A stretch of 64,000 bases of DNA from assembly GCF_000016165.1 (NCBI RefSeq), contig NC_009253.1, forward strand, positions 1,770,332 to 1,834,331. Direction: 5' to 3'. The translations under genes and the position numbers were made by a program. Source of the stretch: Desulforamulus reducens MI-1 (GTDB lineage: Bacteria > Bacillota > Desulfotomaculia > Desulfotomaculales > Desulfotomaculaceae). Positions within the stretch are counted from its first letter, which is position 1, and every line of letters starts with the position of its first letter. The notes under the pieces are model-generated. The model saw nothing but the letters and a program-made list of their open reading frames with translations, had not been told where the DNA came from and ran no database searches. Shown piece by piece: positions 1-64,000 of this stretch.

Positions 1-147
1 TACGAAGAGCGCAGAAAGGAAATGATTACCCATCCGGTTTTTGGCTACCGTATTTCCTACCTGCGTACCATAGAATTACAAGCACGATTTTTGGCAAAAG
101 TCCTTACTAAGGAAATCGATGGGTATAAACCTTTTCTTGTTCGGTAG
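1..147 (+). CDS. cas1: CRISPR-associated endonuclease Cas1, C-terminal end (partial)
   Basis: The frame is open from base 1 and ends at TAG 145-147, giving the last 48 residues of a longer protein cut by the window edge. The reading (ERRKEMITHPVFGYRISYLR, then a helix ending in KPFLVR) fits the C-terminal helix of Cas1, the integrase that inserts new spacers together with Cas2. The main support is position, since cas2 starts four bases downstream. The catalytic residues of Cas1 lie outside the window, so activity cannot be judged here. Confidence 0.8.
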   Translation, partial: YEERRKEMITHPVFGYRISYLRTIELQARFLAKVLTKEIDGYKPFLVR

Positions 148-151
148 ACAT

Positions 152-430
152 ATGAAACAGTATATTATTAGCTATGACATAACAAACGATAAAAGACGGA
201 ATAAAATACGCAAGTTATTATGCGACTACGCTGTACCGGTTCAATACAGTGTTTTTGAAGCGCGGCTGAGTGAAGAGGATTACATAATGTTAAGGCATAA
301 ATTATCACGGCTTCTCAGGAAGGACGAAGATAGCATTATTTTTTATTTGCAGTGTTCCAGATGCAGGGATGGTATAATAAGGCTAGGGAATTGCAGCGAC
401 CCATTTGGAGACGGGATATATATTGTGTAA
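152..430 (+). CDS. cas2: CRISPR-associated protein Cas2
   Basis: A 92-residue protein starting MKQYIISYDITNDKRRNK, the usual Cas2 opening: a beta strand ending in YDI with the conserved Asp (D9), followed by a basic helix. Cas2 is the small dimeric ferredoxin-fold partner of Cas1 in spacer acquisition. The ATG at 152 is preferred over an upstream in-frame start at 119 because it gives a normal N-terminus and begins just after the cas1 stop. Length is typical. The adjacent cas1 end and the type III genes downstream make the assignment firm. Confidence 0.92.
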   Translation: MKQYIISYDITNDKRRNKIRKLLCDYAVPVQYSVFEARLSEEDYIMLRHKLSRLLRKDEDSIIFYLQCSRCRDGIIRLGNCSDPFGDGIYIV

Positions 431-708
431 GCCATCAAGTATCGCGAACCAATCGTTGTGCACAAAACCGGCTGGTTCGGCGAATTTCAATTAACCGTGT
501 AAAATAAGGGCTTATTACGAAGCCAGCGCCTAAATGACGCTGGCTTTCCCTCCCACCTCAATGACCACTTCTATTTATCTTGTGGCAAAGGTGTGTTATG
601 AAGTATTTAGAACCTATGCAAAATAATCTAAATTTATTAAATATATGCTAAATAAGAAAGGATGCTAGGTAAATTTGTCAAATATGGATATGAAAAAGGG
701 GTGAGAAA
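431..708. other. Intergenic region between cas2 and cas10
   Basis: About 280 bases without a convincing gene. It holds two inverted repeats: a 7-bp stem CGAACCA/TGGTTCG around 445-475, and AGCCAGCG/CGCTGGCT at 521-545. It is AT-rich just before cas10. There is no repeat-spacer periodicity, so no CRISPR array is present here. The promoter for the csm genes presumably lies in the AT-rich part, but I see no clear -35/-10 pair. Confidence 0.5.
521..550 (+). terminator. Hairpin, possible terminator of cas1-cas2
   Basis: A perfect 8-bp stem AGCCAGCG/CGCTGGCT (521-528 and 538-545) with a 9-base loop, extended by an A-T pair, followed by TTTCCCTCCC. The T run is short, so termination is plausible but not certain. 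It separates the adaptation genes from the interference genes. Confidence 0.45.
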
Positions 709-3051
709 GTGATTTATGAAACTATCCAACTAGCTGGTTTACTACATGATATCGGAGTATTTTTTCAAAGAGGTAACATTAGTAATTTAAATAGTTTACA
801 ATATTCCGAAATATCAGCACGATTGATAAAATCTTTTAGTAAGCAACTATCAAAAATCTGTGATTCTGAATTGTTAAAAAATCTGATTTTAAATCAATAC
901 GAAGATACTGATTTTTCACAGGAAGCTATACCTAAAAATAAAATAAATCTGACCTATTTAATTAGCAGAGCTGATAGATATTCTTCTTCGGAATTAGAGC
1001 AGGACACCGTGGAAATATATAATTATAAAAAACGGCCCATGGATGCAGTATTTTGCCACTTGGAAATTGGTAAAAAGGTCCCCCAAAGAATGCAATATTC
1101 ATTGGCTGAGTACCGCCCGGAGAATGGATTTCCACGAGAAATTATATCTCACACTGAAGGGGAAATTAATAAAATATTAACTGATTTTAGCCTTGAATTT
1201 AAAAATATTGTTTCTAACATTAAAAGCTTTGAGTGCTTTTACAACCAACTTTATTCTCTTTTATTGAAGTATACTTGGTGCATCCCTTATAACACACGGG
1301 AGAAGATAGCAGACATATCACTATTTGATCATTTAAAAACCACCAGTGCCATCGCAACTTGCCTTTATCAATATCACAACTTTTGCAATGATTATTCTAT
1401 CCCTTCAATAATAGACGATCAAACCTTTAAGTTTAGATTACTCGTGGGTGACCTTTCCGGCATACAAAGTTATATATTCTCTGGAGCCAATGTTGGGGCA
1501 GGGGGAGTAGCAAAAAGGTTACGTGCCAGATCATTTATACTGTCCATGTTGTCAGAGTTAATTTCTTACCAAATTATAAAATCATTTAACTTAACAGTAG
1601 CTAATATACTTATGGCCTCAGGCGGGAAGTTTTATATTTTGTTACCAAATACTAAAGAAAGTGTATCCAGGTTAGAAAAACTTCAACAGAAACTAGACAA
1701 ATACCTGTTGCAGGAGTTTAAAGGTGAGATAGCCCTTAACCTTGCTCATCAGGAGTTAAATGGTAATGATTTTTGTCAATTTGGCAGTGCGGTAAGCAGG
1801 CTAAGTAAAAAACTGGCTGTTAAGAAAAAAATGCCCTTTGCTAATGTTATGTATTCTCAAGAAGAATGGAAGGAAGGGCAGTTCATATTTCATGCAGAGG
1901 ATACCAAAGGGTTAGGAATATGCAAGGGATGTGAAAAAGAGTTTGCTATTCAACAGGTCGAAGATAAGGTGTATGGACCTGCCTGTCTAAGGGATCTAAA
2001 AATTGGTCAAAAACTACCTAGGATAAAAAGCTTTGCCTTAACCGATGGGGAAGCAGATATTAAGATTTCTGGCAGTTATGGGATTCGATTGTATGATAAT
2101 GTTCCTTCGAACACAGATTTAGATATTGTTATTTTAAATGACAACAAAATTGATCCAAATGTATCAATGACAAATCGCTATATGGCAAATTATGTCCCCA
2201 ATAATCAAGGAATAACCAAAAGCTTCGATGAAATTTGCCAAAATAGTAGTGGGGTAAAAAAACTAGCCTATTTTAAAGCAGATGTGGACAACCTAGGCGG
2301 TTTATTTGCATTTGGCTTTAAAGGTGGTTTGGAAAGCGGTCAGAACAAAGATTATGATAGTATCTCAAGGGTAACAACCTTTAGTAGGATGCTGGATTTA
2401 TTTTTTTCAGGCAGGGTTAACCAATTAGTAAGTAATGAGTTCACTAACTGCTATATTGTATTTTCAGGCGGGGATGATTTGCTGGTAGTGGGTCCCTGGG
2501 ATGAGATTATAGAGTTTTCCCTAAAGATATATCAGGAGTTCCGTAAATTTGTAGCTTATAACGATAACATTACAATTTCAGCCGGTATTGGACTCGCTAA
2601 AAGTAAAACGCCCGTAGTAAAGGCTGTTCAGGTTGCTGAAGATTTACTTGAGGAAGCCAAGGAAAAGGTACTAAGAGGTAACAAAACAGGAAGAAATCAA
2701 GTTAGTATATTTGACCGCACTCTAAGTTGGCATGATTTTTCTGCTGCAGTTCAAGAGGGGAAAAGACTGGCTAAATGGATAACTGAAGGGAAGCTGAACA
2801 GATCGGACATATGGAAACTTAAACGTTATGATCAAATGTTCCAGGATTTTTGGCAAAACCATAGAGTTGAAGGGCTAAAATACCAGGCATTATTGGCTTA
2901 CGATATTGGACGGAAAAGAAAGGAGAACAAAGATTGTCAGGAAGTCACCAGGTGGCAGGAGTGTTTGTTTAGCATAACAAACCCTTCATTAATCAACCTG
3001 GGTGTTATTACAGATTATGCACTATGTGCAACCAGGGGAGGGAATATCTGA
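709..3051 (+). CDS. csm1: Cas10/Csm1, type III-A CRISPR large subunit
   Basis: 780 residues from a GTG start preceded by a purine-rich SD (AAGGGGTGAG). The N-terminal HD nuclease motif is visible as LLHDIG (H13-D14). A zinc-ribbon-like pair C405-x2-C408 with C426 lies in the middle, and the palm/cyclase motif GGDD is at residues 587-590 (FSGGDDLLVV). In type III systems the Cas10 palm domain makes cyclic oligoadenylates from ATP when target RNA is bound, and the HD domain cuts single-stranded DNA; both signatures are intact. A neighbouring gene encodes a CARF protein that could sense the signal. The stop overlaps the csm2 start by one base. Confidence 0.95.
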   Translation: MIYETIQLAGLLHDIGVFFQRGNISNLNSLQYSEISARLIKSFSKQLSKICDSELLKNLILNQYEDTDFSQEAIPKNKINLTYLISRADRYSSSELEQDTVEIYNYKKRPMDAVFCHLEIGKKVPQRMQYSLAEYRPENGFPREIISHTEGEINKILTDFSLEFKNIVSNIKSFECFYNQLYSLLLKYTWCIPYNTREKIADISLFDHLKTTSAIATCLYQYHNFCNDYSIPSIIDDQTFKFRLLVGDLSGIQSYIFSGANVGAGGVAKRLRARSFILSMLSELISYQIIKSFNLTVANILMASGGKFYILLPNTKESVSRLEKLQQKLDKYLLQEFKGEIALNLAHQELNGNDFCQFGSAVSRLSKKLAVKKKMPFANVMYSQEEWKEGQFIFHAEDTKGLGICKGCEKEFAIQQVEDKVYGPACLRDLKIGQKLPRIKSFALTDGEADIKISGSYGIRLYDNVPSNTDLDIVILNDNKIDPNVSMTNRYMANYVPNNQGITKSFDEICQNSSGVKKLAYFKADVDNLGGLFAFGFKGGLESGQNKDYDSISRVTTFSRMLDLFFSGRVNQLVSNEFTNCYIVFSGGDDLLVVGPWDEIIEFSLKIYQEFRKFVAYNDNITISAGIGLAKSKTPVVKAVQVAEDLLEEAKEKVLRGNKTGRNQVSIFDRTLSWHDFSAAVQEGKRLAKWITEGKLNRSDIWKLKRYDQMFQDFWQNHRVEGLKYQALLAYDIGRKRKENKDCQEVTRWQECLFSITNPSLINLGVITDYALCATRGGNI

Positions 3052-3560
3052 TGAGTGACTGGAAAAAACAGTTGCAGGGTTATAAAGATAAACAAGGTAA
3101 TAGGAACCAACCCCACCAAGGTAAACGAGATAAAAATGATATGGGTTATCAGCGGTATACCACACCAGGATTACCTGATGGCTATTTAAGCAAAGGTTAT
3201 TTTGATGATCAAGGGTGTCTATTAGAAATACTTTTAACTGAAACAGCATCAAAAATTGCTAAGAGCTTTGGATCAAATATGAACAATAGTCAGTTGAGGA
3301 GATTTTATGGCCATGCAAAGACGGCAGAAAAAAGCTATGCATTTTCTGGAGATGAGCGTAAGTTTATAAATGATATAAAAGCACTGGATTCTTTTGTAGC
3401 TGAGGCCAAGGGTAAGGATAAAGTTCCTCAGATTTTCTACGATTTTATTAATGTAAATGTTGCTAAGGCGAATTCATTAAAGGATATCAAACAGGGATTC
3501 TTGCCTCACTTCCAGGCAGTGGTAGCCTACTTTACCTATCATTATCCTAAGAGTAAATAA
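3051..3560 (+). CDS. csm2: Csm2, type III-A CRISPR small subunit
   Basis: 169 residues starting MSDWKKQLQGYKDKQGNRNQ. The ATG at 3051 is chosen because GGAGGG lies about eight bases upstream and it shares a base with the csm1 stop. The first ~50 residues are polar and low-complexity; the rest is helical, ending in FLPHFQAVVAYFTYHYPKSK, which matches the end of the Csm2 family. Csm2 forms the inner helical filament of the Csm effector along the crRNA-target duplex. It is somewhat longer than usual because of its disordered N-terminal extension. Confidence 0.88.
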   Translation: MSDWKKQLQGYKDKQGNRNQPHQGKRDKNDMGYQRYTTPGLPDGYLSKGYFDDQGCLLEILLTETASKIAKSFGSNMNNSQLRRFYGHAKTAEKSYAFSGDERKFINDIKALDSFVAEAKGKDKVPQIFYDFINVNVAKANSLKDIKQGFLPHFQAVVAYFTYHYPKSK

Positions 3561-3581
3561 AATATCAGGGAGGTATGAATT

Positions 3582-4229
3582 ATGAAGTTACTGAAAACAT
3601 CAATTATTAAAGGAAAAATAGAGTGTATAACTGGGATGCGGATTGGTGGTAGTGCGGAGGCTATTGAAATAGGTGGAATTGATAACCCTGTTATTAAACA
3701 TCCTGTAAATAATGAACCTTATATACCGGGGTCTTCTTTAAAGGGTAAAATGCGTTCCCAAATGGAAAAAATTGAAGGAAAGGTGAATGAGAAACCTTGC
3801 GGATGTGCAGATAAGGGGTGTATGGTTTGTAGAGTGTTTGGACCCCATAATAGACCTAAACATGACCTTGGTCCAACTAGGATTTTAGTTCGTGATGCTA
3901 TGCTCAGTGATGAAAGTAGACAAGAGATGATACGTATTATTCAAGAGGGAAAATCTTACATAGAAATAAAAACAGAAAATATTATTGTCAGAACCACAGG
4001 GGTAGCCAACCATCCTAGAACTCAGGAAAGGGTTCCTGCTGGAGCAAAATTTGATTTTGAGATAGTAGTGCAAGTTTTTGATATTGACCTTGAAAAAGAT
4101 GTTATAGATTTTGTGAAGAAAGCCTTGAAGTCGGTTGAAAACTCTTATTTAGGCAGTTCTGGCAGCAGAGGTTATGGTCAAGTTCACTTTACCAAATTAA
4201 CTTTGGATGGGGAAGAATTTAAGCTGTAA
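3582..4229 (+). CDS. csm3: Csm3, type III-A backbone RAMP and target-RNA ribonuclease
   Basis: 215 residues, the usual length. Features of Csm3 in order: the IGG start of the RAMP fold, GGIDNPVI with the aspartate (D34) matching the catalytic Asp of characterised Csm3 proteins, PGSSLKGKMRS, a cysteine cluster PCGCADKGCMVC that could bind zinc, and the glycine-rich GSSGSRGYGQ near the C-terminus. Several Csm3 copies line the crRNA and cut target RNA at 6-nt intervals. With D34 present the complex should be cleavage-competent. SD GGGAGG lies just upstream. Confidence 0.94.
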   Translation: MKLLKTSIIKGKIECITGMRIGGSAEAIEIGGIDNPVIKHPVNNEPYIPGSSLKGKMRSQMEKIEGKVNEKPCGCADKGCMVCRVFGPHNRPKHDLGPTRILVRDAMLSDESRQEMIRIIQEGKSYIEIKTENIIVRTTGVANHPRTQERVPAGAKFDFEIVVQVFDIDLEKDVIDFVKKALKSVENSYLGSSGSRGYGQVHFTKLTLDGEEFKL

Positions 4230-4244
4230 GGAGTTGGGCAATTA

Positions 4245-5174
4245 ATGAAATTATACAAGTTAAAAATAGAGCCCAAGTCCAGCCAGATAACCCCTTGGCA
4301 TAGTGATACTATCTTTGGTAGTCTTTGCTGGGTACTGGCCCAGAGCAGGGGGCAGGAGAAGTTACGGGATTTTCTTCATGAATATACCGGTAACTGTTAT
4401 CCGATGGTTGTCTCTAATGGATTTCCCGGAGACTACTTGCCAAAGCCGATGGGAGGAAATACCTTTAATACAAATGACAATAGGATAAAGCAAGAGGCGA
4501 TTAGGTTAGCCCAAAAGGCTAAGGAAGCTAAAAAGACTAACCTGCTGTCTCTGGAGGAGTTTAACACCATTATTAATAACGGGCAAGTAGAGATAAAACC
4601 AAAGGAAAAACTCTATCTTGAAAATGGTGTCATGCACAACCAACTTTCACGACTTACCGGAACAACCTCAGATGGTAGCCTTTATGAATTAACCGAGACC
4701 TTTTGGTCTTCTTCCCATATCTCTATCTACTTGGGCATATCCTCTGGTTGGGAAAAAGAGGTATTTACTTTGTTTGAAATCCTGTCTTTAAAAGGATTTG
4801 GCAAACGAATCAGTGTTGGGAAAGGTTATTTCAAGATCATGGATTGTACTGAGTTTAAAGATTTAACTATTCCAGAAAGCCCTAACTCCATTGTTACACT
4901 TTCTAATTATGTACCAAGATCGCATGATCCTTATTTGGGACAGTACAAAACCTTTGTTAAATATGGAAAATTGGGTCAGAACTATGCTGTCTCAGGCAAT
5001 CCATTTAAGAAACCTTTGCTAATGATAATGCCAGGTGCAGTTTTCTGGACAGAAAACCCTCAATTTGCCTACGGTAGAATGGTTAAAGGCATTAGCCCAT
5101 CTTACCCGGAAGTTGTCCAGTGTGGATGTGCTTTGGCGATCCCATCGTATATTGAAAAAGTAGAGATGGAGTGA
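4245..5174 (+). CDS. csm4: Csm4, type III-A RAMP binding the crRNA 5' tag
   Basis: 309 residues, the normal Csm4 length, with the start MKLYKLKIEPKSSQITPWHS and a DTIFGSLCWVL segment typical of Csm4/Cmr3-type RAMPs. A glycine-rich stretch follows (SLKGFGKRISVGKGYFK). Csm4 caps the complex beside Cas10 and binds the crRNA 5' handle. SD AAGGAG is at about 4229-4234. In most type III-A loci csm5 follows, but here the next gene is a CARF protein four bases downstream. Confidence 0.9.
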   Translation: MKLYKLKIEPKSSQITPWHSDTIFGSLCWVLAQSRGQEKLRDFLHEYTGNCYPMVVSNGFPGDYLPKPMGGNTFNTNDNRIKQEAIRLAQKAKEAKKTNLLSLEEFNTIINNGQVEIKPKEKLYLENGVMHNQLSRLTGTTSDGSLYELTETFWSSSHISIYLGISSGWEKEVFTLFEILSLKGFGKRISVGKGYFKIMDCTEFKDLTIPESPNSIVTLSNYVPRSHDPYLGQYKTFVKYGKLGQNYAVSGNPFKKPLLMIMPGAVFWTENPQFAYGRMVKGISPSYPEVVQCGCALAIPSYIEKVEME

Positions 5175-5178
5175 TAGA

Positions 5179-6438
5179 ATGGATATTCTAATTAGTGCAG
5201 TGGGAGTCAGAGACCCCTATGCTAAGGATGGGTCTAAAGGTGCAGTGCTTACATTAGTTGATAAACTAAAGCCGGATATTTGCTTTCTATTTGGTACAGA
5301 CCCAGGGGTAAATGAAGAAGTTGAGAATACCCATCAGAGGGCGCTTCAGATAAAACAAATAGTAAAAGAGAGTGTTAAAATCATATCTATACCAATGGTA
5401 CTGCCAGACCCTACAGATCACAGGGAGATTTTGTTGTGTTTTGAACAACACCTTAACGAGATTATAACTAAGTATCACACAACAAAACCCCATTACCATG
5501 TGAACGTTTCTTCGGGCACTTCTCAGATGCATGCCGCTCTGATGCTTCTTTTTAATGGAAGACGGCTTAAGGCAAAGATTTATCAGGTGAAAGAGCCCCG
5601 TTTTGTTAATTGTGAAGCTGAAAGAGTGGCAGAAGTAGATGCTAGTTTTATTGAGGAAGAAAACTATATTTTTCGTGCTAAGAAGTTTTTTTTAAATTTT
5701 AATTTTAGTGCGGCCCAGGATGAATTGATAGAATTGGCTCTTTTCACTACCAGGGAAAAACGGCAGAAAAGAGCAGAATTGTTTTCTGATATCTGCCGGG
5801 CCTATAAATATTGGGACAGATATGAGCACGAACAGGCCAGAGATATACTAGAAAAGCTGATAGTTGATATTCAAAGGTTTAAGATTAATGAACTGGCTGA
5901 TATAACCATCCGTCAAATAAATATTCTAAAAAGTATCTGTGCTAATAAGCCACGGGAAACCGTAGCTACAATTAAGGATTTACTTCATAATGCAAACCGT
6001 AAGAAAATAATTGGAGAGTATGGTGATTGTCTGAACCGTTATAAACGGCTGATAGATGGACTTGCTGCTTGCAAATGTGGTTTAACAGGGAGCAAAAGGG
6101 TTAATGACCAGCCTGTCTGGGTGCAGGATATATTAATCCATAAGAAGAAAAATGATAACCTGTATTATTCAGACTATCTAACTATTTATAGAGAAAAGAA
6201 CAATAAAGAAATGATTCCTCAATCTTTAAATGATAAAATGTTGTCCTTAAACAGAAGAAGAAATACTTCCTATGTTGCACATGGCATGGACTCTGTTTCA
6301 AAACAAGACGCAGAAGAAAGTATCAATATCCTCTGGAAAATGGCGACTTCATTATTCTCAGGAGAAAAGTGGAAAGAATATGAGTTTAGTGCTGATGTGA
6401 TTTTAAATATTAGTGAATTGCTATTTAATGATCTTTAA
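5179..6438 (+). CDS. csm6: Csm6-like CARF-HEPN protein, likely cyclic-oligoadenylate-activated RNase
   Basis: 419 residues. The N-terminal half is a CARF Rossmann-type fold: a strand at residues 1-8, then NVSSGTSQM at 109-117, the SxGTxxM ligand-site motif of Csm6/Csx1 proteins. The C-terminal half is helical and ends with RNTSYVAH (R361 to H368), an R-x6-H motif of the HEPN ribonuclease family. The predicted job is indiscriminate RNA cleavage when Cas10 makes cyclic oligoadenylate. It starts four bases after csm4 in the same operon. The family role is established; the ring size sensed is not visible from sequence. It is not a RAMP and cannot be Csm5. Confidence 0.85.
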   Translation: MDILISAVGVRDPYAKDGSKGAVLTLVDKLKPDICFLFGTDPGVNEEVENTHQRALQIKQIVKESVKIISIPMVLPDPTDHREILLCFEQHLNEIITKYHTTKPHYHVNVSSGTSQMHAALMLLFNGRRLKAKIYQVKEPRFVNCEAERVAEVDASFIEEENYIFRAKKFFLNFNFSAAQDELIELALFTTREKRQKRAELFSDICRAYKYWDRYEHEQARDILEKLIVDIQRFKINELADITIRQINILKSICANKPRETVATIKDLLHNANRKKIIGEYGDCLNRYKRLIDGLAACKCGLTGSKRVNDQPVWVQDILIHKKKNDNLYYSDYLTIYREKNNKEMIPQSLNDKMLSLNRRRNTSYVAHGMDSVSKQDAEESINILWKMATSLFSGEKWKEYEFSADVILNISELLFNDL

Positions 6439-6454
6439 CGAATGAGGTGACTCT

Positions 6455-7252
6455 GTGCTTACGGCCTTACAGGTTGAACTAGAAGCGGTTGCTGATGGGG
6501 CTTTGCCCGTCGGCAATGCATTATATATTCATGGTCTTTTCTTTCGCTTGCTACAAGAGGTTAATATCAATATTAGTGATTACTTGCACAATGTACAGAG
6601 TATTAAGCCGTATACGTTATCTACCTTACAAGGAGTTAAGCAGAACAAAGGTTGGTGTTCTGTCTGCCAGGGAAAAAAATATCGTTTTAGAGCAACTTTT
6701 ATGCAGGAAGAAGTTTTTTTGAATTTTTATGAAGTTGTCTACTCGTACTATGTAAATAAAAAAACAGTTAAAATAGGCAATATAGATTTTCTTGTTTCGA
6801 AGATTGATCTGGAAAGAACGAATAAATTTGAAGATCTAATTGGTAATGAAGTAAACCTTCAAAAATTTGAAATAGATTTTTTATCCCCAACAAATTTTAG
6901 AGTTAATGGCATACAGCATATCTTTCCAGATAGTCACACAGTTTTTAAAAGCTATAAAAATCGCTGGAATACATTTTGTCCCAATCATCTTATTTTTCCA
7001 GAACATGATTTATCCTTAATATATGATGGTTGCTATTCTGTTAGATACAACTTGCACACAGAAATTATTGAGATGGGGAAATATAAGATGGTAGGATTTA
7101 AGGGTACTTGTCGGTATGAGATTAACCCAAAATTAAGCGGTGAACTTAGAGATAGGGCTTCAGGTCTTTTAAAATTCGCTAGATACTGTGGCACTGGTTA
7201 TAAAACCACAATGGGCTTAGGACAAACAAAGGTATCTTTTATGATAAAGTAA
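6455..7252 (+). CDS. cas6: Cas6, CRISPR repeat endoribonuclease
   Basis: 265 residues from a GTG start behind GAGGTGA. The second half has the conserved Cas6 pattern: DFLSPTNFRVNG, a FKSYKNRW segment, and the C-terminal glycine-rich loop (ARYCGTGYKTTMGLGQ) that contacts the repeat RNA. The N-terminal half has a WCSVCQGKKYRF segment. Cas6 cuts the pre-crRNA within each repeat to give crRNAs with a 5' tag. As the last gene of the locus, it implies a repeat array elsewhere. The catalytic histidine cannot be fixed without alignment. Confidence 0.9.
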   Translation: MLTALQVELEAVADGALPVGNALYIHGLFFRLLQEVNINISDYLHNVQSIKPYTLSTLQGVKQNKGWCSVCQGKKYRFRATFMQEEVFLNFYEVVYSYYVNKKTVKIGNIDFLVSKIDLERTNKFEDLIGNEVNLQKFEIDFLSPTNFRVNGIQHIFPDSHTVFKSYKNRWNTFCPNHLIFPEHDLSLIYDGCYSVRYNLHTEIIEMGKYKMVGFKGTCRYEINPKLSGELRDRASGLLKFARYCGTGYKTTMGLGQTKVSFMIK

Positions 7253-7447
7253 ATTTTTTAATTTATCTAAGAATTTTATAATACACCAAAAGTTAGTTTA
7301 AATACCCTTTAGCAATTATACTATACAAAAGCCGGGATCTATATCCCCCCTAAATTTTACATTTGCTAAGCAAGCTGCAAAAAAATGAAGGAATTTGATA
7401 AAAAACAGCGAATAAACAAACAGCAAAGGATAATAGGGGGGGCAAAG

Positions 7448-7720
7448 ATGTCCAATCAGGCAAATAGGGTGGAGGTCGAAATTTTTGGTGAATACTACAC
7501 CTTAAAGGGCCATGAATCCCCGGAATATATGCTAAAAGTTGCTCACTTGGTGAATAAAAAGATGATGGAGATAAGCGAAAGAAATCCCATTCTATCTTCC
7601 AATAAAGTGGCTGTATTGACGGTTGTTAATCTGATTGATGAACTGCTTAAGCTTCAGGAACAATACAACAATCTGCTGCAAATGATGGACCCGGAAAAAG
7701 GAGACTCCAGTAACTCATGA
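7448..7720 (+). CDS. zapA: Cell division protein ZapA
   Basis: 90 residues, MSNQANRVEVEIFGEYYTLKG onward, with the ZapA pattern of a short beta domain followed by a long helix (KVAVLTVVNLIDELLKLQEQYNNLLQ). ZapA bundles FtsZ protofilaments at the division site. The ATG at 7448 is preferred over an in-frame ATG at 7385 because a run of eight Gs lies directly upstream as SD and the 21 extra residues are unlike the family. The stop codon lies inside a terminator hairpin. Confidence 0.88.
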   Translation: MSNQANRVEVEIFGEYYTLKGHESPEYMLKVAHLVNKKMMEISERNPILSSNKVAVLTVVNLIDELLKLQEQYNNLLQMMDPEKGDSSNS

Positions 7721-7741
7721 GCAAATCATGAGTTTTATTTT
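7712..7741 (+). terminator. Terminator overlapping the zapA stop codon
   Basis: A perfect 9-bp stem AACTCATGA/TCATGAGTT (7712-7720 and 7726-7734), loop GCAAA, followed by TTATTTTT. The TGA stop of zapA is the last three bases of the left arm. Confidence 0.85.
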
Positions 7742-7847
7742 TGGTTCTATTTTTGGGGTATATTATAATAAAGAAGGTTACAGTACTTTAACATAAGTAT
7801 TTTATATTCTGTAAAATATAGTAGTAATGACAGAACGGAGCGGTGTT

Positions 7848-9557
7848 ATGCAAAATATTGAGGTGGCGTGGATTTTCACCGAGTTGGCTGATCTGCTGGA
7901 ACTGAATGGAGAAGACATTTATAAAATAAGGGCCTATCGACGGGCAGCAGAAGTAATAGCAAAGGTAGAGGAACCCCTTCAAGAATTGCATCGCCGGAAA
8001 TTGCTATCCAAATTGCCCGGAGTGGGAAAGGCAATAGAGGGAAAAATAGAGGAAATACTAGAAACCGGAAAACTAGCCAAGCATCAAAAACTTTTACAGG
8101 AGATTCCCCTTGGGGTATTGGAAATAAAACAACTGCCTGGTATTGGACCCAACCGGGCAAGGACCCTTTATAAAGAACTGGGCATCTCTAATTTGGCGGA
8201 ACTGGAACAAGCGGTGCAACAAAGACAGGTGCGCACCCTGAAGGGATTTAGTGCAAAGGTAGAATGGGACATCCTAAATGGTATTGAAATGATTCGCAAC
8301 CGACGGGGCAGAACCCGTCTCTCTGTTTCCAGGGAATTAGCCGAAGAATTAATAAAATTTTTCAAGCTATTACCCGGTACGGTAGAGATTGAAGTGGCGG
8401 GCAGCACCCGACGATGGAAAGAGACTGTGGGGGACTTGGATCTGGTGGCTGCTGCGGAGGAACCGGCTCCCCTGTTGCGGGCCCTTGCCACTCACCCCAG
8501 GGTGAAAGATATTCTTGAGGAACAGGAGAATCGTATTCGAGTATATACCTGGTGGGGCATCGCTGTGGACCTGCAGGTGGTATCTCCCTCAGAATTCGTT
8601 GCAACGCTGCATCGCAGTACAGGTTCTAAGGCCCACTATGCAAAATTGCAGAAAATTGCAGAGGAGCAGCAGCTAAGACTAAGCCATCACGGCCTGCGGA
8701 ATCAGCAGGACCATTTTCTGCCCATCCGGCAGGAGGCAGAAATCTATCAAGCACTGGGCATGGCATATGTTCCACCGGAACTAAGGGAAGACAACGGTGA
8801 GGTTGAGACTGCCTTAGCAGGCAAGCTGCCCCCCTTGATCGAGCTAGCAGATATTAAGGGTGATTTGCATATCCATACCACCTGGAGCGATTCTGCCCTG
8901 GAAATTGATGATATCATTAATAGATGCCGGGAAAAGGGATATTCCTATGCGGCCATTACAGACCATTCTCGGTCCCTAAAAATTGCTAATGGATTGGACT
9001 TGGATAGACTGGAGCAGCAGCATCAAATCATTCGGGAAAGGGATCAAGAACTGGCTGATTTTGCCTTGCTTACCGGCGTTGAAATGGATATTTTACCAAA
9101 TGGGGAATTGGACTATCCCGATGAAATCTTAGAGAAAATGGATGTAGTCATTGGCTCGGTACATATGGGTTTTAAACAGAGTAAGAAAGATATGACCCGT
9201 CGCATTACCAAAGCCATGGAAAATGAACATGTGGATATTATTGCCCATATGAGCGGGCGCATTTTGGGAAAACGTGAGCCCTATGATATCGATATGGAGG
9301 CGCTCATTGAGACCGCTGCCAAAACAGGTACGATTTTAGAAATCAATTCTTCGCCGGATCGTCTGGATATCAATGAGGTTTATGCCCGGAAGGCCAGAGA
9401 TATGGGGGTTAAAATCAGTATTAATACCGATGCCCATGATCTTCGACGTTTAGATGAAATGGTTTATGGTGTTGCCGTGGCCAGGCGGGCCTGGTTGGAA
9501 CCGCAGGATGTCATAAATACTTTGAATATAGAGGATTTACGAGAGGTGCTGCGTTAA
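7848..9557 (+). CDS. polX: Family X DNA polymerase with PHP domain (PolX)
   Basis: 569 residues. N-terminal helix-hairpin-helix motifs [10 protein letters not shown] (56-65) and LPGIGPNRA (96-104) bind DNA. The nucleotidyltransferase palm has GSTRR and GDLDLV with metal-ligand D196 and D198. The C-terminal PHP domain begins [11 protein letters not shown] (339-349) and includes TDHS and a late TDAHD. Bacterial PolX fills gaps in base excision repair, and the PHP domain gives 3'-5' exonuclease activity in B. subtilis PolX. The ATG at 7848 is chosen over 7827 because GGAGCGG precedes it. It abuts mpg, giving a repair pair. Confidence 0.93.
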
Positions 9558-10130
9558 ATGCAACCGTTACCGGTAGAATTTTATGCCCGGCAGACCACTC
9601 TGGTGGCGAAGGAATTGCTGGGAACCCTATTGGTTCACAACAGTGACGAAGGAATTACAGTTGGAAAGATTGTAGAAACAGAAGCCTATTTGCAGGGAGA
9701 TCCTGCCTGCCACGCTGCCCGGAGGATGACCCCCCGTAACAGTGTTATGTTTGGTCCCCCGGGACGGGCCTATGTTTACTTCACCTACGGCATGCATTAC
9801 TGTTTTAACGTTGTTACTGCCTCCGAAGGAGTGGGGGAGGCGGTACTGATCCGGGCGGTGGAACCCCTGAAGGGACTTGAACTAATGAGAAAACGCCGGG
9901 GCAGAGAGCGGCTTCACGAATTATGCGCTGGTCCGGCAAGACTGGTGCAGGCCTTTGGAATAACCAAAGAACATAATACAAAAGAATTAACCAGCGGACC
10001 CCTATACATAGCTGTGTCTTCCGAACCATCGCCAGAAATACATACCACCACTCGCATTGGTATTAAAGAGGGGGCAGACCTGCCCCTGCGGTTTTACATT
10101 AAAGATAACAAATTCATTTCTAAGAAATAA
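9558..10130 (+). CDS. mpg: 3-methyladenine DNA glycosylase (AAG/MPG family)
   Basis: 190 residues starting at the base after the polX stop, so certainly co-transcribed with it. The ETEAY motif (40-44), which carries the catalytic glutamate of the AAG family, is intact, as are the conserved [17 protein letters not shown] and [14 protein letters not shown] segments. The enzyme removes alkylated purines to start base excision repair, and the polymerase encoded just upstream could fill the resulting gap. Length is normal for bacteria. Confidence 0.95.
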
Positions 10131-10250
10131 GCAAAATGTTGTTGAAAGAGTCTATAAAAACAGTGTTAACGTGAATACAAAAAGTTACAAACTCTCATTT
10201 CTAAGAATTGAGGTAAGTTTATAGCAAAACTTGAGAGGAGCATACAAAAT

Positions 10251-11204
10251 ATGAAATTACAAGAGATTTATGACCTAGTGATTAAAATGGGCATTGAACA
10301 CGACCCCAGGGGTCTAGAAGTTGTCCAAAAACAACTGACCAAAGAAAAGAAAAAAATTGAGGACCTGAAAGAGGACGAGAAGAAAGAAGTGGATCAAGAC
10401 CGTCTCTTTAATCCTTACACCGATACCAGGGTACTGTACGGAGAACTTAACCGTGAAGTAAAAAGAATTTTAGTTGGGGTGGACATGGAAGTGGCAGAAG
10501 TTCTGCTGGCCGATCGTTTGGAGGAAAAGGGCAAAAAGATTGATTTGATAATGGCCCACCACCCCGAAGGCAAGGCCATGGCGGGTCTTTATGATGTTAT
10601 GCATCTTCAAGAAGATCTGTTGGCACAACTGGGTGTGCCTATCAATGTGGCTGAAGGAATTATGGCAGGCCGGATTGCTGAAGTTCGCCGTGGTTTGATG
10701 CCTGTGAACCATAATCGGGCTGTGGATGCGGCAAGATTATTAGATATTCCCTTAATGTGCTGTCATACTCCGGCGGATAACATGGTTACCGAGTATGTCC
10801 AGAAGAAAATAGCAGAAAACAACTGTGAAACCCTGGGTGACATAGTCAAGGTGTTAAAGCAGATTCCAGAATATGCTGCAGCAGTGAAAACTGGTGCTGG
10901 TCCCACCATCGTGGTGGGTTCCAAAGACCGCAGTGCCGGGAAAGTATTTGTAGATATGACCGGTGGCACCAGCGGCTCCGAGGATGCCTATGCCAAACTG
11001 TCCACTGCTGGTGTAGGAACCTTAGTAGTTATGCATATTAGCGAGAAACACCGCAAAGAAGCTGAGAAGAACCACGTTAATGTTATTATAGCAGGTCACA
11101 TGGCCAGTGATTCCCTGGGTATGAACTTAATATTGGATGACCTTGAGAAACAGGGTGTGGAAGTATTAACCTGTTCTGGCCTAATTCGCATAAAGCGCTT
11201 TTAG
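10251..11204 (+). CDS. NIF3/YbgI-family metal-binding protein
   Basis: 317 residues. The segment LIMAHHPEG and the later VIIAGHMASDSLG carry histidines expected of the di-metal site in NIF3 (GTP cyclohydrolase I type 2-like) proteins. An N-terminal region of ~60 charged residues (KKKIEDLKEDEKKEVDQD) precedes the domain. The biochemical function of this family is not settled, so none is assigned. SD GAGAGGAG lies at about 10233-10240. It is probably its own unit, with 120 bases upstream. Confidence 0.75.
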   Translation: MKLQEIYDLVIKMGIEHDPRGLEVVQKQLTKEKKKIEDLKEDEKKEVDQDRLFNPYTDTRVLYGELNREVKRILVGVDMEVAEVLLADRLEEKGKKIDLIMAHHPEGKAMAGLYDVMHLQEDLLAQLGVPINVAEGIMAGRIAEVRRGLMPVNHNRAVDAARLLDIPLMCCHTPADNMVTEYVQKKIAENNCETLGDIVKVLKQIPEYAAAVKTGAGPTIVVGSKDRSAGKVFVDMTGGTSGSEDAYAKLSTAGVGTLVVMHISEKHRKEAEKNHVNVIIAGHMASDSLGMNLILDDLEKQGVEVLTCSGLIRIKRF

Positions 11205-11340
11205 CTTTTAGCTGTTAGACTTTGGTTTAACAAATAGCTAATGGCTAACGACTAAAGCCCACAGTTTACAGCCCAAGGCCCATGACTCACGCCTCATGGC
11301 CGTTTAGCTGGCGGCTAAAATTTTTGAGCAAACGCTAACT
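11205..11340. repeat. Degenerate TTAGC-type repeat tract
   Basis: The stretch begins with the heptamer CTTTTAG twice in a row, overlapping the preceding stop, and continues through related segments: TAGCTGTTAGAC, TAGCTAATGGCTAACGAC and TTTAGCTGGCGGCTAA. It also holds a bulged inverted repeat GGCCCATGA/TCATGGCC. It has no reading frame of note and looks like decayed short-repeat DNA between two genes. Confidence 0.5.
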
Positions 11341-11356
11341 ATTAGGAGGAACCCCC

Positions 11357-13900
11357 ATGACCCAACGACCCGAGCTGCTAGCCCCGGCAGGAAGCTGGGA
11401 AGCTCTGGTGGCTGCTGTACAAAATGGAGCAGATGCAGTCTACCTGGGCGGTAAATTATTTAACGCCAGGCAATCTGCCAACAATTTCGATCATGATGAG
11501 ATGGCCCGGGCGGTGGAATACGCCCATGTTCGTGGGGTCAAAATATATGTCACGGTAAATATACTACTGGCAAATCACGAGTTGGAGGAAGCCTTGGGCT
11601 TCCTCCACTTCCTGCATAATACTGGAGTGGATGCTGTTATTTTACAGGACCTTGGACTGGTCAGATTGGCCCGGGAGGTCATGCCGGAACTTCCCCTACA
11701 CTCCAGCACCCAAATGACAGTCCATAATCTGCCCGGCGTACAGCTTATGCAGCAGAGTGGTTTTGATCGCGTGGTACTGGCCCGGGAGATGGATCTAAAG
11801 GAGATTGCGGACATTAAAAAGGAGACCGGAGCCGATCTGGAGGTCTTTGTCCATGGCGCCCTCTGTGTTTGTTATTCCGGCCAATGTCTCATGTCCAGCC
11901 TGATTGGTGGACGCAGCGGCAACCGTGGCAGATGCGCTCAACCCTGCAGGCTTCAGTATCAACTGGTGGACGAAGGGGGAAGAAACCTGGCAGATCCTTC
12001 TAAAATAGGAGAATACCTGCTGAGTCCCCGGGATATTAATACCAGTGAAATGATTCCCCAGTTAATTGCCGCAGGCATCAATTCTTTTAAGATTGAAGGA
12101 CGAATGAAGCGACCGGAATATGTAGCCACGGTTATTCGAACTTACCGCAATTTAATTGATCGTGCTCTGGCGGATGCTGTCAATTTCCGGGTGGCAGAGA
12201 AAGAGGCCAGGGATTTAGCCCAGATCTTTAACCGTGATTTTAGTCCGGGCTATTTTCTGGGTAATCCCGGTAAGGATTTAATGAGCTACAAAAGACCCAA
12301 TAACCGTGGGGTACGCCTAGGCAGAGTAAAGGGATTTAACAAGGAAAACAAAACAGTGGAAATTTTATTGGAAGAACCCCTGCGTGTGGGGGATGGCGTG
12401 GAAGTATGGGTAACCGAAGGGGGACGCAGTGGCGTAGAAGTTAATCGTATTTTGGTAAAAGGTAAGGAAGTCTCCGCTGCCCAGCCCGGCACTCTGGTGG
12501 GGATAGCCATTCCCGGCAAAATCAGGCCCGGTGACCGTGTCTTCAAAACCCATGATGCGGACCTGATGGAAAGTGCCAGGGAAACCTTTACCTCAACCCG
12601 GGAAACCCGTAAAATACCACTGCAGTTTTTCATTAGGGCCAGAATTAGCGAGCCTATGTACATGAGGGTGGCCGATGAACAGGGCTTCTCTGCGGACGGA
12701 TATAGCCAGGAACCCTGTCAGGAAGCCCTGAAGCGCCCCTTAACCAAGGAATTCTTACAGGAGCAACTGGATCGTTTGGGCAATACCCCCTTTGCCCTGG
12801 GAGGCTTGGAAACCGATCTGGCTGGCAGCGTGATATTGCCCATGCGGGAGATTAACGAGCTTCGTCGACAAGTATTAACAGACCTGGAACAAAAAAGAGC
12901 CAGGGCGGACCGTCGTCCCGGTGTGGCAGAGCACCTGTTTAAGGAACGCCTGCGGGGAGCCATAAAGTCAATCCGACAAACAGACCCACCGGAACCAAGC
13001 CCCCGCTTATCCGTCAGTGTAACGGACCTTAGGTCCCTGGAGGCTGCGGTAAGAAACGGTGCTAATATCGTCTTATTTGGCGGGGAAAGTTATCGTTCAA
13101 AGGGAGTTGTCAGCGAAAAGGATTTACAGGCCGGATTGGAGTTTTGTCACAAAAACGGTGTCTCTATGCTGCTGAATTCCCCGAGAATTTTGCACGACCA
13201 GGATCTTAAAGGGTTCACAGCATTTTTAGAGCGGGTTTTCCAATGGCCTTTGGATGGTATTCTGGTGGGAAACCTTGGACTGTTAAAGATTATTAAGAAC
13301 TATACCAATAAGCCAGTAATCGGCGATTTTACTCTTAATTGTTTTAACTCCGCAACCCTGCATTATTTCAAGGAGCAGGGGGCTAAAAGGGTGGTTTTAT
13401 CGCCGGAATTAACCCTAAAACAGGTTGAAGAAATGGCAGCAGTAACGCCCATACCCCTAGAGGTATTAGTTCAAGGGGCACTGCCCCTGATGAATACCCG
13501 TTACTGCCCAGTGGGCAGTGTCCTGGGGGGGCTCAGCCTGCAGAACAAATGTGCAGGACCTTGCAATAGGCAGAAATGTGGTTTAAAGGATAGAAAGGGA
13601 TTGATTTTTCCCTTGGAAGTTGACCAGTATTGCCGAATGCATCTTTTTAATGCTAAACAGCTATGTGTTATTGAAGATGTATTTAGCCTTCTCTTGTCCG
13701 GTGTGTCTGTACTGCGGATAGAAGCAAAGAAAGAAAACCATGTGTATGTGGCTAAAACCGTCAATCATTATCATGGGGCCATACAACGGTTTAAACATGG
13801 TGTGCGGGATGAAGGAAAGGACAAGGAAGCAAAGGAAGAATTGGAACAATTAAGTCTTTCCGGTATTACCAAAGGCCATTATTTCAGGGGAGTTATTTAA
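11357..13900 (+). CDS. U32 peptidase-family protein, DUF3656/RlhA-like
   Basis: 847 residues. The U32 core begins at the N-terminus (PELLAPAGSWEALVAAVQNGADAVYLGG) and contains the cysteine cluster CVCYSGQCLMSS followed by GNRGRCAQPCR. A second, more divergent TIM-barrel-like half after about residue 540 ends with another cysteine-rich block (CPVGSVLGG, KCAGPCNRQKC). In E. coli the related RlhA hydroxylates 23S rRNA C2501 and other U32 proteins modify tRNA, so an RNA-modifying role is more likely than proteolysis. SD AGGAGG is at 11343-11348. It lies ten bases before mutS2. Confidence 0.82.
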   Translation: MTQRPELLAPAGSWEALVAAVQNGADAVYLGGKLFNARQSANNFDHDEMARAVEYAHVRGVKIYVTVNILLANHELEEALGFLHFLHNTGVDAVILQDLGLVRLAREVMPELPLHSSTQMTVHNLPGVQLMQQSGFDRVVLAREMDLKEIADIKKETGADLEVFVHGALCVCYSGQCLMSSLIGGRSGNRGRCAQPCRLQYQLVDEGGRNLADPSKIGEYLLSPRDINTSEMIPQLIAAGINSFKIEGRMKRPEYVATVIRTYRNLIDRALADAVNFRVAEKEARDLAQIFNRDFSPGYFLGNPGKDLMSYKRPNNRGVRLGRVKGFNKENKTVEILLEEPLRVGDGVEVWVTEGGRSGVEVNRILVKGKEVSAAQPGTLVGIAIPGKIRPGDRVFKTHDADLMESARETFTSTRETRKIPLQFFIRARISEPMYMRVADEQGFSADGYSQEPCQEALKRPLTKEFLQEQLDRLGNTPFALGGLETDLAGSVILPMREINELRRQVLTDLEQKRARADRRPGVAEHLFKERLRGAIKSIRQTDPPEPSPRLSVSVTDLRSLEAAVRNGANIVLFGGESYRSKGVVSEKDLQAGLEFCHKNGVSMLLNSPRILHDQDLKGFTAFLERVFQWPLDGILVGNLGLLKIIKNYTNKPVIGDFTLNCFNSATLHYFKEQGAKRVVLSPELTLKQVEEMAAVTPIPLEVLVQGALPLMNTRYCPVGSVLGGLSLQNKCAGPCNRQKCGLKDRKGLIFPLEVDQYCRMHLFNAKQLCVIEDVFSLLLSGVSVLRIEAKKENHVYVAKTVNHYHGAIQRFKHGVRDEGKDKEAKEELEQLSLSGITKGHYFRGVI

Positions 13901-13909
13901 GGAGTATTT

Positions 13910-16258
13910 ATGGAAAGAACAATCAAGCGTTTAGAGTTTGATAAGGTGTTAGAACGATTGGCAAGCCATGCCCAATCGGAGTTGGGCAAACAAAGAGTTG
14001 AGGAATTAAAGCCCAGCACAAATATGGAAGATATTAAGCGCTGGCAGGCAGAAACCAGTGAGGGCAGGGAATTACTACGGTTAGACCCATTGGCGGAGCT
14101 TGCCGGCTGGCATGATATTCGGCAGGCGTTAACTAGGGCTTCTCGCTATGCTGTGCTTTCTGCCGAGGAATTATTTGCAGTGGGCGAAACCCTGGCAGCT
14201 TCCCGGCAAATAAAAAAATTTTTCTCTGAGAAAACAGACCGTTATCCACTGCTTTCAGAGTTGGCGGAGTCCTTAACCAATCAGGCCCAATTGGAGAAAA
14301 ATATCCTGCAGGCGGTTTTGCCTGGAGGAGAAATTGCGGATGATGCTTCGCCGGAATTATTGCAAATCCGTCGAGGTATTCAGCGCTCCCAAAACAGAAT
14401 AAGAGAACGAATGGAAAATATCATTCGTTCCAGTGATAATCAAAAATATTTACAGGACCCTATTATAACCATCCGCAACGATCGCTATGTGGTGCCAGTA
14501 AAACAGGAATACCGCAATCAAATTCCTGGTATTGTCCATGACCAATCTGCCAGCGGAGCCACGCTGTTTGTGGAACCCATGGCGGTGGTGGAGGCCAACA
14601 ACGAAGTTCGACAACTGGTGGCAGCAGAAAAGCAGGAGATTCAAAGAATTCTTGGCCAACTATCCCAGGAGGTCAGTGGGGTACACGAGGATATTTCCAT
14701 TGCTCTGGAGACTCTGGGAGATTTGGATTTTATTATGGCCAAAGCTCGCTACAGCCTTAAATTAAATGCCTGGAGTCCAAAGATACTGGCAGGGCCAATG
14801 ATCGATATAAAAAAGGGACGTCACCCGTTATTGCCCGGTGATGCCGTACCGGCAACCATATCCCTGGGGAAAGCCTTTAAAACGTTGGTTATTACCGGAC
14901 CCAATACTGGCGGCAAAACCGTTACCCTGAAGACAGTTGGTTTGTTTTCTCTGATGACCCAGGCTGGCTTACACATTCCTGCGGAAGCGGGTACTGAAAT
15001 GGGTGTGTTTAAACAGGTTTTTGCCGATATTGGGGATGAACAAAGTATTGAACAGTCCCTTAGTACCTTTTCTTCCCATATGACGAACCTGGTTCGTATT
15101 TTGGATAGGGCCGGGGAGGGCTCCCTGGTTTTGATGGATGAATTGGGAGCGGGCACAGATCCCACAGAGGGTGCAGCCCTGGCCCGGGCAATTTTGGAAG
15201 AACTCCATCAGCGGGGTGCCTGTACCCTGGCCACCACCCACTATAGTGAATTAAAAAACTATGCCTATGCTACGCCCGGGGTGGAGAATGCCAGCGTAGA
15301 ATTTGATGTAGAAACACTACGTCCTACCTATCGCCTGCTAATTGGTCGACCTGGACGTAGCAATGCCTTTGAAATTTCTGCCCGGTTAGGTTTGCGTAGG
15401 GAGATTATTGAGAGTGCTCGAGGGTTTCTAACCACCGAACAGGTAGAGGTGGCTGAGTTAATCTCCCGGTTGGAAAAAACCCAGCAAGCTGCGGAAAAGG
15501 ACCGGCAAGAGGCCGCATTATTAAGGCGGGAAAGTGAGCAATTAAAAGAACGGTATCATGCCTTAGAACAGGATCTGAGGGCTAAGAAAGAAGCCATTCT
15601 AGTTAAGGCCCATGAGGAAGCCAGTCGAATGGTTCGCCAGGCTCGGTTGGAGGCAGAGGATACTGTAAAAGAATTGAGGTCCCGGTTAGCGGAAGAAAGT
15701 GCCAAGAATCGGGAGCAAGCGATCCATCATGCCCGCAATAAGCTGCAGCAGGTTACCAGCAAAGTGGCGGCTAAAACTCCGAAGCGCACGGCAGATGGGG
15801 AAATACCCAGGCAAGTTAAGCCAGGTGAAGAAGTCTTTCTGCCCAAGTACAATCAGAAGGCCTATGTGGTGGGTGTTTCCGGTAATAATGTGCAGGTACA
15901 GGTTGGTATCATGAAGATGTCTGTACCAATGCAGGAGTTGCGCACTGTAAAAGAAGTCAAAGTAACCTCTGGTCAAAGCAAGGTGGGCCAGGTGCTAATG
16001 GATAAGGCCCAGCATATAGGAACCAGCCTTGACTTGCGGGGCATGACCGCAGATGAGGCTATGTTGGAAATTGAAAAATACCTGGATGATGCCTTCTTAG
16101 CAGGACTCAGTTCTGTTACCCTGGTACACGGCAAAGGAACTGGCGCCCTGCGAACTTCTGTGCAAAGGGAATTAAAAAACCACCCCCGGGTAAAGACTTT
16201 CCGGTTAGGAGAAGCCGGTGAGGGAGGATCAGGAGCCACGGTGGTTACATTAAAGTAA
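13910..16258 (+). CDS. mutS2: MutS2 ATPase/nuclease (RqcU-type)
   Basis: 782 residues, normal for MutS2. The Walker A motif GPNTGGKT is at 330-337, Walker B reads LVLMDELGAGTDP, and a long coiled coil runs through residues 510-620. The C-terminal Smr domain begins near DLRGMTADEAML and contains LVHGKGTGALR. MutS2 lacks the mismatch-recognition domain of MutS. In B. subtilis it suppresses recombination and also acts on collided ribosomes. SD AAGGAG overlaps the U32 gene stop, so the two are likely co-transcribed. A GGAAGGCCC hairpin follows the stop. Confidence 0.95.
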   Translation: MERTIKRLEFDKVLERLASHAQSELGKQRVEELKPSTNMEDIKRWQAETSEGRELLRLDPLAELAGWHDIRQALTRASRYAVLSAEELFAVGETLAASRQIKKFFSEKTDRYPLLSELAESLTNQAQLEKNILQAVLPGGEIADDASPELLQIRRGIQRSQNRIRERMENIIRSSDNQKYLQDPIITIRNDRYVVPVKQEYRNQIPGIVHDQSASGATLFVEPMAVVEANNEVRQLVAAEKQEIQRILGQLSQEVSGVHEDISIALETLGDLDFIMAKARYSLKLNAWSPKILAGPMIDIKKGRHPLLPGDAVPATISLGKAFKTLVITGPNTGGKTVTLKTVGLFSLMTQAGLHIPAEAGTEMGVFKQVFADIGDEQSIEQSLSTFSSHMTNLVRILDRAGEGSLVLMDELGAGTDPTEGAALARAILEELHQRGACTLATTHYSELKNYAYATPGVENASVEFDVETLRPTYRLLIGRPGRSNAFEISARLGLRREIIESARGFLTTEQVEVAELISRLEKTQQAAEKDRQEAALLRRESEQLKERYHALEQDLRAKKEAILVKAHEEASRMVRQARLEAEDTVKELRSRLAEESAKNREQAIHHARNKLQQVTSKVAAKTPKRTADGEIPRQVKPGEEVFLPKYNQKAYVVGVSGNNVQVQVGIMKMSVPMQELRTVKEVKVTSGQSKVGQVLMDKAQHIGTSLDLRGMTADEAMLEIEKYLDDAFLAGLSSVTLVHGKGTGALRTSVQRELKNHPRVKTFRLGEAGEGGSGATVVTLK

Positions 16259-16262
16259 TGAG

Positions 16263-16300
16263 TGGAAGGCCCTTACCGATTGTAGGGGCCTTTCCAATTT
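16263..16300 (+). terminator. Terminator after mutS2
   Basis: An imperfect stem GGAAGGCCC...GGGGCCTTTCC with a bulge begins five bases after the mutS2 stop and is followed by a short AT-rich run. The T run is weak, so the call is moderate. Confidence 0.55.
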
Positions 16301-16326
16301 GTAAGTAAAATGTAATCTTCTTATTG

Positions 16327-16354
16327 TTGACAGTAATTCGCCAGGGAGTATAAT
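16327..16354 (+). promoter_or_regulatory. Sigma-A-type promoter of cydAB
   Basis: TTGACA at 16327-16332 and TATAAT at 16349-16354, both perfect consensus hexamers, separated by 16 bp. The predicted transcript start is near 16361, giving a leader of about 180 bases before cydA. The -10 overlaps a palindrome, so the promoter is probably repressed under some condition. Confidence 0.85.
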
Positions 16355-16384
16355 TTATACTATACAAAAAAGGTATAGTATAAA
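16347..16384. promoter_or_regulatory. Palindromic operator candidate at the cyd promoter
   Basis: Two overlapping dyads. AGTATAATTTATACT (16347-16361) covers the -10. A perfect 12-bp inverted repeat, TTTATACTATAC (16354-16365) and GTATAGTATAAA (16373-16384), flanks seven bases. The left arm starts at the end of the -10 and spans the expected start site, so it is unlikely to act as an RNA hairpin. A DNA-binding repressor is the simpler reading. The sequence does not match the usual Rex or Fnr consensus. Confidence 0.7.
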
Positions 16385-16541
16385 AATAACCGAGATATTG
16401 ACAGCTTATTACAAAAACCTGAAATCAAACCAAAGAACGATGCAAAGACCCGGCTAACCGTTATACTTAGAAAAGGAAAGGAGGGGGCGGGAGTTTAATT
16501 AGCTAGTACAAAAAGAAATTTTATTGGTAGGGGGGAGAAAC

Positions 16542-17930
16542 ATGAGTGAACTTTTACTTGCCAGATGGCAATTTGGTATAACTTCGGTTTATCACTTTCT
16601 TTTTGTACCATTAACACTGGGACTCTCGGTTCTGGTTGCCATCATGGAAACCATGTACGTGCGGACCGGCAATGAAATCTATAAAAAAATGACAAAGTTC
16701 TGGGGTAAATTATTTCTTATAAACTTTGCCATGGGTGTTGTTACCGGTATTGTGCAAGAATTTCATTTTGGCATGAATTGGTCAGAATATTCGCGTTTTG
16801 TGGGAGATATCTTTGGGGCACCCTTGGCCATTGAGGCATTGCTGGCCTTCTTTATAGAATCGGTTTTCCTAGGTGTCTGGGTCTTTGGGTGGGATAAATT
16901 GCCCAAGCAATTACATGCCCTGAGTATCTGGTTGGTGGCCATTGGCGGCAATCTGTCTGCCCTTTGGATCTTAATTGCCAACTCCTTTATGCAAGCACCT
17001 GTGGGTTATGCCATTCGTAATGGCCGAGCAGAAATGACAGATTTCTTTGCTTTAATCACCAATCCCCACGTGTTCTACCAGTTTCCGCATACCGTACTGG
17101 GGGGATTTGCCACTGGAGCCTTCTTTGTTATCGGGATCAGTGCTTATAAGCTATTGCGTAAAAAAGATCTGGAAGTTTTCCGAAAATCCATGCAGATCGG
17201 ATTAATCTTTGGACTTATAAGTGTATTTTTAGTGGCTAATGTGGGTCACCTGCAGGGACAACATTTAGTAGAAACCCAGCCCATGAAGATGGCTGCAGCA
17301 GAGGCCCATTGGGAAACCGCTAAACCAGCCCCCTTTGCAGTGCTGGCTGTGGTGGATGAGCAAAACCAAAGAAATTCCTTTGAAATAACCATTCCAAGAC
17401 TTTTGAGTTTTCTTTCTTATAACAACTTTAGCAGTGAAGTGAAGGGACTGAAGGATTTACAAGCAGAAGCAGAGGCCCAGTATGGACCGGGCAATTATAT
17501 ACCGCCGGTTTCCTCAATCTTCTGGAGCTTCCGCATCATGGTGGGTGCTGGCACTTGCATGATATTCATAGCACTGGTCGGTCTTTATCTGTGGAAAAAG
17601 GGAACTCTGGAAACCAAACCATTGGTTCTAAAGGCATTGCTCTGGTCCATTCCCTTGCCCTATATTGCTAATTCCACCGGCTGGTTTATGGCAGAGGTGG
17701 GACGGCAGCCCTGGATTGTTTACGGCTTACAAAGGGTAGAGCAGGCAGTATCACCCTCTGTATCTGCTGGAGAAATACTTGTCAGCTTAATTGGCTTTAC
17801 AATAATTTATGGTGTGTTGGCCATTGTGGATGTATATTTATTGGTTAAGTTTATTAAGCAGGGACCTGAACAACCGACCCTTTCTAACCACTTGGAAAGC
17901 AACGGTAAGGGGGTGTCTTTATGGACTTAA
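16542..17930 (+). CDS. cydA: Cytochrome bd quinol oxidase subunit I
   Basis: 462 residues, with the N-terminal ARWQFGITSVYHFLFVPLTLG segment common to CydA, about nine hydrophobic segments and GRQPWIVYG near the C-terminus. Its length points to the short Q-loop form seen in Gram-positive bacteria. CydA binds the hemes and oxidises quinol at the membrane while reducing oxygen to water. The ATG at 16542 follows GGGGGGAG; an upstream GTG at 16524 is less likely. It overlaps cydB by ten bases. In an anaerobe the enzyme is expected to remove oxygen. Confidence 0.96.
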   Translation: MSELLLARWQFGITSVYHFLFVPLTLGLSVLVAIMETMYVRTGNEIYKKMTKFWGKLFLINFAMGVVTGIVQEFHFGMNWSEYSRFVGDIFGAPLAIEALLAFFIESVFLGVWVFGWDKLPKQLHALSIWLVAIGGNLSALWILIANSFMQAPVGYAIRNGRAEMTDFFALITNPHVFYQFPHTVLGGFATGAFFVIGISAYKLLRKKDLEVFRKSMQIGLIFGLISVFLVANVGHLQGQHLVETQPMKMAAAEAHWETAKPAPFAVLAVVDEQNQRNSFEITIPRLLSFLSYNNFSSEVKGLKDLQAEAEAQYGPGNYIPPVSSIFWSFRIMVGAGTCMIFIALVGLYLWKKGTLETKPLVLKALLWSIPLPYIANSTGWFMAEVGRQPWIVYGLQRVEQAVSPSVSAGEILVSLIGFTIIYGVLAIVDVYLLVKFIKQGPEQPTLSNHLESNGKGVSLWT

Positions 17931-18925
17931 ATATTCTCTGGTTTATTCTGGTTACAGTCCTGTTTATCGGCTTCTTCTTTCTGGAAGGCTTTGATTACGG
18001 GGTAGGGATTTTGCTGCCCTTCCTTGGTAAAAATGATACCGAGAGACGAATTATTATCAATACCATTGGTCCGGTTTGGGATGGCAATGAAGTTTGGTTA
18101 ATAACAGCCGGTGGGGCAGTTTTCGCGGCCTTTCCCAATTGGTATGCAACGCTGTTCAGTGGTTTCTATCTGGCTTTGTTTTTAATTTTGCTGGCTTTGA
18201 TTGTTCGTGGTGTGGCCTTTGAGTTTCGGAGCAGCGACAGGAGCCCGGCCTGGAGAAAGTTTTGGGATAACATGATTTTTTTGGGCAGTTTTATATCTGC
18301 ATTATTATGGGGGGTAGCTGTCACCAATTTGCTGCAAGGGGTACCCATTGACGGCAATATGCAATATGTAGGAGGTTTCTTCGATTTAATCAGCCCCTAC
18401 ACCCTGGCGGGTGGCTTAACAACTTTGTTGGTATTTATGTTGCATGGTGCCCTTTTCCTATCGCTGAAGACGGAAGGTGAGTTGGTGGAACGGGCCCGGG
18501 CTGTGGCTACTAAGATTAGCTTAGTGGCTGTGCCGGTGGTGCTGCTCTTGGCTGTATTAACGTACTTAAAAACGGATCTCTTTGCCAAGGCCGGTGCTGC
18601 TGCTGTATTTCTGCTGTCCGCTGGATGTTTGCTAATTGCTATACTAATGCTGCGCAAAGGCAGAGAGGGATGGGCTTTCATTTGCAACAGCCTGACCATT
18701 GTTTTGTTTACAGTTTCTATGTTCTGGGCCATGTTCCCCAGATTGATGGTTTCAAGCTTACAGCCAGACTGGAGTCTTACTATTTACAATGCCTCTTCCA
18801 GTCCGTACACTTTAAAGATCATGACATTTATCGCCCTGACCATGGTACCCATTATCTTACTTTACCAGGGTTGGACCTACTGGGTGTTCCGCCATCGGGT
18901 AACAGAAAAACACCTGCATTATTAA
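17921..18925 (+). CDS. cydB: Cytochrome bd quinol oxidase subunit II
   Basis: 334 residues with eight or nine hydrophobic helices, opening NILWFILVTVLFIGFFFLEGFDYGVG, where the FLEGFDYG motif is diagnostic of CydB. It also carries GPVWDGNEVWLITAGGA, a highly conserved CydB loop. The start lies inside the end of cydA, behind AAGGGGGTG, and implies translational coupling. A terminator follows, so cydD-cydC may be expressed partly separately. Confidence 0.96.
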   Translation: MDLNILWFILVTVLFIGFFFLEGFDYGVGILLPFLGKNDTERRIIINTIGPVWDGNEVWLITAGGAVFAAFPNWYATLFSGFYLALFLILLALIVRGVAFEFRSSDRSPAWRKFWDNMIFLGSFISALLWGVAVTNLLQGVPIDGNMQYVGGFFDLISPYTLAGGLTTLLVFMLHGALFLSLKTEGELVERARAVATKISLVAVPVVLLLAVLTYLKTDLFAKAGAAAVFLLSAGCLLIAILMLRKGREGWAFICNSLTIVLFTVSMFWAMFPRLMVSSLQPDWSLTIYNASSSPYTLKIMTFIALTMVPIILLYQGWTYWVFRHRVTEKHLHY

Positions 18926-18940
18926 GAAATAAACAGTAAT

Positions 18941-18970
18941 GGGGCAAGGGTTGCCCCTTTTATTTTTATT
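18941..18970 (+). terminator. Terminator between cydB and cydD
   Basis: The stem GGGGCAA/TTGCCCC (18941-18947 and 18951-18957) with a GGG loop is followed by TTTTATTTTTATT, a standard intrinsic terminator shape. Some read-through into cydD is likely, since no separate promoter is evident in the short gap. Confidence 0.8.
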
Positions 18971-19013
18971 CGCTGGTCCCTATCCATAAATAGGCATGAG
19001 GTGCAAAGGACCT

Positions 19014-20738
19014 ATGATAGATAAAAGACTATTAAAAGAGGCAAGAAAAGTACGTCTGTTCCTGGCCCTTACCATAGGCCTTGGCATAGCCACCGGACTG
19101 CTGGTGGTTCTCCAGGCAAAGACCATGGCCAGCATTGTAAGCCAGGTATTTATCGAAAATGCTCATTTGGCCCAGGTGCAAAGCCCATTGCTGCTTTTGC
19201 TGGGGTTCATGGTTAGCCGGGCCTTTTTGGCCTGGTTCAGTGAGGTCAGTGCCCATCGGGTGGCGGCTCTCATCAAAGGGGATCTCCGCAGAAGATTACT
19301 GCAGCATCTTTATGACCTTGGACCCATCCATGCCCGGGGCGAACGAACCGGTGAATTGACGAATCTGATGCTGGAGGGTATTGAATCTTTGGAGGATTAC
19401 TTTGCCAAGTATCTACCCCAACTGGTATTGGTGGCTACGGTGCCCTGTATTATTCTAGTTTTTGTTGTGCCCATAGATCTAGCTTCAGGGCTTATTCTTT
19501 TATTTACTGCCCCCCTGATACCTTTTTTTATGATTCTCATTGGCAAATGGGCAGATCACCTGACCAAACGTCAGTGGAGCCTATTAAGTCGGTTGAGTGC
19601 GCATTTCTTGGATGTCCTGCAGGGGCTTGCCACTTTGAAGCTATTTGGCAGAAGCAAGGATCAAATCCGTATTATTGGCAGACTTAGTGATGATTTTCGA
19701 CGCACCACCATGGGCGTGTTGCGTGTGGCCTTTCTCTCGGCCTTGGTGCTGGAACTCCTTTCCACCATCAGTACAGCTTTGGTGGCAGTGGCATTGGGGT
19801 TACGTCTTGTTTACGGCCATATTTCCTTTGAAAGTGCTTTTTTTCTAATATTACTGGCACCGGAATTTTATTTGCCCCTGCGACTGCTGGGTACCCAGTT
19901 TCATGCCGGGATGAACGGGGTTCAGGCGGCCAACCGCATATATGAGATTTTAAATAAACCGGCCCCCCGAAATATTTCTGGTATAAAAGTAGAAAAGCCA
20001 GAAAAAATCCACCTATCTTTGCGGGAGGTTCATTTTTCCTACCATGAAGCATCACCCATTTTGCAGGGCATATCCTTTGATCTTTGTCCCGGACAAAGGG
20101 TGGCCTTGGTGGGACCCAGTGGAGCAGGGAAATCCACCCTTGTGAATCTTCTCATGGGCTTTATTCAACCAACCCAAGGTACCATTGAGGTTAATGGCAT
20201 TCCTTTGGAAAATTTAGCTGGCAATGCATGGCGGCATATGATTGCGCTGGTGCCGCAAAATCCATATATTTTTTATGGAACAGTGGCGGAAAATATTTTA
20301 CTTGGCAGGCCCCAAGCAACCATGGATGAGGTAGTGGATGCAGCCAAAAGGGCTGAGATCCACGATTTTATTAAGGATTTGCCCCAGGGTTATGCTACGC
20401 CGGTGGGAGAACACGGGTTGAGGCTTAGTGGAGGTCAGGCCCAGCGTCTGGTCATAGCCAGGGCATTTTTGAAAAATGCACCTGTTTTAGTGTTGGATGA
20501 GGCTACCGCTGGTTTGGACCCGTTTACAGAACTGGCCATTCAGGAAACCCTAGAGCAATTAATTGTGGGACGTACGGTTTTGGTGATTGCCCACCGATTA
20601 GCAACTGTCTATGGAGCCGAACGTATTTTGGTGCTGCGAGAAGGTAAATTAGTGGAGCAGGGACAGCACCAGCAGCTGATGGCACAACAAGGAGTCTATT
20701 ACGACTTAGTGAAAGCCTATAGGGGGGAGAAAGGATGA
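19014..20738 (+). CDS. cydD: Thiol exporter ABC subunit CydD
   Basis: 574 residues: six transmembrane helices in the first ~310 residues, then an ABC ATPase domain with Walker A GPSGAGKST, signature LSGGQAQRL and Walker B VLVLDEATAGLDP. The LSGGQAQR form is characteristic of CydD. CydDC exports glutathione or cysteine in E. coli and is needed to assemble cytochrome bd. The ATG at 19014 follows AAAGGA; an in-frame ATG at 18996 lacks an SD. It overlaps cydC by four bases. Confidence 0.9.
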   Translation: MIDKRLLKEARKVRLFLALTIGLGIATGLLVVLQAKTMASIVSQVFIENAHLAQVQSPLLLLLGFMVSRAFLAWFSEVSAHRVAALIKGDLRRRLLQHLYDLGPIHARGERTGELTNLMLEGIESLEDYFAKYLPQLVLVATVPCIILVFVVPIDLASGLILLFTAPLIPFFMILIGKWADHLTKRQWSLLSRLSAHFLDVLQGLATLKLFGRSKDQIRIIGRLSDDFRRTTMGVLRVAFLSALVLELLSTISTALVAVALGLRLVYGHISFESAFFLILLAPEFYLPLRLLGTQFHAGMNGVQAANRIYEILNKPAPRNISGIKVEKPEKIHLSLREVHFSYHEASPILQGISFDLCPGQRVALVGPSGAGKSTLVNLLMGFIQPTQGTIEVNGIPLENLAGNAWRHMIALVPQNPYIFYGTVAENILLGRPQATMDEVVDAAKRAEIHDFIKDLPQGYATPVGEHGLRLSGGQAQRLVIARAFLKNAPVLVLDEATAGLDPFTELAIQETLEQLIVGRTVLVIAHRLATVYGAERILVLREGKLVEQGQHQQLMAQQGVYYDLVKAYRGEKG

Positions 20739-22456
20739 AAAGGTTACACCAATTACTGAGCTTGCTGCTCCCCCATTGGCTGCCAATGCTATGGGCTGTG
20801 CTGCTTGGTTTCCTCGCGGTTGGGAGCAATATTGGTTTATTGACAACCTCGGCCTATCTGATCTCCAGAGCAGCGCAGCACCCACCTGTATTGGACTTGA
20901 TGGTCGCCATCGTGGGCGTTCGATTCTTTGGTATAGCCAGAGCAGTATTTAGATATTTGGAACGGTATTTCTCCCATGATGTTACCTTTCGTGTGCTGAG
21001 TAATATGCGAGTCTGGTTTTACAAAGCCATAGAACCCCTGGCCACCAGCCAATTGATGCACTACCATAGTGGTGATTTACTGAGCAGGATTGTTTCAGAT
21101 GTTGAGACCCTTAAGAATTTTTACTTGCGGGTTTTGTCACCGCCCCTGGTGGCCTTATTAACATTGGGCGTTGTCTTTTTTTTATTGGCCTGCTTTGATT
21201 TAAGGATGGCCTTTATATTCCTGGCTTTTTTTATTGGGGCGGCAGTGGTTGTTCCAATATTTATAAGGGCATGGGGACGCCGGAGCGGACAGGGAATTCT
21301 AGGGTCCAAGGCACAATTAAATACCTGCCTGGTGGATGGCATACAGGGCATGACGGATCTGTTGTCCTTTGACCAGCAAGGTCGCCAGTTGGAGAAAATT
21401 GATAAGACAAATGACAATTTATCCAAGCTGCAGGGTCGATTAGCCAAAATCAATGGGCTAGCTGGTTCTTTAACTGGGTTATGCATGAATCTTGCCATGT
21501 GGACGATCCTGGTAATGGCTATAATAAAGGTGGAGCAAGGGGAATTACCAGGGGTTTATATTGCTATGCTGGCCCTTGCTACATTAAGTGCCTTTGAAGC
21601 TGTAACACCCTTGCCCTTAACCTTTATATACTTAGAAGAAAGTATGTCAGCGGCTAAAAGATTATTTGAACTGGCCGAAACAGAAAACTATTCCCCCAGC
21701 CGTAAGGATGAGCAGTTTGTTCCCAAAGGCTATGAAATAGAGTTTAACAACCTACACTTTCGATATTCTGCCAAGGATCCATGGATATTGCGTGATGTCA
21801 GTTTTACAATTCCCCAGGGACGACGGCTAGCCATTGTTGGTCCCAGTGGTGCCGGAAAAAGTACACTGGCCAATTTATTGCTGGGATTTTTTGATTACCA
21901 GAGGGGGAGTTTGCAACTGGGTGGCAGAGAAGTAAGGGATTATCATCAGAGCAAGCTCATGGCACATATGGCTGTGGTTGCCCAACGCACCCATTTGTTT
22001 AATGCCACTGTACGAGAAAATATATTATTGGCCAGACCCGGGGCCAGTGAAAAGGAAATGATACAGGCTGCCCGGCGGGCCAGAATCCATGATTTTATCC
22101 TTACTTTGCCAGAAGGTTATGATACCTATGTGGGTGAGGGCGGCTTAAAGTTATCTGGTGGACAAAGACAACGTGTGGCCATAGCCAGGGCTATTTTAAA
22201 GAATGCTTCGGTGCTGATACTGGATGAAGTTACTGCTGGTCTAGACCCTGTGGTTGGGCGAGAGATAATGCAGGATCTTTTTCAATTGATGAAGGATAAA
22301 ACCTCATTGGTTATCTCACATCACCTGGTGGGCCTGGAGTGTATGGATGAAATTCTTGTGCTTGTGGAAGGAAAGGTGGTCGAAAAAGGCACACACTCAC
22401 AATTACTGGAACAAGGTGGCGTCTATGCTAGAATGTGGCAATTATCCGTTAGATAG
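20735..22456 (+). CDS. cydC: Thiol exporter ABC subunit CydC
   Basis: 573 residues, an exporter half with N-terminal membrane domain and C-terminal ATPase: Walker A GPSGAGKST, signature LSGGQRQRV, Walker B LILDEVTAGLDP. The N-terminal SNIGLLTTSAYLISRAAQHP segment is typical of CydC. The start overlaps the cydD stop (ATGA) behind GGGGGGAGAAAGG, so the heterodimer is made in a coupled way. Both halves keep complete nucleotide-binding motifs. A terminator hairpin follows within 12 bases. Confidence 0.92.
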   Translation: MKRLHQLLSLLLPHWLPMLWAVLLGFLAVGSNIGLLTTSAYLISRAAQHPPVLDLMVAIVGVRFFGIARAVFRYLERYFSHDVTFRVLSNMRVWFYKAIEPLATSQLMHYHSGDLLSRIVSDVETLKNFYLRVLSPPLVALLTLGVVFFLLACFDLRMAFIFLAFFIGAAVVVPIFIRAWGRRSGQGILGSKAQLNTCLVDGIQGMTDLLSFDQQGRQLEKIDKTNDNLSKLQGRLAKINGLAGSLTGLCMNLAMWTILVMAIIKVEQGELPGVYIAMLALATLSAFEAVTPLPLTFIYLEESMSAAKRLFELAETENYSPSRKDEQFVPKGYEIEFNNLHFRYSAKDPWILRDVSFTIPQGRRLAIVGPSGAGKSTLANLLLGFFDYQRGSLQLGGREVRDYHQSKLMAHMAVVAQRTHLFNATVRENILLARPGASEKEMIQAARRARIHDFILTLPEGYDTYVGEGGLKLSGGQRQRVAIARAILKNASVLILDEVTAGLDPVVGREIMQDLFQLMKDKTSLVISHHLVGLECMDEILVLVEGKVVEKGTHSQLLEQGGVYARMWQLSVR

Positions 22457-22785
22457 TGGATTTTATGACTGCTGTAAATTGTAGCAGTTTTTGATGTGCA
22501 TAAGGACACAAGCGACTATGTGTTGGATAGGTTTAACAAAAACAAGAACAAAAAAGATAATATAAAGAAAAAAGCTGTATATATGTCATATTCCAGACTT
22601 AACTCATCCAAATGGTGTATTAGTTATTATCACGTCAATTGCTGTTTGCCTATTTATGGAGTTATGATAGGGCTTGTGTTATTATTTCAGCAGATTGAGG
22701 TGTATTAGTTGATTACAATGATCGAAGGGCCTTAAAAGAATCGTTCTTTATTAGCGAATGAATCTAAAAAGGACGGTTATAGACA
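22457..22785. other. Intergenic region between cydC and the SulP gene
   Basis: Begins with a terminator, ACTGCT/AGCAGT followed by five Ts (22468-22492). The rest is AT-rich. A 70-codon open frame at 22496-22708 has no SD and a composition unlike a real protein, so it is not called as a gene. No RNA gene or repeat is evident. Confidence 0.5.
22468..22492 (+). terminator. Terminator after cydC
   Basis: A 6-bp stem ACTGCT/AGCAGT (22468-22473 and 22483-22488) with a nine-base loop and a run of five Ts, 12 bases after the cydC stop. Confidence 0.7.
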
Positions 22786-24537
22786 ATGCAATCAGGAGAA
22801 GAACAGCTTTCGTTAGGAAAATTTCAATTTTACGGTCGAATGCAAGGCTATAGCCTGGAAGCTTTTCGAAAAGACATTATTGCCGGAATTATTGTAGGGG
22901 TTGTGGCAATTCCTTTGGCATTAGCCTTTGCCATTGCTTCAGGAGTAAGACCGGAGTATGGCATTTATACTTCTATCATTGCCGGTGCGTTGGTTGGCAT
23001 ATTTGGAGGCTCGCGTGTACAAATTGCAGGTCCTACCGGAGCCTTTGTACCAGTATTGCTTTCGATAGTGATGCTGTACGGGTTTAACAATCTACTTCTA
23101 GCTAGTCTTTTATCTGGTTTTATGCTCATCTTAATGGGTGTTACCCACATGGGTACCTTGATTAAGTTTATTCCCCGACCAGTAACAGTTGGTTTTACTG
23201 CCGGTATTGCTGTTATTATATTTACTGGACAAGTGGATACATTCCTTGGTTTGCAAGGTGTAGCTAAACATGAGTATTTTATTCAAAATGTCTTGGAACT
23301 TACCAAACATCTTCATACTGTACAGGTGTCCAGTATCATTGTAGCTCTGGTTTGCCTGTTTTTCTTAATATTTACTGATCGATATATTCCCGGCGTTCCT
23401 GGCCCGTTGGCAGGTATTCTGGTATCAACTCTGGTAGCTACATTCTTTTTTGGTGGTGCAATAGAAACTATTGGCTCAAAGTTTGGCTCTATTCCCGCCG
23501 GTTTACCGGAATTCCGTATACCTAAAATGAGTCTGAATGAAGTTTATAAGATGATTGGACCTGCCTTTACTATCGCAATGTTGGGCAGTATAGAGTCCTT
23601 ATTATCCTGTATGGTTGCTGACGAAATGATAGGAAATAAACATAACAGTAATAAAGAATTGATTGGCCAGGGGATTGCAAATGTTATCGCACCTTTATTT
23701 GGAGGTATTGCTGCCACCGGTGCCATAGCCCGTACAGCCACCAATATTCGAAGTGGCGGCACAAGTCCGGTATCTGCAGTGGTGCACTCCCTAACTGTTC
23801 TTATACTAATTATTACCTTGGCACCTATGGTTTCACAAATTCCCTTAGCCAGCATGGCTCCTATCTTAATGATTGTGGCCTGGAATATGAGTAGCAAAAA
23901 TGAAATTAAACATATATTAAGAACCACCAGAAGTGATTCAACAGTGTTGATAACCACATTTTTATTAACTGTTTTTGTTAATTTAACCGTTGCGGTGGGA
24001 TTTGGTTTATTACTGGCGGTGGCTTTATTTATTAATCGTATGAGTGATACCATGTCTGTTCAAAAAGTGCTACCTGACCATAACGGAAGAGAAAAGGTTA
24101 CTTCGAATGTGGTTTCACCTATACACGATTGCCCTCAAGTAGCTATCTTTACGATAAATGGTGCTCTTTTCTTCGGGGCGGTGGAAACCTTTGAGCAAAC
24201 ATTGACAAACTGTCTGGCCGCCAGGCCCAAGGTATTAATTTTGCGGATGGGTAATGTATTCGTAATGGATGCTACGGCAGAAGTGGTTTTGGAACATATC
24301 GTAGATCATTTTCAAAGGCAGAAGGGCACCATCTTAATATCGGGCTTAAAAACCCAACCGAAAAAAGTTCTTAAAAATTCTGGCCTCTATGATAAAATCG
24401 GCAAAGAGCACTTCTTTGGAGGCACCGGGCTAGCCATTTCCTATGCTTTAACAAAAATCAGTGCAGAAAAATGCCGTGGCTGTAGTCATAATGCCTTTTA
24501 CGAATGCTCCAAACTATCGATCAGAGATGTGGGTTAA
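22786..24537 (+). CDS. SulP-family anion transporter with STAS domain
   Basis: 583 residues. About ten to twelve hydrophobic segments fill residues 25-420, including IPLALAFAIASGVRPEYGIYT and GPTGAFVPVLL, both conserved in SulP permeases. A cytoplasmic STAS domain follows (about 440-555, with VAIFTINGALFFGA and VLILRMGNVFVMDATA). SulP proteins carry sulfate or bicarbonate; sulfate is an attractive guess for a sulfate reducer but the sequence does not decide it. The last 25 residues add CRGCSHNAFYEC, an unusual cysteine tail. The nearest SD (AAAAAGGACGG) is poor. The gene stands alone. Confidence 0.88.
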   Translation: MQSGEEQLSLGKFQFYGRMQGYSLEAFRKDIIAGIIVGVVAIPLALAFAIASGVRPEYGIYTSIIAGALVGIFGGSRVQIAGPTGAFVPVLLSIVMLYGFNNLLLASLLSGFMLILMGVTHMGTLIKFIPRPVTVGFTAGIAVIIFTGQVDTFLGLQGVAKHEYFIQNVLELTKHLHTVQVSSIIVALVCLFFLIFTDRYIPGVPGPLAGILVSTLVATFFFGGAIETIGSKFGSIPAGLPEFRIPKMSLNEVYKMIGPAFTIAMLGSIESLLSCMVADEMIGNKHNSNKELIGQGIANVIAPLFGGIAATGAIARTATNIRSGGTSPVSAVVHSLTVLILIITLAPMVSQIPLASMAPILMIVAWNMSSKNEIKHILRTTRSDSTVLITTFLLTVFVNLTVAVGFGLLLAVALFINRMSDTMSVQKVLPDHNGREKVTSNVVSPIHDCPQVAIFTINGALFFGAVETFEQTLTNCLAARPKVLILRMGNVFVMDATAEVVLEHIVDHFQRQKGTILISGLKTQPKKVLKNSGLYDKIGKEHFFGGTGLAISYALTKISAEKCRGCSHNAFYECSKLSIRDVG

Positions 24538-24653
24538 AGCTGTGATTTTATGTGGCAGCTAATTATCGTTGGATTTTTTTGTCAAAATAAAGAAGGTTAT
24601 TGGGCATAAGTGGCTAATTAATTAGTTAAACAATATATTGGAAAGGATGATTA

Positions 24654-25994
24654 GTGATTCACCGCTTAGGTAAAGTGCAAAAATCAATAGCATCATTTTT
24701 ATGTGCAGGACTACTGGCCCTATCTGTACCCGCAAGTGCTTTCGCAGAGAATGAAGTGAATATTGTTATTGATCAGACGCCCATTGTGATTCCTGCCGAT
24801 GATCAGCCGGCCATTGTATTAAATAGCAGGACCTTTGTGCCCTTACGGGTTATCAGTGAGAATCTTGGTACCACAGTTCAGTGGTTACCGGCTACAAAGC
24901 AGGTTGTTATTATTACGCCCAAGGTCACATCTACGGTAATACCAGATCCTTCAATGATGGATCAAGGGGTTATAGAAATTGTTGTTGATGGCAAGGTTTT
25001 AAAGGTGTCTCCAGAGGAGGGTTTGCCCTTTATTACAGATAAAAACAGAACCATGGTCCCCTTTCGGGTTATCAGCGAGGCCTTAGGTTGTGGTGTTCAA
25101 TGGAAACAGGAGAGCAGGACTGTGGAAATTAAAAGACCCGTTGTAACACCCACTCCCCCGACAGAAAAACCAGAGGTGGTTAAGCCGGAGCCATCCCTGG
25201 CAGATATTGAGGTTCTTAAAGAATTAGCCGGTTATAAAACCAACCTGAGGTTGCTGGATAGAACGGTTATTAATTCCAGTGATCTGTTGAATATGGATGC
25301 AGCCAATTTCAGTGCTGAACAATTAAAACAGTTTAGAACCTACCGGGATCAGTTGAAAAAATATGGTGCAACCCTCGAACTGCCGGATGGCACTGTGGTA
25401 AACACTGCTGAACTATCCATATTTGGGCCTTCTATTGCCACTGCTGATCAATTGAGAGCATGGATAGCCGCAGAAACACCACGCATGCAGGCTAAGATGG
25501 CGCAGCTTAACAGAGAGTTTGTACCCATTCCGGATTTAGCAGAGCTTTACATCAAAATTGGCGAAGAATATGGTATTCGCGGCGACCTTGCCTTCTGCCA
25601 GGCAGCCAAAGAAACCCATTATTGGCAGTTCACCGGAGATGTGCAGCCCTGGCAAAACAATTATTGCGGCTTATGGGCCACCGGCAGTCCTTTAACCGGC
25701 CAGGAATCCTATAATGGAGCAGATTCAGAATTTGTTCGTTTTGAGGAAGGTGTGCACGGTGCAATATTTGCGTCACCGGAAGCGGGTGTGGAGGCTCACA
25801 TACAACACCTTTATGCCTATGCCACAAAACGACCCTTGCCTGATGGCAAAGTATTGGTGGATCCTAGGTTTAATTTAGTAGCAAAGGGAAGCGCAGCTAC
25901 CTGGCAGGGTCTCAATGCTCGTTGGGCGGTACCGGGCACCACCTATGGCCAAAGTATTATACATGACTACTGGCAACAAGCCTTATCTAAGTAA
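24654..25994 (+). CDS. Secreted protein with two copper-amine-oxidase-N-type domains and a glucosaminidase-like domain
   Basis: 446 residues from a GTG start behind GGAAAGG. A signal peptide (residues 1-30) ends ASAFAENE. Two stalk domains of the copper amine oxidase N-terminal type follow, each ending with the motif TFVPLRVISE or TMVPFRVISE and a VQW segment. A Pro/Glu linker (PTPPTEKPEVVKPEP) leads to a C-terminal domain with FCQAAKETHYWQFTGD and NNYCGLWATG, like the endo-beta-N-acetylglucosaminidase family. It likely binds and trims cell-wall glycan. The N-terminal domains are not an oxidase despite their name. Confidence 0.8.
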   Translation: MIHRLGKVQKSIASFLCAGLLALSVPASAFAENEVNIVIDQTPIVIPADDQPAIVLNSRTFVPLRVISENLGTTVQWLPATKQVVIITPKVTSTVIPDPSMMDQGVIEIVVDGKVLKVSPEEGLPFITDKNRTMVPFRVISEALGCGVQWKQESRTVEIKRPVVTPTPPTEKPEVVKPEPSLADIEVLKELAGYKTNLRLLDRTVINSSDLLNMDAANFSAEQLKQFRTYRDQLKKYGATLELPDGTVVNTAELSIFGPSIATADQLRAWIAAETPRMQAKMAQLNREFVPIPDLAELYIKIGEEYGIRGDLAFCQAAKETHYWQFTGDVQPWQNNYCGLWATGSPLTGQESYNGADSEFVRFEEGVHGAIFASPEAGVEAHIQHLYAYATKRPLPDGKVLVDPRFNLVAKGSAATWQGLNARWAVPGTTYGQSIIHDYWQQALSK

Positions 25995-26184
25995 TATACC
26001 ACATCCTTTCGCAGTAAATAATGGTATAGTTAATTGCTTTATGTTATGAGGCAGGACAACAAATTGACATTATCTGACAGAGTAAAAATTCAAAAGAAAA
26101 TAGGCATATGCCAGATATTAAAGCAATTCATCCTCATTAGCTTATAATATGAGATAATTACCAAAATACATTTTGTATAATTGG

Positions 26185-26214
26185 TTGACGTTTTAGACTA
26201 TGTTGTATTAAAAT
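26185..26214 (+). promoter_or_regulatory. Promoter of the lysine-riboswitch transcript
   Basis: TTGACG at 26185-26190 and TAAAAT at 26209-26214, separated by 18 bp; each differs from consensus at one position. It lies about 40 bases before the riboswitch aptamer, a fitting distance. Confidence 0.65.
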
Positions 26215-26253
26215 TTAAACAGAATTGAATATAATGCCTCATCTTAGTGAAAG

Positions 26254-26440
26254 GTGAGGTAGAGGTTGCGGGCTATTAAGATTACTTGAGGAGAAACTGG
26301 GAGAGTTGATGACCCTTAAGGAAAGGAATACCTGCCGAAGCAATTTGATTTTCTCGGTTAAATTGCTGGGGTTGCATTAAATAAATGCAGCACTGTCACA
26401 GACAATATTCCTTCATGTTATCTGTGGAGCACTATCTTAC
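26254..26440 (+). ncRNA. Lysine riboswitch (L box)
   Basis: The sequence follows the L-box core in order: GGTAGAGGTTGCG, TTAAGATTA, GGAGAAACTGG, GGAAAGGAATACCTGCCGAAGC, a GCAATTTG/AAATTGC hairpin with CTGGGGTTGCATTAAATAAATGC, then CACTGTCACAG and CTGTGGAGCACTATC. P1 can form between GTGAGGTAG (26254-26262) and CTATCTTAC (26432-26440) with G-U pairs. These blocks match the B. subtilis lysC leader closely. Lysine binding stabilises P1 and favours the downstream terminator, so the transporter gene behind it should be off when lysine is plentiful. Confidence 0.95.
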
Positions 26441-26477
26441 TATTAAGAAGGAAGGGGGCATTGAGCTATTTTAAAAG

Positions 26478-26507
26478 CAACTAGTGTCAATTTCTAGTTG
26501 TTTTTTT
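26478..26507 (+). terminator. Riboswitch-controlled terminator
   Basis: The stem CAACTAG/CTAGTTG (26478-26484 and 26494-26500) with a nine-base loop is followed by seven Ts (26501-26507). It lies 38 bases after the aptamer and 37 before the coding region, as expected for a transcription-attenuating expression platform. Confidence 0.9.
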
Positions 26508-26543
26508 GTTTAGATAAAGGAGACTTACAAAGGAGTTATAATT

Positions 26544-28106
26544 ATGGATTATCAATGGTTGTCGCTTATACCGCCAGTTCTGGCAATTGGATTGGCCTTA
26601 TTTTCAAAAAAGGTAATTCCTTCTCTAGCCATCGGTATTATATCTGGTGCCTTCATTCTTAGTAATTACCAGCCTGTGGCGACGATAACAAAAGCCCTAG
26701 GCATGATGACCGAAAAGGTAACGGATAGTTGGAATTTATGTATTTTAGGCTTTCTTGTCATCTTGGGAATATTAGTACATTTGGTAACAGTAGCCGGCGG
26801 TTCTGCGGCCTATGGAAAGTGGGCAGCTACCAAAATTAAAACCAGATCCGGTGCTAAATTATCTACCTTCTTTTTAGGTATTCTCATATTTATTGATGAT
26901 TACTTTAACAGCTTAACAGTGGGTACCGTAATGAGACCCGTAACTGATAAATATAACATTTCCAGGGCAAAGTTGGCATATGTTTTGGATGCCACAGCAG
27001 CTCCCATCTGCATTATTGCCCCTGTATCCAGTTGGGTAGCCACCATTATGTCTACCATGGGAGATAAATTTAAAGCCACGGGACTTGAGATGGAACCATT
27101 TTCAGCATTTCTAATGACAATTCCCTTGAACCTTTACGCCATATTGACCATAATAATGGTGATTTTGGTTAGTCTATATAAATTGGATTTTGGTCCTATG
27201 CTTACCCATGAGGAAAGGGCTGTGAATGAAGGGGACCTAGGTGTTTTAACGGTTGTAGCCAATGAAGAAGAAAAAGTTAGCGATAAGGGCAAAGTTATGG
27301 ATTTGGTGGTGCCCATTGCAGGGTTGGTAGTATTTGTTCTAACCGCTATGGTGTATACAGGTGGCTACTTTGACGGTGGTGTGTCTGTTATCGGTGCCAT
27401 TAAAAATACCGATGCAGCAAAATCTCTGCTATATGGTGGCAGTGCAGCTTTGGTCTTAAGTTTACTAATGTTTCTCCCCAGGGGAGTTGTTACGGTTGGG
27501 CAATTACCTAAGGCAGTATACGGCGGCTTTATGTCCATGCTACCTGCTAATTTAATTTTGATTTTTGCCTGGACAATTGGTGGTATTATTGGCGAGTTAG
27601 GTACTGGTGTTTATTTGGCAAACCAATTGGGTGATAAATTACCCTTCTGGGTCTATCCGTCCCTTGCTTTTATACTTTCTGGTTTTATGGCCTTTGCGAC
27701 GGGGACTTCTTGGGGTACCTTTGCTATTATGATCCCCATTGCCATTGACTTGGCTCTGATTGTAGATCCCCAATTATTAAGTATATTAATGGCATCTGTT
27801 TTAGCTGGCGCAGTTTATGGAGACCACTGCTCACCTATCTCCGATACGACAATTTTATCTTCCACTGGTGCGGGCTGCAAACATATAGACCATGTTAGCA
27901 CCCAGTTGCCCTATGCCAGTTTGGTTGGAAGCATATGTTTTCTTGGCTATATTTTCTCGGCTGTTATGACCAAAATTACTGATAGTGTACTCTTGAATGC
28001 GACATTGACTCTTATTATTTGCTCCGGCTTGCTTGTGATTTCTTTAAATGTTTTACACCGTTTAAGCACTGCCAGAGTAGAGAAAAGTAAAGAAATAACA
28101 GTATAG
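26544..28106 (+). CDS. NhaC-family antiporter, probable lysine transporter
   Basis: 520 residues with about 12 hydrophobic segments. The conserved FIDDYFNSLTVGTVMRPVTD and GAVYGDHCSPISDTTILSS segments identify the NhaC Na+/H+ antiporter family. The lysine riboswitch directly upstream indicates that lysine is the true substrate. Riboswitch-linked NhaC-type proteins have been proposed as lysine transporters (called LysW) on the same reasoning. Import is more likely than export because an L box normally shuts genes off when lysine is abundant. SD AAAGGAG is at 26529-26535. It is a single-gene unit. Confidence 0.88.
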   Translation: MDYQWLSLIPPVLAIGLALFSKKVIPSLAIGIISGAFILSNYQPVATITKALGMMTEKVTDSWNLCILGFLVILGILVHLVTVAGGSAAYGKWAATKIKTRSGAKLSTFFLGILIFIDDYFNSLTVGTVMRPVTDKYNISRAKLAYVLDATAAPICIIAPVSSWVATIMSTMGDKFKATGLEMEPFSAFLMTIPLNLYAILTIIMVILVSLYKLDFGPMLTHEERAVNEGDLGVLTVVANEEEKVSDKGKVMDLVVPIAGLVVFVLTAMVYTGGYFDGGVSVIGAIKNTDAAKSLLYGGSAALVLSLLMFLPRGVVTVGQLPKAVYGGFMSMLPANLILIFAWTIGGIIGELGTGVYLANQLGDKLPFWVYPSLAFILSGFMAFATGTSWGTFAIMIPIAIDLALIVDPQLLSILMASVLAGAVYGDHCSPISDTTILSSTGAGCKHIDHVSTQLPYASLVGSICFLGYIFSAVMTKITDSVLLNATLTLIICSGLLVISLNVLHRLSTARVEKSKEITV

Positions 28107-28126
28107 TGTAAGATTGATTCTCTGAA

Positions 28127-28195
28127 TCTAAAGAAAACCTGGCTTACGCCATACCCTATAGGGCACAAGAGCCTTTAGGCGAGGCGTAAGCCTTA
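28127..28195. repeat. Palindromic element, copy 1
   Basis: A ~69-bp element with outer arms GGCTTACGCC (28141-28150) and GGCGTAAGCC (28183-28192). They enclose two small dyads, CCCTATAGGG and GCCTTTAGGC, so it can fold as a cruciform or clover shape. Copies lie at 35017-35086 and, inverted, at 46796-46862. It sits just past the transporter gene stop. It carries no coding capacity. Confidence 0.85.
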
Positions 28196-28213
28196 AAAAG
28201 AATAAGACTAAAG

Positions 28214-28255
28214 AACGCCGGCAAAACCCATGGGGATTTTGCCGGCGTTTTTAAT
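28214..28255 (+). terminator. Strong bidirectional terminator
   Basis: A long stem from AACGCCGGCAAAACCC to GGGATTTTGCCGGCGTT, imperfect near the loop, followed by TTTTAAT. It lies between the convergent transporter and penicillin-binding protein genes. On the minus strand it is followed by TTCTTTAG, so it probably serves both. Confidence 0.88.
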
Positions 28256-28264
28256 AAAAGATAA

Positions 28265-30751
28265 TTATTCAATAATTCGTTGGTAGGTTTCTTTTACCTT
28301 GGCTGCTTTACGAAATTTTTTTTTAGCTTCACTTTCGTTAGTATTGGAACCAGTGGTTCCTGGCAACCAATTATCTCCTTCATTTGGTTTGGGAGTTACG
28401 GTGTTGGTTCCTTCTTGATTACCGTTATTCATTTCCTGATTTTCTGGGCTATCCGGAATTGTCAGTTTATACTTCTCTGCCACAGCCGGGTCAATGCCGT
28501 TCTCAGTATGGAGAGAACACGTTTTTACGGGTGCCCTCAGTGCAAAATCTGCTACATTTGGAGGGACTGTATAAGGTGTTTTTATGACCACCTTGGTTAT
28601 GCGGTCTGTACAATAATCATTTGGTAGTTCTCCGGTGGTGGCACAAACTTCCATAATTTGATGTAAATCATCAACCTTAGTGGGAATGGTACCTTGGGCA
28701 AACATATCGTGTACCATATGATCCGATGGTGTATTAGGTCCGGGCAAAAGACCGGATTTACTATCCACAGTGGCGTAAACAATCCCCGAGGGCTTTGTAA
28801 AGGGGCGAACTGGTACATCTGCCAGGGACTTGCTCATAACCTCACGCCAGATCATCGCAGGGTAAATGCCGCCGTAGGCCTGGGGCATTCTTGTTGGCAA
28901 GTCATGGCCGATCCAAACTGCCCCTACCAGTTCAGGAGTGTAACCCACAAACCAGATATCCTTACCTTCATCGGTGGTACCGGTTTTACCTGCAACGGGC
29001 CTTGCTCCAAGGTTTGCCCGACTGCCAGTACCTGATTGCACAGCGGATCGCAGCATGTCTGTAATTAAGTAAGCGGTGGTAGCCTTCATGGCTTGTCTGC
29101 GTTCTGGTTTAAATTCCTCCACAATGGACCCATCAAAACGCTCTACGCGAATAATTGCATGGGGTTTGACATAAATACCTTGGTTGGCAAAGGCACCATA
29201 GGCTCCTACCATATCTAAGGGTACAACCCCGCTGCTAACGCCTCCCAGGGCCATGGCAAGACCATCCCGATTGGCATCCAGAGTAGTTATTCCTAATCCC
29301 TGGGCAAATTTCACAGCTTGACTAATACCGACGGAGTTTAAAAGCTTAACTGCCACAATATTTACGGAGCTAGTTAGGGCCTGCCGCATGGTAATCAATC
29401 CTCTGAAACCACCGCCCGAGTTCTTTGGACTGTAATTGCCAAAGGAGGTTGGGATATCATCAATGACCGAAGCAGGACCCATACCTTTGTATTCAACGGC
29501 AGGTCCGTAGGCAACAATAGGTTTAATGGAAGAACCGGGTTGACGACCTATTTTGCTGCCATTGGAAAGAATCTGATACTGGGTAGCACGGTTCAGTGCC
29601 CTTTGGTGCGTGTGCTCGCGCCCGCCAACTATGGCCCTTAAATACCCCGTACCGGGTTCCATAAAGACTGCAGCACCCTGGGGTTGTGGTAGTCCGTTTT
29701 TGTCCGGTTTGTAATTAGGAAAATTTTTGGCATTGGCCATGGCCAATTCAACGGTTTTTTGTATTTTGGGGTCTAAAGTTGTATAAACCTTAAGACCACC
29801 CTTATAGACCATATCTGGCCCATATTTTTGAACCAGTTTTTCTGTTACATAATCAATAAAGTAGGGGTACGGATACCTAGTTGCCTGCATTTTAGTACCG
29901 TCAGGCAGGGGTTTTGAAGCAGCAGCTTGACGTTCCTCTTCCGTAATTTTACCGGCCTCTTTCATTCTTAATAAAACAATATTACGCCGATTAAGAGTTA
30001 AGTCATAATCCTTTTGATGCTGTTCTTCAAGTTTTTTCTTATCTTGTTCTGAGTTCTCTCCATCATCTAAGGATTTTCCACTGTCCAGGTAGCGAGAGTA
30101 AGCAGATGGCGCCTGGGGTATTCCTGCCAGAAAAGCAGCCTCTTCCAGGGTTAATTCATCGGTTTTTAAATCCTTGCCAAAATATATTTGGGCGGCAGAT
30201 TGAATCCCATAGGCTCCTTGACCAAAGTATATTTTGTTAAGGTACATTTCAAAGATTTCATCTTTCATGAAATGTCTTTCCATCTGGAGGGTTAAAATAA
30301 CTTCCTGCATTTTTCGTTTCATGCTACGTTCTGGTGACAGGTAAGATAGTTTAACTAACTGCATGGTAATTGTGCTAAAGCCTTCACGGATTTCACCAGC
30401 AGCTACGTTTCTAAAAACAGCACGCCCTAAGCTACGAAAGTTTATGCCGTGATGATCGTAGAAATGCTCATCTTCAGTTGCTAGAACGGCATCCTTCACT
30501 GTTGCAGGTACTTCACTTAATTGAATAGGTTCTCGGTTTTCTGTACCAATTCTTGTTACTAGGTTGCCATCCTTATCATAAATTGAAGTGGGCACCATAT
30601 TCTCTAAGGCCTGGGGGTTAAAGGCAGGCATGTCCGACATTGCATAGGCAAAAAAGCCCAGCGATGCCAGGCCACCTATCGTAACAATGAGAATTGTAAT
30701 AAGTAAAATTAAGCGTCCAGGTCTAAGCCTTCGGCTTTTGCGTTTTGCCAA
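28265..30751 (-). CDS. Class A penicillin-binding protein (PBP1A family)
   Basis: 828 residues from a TTG start behind GGAGG. One transmembrane helix (13-37) anchors it outside the membrane. The GT51 glycosyltransferase domain has ATEDEHFYDHHG (91-102) with the catalytic Glu. The transpeptidase domain shows S407-x2-K410 in GSSIKP, the SVN motif and KTGTT. It polymerises and cross-links peptidoglycan strands. The C-terminus is a low-complexity Asn/Gly/Pro tail with a basic end. A lysine- and glutamate-rich insert (about 225-255) lies between the two domains. The gene is transcribed alone. Confidence 0.94.
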   Translation of the reverse strand: MAKRKSRRLRPGRLILLITILIVTIGGLASLGFFAYAMSDMPAFNPQALENMVPTSIYDKDGNLVTRIGTENREPIQLSEVPATVKDAVLATEDEHFYDHHGINFRSLGRAVFRNVAAGEIREGFSTITMQLVKLSYLSPERSMKRKMQEVILTLQMERHFMKDEIFEMYLNKIYFGQGAYGIQSAAQIYFGKDLKTDELTLEEAAFLAGIPQAPSAYSRYLDSGKSLDDGENSEQDKKKLEEQHQKDYDLTLNRRNIVLLRMKEAGKITEEERQAAASKPLPDGTKMQATRYPYPYFIDYVTEKLVQKYGPDMVYKGGLKVYTTLDPKIQKTVELAMANAKNFPNYKPDKNGLPQPQGAAVFMEPGTGYLRAIVGGREHTHQRALNRATQYQILSNGSKIGRQPGSSIKPIVAYGPAVEYKGMGPASVIDDIPTSFGNYSPKNSGGGFRGLITMRQALTSSVNIVAVKLLNSVGISQAVKFAQGLGITTLDANRDGLAMALGGVSSGVVPLDMVGAYGAFANQGIYVKPHAIIRVERFDGSIVEEFKPERRQAMKATTAYLITDMLRSAVQSGTGSRANLGARPVAGKTGTTDEGKDIWFVGYTPELVGAVWIGHDLPTRMPQAYGGIYPAMIWREVMSKSLADVPVRPFTKPSGIVYATVDSKSGLLPGPNTPSDHMVHDMFAQGTIPTKVDDLHQIMEVCATTGELPNDYCTDRITKVVIKTPYTVPPNVADFALRAPVKTCSLHTENGIDPAVAEKYKLTIPDSPENQEMNNGNQEGTNTVTPKPNEGDNWLPGTTGSNTNESEAKKKFRKAAKVKETYQRIIE

Positions 30752-30838
30752 AAGAAAACCTCCTTATGAGAAAATATAAGGCAATGATAACAAAATTATA
30801 CCATACTATACTGGTGGCAGAGCAGAATTTTTGTTTTC

Positions 30839-30867
30839 TTGTCACCTACTGTTAACTTTGGTATAAT
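30839..30867 (+). promoter_or_regulatory. Promoter of tyrS
   Basis: TTGTCA (30839-30844), 17-bp spacer, TATAAT (30862-30867). The predicted start near 30874 leaves a leader of about 184 bases before tyrS. Confidence 0.75.
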
Positions 30868-30872
30868 TATAA

Positions 30873-31050
30873 AAGTTTGTTAGTAAACTTGGCTGGCGTC
30901 AAAACCGAAGGGTATAAGAACCCTTAAGGTTGTGGCGGCGGCCTTAGTTATACCTATGCCTATTGGCAAATGGAACTTTCTCATGGGCTAAAAGGCTACA
31001 GTAATATTACGAAGCTGATTCTATTTTTGGATGGGTTTTCTGAAAGGAGT
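30873..31050 (+). promoter_or_regulatory. Structured tyrS leader of unknown type
   Basis: The leader has a hairpin AAGTTT/AAACTT (30873-30890) and a nested hairpin in which AACC/GGTT encloses AAGGGT/ACCCTT (30903-30931). A GC-rich run TGTGGCGGCGGCC and a GCCTATTGGC hairpin follow. I find no T-box core (AGGGTGGTACCGCG) and no terminator with a T run, and it matches none of the common riboswitches I know. The segment AAACTT could pair instead with a downstream AGTT, which would allow two conformations, but this is only inference. Confidence 0.45.
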
Positions 31051-31057
31051 ATTCTAA

Positions 31058-32281
31058 ATGTTAGATTTTCAAAAACAACTTGAGATTATTAGACGGGGCG
31101 TGGCAGAGATTGTTCCTGAAGAGGAACTGGTAGAGAAGTTAAAAAAGTCTGTTGCCAGTAATAAACCTTTACATATTAAGCTGGGACTAGACCCCTCGGC
31201 CCCAGATATTCACCTGGGTCATACTGTTGTGTTGCAAAAATTGCGTCAGTTTCAGGAACTGGGCCACAACATTACTATTATTCTGGGTGATTTTACAGGT
31301 CGAATTGGCGATCCCACTGGCAAATCCGTAGCAAGAAAACCATTAACGGAAGAAGAAGTACTGGCCAATGCCAGGACCTATGAACAACAAATCTTTAAAA
31401 TTTTAGATCCAGAAAAAACCAAAGTACACTTTAATAGTACATGGCTTGCTCCCTTAAAATTTGAAGATGTTATAAAATTAGCTGCAACTACTACGGTCGC
31501 CAGAATGTTGGAACGCGAGGACTTTACAAAACGCATGAGGGAAAATTTACCCATCAGCATTCATGAGTTTTTCTATCCTTTAATGCAAGGCTATGATTCT
31601 GTTGCCCTGGAAGCAGATATAGAAATGGGAGGGACGGATCAAAAATTCAACTTGTTAATGGGACGAACTTTGCAAAAGGAATTTGGCCAAGAACCACAGG
31701 TTGCAATCATGATGCCAATTCTTGAGGGCCTTGATGGTGTAAATAAAATGAGTAAGAGTCTAGGTAACTATATCGGTATTGATGAACCACCACAAGAAAT
31801 GTACGGAAAAACAATGTCTCTTCCAGATGAGTTAATGGTGCGCTATTTTGAGTTGGTTACACCAGTGCCTTTAGAAGAAGTTAAAGCAATTGCCAAGGGG
31901 TTGGAGGATGGTTCGCTGCATCCCAGGGATGTGAAGATGAGATTGGGCAGAGAAATTGTGACATTCTACCATGGACCCGAGGCGGCCCTGCAAGCAGAAG
32001 ATCATTTTAAAACGGTCTTTCAAAAGGGGGAAATCCCTGATGAAATAGATGAGTTTTTAGTCTCGGGGGATTTACTTGAAGAAGGTTTAGTAGCGTTACC
32101 CAAGCTTCTAACCCAGGCTAAGCTAGCTGGTACCAATAGCGAAGCAAGGAGGCTTATAAAAGAAGGGGCAGTAAAAATTAACGGAGAGAAAGCAACTGAT
32201 CCCAATATGAGATTGAAACCACAAGAAGGTATGATTATTCGGACGGGTAAACGTAAATTTGCTAAACTGATATTGAAATAA
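31058..32281 (+). CDS. tyrS: Tyrosyl-tRNA synthetase
   Basis: 407 residues. The class I signatures are HLGH (52-55) and KMSKS (230-234), with the S4 RNA-binding domain at the C-terminus ([17 protein letters not shown]). The KMSKS form and the length suggest the TyrZ branch rather than the Bacillus TyrS branch (KFGKS). The enzyme charges tRNA-Tyr. SD GAAAGGAG lies ten bases before the ATG. Many Firmicutes control this gene by a T-box; that element is absent here and a different structured leader is present. Confidence 0.96.
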
Positions 32282-32314
32282 ATAATCTAATAGGCTATAG
32301 GTTATCACCTTTTA

Positions 32315-32351
32315 TTTCACCTCCACATATAGATAAGATGTGGAGGTGAAA
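32315..32351 (+). promoter_or_regulatory. Hairpin covering the yunB SD
   Basis: A perfect 14-bp inverted repeat, TTTCACCTCCACAT (32315-32328) and ATGTGGAGGTGAAA (32338-32351), with a nine-base loop. The right arm contains GGAGG, the likely SD for the TTG at 32355. It may limit translation of yunB or act as the tyrS 3' hairpin. There is no T run after it. Confidence 0.6.
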
Positions 32352-32354
32352 GCT

Positions 32355-32999
32355 TTGTTTAAGAGGAAAAGACAAGTATCCGGTAAATTGTTGATTATAT
32401 TTTTTATAGTGGGGTTGGTAGGAACTGTGGTCTTTATAGATCGTCTTCTGCAACCCACACTTTTTACCATTGCCCGGGTCAAGGCCATTCATATGGCAAC
32501 GGAAATAGTAAATAAAATTGTTATGGAAAATTTAGCTCGGCAGCAATTAAAATATCAGGATTTCATCCAATTGCATAAGGATGAGGAAGGAAAAATTGTC
32601 TTTGTGCAGGCAGATACAATGAAGATCAATAAAGTATCCAATCAGATTACCCTTGAGATTCAAGAAAGCTTTAAGCAAATGGACAATCAAAGCATAAGCA
32701 TTCCAGTGGGGCAATTGCTGGGAATTCATCTGCTGGCTGCCTTAGGGCCGGAATTAAACGTAAGGATGATTCCCTTGGGGATTATTCGAGTAGATGTTAT
32801 TGACAAATTTGAGGGGGCCGGGATAAACCAAACCCGTCATTTAATTTGGTTAGATTTCCAATCGGAGTTTCAGATAGCCATCCCGTTATATAAAGAAGTA
32901 TTTAAGGTTGCGACAAAAGTTCCACTGGCACAAAACATCATCGTGGGAGATGTTCCGCCGGCCCTTGTTACATTACAGGGAGGTATCCTGGGGAAATAA
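32355..32999 (+). CDS. yunB: Sporulation protein YunB
   Basis: 214 residues from TTG (MFKRKRQVSGKLL). GGAGG (32342-32346) is eight bases upstream of that TTG, while GTG codons at 32340 and 32346 lack a proper SD. One hydrophobic helix (about 12-30) anchors the N-terminus. The rest, with KAIHMATEIVNKIV and VPLAQNIIVGDVPP, matches the YunB family. In Bacillus yunB is expressed in the mother cell and is needed for normal sporulation; its mechanism is unknown. It supports assigning the host to the endospore formers. Confidence 0.85.
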   Translation: MFKRKRQVSGKLLIIFFIVGLVGTVVFIDRLLQPTLFTIARVKAIHMATEIVNKIVMENLARQQLKYQDFIQLHKDEEGKIVFVQADTMKINKVSNQITLEIQESFKQMDNQSISIPVGQLLGIHLLAALGPELNVRMIPLGIIRVDVIDKFEGAGINQTRHLIWLDFQSEFQIAIPLYKEVFKVATKVPLAQNIIVGDVPPALVTLQGGILGK

Positions 33000-33038
33000 G
33001 ATCTACAGCTCGGTGGCACGGGGTAGGTATTCTAGGTT

Positions 33039-33083
33039 CATAATAAGACCCGCAATAATGTTTGTATTGCGGGTCTTATTATG
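33039..33083. terminator. Bidirectional terminator-like hairpin
   Basis: A perfect 19-bp inverted repeat starting CATAATAAGACCCG (33039-33057) and matched at 33065-33083, with a seven-base loop. It lies between the convergent yunB and ferredoxin-nitroreductase genes. No long T run follows on the plus strand, but the stem is AT-rich at its base on both sides. Confidence 0.7.
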
Positions 33084-33172
33084 GGAAGATAAAGAATTTT
33101 ATCTCATGTAATACAACAGTTGAGGTAGGTTGTTGGCAATGTGATTACTGTTGAATTTTATCGGGGCAACCC

Positions 33173-33997
33173 TTAGCGCCAGGAGATGACCGGTTCATTT
33201 CGCCGGGGGATACGATGGTAACGATATTTTGGATGACCAATGAGCAGTGCACCACAGCATCTATGATCTCCGGGTATTCCCAGGGCTTCTTTTGCCTGGG
33301 GATAAGCATTGGCAGCTAAGTTTAAAAATCCAGCCCAGCAAGCTCCTAGCCCCATGGAGAATGCAGCCAGTTCTAGATAAGTAAGGGCAATCACACAATC
33401 TGTTTGGGCCGTTGGTTGAGCGACCGGGGAGTGGGTTAAAATCACATGGGGTGCGTTGCGGCATATTTTATCTTCACCTTTTTCCCAGGAAGCAACTAAA
33501 CTAGTTGCATAATTGGTGAAAGGGGCTGCAGGGTTTTCCTTCAGCATTAAACGCATCCAATCTATCACCAAACCAGCCATGCGGTTTACTTCATTTGTAT
33601 TCTCAATAACCAGCCAGTTAACAGGTTGTTTGTTGCTACCCGAGGGCGCGCAGCGGGCAATATCGATTAATTTTAATAAAGTATCGTGTTGAACAGGTTG
33701 CTTTTTATAAGTGCGAATGGATCGTCGGGATGATAATAAATGTATGGTCTGCTCGGAACTGGGAAGCAGGTCCTTTTGTACTGGCGGACAGTCTTGGAAC
33801 TGCATGGTTTTTAAAGTTAAAGCACCATGGGGGCAAACTGCCACACAATGCCCGCAGTTAATACAGATTTGATCAGCACCTGCTACCGGTCTGGGAAAAG
33901 CCTCCTTCCCAGCCATTTCAATAACGCCAACAGGGCATTCTGCAACACAAATGCCATCCCGCTTACATTTATTAGAATCCACAGTAAAAAGACTCAT
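33173..33997 (-). CDS. Ferredoxin-nitroreductase fusion protein
   Basis: 274 residues. The N-terminal ~60 residues hold two [4Fe-4S] motifs, CKRDGICVAECP and CINCGHCVAVCP. The remainder is a nitroreductase domain that binds FMN, with SSRRSIRTYKKQPV and the later GACWAGFL and GIPGDHRCCGALLIG segments. Such proteins couple ferredoxin-type electrons to a flavin reductase; the substrate is unknown. The SD on the minus strand is AAAGGGGA. It stands alone, facing yunB across a terminator hairpin. Confidence 0.85.
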   Translation of the reverse strand: MSLFTVDSNKCKRDGICVAECPVGVIEMAGKEAFPRPVAGADQICINCGHCVAVCPHGALTLKTMQFQDCPPVQKDLLPSSEQTIHLLSSRRSIRTYKKQPVQHDTLLKLIDIARCAPSGSNKQPVNWLVIENTNEVNRMAGLVIDWMRLMLKENPAAPFTNYATSLVASWEKGEDKICRNAPHVILTHSPVAQPTAQTDCVIALTYLELAAFSMGLGACWAGFLNLAANAYPQAKEALGIPGDHRCCGALLIGHPKYRYHRIPRRNEPVISWR

Positions 33998-34270
33998 AAT
34001 AATCCCCTTTCATATTTCTCTGATTCTTACTGCAAGGTTAAAATATTCATGTTTAATAAATAATAACAATTACCATATTTTTTGTTAAGTACGCACTAGG
34101 AGAAAATTTCGCACCAGTTTTGGTTGTGTCATTATCTCCTCTGGTGTTGAAAGAAAAGTCAGTAGTCCGTGATTTTGGAGTGGTGGAAAGGTGGTTTTAT
34201 TTTTGAAAGCTGTCTTTACTAGTTATGGTATAATTGTTATAAAAGTAACAAGCGAGAGGTGAGGGGTAGA

Positions 34271-34999
34271 ATGAGCAAAAATTTGAAATCAACAGATACG
34301 TTTAATTTTTCCTGCCATGAAGGCCTTTCCTGTTTTAAGCAATGCTGCAGGGATATTAATATATTTTTAACCCCCTATGATGTGTTGCGTATGAAACAAT
34401 CCTTGGGAATGGTATCAGGAGAGTTTTTGAATATGTATACACATGTTATGCGTGTCCCAGGTTCAGGCTTTCCGGTGGTAATCCTCAAAATGCGCGAGGA
34501 CAATCTGGTTTGTCCCTTTATAACTGATTATGGTTGTAAAGTGTATAATGTAAGACCCTGGTCCTGTCGAATGGCACCAATAGAAGTAAGGGGAGAAGGA
34601 CTGTACGGTGTTGCCTTTGAAAAATCCCATTGCCACGGGTTGGAAGAAAGCAGACGATGGACTGTGGAGGAATGGATGAAAAATCAGGGACTGTATGAAT
34701 ACCAGGAACCTGAAGAACTATTTGGACAGATTCCTCTTAAAATTAGGTTAACCGGGGAAAAGAGTGCAGACCAACATATTATGGATATGATTTTTATGGG
34801 ATGTTATGATCTTGATAGGTTTAGGGAAATACTCACGGCCAATCCTTCGATAGTTCAAAACAGTCAAATAGAAGTGGATATTAAGGATGACCTTTCGTTA
34901 ATGAAATTTGCCTTCAGATGGTTACCGGAGCAACTTAATGATTCAAAACAGCGGCAAGTTTTAAGGGCTATTGTTGACAAACAAAGAACAAATAGCTAA
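34271..34999 (+). CDS. YkgJ-family cysteine-cluster protein
   Basis: 242 residues. It opens with a cysteine cluster, CHEGLSCFKQCC, continues with CPFITDYGCKVYNVRPWSCR, and has a later CHG. This pattern fits the YkgJ family of putative Zn- or Fe-chelating proteins, which have no defined activity. ATG 34271 is preferred over 34259 because GAGGTGAGGGG lies directly before it. A TATAAT is at 34229-34234, though the nearest -35-like hexamer is spaced too far for confidence. A palindromic element follows the stop. Confidence 0.75.
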   Translation: MSKNLKSTDTFNFSCHEGLSCFKQCCRDINIFLTPYDVLRMKQSLGMVSGEFLNMYTHVMRVPGSGFPVVILKMREDNLVCPFITDYGCKVYNVRPWSCRMAPIEVRGEGLYGVAFEKSHCHGLEESRRWTVEEWMKNQGLYEYQEPEELFGQIPLKIRLTGEKSADQHIMDMIFMGCYDLDRFREILTANPSIVQNSQIEVDIKDDLSLMKFAFRWLPEQLNDSKQRQVLRAIVDKQRTNS

Positions 35000-35016
35000 C
35001 TTTCAGGGTTTAGTTT

Positions 35017-35086
35017 TCTAAAGAAAACTTGGCTTACGCCATACCCTATAGGGCACAAGAGCCTTTAGGCGACGGCGTAAGCCTTA
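35017..35086. repeat. Palindromic element, copy 2
   Basis: Nearly identical to copy 1, from TCTAAAGAAAAC through GGCTTACGCC (35031-35040) to GGCGTAAGCC (35074-35083). It differs by one substitution in the left flank and one extra C before the right arm. It lies 17 bases after the YkgJ-family gene stop, again at a 3' end. Confidence 0.85.
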
Positions 35087-35126
35087 GTTGCCCTTATGCA
35101 AGTCGGAAAGTTTTATACTTTCCGAC

Positions 35127-35190
35127 GTACTAAAAAACGAAGGACCTTGCTTTTGAAGCAAGGTCCTTCGTTTTTTAGTACTGCTGTTTA
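35127..35190. terminator. 26-bp perfect inverted repeat, bidirectional terminator
   Basis: Arms 35127-35152 and 35156-35181 are fully complementary, starting GTACTAAAAAACGAAGGACC, with a three-base loop TTG. The A-rich start and T-rich end (CGTTTTTTAG) give a T run on both strands. It lies between convergent genes. Confidence 0.85.
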
Positions 35191-35378
35191 GTGAAGTATT
35201 GTCCCTTGGGATTGCTTGGGGGTAGAGTAATACTAAAAAAGAACAAATTTTGATGTTCTAAAACGGAACAATGATAACCTTTGGAACGTTAAAAAAGAGA
35301 TAAAATAGAACAAATTTTACAAATACTTAGCTTTATATTGTGGCATATAAATTGCATATAATAGCTATATAAGAAAAG

Positions 35379-35405
35379 ATTAACCCGACTTTGCGTCGGG
35401 TTAAT
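35379..35405 (-). terminator. Terminator of the hyd1 operon
   Basis: The perfect 11-bp stem ATTAACCCGAC/GTCGGGTTAAT with a five-base loop is followed on the minus strand by CTTTTCTT. It is 17 bases past the hydA1 stop. Confidence 0.8.
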
Positions 35406-35421
35406 AAAAACAAAATATAAT

Positions 35422-37203
35422 CTAATGATGTTCTCCTGAGGGTACTTTATTCGGTAGGCCTTCTGGTTTCCTATAAACGCCACGGGGCACATAGTGGGTA
35501 TGAAGAAGTTTATGTGACTTCTCTCCCAGGGGTTCTCCCAAGAATTCTTCATAAATTGCCTTGATGGCAGGGTTTTCATGGGATTTACGAAGTGGCAAAG
35601 CTTCATCAGCCCTATAGGTGCCGGCAATACGTTTAAGGCGTACTTCTAGGTTCGTAGGAATAGGTTGACCACCGCCGCCAATACAACCACCAGGGCAGCA
35701 CATTATTTCGATAAAGTGATAATCGGCTTCGCCGGCACGGATTTTATCTAAAAGTTTACGGGCATTACCCAGGGTATGAGCAACTGCTACTTTTACATCT
35801 AGGTCTCCAACCTTAAGGGTAGCTTCTTTAATACCTTCCATGCCACGTACTGGGGTTAAGTTAATATTTGGCATGGCTTCCTTGGTAAGTACTTCGTATA
35901 CAGTACGTACAGCTGCTTCCATTACACCGCCGGTAACACCGAAGATAACCGCAGCACCAGTGGATAAGCCCATTGGGGCATCGTAATCGTCATCGGAAAG
36001 ATTATCCCAATCAATGCCAATTTCTCGGAGCATACGTGCAAGTTCGCGGGTGGTAAGAACAATGTCCACATCCTGATAACCACTGTCCCTAAGTTCATCA
36101 CGCTGGGCTTCAAACTTCTTAGCTGTACAAGGCATGATCGATACACTGACGATATTGGCTGGATCAATTGCTTTTTTCTCAGCATAGAAGGACTTAACCA
36201 GTGCTCCAAACATTTGTTGAGGGGACTTACAAGTGGAAAGGTGAGCCAACAGGTCGGGATAATACATTTCAATGTATTTAATCCAACCAGGACTGCAGGA
36301 AGTGATCATCGGCAGTACGCCACCTTCGGTGACCCGCTTAATAAATTCATTACCCTCTTCTAAAATGGTTAAGTCAGCTGCAAAGTCGGTATCCATGACG
36401 CTATCAAAGCCGAGGCGACGTAGAGCTGCAACCAGTTTGCCGGTACTAACAGTGCCTGGTTCCATACCAAATTCTTCAGCAATGGCTACGCGTACTGCGG
36501 GTGCAGTTTGAACAACCACGTGTTTGGTTGAATCATCCAGAGCGCGCCATACTTTACCAGTGTCATCCACTTCAGTGATGGCACCAGTGGGGCAGACTAG
36601 GGTGCACTGACCGCACATGGTGCAGTTTACATCAAACAGACCTTGGTTAAATGGAGGTGCAATGGTGGTTTCAAAGCCACGGTTTACAGCACTGATACAC
36701 TTAACGCCTTGTACCTTTTCGCAAACTGCTACACAACGACGGCACAAAATACACTTCCGAGGGTCACGAACGATGGATGGGGAAGAGTTGTCGATATCGT
36801 CTTTACTATGGCTTTGGGAAGGTCTTATAAAACGAACCTCTTTAAGTCCCATGGCTTCGGAAAGAGCTTGCAGTTCACAATTGTTGTTACGCAGGCAGGT
36901 GTTGCATTCCTGCGGGTGATTAGACTGAATCAGTTCAAGAGTCATTTTGCGGGAAGCTCTAACGGCTGCTGAGTTGGTCTTTACAACCATGCCTTCCGTA
37001 GCTGGGGTAACACAGGCAGCCTGGAGGGCCCGGGCACCTACTACTTCTACCACGCAAATACGACAGGCGCCAATGGCATTAATCTCTTTCATATAGCAAA
37101 GGGTTGGAATATTAATGCCAATTTTTTTCGCAGCATCTAATATCGTTGAACCTTGTTCAACTTCAACTTTTACATTGTCAATGGTTAGTGTTACAGTTGC
37201 CAT
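35422..37203 (-). CDS. hydA: [FeFe] hydrogenase catalytic subunit HydA, copy 1
   Basis: 593 residues. In order: an N-terminal [2Fe-2S] domain (C36, C47, C50, C64), a His-Cys [4Fe-4S] site (H96, C100, C103, C109), two [4Fe-4S] motifs (CILCRRCVAVC, CTMCGQCTLVC) and the H-cluster domain. The H-cluster motifs read TSCSPGW (301-307), MPCTAKKFE (357-365) and EIMCCPGGCIGGGGQP. The first differs from the common TSCCPGW and the third has Cys where Ala is usual. It is the H2-forming or H2-oxidising subunit of a cytoplasmic NAD-linked HydABC complex. The C-terminus is a short His-containing tail. It is last in hydC-hydB-hydA. Confidence 0.93.
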   Translation of the reverse strand: MATVTLTIDNVKVEVEQGSTILDAAKKIGINIPTLCYMKEINAIGACRICVVEVVGARALQAACVTPATEGMVVKTNSAAVRASRKMTLELIQSNHPQECNTCLRNNNCELQALSEAMGLKEVRFIRPSQSHSKDDIDNSSPSIVRDPRKCILCRRCVAVCEKVQGVKCISAVNRGFETTIAPPFNQGLFDVNCTMCGQCTLVCPTGAITEVDDTGKVWRALDDSTKHVVVQTAPAVRVAIAEEFGMEPGTVSTGKLVAALRRLGFDSVMDTDFAADLTILEEGNEFIKRVTEGGVLPMITSCSPGWIKYIEMYYPDLLAHLSTCKSPQQMFGALVKSFYAEKKAIDPANIVSVSIMPCTAKKFEAQRDELRDSGYQDVDIVLTTRELARMLREIGIDWDNLSDDDYDAPMGLSTGAAVIFGVTGGVMEAAVRTVYEVLTKEAMPNINLTPVRGMEGIKEATLKVGDLDVKVAVAHTLGNARKLLDKIRAGEADYHFIEIMCCPGGCIGGGGQPIPTNLEVRLKRIAGTYRADEALPLRKSHENPAIKAIYEEFLGEPLGEKSHKLLHTHYVPRGVYRKPEGLPNKVPSGEHH

Positions 37204-37222
37204 GCCTTTTCCCTCCTATCCT

Positions 37223-38932
37223 CTAGGATTTTAGGCCTTTGCGGGGCATTTTGCAAACGCCAGCCGGGCAGGTTTTATCCTTAATGTGGGCTTCAAATTC
37301 ATCACGGAAATAACGCAAGGTGCTAAGAATGGGATTGGGAGCAGTTTGGCCTAATCCACAAAGGGCAGAGGCCTTGATAGAGTTGGCCAGTTCAACTAAT
37401 AGATCTAAATCCTCTGGCTTGCCTAATCCCTTTGTAATACGCTCGAGTATTTCCAGCATTCTCTTGGTACCAATACGGCAAGGGGTACATTTGCCGCAGG
37501 ATTCATCCTGCGTAAAGCCTAAATAGAATTTAGCTAGGTCTACCATACAGGTACTTTCGTCTACAATGATCATACCGCCTGAACCAACGATAGAACCAAG
37601 GGCTGCTAGGTTTTCATAATCAATAGGAGTATCTAAATAAGCAGCAGGAATACAACCGCCGGATGGACCTCCGGTTTGGGCAGCTTTAAAGGCTTTGCCA
37701 TTTGGTACTCCGCCGCCAATGTCTTCTACCATTTCGCGTAAAGTAAGGCCTAATGGAATTTCTACTAAACCAGTGTTGTTAATCTTACCGGCCAAAGTGA
37801 AAACCTTGGTGCCTTTACTCTTTTCTGTACCCATGGTGGCATACCATTCACCACCGTTAATAATAATGGGGCAGATACTAGCATAGGTTTCAACGTTATT
37901 CAGCAGGGTTGGTTTCTCAAATAAACCGGAGACAGCAGGGAAGGGGGGGCGTGGACGAGGCTCACCACGGCGACCTTCAATAGAGGCTAAGAGGGCAGTT
38001 TCTTCGCCGCACACAAAAGCTCCGGCACCCACACGAATTTCGATATCAAAACTGAAATCTGATTCTAAAATGTTGTTACCCAGCAAGCCCACTTCTCTGG
38101 CACGGGCAAGGGCCTTATTAAAGTGATCAATGGCTTTGGGATACTCTAAACGAATGTAAGCATAACCCTTATTGGCGCCCACTGCATACCCGCCAATGGT
38201 CATAGCTTCAATGACAGAATAGGGATCATCTTCTAATACAGAACGATCCATGAAGGCACCCGGGTCACCCTCGTCACCGTTGCAAACAACATATTTCTGG
38301 TCGGATTTTTGGTCTAGTACAAATTGCCATTTTAAACCAGTGGGAAAACCGCCGCCACCCCGACCACGCAGACCGGATTTTTTCACTTCGTCTACGACCT
38401 GCTGGGGAGTCATTTCCTGCAGAGTCTTAGCCAGTGCTTTAAATCCACCCACTGCAATGTATTCTTCGATAGAAGTTTGGTTGATTAGACCACAGTTACG
38501 GAGTGCATTCCGTTTTTGCTTTTTAAAGAAAGTCATGTCAGATTTGCGGGGTTGTACAGTTCCATCAGCAGTGTGATAGCACAGACGATCCACATACTTG
38601 CCTTCCTTCAGATGAGAAGTAACCAGTTCCTCGGCATCCTCGGGTTGAACACGACAGTAATAATAACCATCTGGGAATACTGTTATTACAGGTCCCATTT
38701 CACAGGTACCCATACAACCTGTAACCACTAATTTAACTGTATCTTGCAAGCCTTGGCTGTCAATTGCCTTTTGCAGAGCTTGCAAAGTATTTTGACAACC
38801 AACTGAATGACATCCGGTACCGCCGCATACTAAAACGTGATATTTGAAATTGTCGGATGGTTCTTCACCCAAACGTAATTTAATACCTTCCTTAGCAGTT
38901 GCTCTTAGCAATTCTAATTCTTTAAAATTCAT
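37223..38932 (-). CDS. hydB: NAD-linked hydrogenase subunit HydB (NuoF-like), copy 1
   Basis: 569 residues. An N-terminal thioredoxin-like [2Fe-2S] domain (VCGGTGCHSVGC, GCMGTCEMGP) precedes the NuoF core: the FMN/NADH loops GLRGRGGGGFPTGLKW, CNGDEGDPGAFMDR and GAGAFVCGEETALL, and a [4Fe-4S] site (ESCGKCTPCR and a later C). It ends at CPAGVCKMPRKGLKS and so lacks the C-terminal two-[4Fe-4S] ferredoxin domain present in copy 2. HydB passes electrons between NAD(H) and HydA. The missing domain matters for whether the complex can bifurcate electrons. Confidence 0.92.
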   Translation of the reverse strand: MNFKELELLRATAKEGIKLRLGEEPSDNFKYHVLVCGGTGCHSVGCQNTLQALQKAIDSQGLQDTVKLVVTGCMGTCEMGPVITVFPDGYYYCRVQPEDAEELVTSHLKEGKYVDRLCYHTADGTVQPRKSDMTFFKKQKRNALRNCGLINQTSIEEYIAVGGFKALAKTLQEMTPQQVVDEVKKSGLRGRGGGGFPTGLKWQFVLDQKSDQKYVVCNGDEGDPGAFMDRSVLEDDPYSVIEAMTIGGYAVGANKGYAYIRLEYPKAIDHFNKALARAREVGLLGNNILESDFSFDIEIRVGAGAFVCGEETALLASIEGRRGEPRPRPPFPAVSGLFEKPTLLNNVETYASICPIIINGGEWYATMGTEKSKGTKVFTLAGKINNTGLVEIPLGLTLREMVEDIGGGVPNGKAFKAAQTGGPSGGCIPAAYLDTPIDYENLAALGSIVGSGGMIIVDESTCMVDLAKFYLGFTQDESCGKCTPCRIGTKRMLEILERITKGLGKPEDLDLLVELANSIKASALCGLGQTAPNPILSTLRYFRDEFEAHIKDKTCPAGVCKMPRKGLKS

Positions 38933-38955
38933 TTATCTTCACCTCCCTGGAGGTA

Positions 38956-39432
38956 TTATTCATATTTGCTTAACACTTCAGTTACTTTTTCTGCAGTCAT
39001 ACGGGGATAAACTTCACCGTTTACTGTCAATACCGGTGCAATACCACAGGCACCCAAACATCTTACTAAATCCAGACTAAAGCGCCGATCTTCCGTGGTA
39101 TTACCTGCTTTAATGCCCATTTCTTTTTCTAACATACTTTGAACTTCAGGTGCTCCTTTTACATAACAAGCTGTTCCCAGACAAAGGTTCACGGAATGTC
39201 TTCCCCTAGGACGAAGGCTAAAGGCAGCATAAAAAGTAGCCACACCGTAAACGTCACTGAGAGGAACACCTAACTCCTCGGCAGTTCTTACTAACAAATC
39301 TTTGGGAAGGTACCCTTGAGATTCTTGAATGGCCGCCATGACCACAATAAGGCCATTGGGATTGCCCTTATATTGAGCAAAAAGCGCATCCAACTTCGAC
39401 TGATTACAGTTGCATGTGCACTCAGTACCCAT
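38956..39432 (-). CDS. hydC: Hydrogenase subunit HydC (NuoE-like), copy 1
   Basis: 158 residues starting MGTECTCNCNQSKLDAL. The start is chosen because AAAGGAGG lies seven bases upstream; an in-frame ATG at 39471 lacks one. The NuoE-type thioredoxin-like [2Fe-2S] site is CLGTACYVKG with CLGACG. The N-terminal CTCNC is an extra cysteine group. HydC is the small electron-transfer subunit of HydABC. First gene of the operon; the promoter must lie in the AT-rich region to its right. Confidence 0.9.
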   Translation of the reverse strand: MGTECTCNCNQSKLDALFAQYKGNPNGLIVVMAAIQESQGYLPKDLLVRTAEELGVPLSDVYGVATFYAAFSLRPRGRHSVNLCLGTACYVKGAPEVQSMLEKEMGIKAGNTTEDRRFSLDLVRCLGACGIAPVLTVNGEVYPRMTAEKVTEVLSKYE

Positions 39433-39522
39433 ATGGTTTCCTCCTTTCGTCGGAAGCAAATATTTTGACATTACGTATTCTGCTTCTTGTTTTTTAATCT
39501 GAAATTAGAACTAGCGAAACTA

Positions 39523-39560
39523 AAGGTAGTAAAAATTCTGTTTTTATAATTTACTACCTT
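39523..39560. promoter_or_regulatory. Inverted repeat upstream of hydC1
   Basis: The perfect 11-bp arms AAGGTAGTAAA and TTTACTACCTT enclose 16 AT-rich bases. It lies about 90-130 bases upstream of the hydC1 start. It could be an operator or a terminator for the small gene to the right: on the minus strand the hairpin is followed by TAGTTTCGC, a poor T run, so an operator is a little more likely. Confidence 0.4.
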
Positions 39561-39739
39561 CACCAAACCCCAAACCTATCTAAATAATATCCTCTTTATG
39601 CAGCTACCACCTTCTTTCAATGGTATATTTGCCCTTAATCATAAATTGAGTATATTTTTAAGTAATAAATAATTATGCTTTAAAGGGTTGTGGTAAAACC
39701 TTTTCGTAAAACACTAGTTGCCACTTGAAAACTATTTGT

Positions 39740-39943
39740 TTAAGTTATACAAACCAGTTGTCCATAATGGTCAAAGTGAGGGGTATACTCCATCTGTTTC
39801 TCTTTTGACATATAAATGAATTGATCGTAAGCGTCGACATAGGTTTCAAACTTTGGTGCATTAAAACTACATATAGTGGTGATGGAGTATTTGGCAATGG
39901 TTGTAATTGTCATGTGCCCGTTGATCAGTTGTTGAGATACCAA
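39740..39943 (-). CDS. Small protein of unknown function (TTG start)
   Basis: 67 residues, MVSQQLINGHMTITTIAKYS onward, ending in HFDHYGQLVCIT. A TTG start at 39943 is supported by GGAGGTG at seven-base spacing. I do not recognise the family. The protein is soluble, mildly acidic, with two Cys and no clear motif. It lies between the two hydrogenase operons on the same strand, with its own space on both sides. A small regulator or accessory factor is possible, but nothing in the sequence proves it. Confidence 0.5.
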   Translation of the reverse strand: MVSQQLINGHMTITTIAKYSITTICSFNAPKFETYVDAYDQFIYMSKEKQMEYTPHFDHYGQLVCIT

Positions 39944-40175
39944 CTGTCACACCTCCATTCCCTAAAAATATTCTATACATTTCCAAATGTTAAAACTGTC
40001 TGAAATATGACAAAATTAAATATTTAGTTAAATAAGGTATACTAATTTAAACATTATAAATATTCAAACAATTTTAACTATGTTCATTCTACTCTAGATT
40101 GTTCGTAAGCGTCAAGTAGTTTTATAAGATTTTAAACGACAAATTAACTATCTGAATTACTTGCACTAAATTAAA

Positions 40176-40201
40176 AAACAGGTGCAAACAAGCACCTGTT
40201 T
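40176..40201 (-). terminator. Terminator of the hyd2 operon
   Basis: Stem AAACAGGTGC/GCACCTGTTT (40176-40185 and 40192-40201) with a six-base loop. On the minus strand TTTTTTAATTT follows, a clear T run, ten bases past the hydA2 stop. Confidence 0.88.
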
Positions 40202-40210
40202 ATAACATTT

Positions 40211-42190
40211 CTATTTAGAGCAGCAACCACAACTACAACCGCACTTTTTTTGAATGGATTCTAAAGCATTTTCTGGAGTGACGTGTAGGATTTCATCATT
40301 AACCTTAACGGATACACCGTTGCCACAGTTTTCTAGACAGAAAACACCTTTGACTTTAACTGGTAAGTTAACTAGCTTTTCTATTAAACTAATGGAACCT
40401 TTTTTCATGCAACCTTCGCCAATACATACGGTTATTTCTGGACCATTACCATCTTTGATTACAATTTCATTACCGGCAACACGTCTTTTGGGATTATAGT
40501 GGGTGTGCAAATCATGGTGGGTATCATGGTTGCAGCAACCACCCCAATATTTTTCAAAAATTTTATTTAGATCTTCATTATCCTGTGCTTTATGAAGCTC
40601 TAGTTTTGCATCAATACCATAAATTTCACTGGCCCTGGCTTTGCGGTGTTCGTTATCATTTTGGAAGGGCTGGCCGCCGCCTCCTACACAGCCACCGGGA
40701 CAAGCCATAACTTCTACTGCCTGAACATCTAATTCACCAGACTGGATCTTTTGAATTAAAGCTTCTGTGGCAGACAGTCCATTTACCACAGCCAGATTTA
40801 GCTTATTGTCACCTACATTTATGCTGGCAATTTTAGTATCTTCCATACCACGGGTGAATTCTACGTCAACTCGGCCTTCTGCATTGAGAAGTTTCCCGGC
40901 AACGTAACGAATGACAGATTCCATTACCCCACCAGTGGTACCAAACAATACTCCAGAACCGGTAGCTTGTTGCATCGGTTGGTCAAATTCCGATTCTTCT
41001 AGTGTATTGAAAATAATGCCAGCTTCTTTAATCATCCGGGCAGCTTCAACAGTTGTTAATACTGCGTCTACATCATAGGCGCCTTCGGTGGTAAACTCCG
41101 GACGTTTTGCTTCATATTTTTTAGCGGTACAGGGCATCACCGATACCACAAACATATCTTGTGGGGCAATCCCCAGTTCCTTGGCGTACTTTTTCTTTAA
41201 TACAGCACCAAACATTTGTTGTGGTGACCGGCAACTCGATAAATTGCTAAGCAGTTCAGGATGGAATTCCTCCGCATATTTTACCCAACCGGGGCAACAG
41301 GAGGTAAAGAGGGGAAGATTCTCTCCCTTTACAAGCCTGCTTAAAAATTCATTGGACTCTTCGATGGTTGTCATATCGGCTGTGAATACTGTGTCGAAGA
41401 CTTTGTCAAAACCTATTTTACGCAGAGCTGTTACGACTTTTTTAGTTACATCAACGGAACCCAGGCCAAATTCTTCTCCGAGGGCTGCTCTGGGAGCCGG
41501 GGCTATCTGGCAAACAACGGTCTTTTTAGGATCACGAATGGCCGCCCAAATTTCTTGTATAGAAGAGGAGTTGGATGTAAGGGCTCCTGTAGGACAAACC
41601 GCGATGCACTGACCGCAGTTAATACAAGCAGATTCAGACAAAGGCTGATCCATAGCGGCAACAATATCAGTACGAGAACCACGGTTTTTGAAATCCCATA
41701 CACCAATGCCTTGTTTTTCTTTACATACCCGTACACATAAACCGCATAGGATACACTTGTTGGGATCCCGAACAATAGACAGGCTTGAAGTATCCAATGG
41801 AGCCATTGTTGTACGATTTGGATAGCGCAAACGTTTAATACCATAGTCATTGGCATACTTTTGAAGTTTGCAAGCCCCGCTGGAGTCACAGGTTGTACAC
41901 TCACGGTCGTGATTTGCCAAAAGGAGTTCCAGTACCATTTTGCGTACTCTGTTAACTTTTTCTGAATTGGTATAAACCACCATACCATCTGTGGGAGCGG
42001 TAGAACAGGAAGCCTGAACGCCCATTCTCTCAATTTCTACCACACACAAACGACAAGCACCCGCAATGGTTAGTTCAGGATGATAGCAGAGGGTAGGGAT
42101 ATCAATACCTACTTTTCGTGCAACAGCCAGAATATTCTTTTCATCGGTAAAATCTATAATTTGACCATTAATGGTAATTTTTCCACTCAT
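40211..42190 (-). CDS. hydA: [FeFe] hydrogenase catalytic subunit HydA, copy 2, with C-terminal [2Fe-2S] domain
   Basis: 659 residues. The same modular order as copy 1: [2Fe-2S] (C35, C46, C49, C62), His-Cys site (H94, C98, C101, C107), two [4Fe-4S] motifs and the H-cluster domain. The H-cluster motifs are TSCCPGW (296-302), MPCTAKKYE and EVMACPGGCVGGGGQP, all canonical. An extra C-terminal thioredoxin-like [2Fe-2S] domain follows (about 575-650; VCIGEGCMKKGS and CLENCGNG). The protein ends in CGCSCGCCSK. The extension makes it like larger HydA proteins from NAD(P)-linked complexes. It is last in hydC-hydB-hydA. Confidence 0.93.
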   Translation of the reverse strand: MSGKITINGQIIDFTDEKNILAVARKVGIDIPTLCYHPELTIAGACRLCVVEIERMGVQASCSTAPTDGMVVYTNSEKVNRVRKMVLELLLANHDRECTTCDSSGACKLQKYANDYGIKRLRYPNRTTMAPLDTSSLSIVRDPNKCILCGLCVRVCKEKQGIGVWDFKNRGSRTDIVAAMDQPLSESACINCGQCIAVCPTGALTSNSSSIQEIWAAIRDPKKTVVCQIAPAPRAALGEEFGLGSVDVTKKVVTALRKIGFDKVFDTVFTADMTTIEESNEFLSRLVKGENLPLFTSCCPGWVKYAEEFHPELLSNLSSCRSPQQMFGAVLKKKYAKELGIAPQDMFVVSVMPCTAKKYEAKRPEFTTEGAYDVDAVLTTVEAARMIKEAGIIFNTLEESEFDQPMQQATGSGVLFGTTGGVMESVIRYVAGKLLNAEGRVDVEFTRGMEDTKIASINVGDNKLNLAVVNGLSATEALIQKIQSGELDVQAVEVMACPGGCVGGGGQPFQNDNEHRKARASEIYGIDAKLELHKAQDNEDLNKIFEKYWGGCCNHDTHHDLHTHYNPKRRVAGNEIVIKDGNGPEITVCIGEGCMKKGSISLIEKLVNLPVKVKGVFCLENCGNGVSVKVNDEILHVTPENALESIQKKCGCSCGCCSK

Positions 42191-42218
42191 TACGTCACAC
42201 CCTTTCTCAGATAACCAG

Positions 42219-44102
42219 CTACCTGATCTCTATAGAGCCAAACTTACATTTTTCCATACAAGCACCGCACTTCAAGCAGAGATCTACATTAATGACATGG
42301 GGTTGCTTCTTTTCTCCGGTGATGGCACCGGCGGGACATACTCTGGAACATACAGTACAACCCTTGCATTTTTCAGGATTAATGTAGTATTCCTTTAAGG
42401 CTTGACAGGCACCTGCAGGACATTTTTTGTCACGTACGTGCGCAATATATTCGTCACGGAAGTAACGGAGAGTGGTCAGAACCGGGTTCGGTGCAGTTTT
42501 TCCTAGTCCGCATAAAGACCCGTCCTTAACGTTTTGTGCCAATTCTTCCAAAAGATCAAGATCTGCTTCAGTTCCTTTTCCCTCAGTTATCTTGGTTAAA
42601 AGGGCCAGTAATTGTTTGGTTCCCTCGCGGCAGGGGACACATTTGCCGCAGGATTCGTTTTGCACGAAGCCCATAAAGAACTTGGCGGTTTCGACCATGC
42701 AGGTGTCATCACCCATAACAACCAAGCCACCGGAACCAATCATGGCGCCCACTTTCATTAATTCATCATAATCTAGGGGCAAATCTAATTTATCTTCTGT
42801 TAGACAACCACCGGAGGGGCCACCAATTTGAACAGATTTATATTTTTTTCCATCCCTGAGACCACCACCAATGTCAAATACCACTTCACGCAGGGTAACG
42901 CCCATGGGCACTTCTACTAGACCCGTATTTTGCACCTGACCAGCCAGGGCAAAGGTTTTGGTTCCAGAGCTGCCGGCAGTACCATATTTTTTGAACTCGC
43001 CAGCTCCATTGTTGATAATGTAGCGTAGGTTTGCCAAGGTTTCTACGTTGTTAATAATGGTGGGACATCCCCATAAACCTTTAACAGCCGGGAAGGGAGG
43101 ACGTGGACGAGGCATACCGCGTTCACCTTCAATGGAGGCGATAAGAGCAGTTTCCTCACCGCATACAAAGGCTCCGGCACCTTCTTTGATATTAATTTTG
43201 AAATTAAAATCACTGCCTAAAATATTGTTGCCCAATAATCCATGTGCTTCGGCGTCTGCAATAGCCTTACGCATGCGTTTAATTGCCAGGGGATATTCGG
43301 CTCTAGCATAGATATAACCCTCATTAGCCCCTATGGCGTATCCAGCAATCATCATGCCCTCTAATACGGAGTGTGGGTTGCCCTCCATTACAGAACGATC
43401 CATGAAGGCGCCCGGATCACCCTCATCTCCGTTACAAATGATATATTTCTTGGGTCCAGGTTGCGAAGCAGCAAAGGACCATTTGCGACCAGTGGGGAAT
43501 CCACCGCCGCCCCGACCCCTTAAACCGGAATCGTTAACTTCCTTAATAACTTCTTCTGGGTTCATTTCCTGTAGTATCTTGCTGATGGCCCGATAGCCGC
43601 GGTGCGCAATATAATCATAGATATCATCGGGATCAATACGGCCACAATAACGTAAAGTCACGCGTTCTTGGCGTTTATAGAAAGGGTTTTCATCCTGTGT
43701 TTTAATTTTTTCACCGGTATTAGGATCCTCATATAATAAACGTTCCACAATACCGTTATTTAGAACGGTTGTATTAACGATTTCTTCCGCATCTTCTTCT
43801 TTTACCTTGCAGTAAAGTAGTCCAGATGGTTCAAAACGAACCAGAGGTCCCATCTGACAAAAACCGTGACAACCACTTATGTTTACAGCTATCCCTTCGT
43901 GACTTACTTCTTCTACTAGCTCAACACTGGTTAGAAGTCCCTTTTCTTCAATCATTCTTTTTAATGCTGCGTATACCTTTAAAGAGCCGTTGGCCACACA
44001 TCCTGTACCAGCACAGACTAAGATGCGCATCTTTTCTTGATCAAGGGCAGCCTTTACCTTCTGTCTAAGTTGTTTTAGATCATCATGACTTTTTATTAGC
44101 AT
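42219..44102 (-). CDS. hydB: NAD-linked hydrogenase subunit HydB (NuoF-like), copy 2, with C-terminal ferredoxin domain
   Basis: 627 residues. The N-terminal [2Fe-2S] domain (VCAGTGCVANGS, CHGFCQMGP), the NuoF core with FMN/NADH loops (RGRGGGGFPTG, CNGDEGDPGAF, GAGAFVCGEETAL) and the [4Fe-4S] site ESCGKCVPCREG are all intact. The C-terminal domain holds two more [4Fe-4S] motifs, CKGCTVCSRVCP and CLKCGACMEKC, matching the HydB of known electron-bifurcating hydrogenases. It connects NAD(H), the flavin and HydA. It starts 12 bases after hydC2, behind GGGGGGA. Confidence 0.93.
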   Translation of the reverse strand: MLIKSHDDLKQLRQKVKAALDQEKMRILVCAGTGCVANGSLKVYAALKRMIEEKGLLTSVELVEEVSHEGIAVNISGCHGFCQMGPLVRFEPSGLLYCKVKEEDAEEIVNTTVLNNGIVERLLYEDPNTGEKIKTQDENPFYKRQERVTLRYCGRIDPDDIYDYIAHRGYRAISKILQEMNPEEVIKEVNDSGLRGRGGGGFPTGRKWSFAASQPGPKKYIICNGDEGDPGAFMDRSVMEGNPHSVLEGMMIAGYAIGANEGYIYARAEYPLAIKRMRKAIADAEAHGLLGNNILGSDFNFKINIKEGAGAFVCGEETALIASIEGERGMPRPRPPFPAVKGLWGCPTIINNVETLANLRYIINNGAGEFKKYGTAGSSGTKTFALAGQVQNTGLVEVPMGVTLREVVFDIGGGLRDGKKYKSVQIGGPSGGCLTEDKLDLPLDYDELMKVGAMIGSGGLVVMGDDTCMVETAKFFMGFVQNESCGKCVPCREGTKQLLALLTKITEGKGTEADLDLLEELAQNVKDGSLCGLGKTAPNPVLTTLRYFRDEYIAHVRDKKCPAGACQALKEYYINPEKCKGCTVCSRVCPAGAITGEKKQPHVINVDLCLKCGACMEKCKFGSIEIR

Positions 44103-44114
44103 CTATAGTCCCCC

Positions 44115-44606
44115 CTAATTTTCACTGGCAGCAGGTGCCAATTTTCTTACTATTTCTAAGATCCCATCCGGGGTCATTTGACCATGAACTTCCTCATCGG
44201 CAACCACAACTGGAGCTAGTCCGCAAGCTCCTAAACAGGAGACTGTTTCTAAAGTAAACATTAAATCATCCGTGGTTGGTTTTTCTGTGTTAATGCCAAG
44301 TTCCTTTCGTAACGCCATCATAATGGGCTCTGACCCACGCACGTGACATGCAGTTCCATCACAAACACGGATAACGTACTTGCCCTTTGGGATTAGAGAA
44401 AACTGAGCATAGAAGGTTGCTACTCCCAGTACGGTGGCTGGGGAGATTCCCATTGATGTAGCTATGTAGGTTAAAACTTCCTTCGGCAAATAACCGTAGT
44501 CTGATTGCACTTCTTGTAATATTCCAATCAAATGAGAAACCTTTCCCTCGTGTGAATCAATTATCTTTTGAACATTTAGGAATTTTATATCTCTATTTTC
44601 CATCAT
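44115..44606 (-). CDS. hydC: Hydrogenase subunit HydC (NuoE-like), copy 2
   Basis: 163 residues from ATG-ATG behind AAAGGGGGG; an earlier in-frame start at 44633 lacks an SD. The NuoE-type [2Fe-2S] site is CDGTACHVRGS with CLGACGLAP. It lacks the N-terminal CTCNC group of copy 1. It is the small electron-transfer subunit and first gene of the second operon. The promoter presumably lies in the AT-rich gap to its right. Confidence 0.9.
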   Translation of the reverse strand: MMENRDIKFLNVQKIIDSHEGKVSHLIGILQEVQSDYGYLPKEVLTYIATSMGISPATVLGVATFYAQFSLIPKGKYVIRVCDGTACHVRGSEPIMMALRKELGINTEKPTTDDLMFTLETVSCLGACGLAPVVVADEEVHGQMTPDGILEIVRKLAPAASEN

Positions 44607-44633
44607 AAACCCCCCTTTGGTGTTAAAAACCAT

Positions 44634-45189
44634 GTGATCTGCCTATAACTGATATGATGTTAATTTTTAAAACCACCTCTTTTCAAAAATAAATAGAGCC
44701 AAATGAAAATATTCTTTAAAAATTATTACTTATTAGAGGAAAAACACCACCCAACAAGATAGCAAGAATTTTAAATCATGTCTATATATTTAGACATTTT
44801 TCTAAATAATTATTTAAATAATTATTTAGAAAAATAAAATATACATATTAAGTAGAAAGAAAGAGAAATCACGAGATAATTACCATTGTTGACAAAATTG
44901 TTTTTAAATGATAAAGATTCTGAATATATTATAGGCATCTAAATATTACCTTGTCAATTCAAGAATAGTAATTATTAGAAATATACGTCTAATTAATTGT
45001 ACACAAATGCGAAAATAGTATAACTATAGTTACTAGTAAAAATAGTTATATAAATCAGACAATACTGATAAATTTTCTAGTAAAAATAGCTTGAGGTTGT
45101 GAAGGATTTCTTCAATTTGTTTCTGTTTGCGCCTGAGGTCAAGCTATGATATTATGAAGTTATAAAAGGCCTAGGGGGGGCTTGTCTGA
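44634..45189. other. AT-rich divergent region between hydC2 and nadE
   Basis: About 550 bases with no gene. It contains a perfect 38-bp AT palindrome (44797-44834), preceded by a TGTCTA/TAGACA dyad (44780-44797), and a 13-base direct repeat CTAGTAAAAATAG (45033-45045 and 45077-45089). A TTGACA is at 44888-44893, but I see no good -10 at the right distance. Promoters for both divergent operons must lie here. Confidence 0.6.
44797..44834. promoter_or_regulatory. Perfect 38-bp AT palindrome upstream of hydC2
   Basis: The sequence is identical to its reverse complement, starting TTTTTCTAAATAATTATTT and centred between 44815 and 44816. It can form a cruciform, or act as a bidirectional terminator because it begins and ends with five T/A bases. 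It lies about 190 bases upstream of hydC2 and 360 upstream of nadE. Confidence 0.55.
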
Positions 45190-45918
45190 GTGATGAAGGA
45201 CTTGGCGGAGAAACTATCACAATGGGTTAAGGATGAGGTTGAAAAAGCAGGTGCCCAGGGTGCGGTAGTGGGACTCAGTGGCGGGATCGATTCTTCCTGT
45301 GTTGCAGCTCTATGTAAACGAGCTTTTCCGGACAATGTGTTGGGTGTTATAATGCCCTGTTATAGTAATCCAGAGGATGCAGCAGATGCAAAATTATTAG
45401 CCAAAACATTGTCTGTGCCCTATGAAGAAATAGAATTAGATGAGCCCTTTGACTGGTTTATTCAGCGATTGACTGGACAAGATTATGATATTCATAGTTG
45501 TGATTTATCGATTGTAAATATTAAACCCAGATTAAGGATGACTACTTTATATTATTATTCAAATCGGCATAATTATTTAGTAGTAGGAACCACCAATAAA
45601 GCTGAAATGGTAGTGGGCCACTACACAAAATATGGTGACGGTGGAGCAGATATCCTTCCACTGGCAAACTTGGCTAAGTCTGAAGTGAGGGCTTTAGCCA
45701 AAGAGCTTGGTATACCACAGAGAATTATTGATAAGGCTCCCTCAGCTGGTTTGTGGTTTGGACATTGTGATGAAAAAGAAATGGGAATTAGTTATGAAGC
45801 TTTGGATCAATATATCTTAACCGGAGATACTTTGGCAGAAGCGAAAAGGACCATACAAGCCTTAGAGAAAAAAAGAGAGCACAAAAGGTTTATGCCACCG
45901 ACTCCTCCGGTACGTTAA
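45190..45918 (+). CDS. nadE: Ammonia-dependent NAD synthetase
   Basis: 242 residues with the PP-loop SGGIDSS that binds ATP, and the conserved VGTTNKAEMVVGHYTKYGDGG and KAPSAGLW segments. It lacks a glutaminase domain, so it uses ammonia directly. It converts nicotinate adenine dinucleotide to NAD, the last step of the pathway. Start is GTG 45190 or ATG 45193, both behind AGGGGGGG; the two differ by one residue. Its position beside an NAD-linked hydrogenase operon may be chance. Confidence 0.94.
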   Translation: MMKDLAEKLSQWVKDEVEKAGAQGAVVGLSGGIDSSCVAALCKRAFPDNVLGVIMPCYSNPEDAADAKLLAKTLSVPYEEIELDEPFDWFIQRLTGQDYDIHSCDLSIVNIKPRLRMTTLYYYSNRHNYLVVGTTNKAEMVVGHYTKYGDGGADILPLANLAKSEVRALAKELGIPQRIIDKAPSAGLWFGHCDEKEMGISYEALDQYILTGDTLAEAKRTIQALEKKREHKRFMPPTPPVR

Positions 45919-46003
45919 TAAAAATATATTATTAAATAAGAAGCTAGGTTAGCCTGGAACAGCCAGTGCAAACCGAGCTTTTTTCAGGGAAAGGGGTATT
46001 TCA

Positions 46004-46732
46004 TTGTCGGGACACTCAAAATGGTCAACAATTAAACGTAAAAAAGCTAAAATTGACTCCCAGAGAGGGAAGGTATTTACCAAATTATCTAAAGAAATTA
46101 TTATTGCTGCCAGAAATGGTGGGGCAGACCCCAATGGCAATATGCGTCTGAAAGCTGCCATCGAGAAGGCCAAAATTGCCAATATTCCCAATGACAATAT
46201 TCAAAGGGCAATTCAAAAGGGCGCAGGCGGTGGAGACGGTGCTAATTTTGAAGAATTTAGTTATGAAGGTTACGGCCCAGGCGGTATCGCAATTCTATTA
46301 AATGTAGCAACAGACAATCGCAATAGAACTGCCGGAGAAGTAAGACATATATTATCAAAGCACGGTGGTAATCTGGGTGAAACTGGTTGTGTGAACTGGA
46401 TGTTTGATGAAAAGGGTATTATTATTATTGATCGATCTGAGGTCAATATGAGTGAAGATGATATTATGCTGGCAGCCCTTGAGGCTGGTGCCGAGGACGT
46501 AAAGGTTGAGGATGACAGTTTTGAAATTAGTACTGCACCTGAGGATTTACAATCAGTAAAGACAGCCCTAATTGATCAAGGAATTCCTGTGGCCGACGCA
46601 GATACAACCATGGTACCTCAAACCACTGTAAAATTACAAGGTGAAGACGCTGAGAAGATGAACAAAATGATCGAGTTATTAGAAGATAACGATGATATTC
46701 AAGAGGTATTTACAAACTACGAAGAAGAGTAA
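46004..46732 (+). CDS. yebC: YebC/PmpR-family transcription or translation factor
   Basis: 242 residues from a TTG start, MSGHSKWSTIKRKKAKIDSQ, which is the signature YebC N-terminus, behind AAAGGGG. It also contains GRNGGADPNGN-like and YEGYGPGG segments that define the family. YebC proteins act as DNA-binding regulators, and recent work ties some to relief of ribosome stalling. It lies upstream of bofC and ruvCAB, as in many Firmicutes. A clean terminator follows. Confidence 0.94.
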   Translation: MSGHSKWSTIKRKKAKIDSQRGKVFTKLSKEIIIAARNGGADPNGNMRLKAAIEKAKIANIPNDNIQRAIQKGAGGGDGANFEEFSYEGYGPGGIAILLNVATDNRNRTAGEVRHILSKHGGNLGETGCVNWMFDEKGIIIIDRSEVNMSEDDIMLAALEAGAEDVKVEDDSFEISTAPEDLQSVKTALIDQGIPVADADTTMVPQTTVKLQGEDAEKMNKMIELLEDNDDIQEVFTNYEEE

Positions 46733-46753
46733 ACCGGGGAAACCCGGTTTTTT
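46732..46753 (+). terminator. Terminator after yebC
   Basis: The stem AACCGGG/CCCGGTT with a four-base GAAA loop and TTTT immediately after, beginning at the last base of the yebC stop. Confidence 0.9.
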
Positions 46754-46795
46754 GCATATTAGAAGTATAATACTTTGAAATAAGTAAAAGGTAAC

Positions 46796-46862
46796 TAAGG
46801 CTTACGCCATCGCCTAAAGGTTCTCGTGCCCTATAGGGTATGGCGCAAGCCAAGTTTTTCTA
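46796..46862. repeat. Palindromic element, copy 3 (inverted)
   Basis: The same element as at 28127 and 35017 but in the opposite orientation, from TAAGGCTTACGCC to GGCGCAAGCCAAG and TTTTTCTA. It keeps CCCTATAGGG and has a few substitutions, including a G in one outer arm. It lies just past the yebC terminator. Copies 1 and 2 are more alike than either is to this one. Confidence 0.8.
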
Positions 46863-46937
46863 ATATATTTTAGATACTCTTTGGGTTTGAATGGCCCATA
46901 GACTGGAAATACTAGCCAACTAAAGGAGTTGGTTAGT

Positions 46938-47558
46938 ATGCTCAGAAGACTATTTTACCTGGGCCTTGTTGGTATTATCCTTCTTTTTATTACAGGAATA
47001 ACCCTGGGTGGAGAAGAACTTTTAGGCAAGGGACATGTCAATTATCTATCTGCTTTACAAGTATTTGCCCAGCCAAATCAACCTGCTATTGAACCGGATT
47101 CCGTTATCCGGGAAGAAAATGTGTTTCTATGTGGTGACATAGAAGAAGTGGCCAGAAAAAATACTTCAACACTGAAGATAAAGGATGTAAAGGATATTGA
47201 GAGTCTCTATACTGACCAGGGGTATACCCTAAGCTACCATAATAAAGAGATCTTGGCCCAACGGAAAGTCAAAGAATTTTGCAGCTATCATCGAAACTTT
47301 CGGCATTTAGGAATTTATAATAACAAATTGGCGGTTTTTCAAGGACCCCTGGGGTATAATCAAAAACTGATAAGAGTTGAAAATACAATTCCAGTTGAAA
47401 GTCTGTCTGCGGGTTTTCAGGTTAAACTGCAACAGTCTATGGATTTCTTTCAAATGACACCGGAAACCCAGGCTGTACTTCGATATGAGTTGGAATTTGC
47501 TGGTGAAGAAGCCCTAAATGCAATCCTAGAAAACCTTGACGAATTCCAGGCGGAATAG
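46938..47558 (+). CDS. bofC: BofC-like forespore protein
   Basis: 206 residues from ATG 46938 behind AAAGGAG. One N-terminal hydrophobic helix or signal (about 7-25) is followed by a C-terminal domain with KEFCSYHRNFRHLGIYNNK and LAVFQGPLG, which matches the BofC C-terminal domain. In Bacillus BofC is exported from the forespore into the intermembrane space and keeps the SpoIVB protease in check before sigma-K activation. The neighbourhood bofC-ruv is also seen in Bacillus. Homology is recognisable but not close, so the symbol is by family. Confidence 0.75.
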   Translation: MLRRLFYLGLVGIILLFITGITLGGEELLGKGHVNYLSALQVFAQPNQPAIEPDSVIREENVFLCGDIEEVARKNTSTLKIKDVKDIESLYTDQGYTLSYHNKEILAQRKVKEFCSYHRNFRHLGIYNNKLAVFQGPLGYNQKLIRVENTIPVESLSAGFQVKLQQSMDFFQMTPETQAVLRYELEFAGEEALNAILENLDEFQAE

Positions 47559-47682
47559 GTGCCTGTTGTATCGATTTTTCTGAATGCCTTTAGGCGTAAA
47601 ATAATGATTATAAATTTACTGAAACAACAGAACAATAGTTTGTAGTATAATATTCCCAGTCAACTTTTCTCTGGAGGTAAAA

Positions 47683-48174
47683 ATGATTATATTAGGCATA
47701 GATCCCGGCACAGCCATAACGGGCTATGGCGTTATAGAATTTATTGGGAATCGCTACAAACCTATTACTTATAGTTGTTTAAGAACAGAACCCGACTTAC
47801 CCCTGGATCTCCGACTTAAAAAACTTTATCAGGGTTTAATGGATATCATCAAAAGATACCAACCAGACTGCATGGCTGTTGAAGAATTATTTTTTAATAA
47901 AAATGCTCGAACCGCTCTGGCAGTAGGGCATGCCAGAGGCATTGCGCTGTTGGCAGGGGCCAACTCAAGTATCCCGGTTGCTGAATATACACCTTTGCAA
48001 GTGAAGCAGGCTGTAACGGGCTATGGCAAGGCAGAGAAACAACAGATTCAATTTATGGTTAAAACATTACTGTCACTGCCGGAGATTCCTAAACCAGACG
48101 ATGTTGCGGATGCTTTAGCCGTTGCAATTTGCCATGCCCAATGGAGTTCTACTTTTGGAGGAAGGATAAAATGA
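47683..48174 (+). CDS. ruvC: Holliday junction resolvase RuvC
   Basis: 163 residues with the acidic active-site residues in order: D7 in [20 protein letters not shown], and [15 protein letters not shown]. RuvC cuts Holliday junctions symmetrically after RuvAB has branch-migrated them. SD CTGGAGG precedes the start. It overlaps ruvA by four bases. A TATAAT lies about 35 bases upstream without a good -35. Confidence 0.95.
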
Positions 48175-48770
48175 TTGCGTATATAAAGGGTTTATTAGCA
48201 GCCGATGGGCCAGGTTGGGTAGTTATAGATGTGAATGGTATCGGCTATCATGTAAGTATACCATCAACCACCCAGTTGCCTGCTCTGGGGCACGAGGTTA
48301 AGCTTTTCACTCATATGAGTGTAAGGGAAGATGGCATTCAGTTCTTTGGTTTCGCCAAGGAAGATGAAAAGGAATGTTTTTTGCTATTGCTAAATGTGGC
48401 GGGCGTAGGTCCCAAGGTAGCTCTGGCAGTAGTGTCACATTTGCCGCCAAGCAACCTAAGATCGGCCATAGCCATAGAAGATGTTAATCAATTGGTGAAA
48501 GTACCCGGTGTAGGTAAAAAAACTGCACAAAGAATATTGCTGGAACTGAAAGATAAACTCAAGGGAATGGCAGCAGTGGAGCATAGTACGCTACAACAAT
48601 CGGTCATTACCACGGGAAGTGGAGACGAGGCTGTCGAGGCGCTGCTGGCACTGGGATATTCCCAAGGAGAAGCCAGGGATGCAGTAAAAAAGGCACAAAA
48701 AAGTGCACCAGAAGAGGATTTATCTGCCTTGATTAAAATAGCTCTCAAAGAACTGGCACCGTCCAGGTAA
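48171..48770 (+). CDS. ruvA: Holliday junction DNA helicase subunit RuvA
   Basis: 199 residues starting [18 protein letters not shown]. Two helix-hairpin-helix motifs are visible, [10 protein letters not shown] and [13 protein letters not shown], followed by a C-terminal domain that contacts RuvB. RuvA is the tetrameric junction-binding plate. The ATG at 48171 overlaps the ruvC stop (ATGA), a coupled start; a longer frame from 48129 is not used. Confidence 0.95.
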
Positions 48771-48784
48771 CTTGGAGGAATGAT

Positions 48785-49819
48785 ATGTCTGATCGGTTAA
48801 TATCTGCCACGGCTCAGTCAGAAGATAATGATTTGGAGCTTAGTTTGCGGCCCCGTAGGTTAAGTGAATATATCGGCCAACAGAAGGCCAAGGAGACCAT
48901 TTCTATCTTTGTCGAAGCAGCTCGACAAAGGGGGGAACCCTTGGACCATGTTTTGCTGTTTGGACCCCCTGGTTTAGGGAAAACTACTTTAAGTAATATT
49001 ATTGCCAATGAAATGGCAGTGAATATTCGTACTACATCTGGACCGGCCATTGAAAGACAAGGGGATTTGGCAGCCATTTTAACAAATTTGGCCCCCGGAG
49101 ACGTGTTATTTATTGATGAAATTCACCGCTTAAGCAAGGCAGTGGAGGAGATATTATATCCTGCCATGGAAGACTTTGCCCTTGACATCGTATTGGGTAA
49201 AGGCCCTGGGGCCCGTTCCATCCGCTTAGATTTGCCTAAATTTACATTAATAGGGGCCACCACACGGGCGGGTATGCTGGCATCTCCCTTGCGAGACCGT
49301 TTTGGGATTATTAGTCGATTGGAATTTTACAACAACGAAGATTTAACAAGGATTGTAACCCGGGCTGCTGATATTTTAAAGGTGGTCATTGACAGATCTG
49401 GGGCAGAGGAAATAGCTCGTCGGTCTCGGGGGACTCCTAGGGTAGCAAATCGGTTGCTGAAACGAGTTAGAGATTATGCCCAGGTGAGAGCCCAGGGTGA
49501 TATCACCGCGGATGTAGCTGCGGAGGCACTGGAATTCTTTGAAGTGGACCCCCTGGGATTGGATCATACAGACCGTCGCTTACTCAGCAGCATTATCGAA
49601 AAATTTAACGGTGGACCAGTGGGGTTAGATACCATTGCAGCTGCCATCAGTGAAGAAACAGATACCGTGGAAGATGTTTTAGAACCCTTTCTAATGCAAA
49701 TGGGATTAATAACCAGAACTCCTAGGGGACGGGTTGTTACTCCCCAGGCATACAAGCATTTGGGGATTCCTATGAATCGTGAGACCCAGAAAGGACTCGA
49801 GCAAAATTCTCTTTTTTAA
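48785..49819 (+). CDS. ruvB: Holliday junction DNA helicase subunit RuvB
   Basis: 344 residues of the AAA+ family: Walker [11 protein letters not shown], Walker B FIDEIHRL, sensor segment GATTRAGML and a C-terminal winged helix ([13 protein letters not shown]). RuvB hexamers drive branch migration on RuvA-bound junctions. It starts 15 bases after ruvA behind TTGGAGG, so ruvCAB form one unit and probably continue to queH. Confidence 0.96.
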
Positions 49820-49865
49820 TCAGAGGGCTTTGGGTTTATAAAAAATACAATTATGGTGATTAATA

Positions 49866-50423
49866 ATGAAAAAATTGCTACTTCATACATGTTGTGGACC
49901 CTGCGCAATCCATCCTTTAGATGAATTACGTAGCAAGGGCTTTGAGGTATTCGGCCTTTTTTACAATCCCAATATTCATCCCTATACTGAATTTAAAAAG
50001 CGCAGGGATCAGTTAGAGGAATATGCCCAGCAGCAAAATTGGAAAGTTATCTTTGACGAGGAATATCGGCTGGATGAATACTTACATGAGGTGATTCACC
50101 GGGAAACCAAGCGTTGCCAATTGTGTTACAACATGCGTCTTAAGAAAGCGGCTCAAATGGCAAAGAAAGGTAATTTTGATGCTTTTAGCACCACTCTTTT
50201 AGTAAGCCCTTTTCAAAAACATGATTTAATTAGAGAACTGGGGGAAAATTTGGCTGAACAATATGGTGTACCTTTTTATTATCAAGATTTTCGTCCGGGG
50301 TATAAAGAGGCCACGATTAAATCCAAGGAATTAGAAATGTATCGTCAGCAATACTGTGGCTGCATCTACAGCGAAAGAGACCGGTATTATAGACCTGTTA
50401 AGAAAAAGGTGGGAGAAAGGTGA
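49866..50423 (+). CDS. queH: Epoxyqueuosine reductase QueH
   Basis: 185 residues. The four-cysteine pattern of QueH is present: CCGPC (9-13), a RCQLC pair and a terminal CGC. These ligate iron-sulfur and iron centres in characterised QueH. The enzyme reduces epoxyqueuosine in tRNA to queuosine and replaces the cobalamin-dependent QueG. queA and tgt of the same pathway lie just downstream, which supports the call. A weak SD is present. It overlaps the following small gene by four bases. Confidence 0.92.
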   Translation: MKKLLLHTCCGPCAIHPLDELRSKGFEVFGLFYNPNIHPYTEFKKRRDQLEEYAQQQNWKVIFDEEYRLDEYLHEVIHRETKRCQLCYNMRLKKAAQMAKKGNFDAFSTTLLVSPFQKHDLIRELGENLAEQYGVPFYYQDFRPGYKEATIKSKELEMYRQQYCGCIYSERDRYYRPVKKKVGER

Positions 50424-50644
50424 CACCCTTTGAGTCCATAGCAAAAATGCTAATTTTTGCAGGTATTAGCATAGCCATTTTGGGAGGAATGCTACTGATT
50501 GTGGGCAAAATTCCTGGCATTGGCAAATTGCCAGGAGATATTTTCGTTCGGAAAGGTAACTTTACCTTTTATTTCCCAGTGGTCACATCAATCCTGTTAA
50601 GTATTCTTCTTACGTTTATTATCAACCTTTTCTTTCGACGGTAA
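50420..50644 (+). CDS. DUF2905 small membrane protein
   Basis: 74 residues, GTG start overlapping the queH stop (GTGA), behind GGGAGAAAGG. It has two hydrophobic helices with the loop GKIPGIGKLPGDIFVRKGNFTFYF between them, the hallmark of DUF2905. No function is known. It is often found between ruv and queA genes in Clostridia, as here. Confidence 0.85.
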   Translation: MTPFESIAKMLIFAGISIAILGGMLLIVGKIPGIGKLPGDIFVRKGNFTFYFPVVTSILLSILLTFIINLFFRR

Positions 50645-50731
50645 ATCATGAGATATACTTATTAAAATGATAGAAGGAAATGGTAAAAACTTGTCGAATA
50701 TTATTTTTTGTGTATTTTTTCCAAGTTCATG

Positions 50732-50760
50732 TTGACCAAGGGTTATAGTTATCTTGTTAT
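50732..50760 (+). promoter_or_regulatory. Possible promoter of queA-tgt
   Basis: TTGACC (50732-50737), 17-bp spacer, TGTTAT (50755-50760). The -10 is poor but the -35 and spacing are good. It lies about 50 bases before queA. Confidence 0.45.
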
Positions 50761-50811
50761 TAAGAAATACTATTACTTAGATATGCCAAGCTAAACAAAG
50801 GAGTCTATAGA

Positions 50812-52958
<2,147 letters not shown>

Positions 52959-53037
52959 ATTTTCTTTGTTTGGCAGGGAAATACTTTTAAATAAAGAAAC
53001 ATATATAGTGTGAAAATGCAGAAAGGAGGTTCTCATA

Positions 53038-53319
53038 TTGAATTTAGGTCCGCAATCAGCTTCAATAATTTATATTGTTGCCTTATTTGCTATCCTTTAC
53101 TTCTTAATGATAAGACCCCAACAAAAAAGACAGAAGCAGCATGCTGCCATGATAAAAGCACTGAATGTTGGTGACAACATTGTAACAGTGGGTGGGTTAC
53201 TGGGTTCTGTAATTAAGATTAAAGAGACTACAGTTGTTGTACGGGTGGCGGATAAAGTAAATATAGAAATTTTAAAAAATGCCATAGCCCAAGTTACCGA
53301 AAAAAAAGCCGAAGAATAA
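53038..53319 (+). CDS. yajC: Preprotein translocase subunit YajC
   Basis: 93 residues from TTG behind AAAGGAGG. A single N-terminal helix ending in LYFLMIRPQQKRQKQ (the RPQQK motif is diagnostic) and a short soluble domain with VGDNIVTVGGLLGSV. YajC binds SecDF at the translocon; secD and secF follow after one gene. Length is normal. Confidence 0.94.
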   Translation: MNLGPQSASIIYIVALFAILYFLMIRPQQKRQKQHAAMIKALNVGDNIVTVGGLLGSVIKIKETTVVVRVADKVNIEILKNAIAQVTEKKAEE

Positions 53320-53375
53320 AACACAAAGAAGTATGGCAGAAAATATTAGTTTTTAAAGAGGTATTAAATAGAAAG

Positions 53376-53405
53376 AATAGAGTAGGCATGTCCTACTCTA
53401 TTTTA
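53376..53405 (+). terminator. Terminator after yajC
   Basis: The perfect 11-bp stem AATAGAGTAGG/CCTACTCTATT (53376-53386 and 53392-53402) with a five-base loop runs into TTTTAG. It ends the queA-tgt-yajC unit. Confidence 0.85.
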
Positions 53406-53442
53406 GTATAGCGAAAAAATAAAACTTTTCCGATATACGCAA

Positions 53443-53480
53443 GGGATTTTATCTGCTTTGAGCAGAGTAGATAAAATCCC
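53443..53480 (+). promoter_or_regulatory. Leader hairpin before the HD-domain gene
   Basis: GGGATTTTATCT/AGATAAAATCCC, perfect over 12 bp, encloses a second stem CTGCT/AGCAG. No T run follows. It ends about 30 bases before the GTG start of the next gene and may affect translation or mRNA stability. Confidence 0.4.
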
Positions 53481-53509
53481 ATACTACCAATTTAGGGAGT
53501 GGTTTATAG

Positions 53510-54172
53510 GTGAGCATAACTCTGGAAGATGTAAAGGCAAATCCCATTGTGGATTCTTGTATTCGCAAAGGAAATGAATACCTTGGAGTTATGGGTTTTA
53601 CCGAACACAGTTACAGACATATTAATTTAGTTTCCAGCATTGCCCGTAACATCCTGGAGAAACTGGGTCGACCCAAAAGAGAATGTGAACTGGCCGCCAT
53701 TGCTGGTTATATGCATGATGTTGGCAATGTCATTAGCCGCAATGATCACGGTATTTCCGGGGCCAATATTGCTTTCAACCTTCTTTTAAATATGGGTATG
53801 CCACCGGATGAAGTTTGTACAGTGGCTTCAGCCATTGCAAACCACGAAGAACAGTACGGTTATCCAGTCAACGCTGTGTCTGCAGCACTAATAGTAGCGG
53901 ATAAGTCTGATGTACACCGTTCTCGGGTACGAAATCAAGATTTTGCCACCTTTGACATACATGACCGTGTTAATTACGCTGCCTCCCATGCCTTTGTATA
54001 TGTCAATGATGATAAGCATACGATTACCATGGAGCTAAATATTGATATCGAAATATGTCCCGTTATGGAATATTTTGAGATATTTTTAAGCAGAATGATT
54101 CTTTGTCGAAGGGCGGCCAACTACTTGGGGTGTAACTTTGAGCTAGTAATCAACGGTGCAAAGTTGCTATAA
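53510..54172 (+). CDS. HD-domain phosphohydrolase
   Basis: 220 residues, GTG start behind GGGAG. The HD motif is GYMHDVGNVIS, followed by DHGISGANIAF, with the metal-binding histidines H35 or H38 in EHSYRHINLVSS and a later NHEEQYG. HD proteins hydrolyse phosphate esters or nucleotides; the substrate is not predictable here. It sits between yajC and secD in many Clostridia. It has its own leader hairpin and a promoter may lie in the preceding AT-rich DNA. Confidence 0.82.
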   Translation: MSITLEDVKANPIVDSCIRKGNEYLGVMGFTEHSYRHINLVSSIARNILEKLGRPKRECELAAIAGYMHDVGNVISRNDHGISGANIAFNLLLNMGMPPDEVCTVASAIANHEEQYGYPVNAVSAALIVADKSDVHRSRVRNQDFATFDIHDRVNYAASHAFVYVNDDKHTITMELNIDIEICPVMEYFEIFLSRMILCRRAANYLGCNFELVINGAKLL

Positions 54173-54189
54173 ACTGAATATTGCCTTAA

Positions 54190-54218
54190 TTGACAGGAAT
54201 TTTTTGCAGGTATATAAT
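54190..54218 (+). promoter_or_regulatory. Consensus promoter of secDF
   Basis: TTGACA (54190-54195), 17-bp spacer, TATAAT (54213-54218): a perfect match to the sigma-A consensus with ideal spacing. The predicted start near 54225 gives a ~35-base leader before secD. Confidence 0.9.
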
Positions 54219-54260
54219 TATTTTTGTTTATTTGTAGTATAAAAGGGGGAAAACCTGGAG

Positions 54261-55502
54261 ATGAAATGGGACAGGGTACTCAGACTGTTTGCAGTAGTCA
54301 TTGCTGTAGTCGTCATTGCTGTTTTTAGTGTGCAGCCCATCTTCCCGAATGTAAAATGGCTACCGCTGACAAAAGAAATACCTTTAGGTCTCGATCTGCA
54401 AGGGGGCGTTCATGTAGCATTGGAGGCCCATGATACAGAACAGGCAAAAGTAAACGATGAGAATATGAAGCAACTGCTGGAAGCCATTGAACGCCGTGTC
54501 AATGCCTTTGGTGTTTCGGAACCCATTGTTCAGCAAGAGGGAGACCGGCGTATTATTGTAGAATTAGCTGGTATTAAAGACCCGGATCAAGCTGTTCGAG
54601 ATATTGTAAAGACTGCATTTCTTGAATTCAAGACCGAGGATGGCAAGACAATTCTTACAGGGGCAGATTTAAAGAATGCTGTGGAATCCAGCGATCCTGT
54701 TACCAATGTGGTGGAAGTAGGCTTGGAGTTTAACAAAGAGGGAACCCAAAAGTTCGCCGAGGCCACCAGTGCAAATGTGGGTAAACGTATTGCCATTATT
54801 TTGGATGGCAATGTATTACAAACTCCCGTTGTGAACGAACCCATTACCGGTGGAAAGGCTAGAATTACAGGCTATGCAAATCTAGAAGAAGCCCATACCA
54901 TTGCTGTACTTCTTAAATCTGGTGCGTTGCCCTTAAAGACAGAGGTAATCGAAAAAAGAACTGTGGGTCCAAGCCTAGGGGCTGATTCCTTAAGCAAATC
55001 TATTAAGGCAGCAGCCGTTGGCTTAATTGCAATTTTGATTTTTATGTTGGGCTATTATCGTTTGCCCGGCATGGTGGCCAACTTTGCATTGGTGGTCTAT
55101 GGGGTAATTGTAATAGCAATTTTTGCAGCCATGCATGTGGTTTTAACGTTACCTGGTATTGCAGCCTTTGTACTCTCCATGGGTATGGCAGTGGATGCTA
55201 ATGTTATCATTTTTGAACGTATAAAAGAAGAACTCAAGAGTGGTAAAAGTTTGCGTTCTTCCATTGAATCAGGCTTTAAGAGAGCCTTTGTGGCAGTTCT
55301 TGACTCAAACGTCACAACCCTAATTGCTGCGGCAGTTCTTTTCTACTTTGGATCTGGTCCCATTAAGAGTTTTGCTGTGGCCCTTTCGGTGGGTATTCTA
55401 ACTAGTATGTTTACAGCCATTACCTTTACCCGGTGGGTGCTGCATTTAACGGCAAGCACTGGCATTAAAAATACCAAATTATACGGTGCGCAGGGGAGGT
55501 AG
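54261..55502 (+). CDS. secD: Protein-export membrane protein SecD
   Basis: 413 residues, one N-terminal helix, a periplasmic-type P1 region and five C-terminal helices. Conserved SecD blocks are visible: LGLDLQGGVHVALEA near the start, ITGYANLEEAH, VVYGVIVIAIFAAM and GMAVDANVIIFERIKEEL. SecD and SecF use the proton gradient to pull exported proteins out of the SecYEG channel. It is shorter than the E. coli protein, as usual in Firmicutes. secF starts six bases after the stop. Confidence 0.96.
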   Translation: MKWDRVLRLFAVVIAVVVIAVFSVQPIFPNVKWLPLTKEIPLGLDLQGGVHVALEAHDTEQAKVNDENMKQLLEAIERRVNAFGVSEPIVQQEGDRRIIVELAGIKDPDQAVRDIVKTAFLEFKTEDGKTILTGADLKNAVESSDPVTNVVEVGLEFNKEGTQKFAEATSANVGKRIAIILDGNVLQTPVVNEPITGGKARITGYANLEEAHTIAVLLKSGALPLKTEVIEKRTVGPSLGADSLSKSIKAAAVGLIAILIFMLGYYRLPGMVANFALVVYGVIVIAIFAAMHVVLTLPGIAAFVLSMGMAVDANVIIFERIKEELKSGKSLRSSIESGFKRAFVAVLDSNVTTLIAAAVLFYFGSGPIKSFAVALSVGILTSMFTAITFTRWVLHLTASTGIKNTKLYGAQGR

Positions 55503-55507
55503 ATAAC

Positions 55508-56386
55508 ATGTTTCATATTATAAAAAAACGCAAAATATATTATATTATCTCCCTGGCCATTATCCTCATCGGGATGGTTTCACTGCTAACCAAGGGCTTA
55601 AACCTTGGCATCGATTTCACTGGAGGCAACATCGTTGAGTTGCAGTTTAAAAAATCGGTAACAGCAGAGTCTGTACGTGCTGTATTAGCTGAGTACAAGC
55701 TAGCAGATAGCAAAGTACAAACCAGTGGAGAAAATACCTATTTAATTCGTACCCATGCTTTAACACAGGAAGAAAGTGATAAAGCCTTTAACGCAATAAG
55801 TGAAAAATTGGGTGGGGCCACTGTTCTCAGAAATGAGTTGGTGGGTCCTGTGATTGGTAAGGAATTAACTAGGCAAGCAATCTTGGCTCTGGCCATTGCT
55901 TCTGTATTAATGATTCTCTATATTACCTGGCGTTTTGAATTTCTCCAGGGTATATCTGCCATTGGTGCACTTCTACACGATGTGTTAGTAATGGTGGGTA
56001 TGGCATCCCTGTTGCAAATTGAAATTGACAGCACCTTTGTGGCGGCAGTTCTAACCATCATTGGTTATTCCATTAACGATACCATTGTTATCTTTGACCG
56101 AATTCGGGAAAACATGAGGAAAAGCCGTAAAGAGGATCTGGCGGATTTGGTCAACAAATCCCTTTGGCAAACCATGGCCCGGTCCATTAACACGGTGTTA
56201 ACGGTGGTCTTTGTGCTGGTTGCATTACTGTTATTTGGTGGAAGCACCATTCATAACTTTGTGTCGTTACTGTTGATTGGTGTTATTAGTGGTGCCTACT
56301 CTTCCATCTTTAACGCCAGCCCGGTTTGGTTTGACTTGAGACGGATTCAGAAGGAACGCAAGGCTTCTGCAAAAGCCACTGCATAA
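55508..56386 (+). CDS. secF: Protein-export membrane protein SecF
   Basis: 292 residues with the family blocks LGIDFTGGNIVELQF, GATVLRNELVGPVIG and YSINDTIVIFDRIRENMR, and six hydrophobic helices. It partners SecD in the translocon. SD GGGGAGG is inside the end of secD. A terminator follows, closing the unit. Confidence 0.96.
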   Translation: MFHIIKKRKIYYIISLAIILIGMVSLLTKGLNLGIDFTGGNIVELQFKKSVTAESVRAVLAEYKLADSKVQTSGENTYLIRTHALTQEESDKAFNAISEKLGGATVLRNELVGPVIGKELTRQAILALAIASVLMILYITWRFEFLQGISAIGALLHDVLVMVGMASLLQIEIDSTFVAAVLTIIGYSINDTIVIFDRIRENMRKSRKEDLADLVNKSLWQTMARSINTVLTVVFVLVALLLFGGSTIHNFVSLLLIGVISGAYSSIFNASPVWFDLRRIQKERKASAKATA

Positions 56387-56389
56387 AAC

Positions 56390-56430
56390 AAAATATGCGC
56401 GGGGATAGAACCTCGCGCATATTTTTTACC
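56390..56430 (+). terminator. Terminator after secF
   Basis: The stem AATATGCGCG/CGCGCATATT, broken by a loop GGGATAGAACCT, ends in TTTTTT. Confidence 0.88.
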
Positions 56431-56449
56431 TAAAAAGAGGAGGAAGAAT

Positions 56450-56752
56450 ATGTTAGAAAATCTTGTAAGAAAACAAACGGGTAACCGTATTATCGTTACT
56501 GTAATAGGTCAAGATAGGGTTGGTATTATAGCAAAGGTATCCAATATTTTAGCCACCCATCAAGTTAATATTTTGGACATCAGCCAAACCATTATGCAAG
56601 AGTTTTTTGCCATGGTTCTTATTGCAGATATGGAGAAAAGTGATTTGGACCTAGAGACAATCAAAGAGAAACTTAGTATCCTAGGACAGGAATTAGGCGT
56701 AAAGATTGAAGCACAGCATGAAGATGTATTTCGTTATATGCATAGGATTTAA
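56450..56752 (+). CDS. ACT-domain protein (UPF0237)
   Basis: 100 residues made of one ACT domain: RIIVTVIGQDRVGIIAKVSNILATHQVNILDISQTIMQEFFAMVLIAD. ACT domains bind amino acids and often regulate metabolism. The following UPF0210 gene is nearly always its neighbour in Firmicutes, so they may form a functional pair. SD AGAGGAGGAAG is just upstream. The ligand is unknown. Confidence 0.9.
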   Translation: MLENLVRKQTGNRIIVTVIGQDRVGIIAKVSNILATHQVNILDISQTIMQEFFAMVLIADMEKSDLDLETIKEKLSILGQELGVKIEAQHEDVFRYMHRI

Positions 56753-56776
56753 AGAAGGGTGCTACAGGAGGATAAA

Positions 56777-58135
56777 ATGTACAGTATAAATGAAGTTTTA
56801 GAAACCATCCGCATGGTCCAAGAAGAAAATCTGGATATTCGGACCATTACAATGGGAATCAGTCTGCGGGATTGTGCGGACGCCAACGCAGCGAAAGCCT
56901 GTCAAAGGATCTATGATAAGATTACAACCCAAGCAGCCAATTTGGTGAAAGCCGGGGAAGAAATAGAACGTGAATATGGTATCCCTATTATCAATAAACG
57001 GATTTCTGTTACCCCTATCTCTTTGGTTGCTGAAAGCAGCGATGCCAATAATTATACTCCCTTTGCAGAGGCCATGGATCGAGCTGCCAAGGAAGTGGGT
57101 GTAAACTTCATTGGGGGATTCTCTGCCTTAGTACATAAGGGATTTACAAAGGGTGACCGCATATTAATCAATTCCATACCGGAAGCTCTAGCTACGACGG
57201 AAAGGGTCTGCTCATCGGTTAATGTGGGTTCTACCAAGGACGGCATCAATATGGATGCTGTGTACCGTATGGGCCAGGTGGTTAAGGAATGTGCAGAGAG
57301 AACTGCCGATAAAGATGGTTTAGCCTGTGCCAAATTGGTGGTATTTTGCAATGTACCCGAGGACAATCCATTTATGGCCGGCGCCTTTCATGGCATTGGT
57401 GAGGCAGAGTGTGTCATTAACGTAGGTGTTAGTGGACCAGGTGTGGTTAAAAATGCTGTGGAGAAGGTAAAGGGAACTGATTTCGGAACTCTGGCAGAAA
57501 CAGTTAAAAAGACAGCCTTTAAAATCACCCGCATGGGCGAATTGGTAGGTCGCGCTGCTGCTAAAAAACTAGGCGTACCCTTTGGTATTGTGGACCTGTC
57601 CTTGGCTCCGACACCGGCGGTGGGGGACAGTGTGGCCGAAGTACTGGAGGCCATGGGACTGGAGTGCTGTGGTACCCATGGCACAACGGCGGCCCTCGCC
57701 CTTTTAAACGATGCAGTGAAAAAAGGGGGGGCAATGGCGTCTTCCTATGTGGGCGGCTTATCCGGTGCCTTTATTCCCTTAAGCGAAGATGCTGGTATGA
57801 TCCGGGCAGCGGAATGTGGAATACTAACCTTGGAAAAACTAGAGGCCATGACCTGTGTTTGCTCGGTGGGTCTTGATATGATTGCCATTCCAGGCGATAC
57901 CACAGCGGAAACCCTCGCTGCCATTATTGCCGATGAAATGGCCATAGGTATGGTTAATTTTAAAACCACAGCGGTTCGAATTATTCCTGCCCCGGGTAAA
58001 ACAGTGGGAGACCGTGTGGAGTTTGGCGGTTTACTGGGCCATGCACCGATTATACCTGTTAAACAAGCAGGTGCCCAAGAATTTGTGACCAGAGGCGGTC
58101 GAATCCCAGCGCCCATTCAAAGTTTGAAAAACTAA
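56777..58135 (+). CDS. UPF0210 (DUF711) family protein
   Basis: 452 residues from ATG 56777 behind CAGGAGG; a GTG at 56759 is in frame but inside the SD region. The N-terminal [27 protein letters not shown] and the later [17 protein letters not shown] are typical of the family. No enzymatic role is established. It lies next to the ACT-domain gene and is likely co-transcribed. A long hairpin lies 20 bases past its stop. Confidence 0.88.
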
Positions 58136-58155
58136 GTGACAATATAAATTGCTGA

Positions 58156-58194
58156 AAGGGCTTTTTAACAACCTGTTGGTATTAAAAAGCCCTT
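58156..58194 (+). terminator. Hairpin after the UPF0210 gene
   Basis: AAGGGCTTTTTAA/TTAAAAAGCCCTT, perfect over 13 bp with a 13-base loop. No T run after it, so it may be a processing or stability hairpin or a weak terminator. Confidence 0.55.
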
Positions 58195-58246
58195 ATGCAT
58201 ATCGAATACTTAAAAACTCTATTTTTTATCCTGAGGTGTTATTTTA

Positions 58247-59167
58247 GTGGAATCATATACCTATATCGTAGATGGGGAAAATGCAAAATGCAGGTTAGAT
58301 GTCTTTCTGGCCAATCAATGTCAGGATATAAGCCGGTCCTATATACAAAAATTAATTGAAGATGGTTTGGTTACGGTGGATGGGAAACCAGCCAGAGCCA
58401 ACCATAAATTGCGGGTAGAAGAAACCATCCATATGCAAATCCCTCCTGCCGAAGAATTAAAGGTTGAACCGGAAAACATCCCACTGGATATTTATTATGA
58501 GGATAGCCATGTGATTGTGGTGAACAAGCCCCGGGGCATGGTTGTTCATCCAGCAGAGGGAAATATCGCCGGAACATTGGTGAACGCCCTTTTATACCAT
58601 TGTCACGATTTGTCCGGCATTAATGGGATCATGCGACCGGGTATCGTCCACCGCTTAGATAAGGATACTTCCGGGTTAATTATGGCGGCAAAACATGATC
58701 AGGCCCATCAAAGCCTGGCCCGGCAGTTAAAGGATAGAACTGTTACGAGGCGTTATCAGGCTTTGGTTCACCATAACATTAAAGGGGATTTTGGCACTAT
58801 CAATGCACCCATAGGACGTGACCCTAGAGATAGACAAAAAATGGCTGTGGTTGAACGAAATTCTAAGAATGCAGTAACCCATTTTCAGGTCTTAGAACGA
58901 TTTGGAGACTATACATTAATAGAATGTCGATTAGAGACAGGCAGGACACACCAAATAAGGGTTCACATGGCCTATATTGGATTTCCTCTGGTGGGAGATC
59001 CCAAATATGGACCTTCTAAATCACACTTTCATTTGGATGGACAACTGCTTCATGCGAAGGTGCTTGGTTTTCTGCACCCGGTTTCTGGAGAATATCTAGA
59101 ATTTATAGCTCCTTTACCAGATGTTTTTGAGAATGTACTAGTCAAACTACGAGGTGCAAAAAATTAA
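58247..59167 (+). CDS. Pseudouridine synthase, RluD family
   Basis: 306 residues from GTG behind GAGGTG. An S4 domain (about 10-70; RLDVFLANQCQDISRSYIQKL) precedes the catalytic domain with IVHRLDKDTSGLIMAAK, where the first Asp is the catalytic one, and RTHQIRVHMAYIGFPLVGDP. It isomerises uridine in rRNA, likely 23S. In Gram-positive genomes this gene (ylyB) often sits near lsp and pyrR; the pyrR start lies at the far right of this window. Confidence 0.92.
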   Translation: MESYTYIVDGENAKCRLDVFLANQCQDISRSYIQKLIEDGLVTVDGKPARANHKLRVEETIHMQIPPAEELKVEPENIPLDIYYEDSHVIVVNKPRGMVVHPAEGNIAGTLVNALLYHCHDLSGINGIMRPGIVHRLDKDTSGLIMAAKHDQAHQSLARQLKDRTVTRRYQALVHHNIKGDFGTINAPIGRDPRDRQKMAVVERNSKNAVTHFQVLERFGDYTLIECRLETGRTHQIRVHMAYIGFPLVGDPKYGPSKSHFHLDGQLLHAKVLGFLHPVSGEYLEFIAPLPDVFENVLVKLRGAKN

Positions 59168-59212
59168 AGTACCTGGAGTTAGTCTTTAGTAGAGATATGA
59201 CCCCAGGTACTT
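59165..59212 (+). terminator. Terminator after the RluD-family gene
   Basis: AAAGTACCTGG/CCAGGTACTTT, perfect over 11 bp with a long 26-base loop, starting at the stop codon and followed by ATTAAC. Confidence 0.6.
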
Positions 59213-59264
59213 TATTAACTTTCAACTTTAAATAAGGAAACATTTCTAAGAATAGCCCGAGGAT

Positions 59265-59690
59265 CTATTTTTTACCGCCCAATAGTGCGGGAGCCAACAT
59301 TTTTACACCACCCAGAGAGTAGCGGTATTTTAATGGAACAAATTCTTTAAGCCAGGAAGCTAATGACCCTTTAATTCTTAACTTTCTTATTTCCCCTAGG
59401 CCCCTGCCGCGTCCTATGGATATAAGGGTGCCAAGGGTAGAAGGGTAGTAAATCCTTTTTTTATGTCCCTGAATATCAGCAAAAATATTATAAGCTGCCA
59501 CCTCCCCCAACCACAAAGGTTAAAGGCCATTTAAGATGCGATTTGGTAGGGATCTTGGATGCTTGATGAAAAATATTTAAAATTCTTTTTCGTAGTATGT
59601 CCAGGGAACTGTATAAGCTTCGTAAGGACATGCTGTTTTCCTTTAGCCCAGGGATGTTATAATACTCAGGTTCACTGCCTGTTTTTGTTA
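59265..59690 (-). pseudogene. Remnant of a type II NADH dehydrogenase
   Basis: Two overlapping frames read as pieces of an NDH-2-type flavoprotein. The upstream frame (about 59685-59491) gives SEPEYYNIPGLKEN, then RILNIFHQASKIP and PLTFVVGGGG, the region up to the second nucleotide-binding glycine motif. At that point the frame shifts to the downstream frame (59516-59265), with GEVAAYNIFADIQGHKKR, GTLISIGRGRGLGEIR and PLKYRYSLGG, the C-terminal end of the family. The intervening part, typically about 200 residues, is missing. The gene is dead: an internal deletion with a frameshift. The N-terminal FAD motif is also absent. Confidence 0.75.
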
Positions 59691-59754
59691 TTTTAGCCCT
59701 GTCCTCTAAATTTAATACTATAATAATAAGGGAAAAGTTTTTTGCCCTGCATAT

Positions 59755-59796
59755 AAAAAACGCCCCCGGTAAAACTAATTTGAGGAGGCGTTTTTT
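59755..59796 (+). promoter_or_regulatory. Hairpin containing the SD of the DUF5665 gene
   Basis: Left arm AAAAAACGCC (59755-59764), right arm GGCGTTTTTT (59787-59796), with the start ATG immediately after. The right arm overlaps GAGGAGG, the SD. It resembles an intrinsic terminator or attenuator that also blocks the ribosome site. Confidence 0.6.
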
Positions 59797-60090
59797 ATGG
59801 AACAAGCTAATCAGGGGTTGTTTTCTTTACAAAAAAGAATAGATCTTTTGGCCAAGAACATGGAGAAAATGAAGCTGGCAGAATACATTGAACTGCTTGG
59901 GGATACCAAGCGCCTCTTGTGGGTGAATTTTATTTCAGGTATTGCCAGAGGGCTTGGAATTGCAGTGGGTTTTACAATTTTGGGAGCAATTTTACTGTTT
60001 TTTTTGCAAAAGCTAGTAGTGTTGAATTTACCTGTGATAGGTGGTTTTATTGCCCAGGTTGTTCAAATGGTACAGATAAAAATGTATTAG
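59797..60090 (+). CDS. DUF5665 membrane protein
   Basis: 97 residues. A charged N-terminus (about 1-45, with QKRIDLLAKNMEKMKLAEYIELL) is followed by two hydrophobic stretches, FISGIARGLGIAVGFTILGAI and LVVLNLPVIGGFIAQVVQMV. This arrangement fits DUF5665, a short family common in spore-forming Clostridia. No function is known. SD GAGGAGG is inside a hairpin. It faces the following minus-strand gene across two bases. Confidence 0.7.
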   Translation: MEQANQGLFSLQKRIDLLAKNMEKMKLAEYIELLGDTKRLLWVNFISGIARGLGIAVGFTILGAILLFFLQKLVVLNLPVIGGFIAQVVQMVQIKMY

Positions 60091-60092
60091 TG

Positions 60093-60548
60093 TTAATGGA
60101 ACCAATTTAATACTTCGATAAAGAGTGCCGCTACTCCGGCAGCCATTAAGGGTCCCACCGGTTGACCGTTAAAAAAAATAATGCCGATTACGGACCCTAC
60201 AATTAACCCAAAAATAATGCTAGGATCAATCTGCATCAACTTTAAGCCTTCGCTGTTTAGATGGGTTGCCAATATACCACCAACGATGGATAAAAAACCG
60301 GGAAGAGAAGATACATTATAAAGGAGATCCCTTGTGGTTACCCTGTCAGTTGCAATGGGCACTAAGATTGAAAGCAGTAAAAACAGTAAGCCCAATTCCA
60401 AGCCATGGGTTTCCAAATAAGGAAAAAGAAAATCCATTTTACTAAATTGAACAATTAATAAAACACTGGCGCAAATGGCAATGAGATTTGATTGGGCCAC
60501 TAAGCCAATTAGTAGCAAAATTACCATGGTCATTTCTCCGGAATACAT
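60093..60548 (-). CDS. DUF441 membrane protein
   Basis: 151 residues with four hydrophobic helices. The segment FPYLETHGLELGLLFLLLSILVPIATDRV and the motif FNGQPVGPLMAAGVAALF match the DUF441 (YeaL-like) family. The function is unknown. The ATG at 60548 has GGAGC eight bases upstream. Its 3' end meets the DUF5665 gene with two bases between the stops. Confidence 0.82.
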   Translation of the reverse strand: MYSGEMTMVILLLIGLVAQSNLIAICASVLLIVQFSKMDFLFPYLETHGLELGLLFLLLSILVPIATDRVTTRDLLYNVSSLPGFLSIVGGILATHLNSEGLKLMQIDPSIIFGLIVGSVIGIIFFNGQPVGPLMAAGVAALFIEVLNWFH

Positions 60549-60648
60549 TACGATAGCTCCTTTTAATGGACAGGTTTTATTACAATATATGCGACCATAG
60601 TAAAGACTAGCACGATTAAATAAACCGCAGCCAGCCTAGCCCCATTCC

Positions 60649-61464
60649 TTATTTAGGTTTTTTCTGAAGGATAGCCTTTAAGGTGTCTGCCCTAAGACCC
60701 ACCCGCAGGGCTTCTAAGGCCAGAACCTCATGGGGATTTATGTTACCAAAGTTAACATTGGGGCCAAATCGAATAATTAACTCCTGTTGTTGATCTTTTA
60801 TCGGGGCTTCCCAGATTAAGCAAGTGGGGTCCCCAATGCTATGAACCAATTCTTCTAAATCAGACTGGATTAAATTACCTTCCTTATCATAGAGTCCCAC
60901 AGCTTTACCAGACTCCCGACCTTCAACTATAACGTGAGCTGCTCCAAGGGATAAGTCATGGTTAACTAACTGAACTATTTCTTTAATCTCAAAGTCATCA
61001 TTGGGATCTTTTTTGCCAACCTCCGACAATACTTTAAAACCCATATCCACAGCGGCGGTAATTGCTTCTGCACGTAAATCTAACGGCAAATCAATGGTAC
61101 CGTCTGAGACTTCGATAGCGGTAAATCCAAAGTCCCTAGCCGTTGTCAAATATTGCTTTAGTTTGTCCTGAAGGATGGCCACTTCTAAAAAGGTACCACC
61201 GGGATAGATATCTACGCCGTGGGAACGAACCAAGTGAATCTTTTCTTCTAACATATTATTTTCGTACAAAGCTGAAGTACCAAACCCAAGTTTAAAAAAG
61301 TCAATATAACCTCCTGCCAAATTAAGAAGATCGCGGGTTTCACCTAAACCTAGCCCTTTATCGATGATCATGGTTAAGCCAGCAGTACGTGGCTTATTCA
61401 TTCGGTTACCCAATGGGAATTGGAGTAGTTCCTGCCAGGTTTTTTTTCCCCCACCAGTGGTCAT
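60649..61464 (-). CDS. comA: Phosphosulfolactate synthase (ComA/YitD family)
   Basis: 271 residues of a TIM-barrel enzyme with the family blocks RTAGLTMIIDKGLGLGETRDLL, FFKLGFGTSALY, YPGGTFLEVA and EVSDGTIDLP. The reaction joins sulfite and phosphoenolpyruvate to give (2R)-phospho-3-sulfolactate. In archaea this starts coenzyme M synthesis; in Bacillus the related YitD is tied to 3-sulfolactate in spores. A sulfolactate role is the better guess here. SD AAAGGAG is at good spacing. The other genes of the pathway are not in the window. Confidence 0.88.
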   Translation of the reverse strand: MTTGGGKKTWQELLQFPLGNRMNKPRTAGLTMIIDKGLGLGETRDLLNLAGGYIDFFKLGFGTSALYENNMLEEKIHLVRSHGVDIYPGGTFLEVAILQDKLKQYLTTARDFGFTAIEVSDGTIDLPLDLRAEAITAAVDMGFKVLSEVGKKDPNDDFEIKEIVQLVNHDLSLGAAHVIVEGRESGKAVGLYDKEGNLIQSDLEELVHSIGDPTCLIWEAPIKDQQQELIIRFGPNVNFGNINPHEVLALEALRVGLRADTLKAILQKKPK

Positions 61465-61575
61465 TTGCTAACAGCTCCTTTCACGGGTCCGTTACTGCGG
61501 AACCGTCCGACACCTCCTCCTTTTGTTACCCATGATAGAGCGAGGAATTAAGTATACCCTGAATTTAATTTATGC

Positions 61576-61601
61576 CAAGTGACACTGAGTGGTCACTGTT
61601 T
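61576..61601. terminator. Hairpin between the MFS gene and comA
   Basis: AGTGAC/GTCACT with an eight-base loop; TTTTTAGG follows on the plus strand. It lies just past the MFS stop on the minus strand, where the T run is poor, so it may be only a weak terminator. Confidence 0.4.
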
Positions 61602-63035
61602 TTAGGACTCGCCAGTATTTACCTGTCCAACCTCATTTATCCTTTCTTTTTTCATTTGGGGCATAGGTTTACGGACGATTAAATTTGATTCTGGGTGCCA
61701 AGCTAAGGACTTGTAGGCTATGAACGGTTGTTTTACCGGCATAATCAGAGTTTGTTTTGATTGCTTTTGCTTGGACGAATCATAGTTGTTACCTTGCGAA
61801 GTTTGAATTGCTTTTACTTTAATAAAGAAAAAAGCTAAAACAGCAGATATTACAGCAAGGCTGGCCGAGGCCCAAAACATCATATCGGAACCCTTTTCCA
61901 CCAGCCAGCCAAACAAAGGCGGCCCTGCAGCAACACCAAGAAAACGAACACTACCATAGAGGGAGGTTACTAAGCCGCGTTCATCCTTATTGGTGGAACT
62001 GGTAATTAATGTATTTAAGCAGGGGAGTACTAAACCGGTACCAATACCGGCAACGGAAATGCCGGCAAAAAAGATGTAGACATTGTTAAAAAGAGGAAGT
62101 GTAACCAGGGAAGCACCGATTAAACCATGTCCAATAACCACTAGCCACTTCATTAGTTTGATTTTCTTTTTAATTAACGCCCCAGTAACATATGAAGTAG
62201 TACTCATGAATAAAACAGGGATAGCAAGGGCGGCACCTTTAATGACCCCATCAAGTCCGAATTTTTTTTCGAGATAGTCAGACAAAAAGAATAATACGCC
62301 AAATAAAATCAATAGGGCTGCAGAACCGGCAAAGAAGCTTGTTAAAAGCAAAGGTGATTTTTTTTTGAAAATATTTTTAATGGAACCCACATACTCATTT
62401 ACTTTCTTGGGCTGCTTATTGGTTTCTGGTTCCTTGCAAATAAACCATACTCCCAGAATAACTACCGCAATGACAACGGGGAAGAAAAAGAAAATGTACC
62501 ACCATGCTATTAAACCAATAAGTGCTCCTAAAATAGGACTGGCCACTTTACCTAAACCGTTGGATGCTTCAATAACACCTAAGGATTTAGCCCTTTCTTT
62601 TCCTTTCCATAGATCCCCGCAGAAGGCCATGGCAATGGGAGCCGTACCTGCAGCCCCGATACCTTGCAAAATACGACCACCCAAGATCCAAGGAAAAGCA
62701 TTTTCTTTGAAAATAAGTGCCGCAGCACCTGCCAGAAGGCCACCCAGTCCATATAAAAAGAGTCCAGGGATAATGATTTTTTTTCTGCCAAAACGATCAG
62801 ATAAAAATCCAGCAAAGGGAATTACAAGTCCGGCTGGTACTGAAAACAATGTAATAATTAAGCTTATTTGCATCTGAGAAACATTTAAGGACTTTGCCAT
62901 TTGCGGAAGAACAGGAATTAACATGGAATTTCCAAGGACCATGATTAGAGGCACTCCGGCCAAAGCGGCCAGGGTATATTTATTCACCTTATTTTCTTGA
63001 ATGTCAGTTGATGCAGCTTGTGACAAGAGAATCAC
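61602..63035 (-). CDS. MFS transporter, drug-efflux type
   Basis: 477 residues (from GTG) with 12 hydrophobic segments. Motif A is present in the 2-3 loop as GFLSDRFGRKKIIIPG, and a related AGPPLFGWLVEKGSD sits between later helices. It most resembles proton-driven drug efflux pumps (DHA1 type); the substrate cannot be told. The GTG at 63035 is only a base or two from AAAAGGA, so the TTG at 63026 is an equally good start. The polar C-terminal tail of about 80 residues is unusual. Confidence 0.82.
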   Translation of the reverse strand: MILLSQAASTDIQENKVNKYTLAALAGVPLIMVLGNSMLIPVLPQMAKSLNVSQMQISLIITLFSVPAGLVIPFAGFLSDRFGRKKIIIPGLFLYGLGGLLAGAAALIFKENAFPWILGGRILQGIGAAGTAPIAMAFCGDLWKGKERAKSLGVIEASNGLGKVASPILGALIGLIAWWYIFFFFPVVIAVVILGVWFICKEPETNKQPKKVNEYVGSIKNIFKKKSPLLLTSFFAGSAALLILFGVLFFLSDYLEKKFGLDGVIKGAALAIPVLFMSTTSYVTGALIKKKIKLMKWLVVIGHGLIGASLVTLPLFNNVYIFFAGISVAGIGTGLVLPCLNTLITSSTNKDERGLVTSLYGSVRFLGVAAGPPLFGWLVEKGSDMMFWASASLAVISAVLAFFFIKVKAIQTSQGNNYDSSKQKQSKQTLIMPVKQPFIAYKSLAWHPESNLIVRKPMPQMKKERINEVGQVNTGES

Positions 63036-63151
63036 GTCCTTTTTTGATAAGTAGGCAAAGGGTATTTTGTCTCCAAATTATTTTTAATATGCATTTCATG
63101 AGATGACTCTGCATATTTAAGTAAGGGAAAAAGTAGTAGCGGAGGGATTAT

Positions 63152-63427
63152 ATGTTTTTCGTTACTGACAAGATTGTTTTTGCCATGGCCATGCTGCGAT
63201 GCATATCTGCCAGTATTGAGCTATCAGCGGCATTTTTTATGTTAAAATATGGCAAGGTAGAAACTGCTTTGAAAATAAACGCACTCCTAGCCCTGGTTGG
63301 TCCATCGGTAATGATATTGGTTATGACCCTTGGGTTGGTCGGCTTAGCAGGAAAGGTTTCCCTAAGTAAATTAGGAATTATATTTGCAGGAGTTGCTTTG
63401 ATATTTTATGGCATAAGCCGACCTTAG
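63152..63427 (+). CDS. YqhV-like (DUF2619) membrane protein
   Basis: 91 residues with three hydrophobic helices and the motif AMAMLRCISASIELSAAFFMLKYGKVETALKINALLALVGP, typical of DUF2619/YqhV. It is found in spore formers, often near sporulation genes; its role is unknown. SD GGAGGG is at good spacing before the ATG. It lies alone between the MFS gene and the pyr leader. Confidence 0.8.
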   Translation: MFFVTDKIVFAMAMLRCISASIELSAAFFMLKYGKVETALKINALLALVGPSVMILVMTLGLVGLAGKVSLSKLGIIFAGVALIFYGISRP

Positions 63428-63464
63428 ATTGAGGTAGTTTGTTCGTTATTTATTTATCCTTTGG

Positions 63465-63493
63465 TTGACAGAGCTACCAACCAATGATAAACT
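63465..63493 (+). promoter_or_regulatory. Promoter of the pyr operon
   Basis: TTGACA (63465-63470), 17-bp spacer, TAAACT (63488-63493). The attenuator follows within 20 bases. Confidence 0.75.
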
Positions 63494-63508
63494 TAGTTTC
63501 GATAAGAG

Positions 63509-63599
63509 ATCCTTTAATTTGGTCCAGAGAGGCCGGTAAGGATATAGCTGCTCATTCAGAGTTAAACTATAGCTTACCGGTAACGGTAAGCTATTTTTA
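63509..63599 (+). promoter_or_regulatory. PyrR-dependent attenuator
   Basis: The binding loop GGTCCAGAGAGGCC (63521-63534) contains CCAGAGAGG, the core of the PyrR recognition hairpin, flanked by ATCCTT/AAGGAT. It is followed by a terminator TAGCTTACCG/CGGTAAGCTA (63570-63579 and 63584-63593) with five Ts. When UMP-bound PyrR stabilises the binding loop the terminator forms. It lies before pyrR itself, so the gene is autoregulated. Confidence 0.92.
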
Positions 63600-63671
63600 G
63601 CATATCAGAAGATGTTGTACATTTCACTCAAGCTAATTGTTCTAAGCTTTATTATTAGGAGGTGGCTGTTT

Positions 63672-64000
63672 ATGAATGAGCTGGATTTAAAAGAAAAGGC
63701 TCAGATACTTGATGATAAAGGTATGAGGAGAGCAATGGTCCGCATAGCCCATGAGGTTATTGAACGTAATAAAGGTGTGGACAATCTCGTCTTAATCGGT
63801 ATTCGACGTCGCGGTGTACCTTTAGCCCAACGTCTAGCCAAGTATATAAACGATATAGAGGGAACGGCTGTACCAGTGGGGATTCTAGATATTACTCTAT
63901 ATCGGGATGACTTAACAACACTGGCTAACCAACCCCAGGTTCATCAGACAGAAGTTACCTTTTCTATTACAGGTAAAAAAGTAGTGTTGGTGGATGATGT
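63672..64000 (+). CDS. pyrR: Pyrimidine operon regulator PyrR (partial)
   Basis: Begins [20 protein letters not shown] behind TTAGGAGG and runs off the window after 109 codons. [18 protein letters not shown] and the PRPP-site end VVLVDDV are typical of PyrR, which binds pyr mRNA and also has weak uracil phosphoribosyltransferase activity. The PyrR loop in the leader confirms the assignment. The missing part is about 70 residues. Confidence 0.95.

Follow-up and report, generated by a model that had tools for sequence, protein, structure and literature searches.

Lysine riboswitches set directly before genes of the NhaC type are already in print. The gene so placed carries the name lysW; elsewhere, LysW denotes a carrier protein that acts in lysine synthesis and is unrelated. 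The use of lysW for an NhaC-superfamily gene behind lysine riboswitches is credited to Rodionov et al. 2003, and the gene is found in Firmicutes, Gammaproteobacteria, and Betaproteobacteria (PMC5584792). A 2024 review describes the same arrangement in C. difficile and gives lysine transport and pH control as the options and leaves the function open (PMC11477304). Na+/H+ exchangers exist within the NhaC family, which counts against certainty on lysine: NhaC of B. firmus is an Na+/H+ antiporter, and YheL of B. subtilis is reported as one (PMC9408914). The NhaC-type protein SAUSA300_0846 of S. aureus was shown to take up an amino acid, histidine, and is proposed to be under a protein regulator; we set it beside the protein studied here by description (PMC10817146). 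Tyrosine T-boxes precede other NhaC genes, which a T-box study assigns to tyrosine (PMC2494555).

Competition between a hairpin P0 and the aptamer closing helix P1 is described for the SAM-VI riboswitch, in which the P0 helix present in the apo state has nucleotides in common with P1 and comes apart when the ligand allows P1 to form (PMC10122661). A covariation study from 2026, on aptamer together with expression platform, discusses in the passages compared post-aptamer sequence alone, and the word "upstream" is absent from its text (PMC13273304). Among the titles and abstract openings that we searched, none names a P0 of the lysine riboswitch. We know of no P0 in the primary L-box papers, and the hairpin described below is apparently new for the lysine riboswitch, with the reservation that those primary papers lie outside our comparison.

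A lysine riboswitch before an NhaC-type gene

The window, a stretch of 64,000 nt from the genome of Desulforamulus reducens MI-1, carries on its plus strand, in this order, a lysine aptamer, a terminator with seven T residues, and the gene for a 520-residue PF03553 transporter:

26252–26442, plus strand: lysine riboswitch aptamer, RF00168 (122.3 bits, E = 3.3e-32)
26253–26262 with 26432–26441, plus strand: aptamer closing helix P1, pairs taken from the leader fold
26473–26507, plus strand: intrinsic terminator, from sequence and folds, a 12-pair hairpin (26473–26484 with 26494–26505) with a loop of 9 and a T-run at 26501–26507
26544–28106, plus strand: NhaC-type transporter gene of the LysW group, 520 aa (PF03553, 211.5 bits)

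The aptamer match spans positions 1–182 of the 182 in the RF00168 model, for which the gathering score is 30, and 200 dinucleotide-shuffled versions of the leader all folded less stably than the leader itself (z = −3.04). A terminator scan restricted to loops of 3–8 did not list the hairpin at 26473–26507, the loop of which is 9. AAGGAG stands 8 nt ahead of the transporter ATG. An earlier note on this DNA had read a lysine riboswitch, a terminator, and a transporter gene in succession, and the full-length RF00168 match, the terminator hairpin, and the PF03553 ORF bear this out; the start that it gave, 26254, is 2 nt past the 5′ end of the aptamer match, and it overlooked hairpin P0 at 26236–26260. 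Because the lysW pairing is in print, the main point of that note is not new.

In having a complete aptamer, a transcription terminator, and a downstream gene assigned to lysine transport by its regulation, the locus resembles other L boxes (RF00168); it differs in that P0 and the possible pairing of its arm with a linker lie almost wholly beyond the model. As in LysW generally, an NhaC-family (PF03553) membrane protein is encoded directly behind the lysine riboswitch, here and in four further genomes of the genus, and we found nothing different in kind. Two other elements were observed in the window: a terminator-like inverted repeat of 16 pairs (28214–28249) between the transporter gene and a convergent penicillin-binding protein gene, and a PyrR binding site (RF00515, 63507–63601) scoring 54.2 bits, barely over the threshold of 54.

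The single-contig genome (3,608,104 bases) contains two RF00168 sites, of which the window aptamer is one. The second (L003 4442–6882, equal to C1 2442441–2444881, minus strand), which also passes the shuffle screen for P0 described below, is followed by genes whose sequences read as the binding protein, permease, and ATPase of an ABC amino-acid importer; control of lysX–lysY is described where lysW is absent (PMC5584792). The lysA gene of the genome (488.8 bits) sits elsewhere, and no lysine riboswitch was found beside it. In the class sample, 19 of 31 lysine riboswitches precede an ORF that reads, by eye, as lysA.

The class sample includes eight genomes of this genus; five encode the transporter (E up to 1e-20), and in all five the aptamer lies just upstream. 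Three genomes of another family encode a 49–52% identical protein with no adjoining aptamer. The best 80 of at least 580 confirmed matches were taken from named genomes, and the sample therefore consists of close relatives; among these 80, a same-strand lysine aptamer was found upstream in 28 (in one, L095, with a predicted ORF in between) and was not found in the examined stretch for 52. On a tree of 95 proteins, made by a quick method and with several long branches, presence of the aptamer is clustered (at least 12 changes, where shuffling gives a mean near 28), and the aptamer comes or goes many times, eight changes being forced by well supported branches. Among the neighbors of riboswitch-free relatives (ten proteins, six loci), no lysine gene was detected above the cut-off, and three were without any match.

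The gene does carry the Pfam name by which the earlier note expected it to be annotated as an Na+/H+ antiporter. That this corrects a common misannotation was overstated, since lysW is already treated as known, yet the protein scores only 35.3 bits with the NhaC equivalog TIGR00931, far below the NCBI cut-off of 370. All its NCBIfam matches fell below their cut-offs; Tet(35) (NF000013) matches residues 155–497 with 260 bits, but that model has 369 positions and its cut-off of 750 is unreached. With the same model, a LysW-type protein of Vibrio renipiscarius that has an upstream lysine riboswitch (L120 3001–4563) scores 678.7 bits over residues 155–519 of 521, and Tet(35), to which this tetracycline-efflux model belongs, may be a shortened LysW.

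The predicted structure of the transporter (pLDDT 92.7) matched over most of the chain its closest folds, MleN, NaS1, NaDC3, and Pho90. MleN model 9a59, an integrative model with no solved map, gave a Z of 23.6 over 408 residues, followed by NaS1 (23.4) and NaDC3 (23.1), and ArsB gave 18.1. The elevator fold of MleN, INDY/NaDC, and ArsB is presumably the one grouped as the IT superfamily. A PDB sequence search with the transporter returned no chain at E up to 1. When residues were compared over segments 114–127, 146–165, 338–355, 382–395, and 424–445 of the window protein, D118, D119, N122, D149, S162, S163, S430, S433, D434, and T436 were identical in all 55 members, and positions 341 and 389 were skewed between aptamer-bearing and aptamer-free relatives. 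That the riboswitch points to lysine is fairly drawn for this putative transporter, and lysine import is plausibly the most likely reading for the LysW-type protein.

Hairpin P0 and its conservation

Upstream of the aptamer, two further features were identified:

26185–26214, plus strand: promoter-like site TTGACG-18-TAAAAT, with 10 of 12 consensus matches
26236–26260, plus strand: upstream hairpin P0, 26236–26245 paired with 26251–26260, loop AGTGA

The 3′ arm of P0 is the 5′ strand of aptamer helix P1, so that P0 and P1 are mutually exclusive. Only this 3′ arm overlaps the edge of the RF00168 model, the rest of the hairpin falling outside it. The four close leaders of the genus that we compared, whose genes are 77–100% identical, have the common stem GCCTCATCTT / (A/G)AGGTG(A/G)GGT, with loops differing in length and sequence.

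The −10 element of the promoter-like site ends 21 nt before the 5′ arm of P0 and 22 nt before its CCTCA. A promoter-like site with at least 9 of 12 matches precedes 86 of the 91 leaders with a recognizable arm, compared with 35 of 91 stretches after single-base shuffling, and the distance from the end of the −10 to the arm is 17–30 nt in 74 of the 86. Since most of the 91 leaders carry such a site ∼22 nt ahead of the arm, P0 should be the first hairpin to be made. A second promoter candidate (26208–26235), overlapping P0, was set aside because the site at 26185–26214 keeps the spacing seen in relatives.

Loci were screened for P0 by an ungapped-helix search of the 45 nt upstream against 200 dinucleotide shuffles, with p ≤ 0.05 as a pass; this superseded an earlier screen that had given 29 of 59 at p ≤ 0.05. 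The screen was passed by 24 of 31 class loci, by 47 of 89 phylum loci (a count lowered by some loci lying out of register) representing 30 of the 53 sampled families of the phylum, and by three of the 28 riboswitches that precede other NhaC genes, all three from Bacilli. No pass was obtained for 42 of the 89 phylum loci, for 7 of the 31 class loci, G015 of the same genus among them, and for 25 of the 28 riboswitches ahead of other NhaC genes, including all five gammaproteobacterial loci; two contig-cut and misplaced loci (L133 and L138) were scored negative, and three loci without an AGAGG-like motif were taken at the default place. The locus in G015 (L043/L007) encodes a more distant NhaC protein, ∼40% identical, with a lysine riboswitch directly upstream and no P0 passing the screen. 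In the lysC leader of E. coli K-12 (L222 4019–4034, minus strand), a hairpin CCTGCGC-TA-GCGCAGG shares about four bases with the aptamer match at its 5′ boundary.

For comparison of P0 through sequence change, 121 5′ ends (118 distinct) of the 148 loci were aligned, three being skipped. Of these, 117 were chosen regardless of P0, and four Bacilli, the only ones of the 28 NhaC loci included, were chosen after being flagged in the earlier screen. A CCTCA-like arm stands in register in 89 of the 121 rows. Over the ten pairs of P0, 84.6% of cells pair, against 45–47% in the slid control, and leaving out the four chosen Bacilli gives 84.5% against 45–48%. The covariation score of 0.245 exceeds both the slid (0.08–0.11) and the shuffled value (0.175; 0 of 500). 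Counts of double change do not stand out: 9 pairs changed on both sides, compared with 5–10 when slid and reached by 30 of 500 shuffles, 53 cells changed on both sides, compared with 7–51, and 29 further pair types, compared with 16–29. Since these counts are unremarkable and the slid control favors a structure read off the sequences themselves, the argument for P0 is carried by the share of cells that pair, by the covariation score, and by a permutation test.

In that test, carried out on the 71 class and phylum loci with a recognizable arm, the P0 arm of a locus was fitted better by the locus's own P1 5′ strand than by those of other loci (0 of 5,000 permutations), and the same was found for 20 loci with unusual arms (0 of 5,000). 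Measured alike, the signal was stronger for P0 (z = −6.5) than for P1 (z = −2.6). Folding ensembles of the P0 region together with the aptamer were computed for parsable loci (parsing failed for 1 class, 12 phylum, and 10 other loci). Among the parsed loci with a P0 passing the screen, 23 of 24 from the class and 38 of 39 from the phylum favor pairing of the P1 5′ strand with the upstream arm; the one exception in the class is L009, and L002 has low values for both pairings. The pairing of P0 is conserved through sequence change over 118 distinct sequences.

Possible linker pairing and predicted folding of the growing transcript

Downstream of P1, the leader contains a linker with complementarity to the 5′ arm of P0 and, overlapping both this linker and the 5′ arm of the terminator, a predicted antiterminator:

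26449–26459, plus strand: G-rich linker after P1, 26455–26459 with 26236–26240 and 26449–26452 with 26242–26245
26450–26495, plus strand: predicted antiterminator, 26457–26463 with 26482–26488, extended by 26450–26454 with 26491–26495

The antiterminator, one strand of which (26450–26463) is shared in large part with the linker, is the minimum-energy fold of the leader cut at 26496 and is a single-sequence prediction. Over the 71 class and phylum loci, the mean energy of arm–linker pairing was better for a locus's own linker than for permuted (0 of 2,000) or shuffled linkers (0 of 200), and for 60 of the 71 the start of the best duplex falls in the first 20 nt out of 60; there was no signal at 31–60 nt (773 of 2,000). 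In a shuffle test taken locus by locus, among the 74 of 148 loci that have a recognizable arm and a parsable P1 (19 were unparsed and the rest armless), p = 0.05 was reached in just 16, made up of 3 of 26 class, 13 of 45 phylum, and 0 of 3 other loci, and the window locus alone gave p = 0.075. With the unusual arms alone the signal was weak (286 of 5,000 and 301 of 5,000). The P0 5′ arm may pair with the purine-rich linker after P1, on weaker evidence than that for P0.

Growing-transcript ensembles were calculated for the four genus leaders. Once the P1 5′ strand has been transcribed, the probability of P0 is 1.0 in all four. With the aptamer complete and without ligand, P0 stands at 0.99, 0.97, 1.0, and 0.15, the last in L039, and when P1 is given a bonus of 4.3 kcal/mol, our estimate of what lysine binding contributes, its probability becomes 0.87, 0.96, 0.35, and 1.0. 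When the linker has been made, P1 together with arm–linker pairing wins without ligand in all four leaders (P1 0.90–1.0), and it still wins before the 3′ arm of the terminator in three of them; in L039, at that point, P0 is at 0.90 without the bonus and P1 at 0.98 with it. In the finished leader the terminator has a probability of 1.0 in all four, with or without the bonus, so that equilibrium folding of the finished leader gives no lysine dependence. The terminator is present and its coupling to P1 is predicted by the folding model. Because the completed leader favors the OFF fold in all four cases, even ligand-free, the decision would have to be kinetic, taken once the aptamer is complete and before the linker and antiterminator are.

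The aptamer, the terminator, and the conserved P0 that shares a strand with P1 are established by computation, and the arm–linker complementarity is supported more weakly. In the mechanism that we propose, P0 would be the first hairpin of the transcript and would hold the 5′ strand of P1; for that reason, without lysine, P1 would stay open, the linker would form the antiterminator, and the gene would be read, P0 thereby keeping it ON. Bound lysine would stabilize P1 and displace P0, and the freed P0 arm would pair with the linker and block the antiterminator, allowing the terminator to form and transcription to stop. An uptake gene would in this way be turned off under plentiful lysine. Our reading of the locus, for which we see the balance as even, is that a lysine-responsive kinetic strand-exchange OFF switch in the leader controls a LysW-type gene, whose product most likely takes up lysine together with a coupling ion. 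A wider proposal, to which we give slightly less than an even chance, is that much of the phylum's lysine riboswitch has been catalogued without its first switching part: P0 would compete with P1 while its other arm shuttles to the linker, with a single short strand belonging to the ON fold as well as to the OFF fold, a three-way kinetic strand exchange serving biosynthesis and transport genes alike.

Alternative readings and implications

The leader could also be an ordinary two-state lysine riboswitch, decided by P1 against the antiterminator, with P0 as a harmless 5′ hairpin or a mere brake on P1. This is the usual design, and it would accord with the failure to detect P0 in 42 of 89 phylum loci and with an arm–linker signal reached by only 16 of 74 loci. 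Against it stand the pairing of P0, which persists through sequence change and occurs in 30 of 53 families, and a permutation signal for P0 that exceeds that of P1. GCACUA on the 3′ side of P1 has a possible partner in UAGUGU of the window's terminator region, but by eye this match is not conserved in every one of the four genus leaders, and the P1 3′ strand was rejected as antiterminator strand on that ground; overall we hold the two-state design to be somewhat doubtful. Very improbable, in our judgment, is that the inverted repeat at 26236–26260 forms no RNA hairpin and is a DNA operator for a regulator. Its place ∼22 nt past the −10 would suit an operator, but at one position U–G is the commonest pair (56 of 105 cells, compared with 20 U–A and 11 C–G), not a pair that a DNA palindrome would favor, and the 3′ arm is bound to its role in P1 and the loops vary in length.

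As to the protein, export of lysine, or carriage of another substrate such as ornithine or arginine with lysine merely as the signal, appears unlikely. A weak match to ArcD, the arginine/ornithine antiporter, is present in 53 of the 55 members (best E = 2.2e-13), but the ArcD cut-off of 650 bits is unapproached by the window protein (24.9) or by 10 members scored singly (≤48 bits); the lack of a detected lysine aptamer in 52 of the best 80 of at least 580 relatives would fit such a role, and the OFF layout fits import rather than export. A role as a genuine Na+/H+ antiporter that serves pH control, with expression when lysine, and with it lysine decarboxylation, is low, would be in keeping with the B. 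firmus and B. subtilis proteins (PMC9408914) and with the alternative stated in the C. difficile review (PMC11477304). We think this quite improbable, given the 35 of 370 bits with the NhaC equivalog, best fold matches that are solute carriers in the predicted structure, the uptake of histidine by an NhaC-type protein (PMC10817146), and the assignment of NhaC genes to tyrosine (PMC2494555).

The lysine riboswitch serves as a model RNA and has been proposed as an antibacterial target, and constructs that start at the aptamer would cut P0 off. SAM-VI is an unrelated RNA, with SAM as its ligand and control of ribosome binding rather than termination, and we claim no kinship; the P0/P1 competition proposed here would be a natural case beside it. 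If true, a conserved 5′ competitor would set the amount of lysine that the riboswitch needs.
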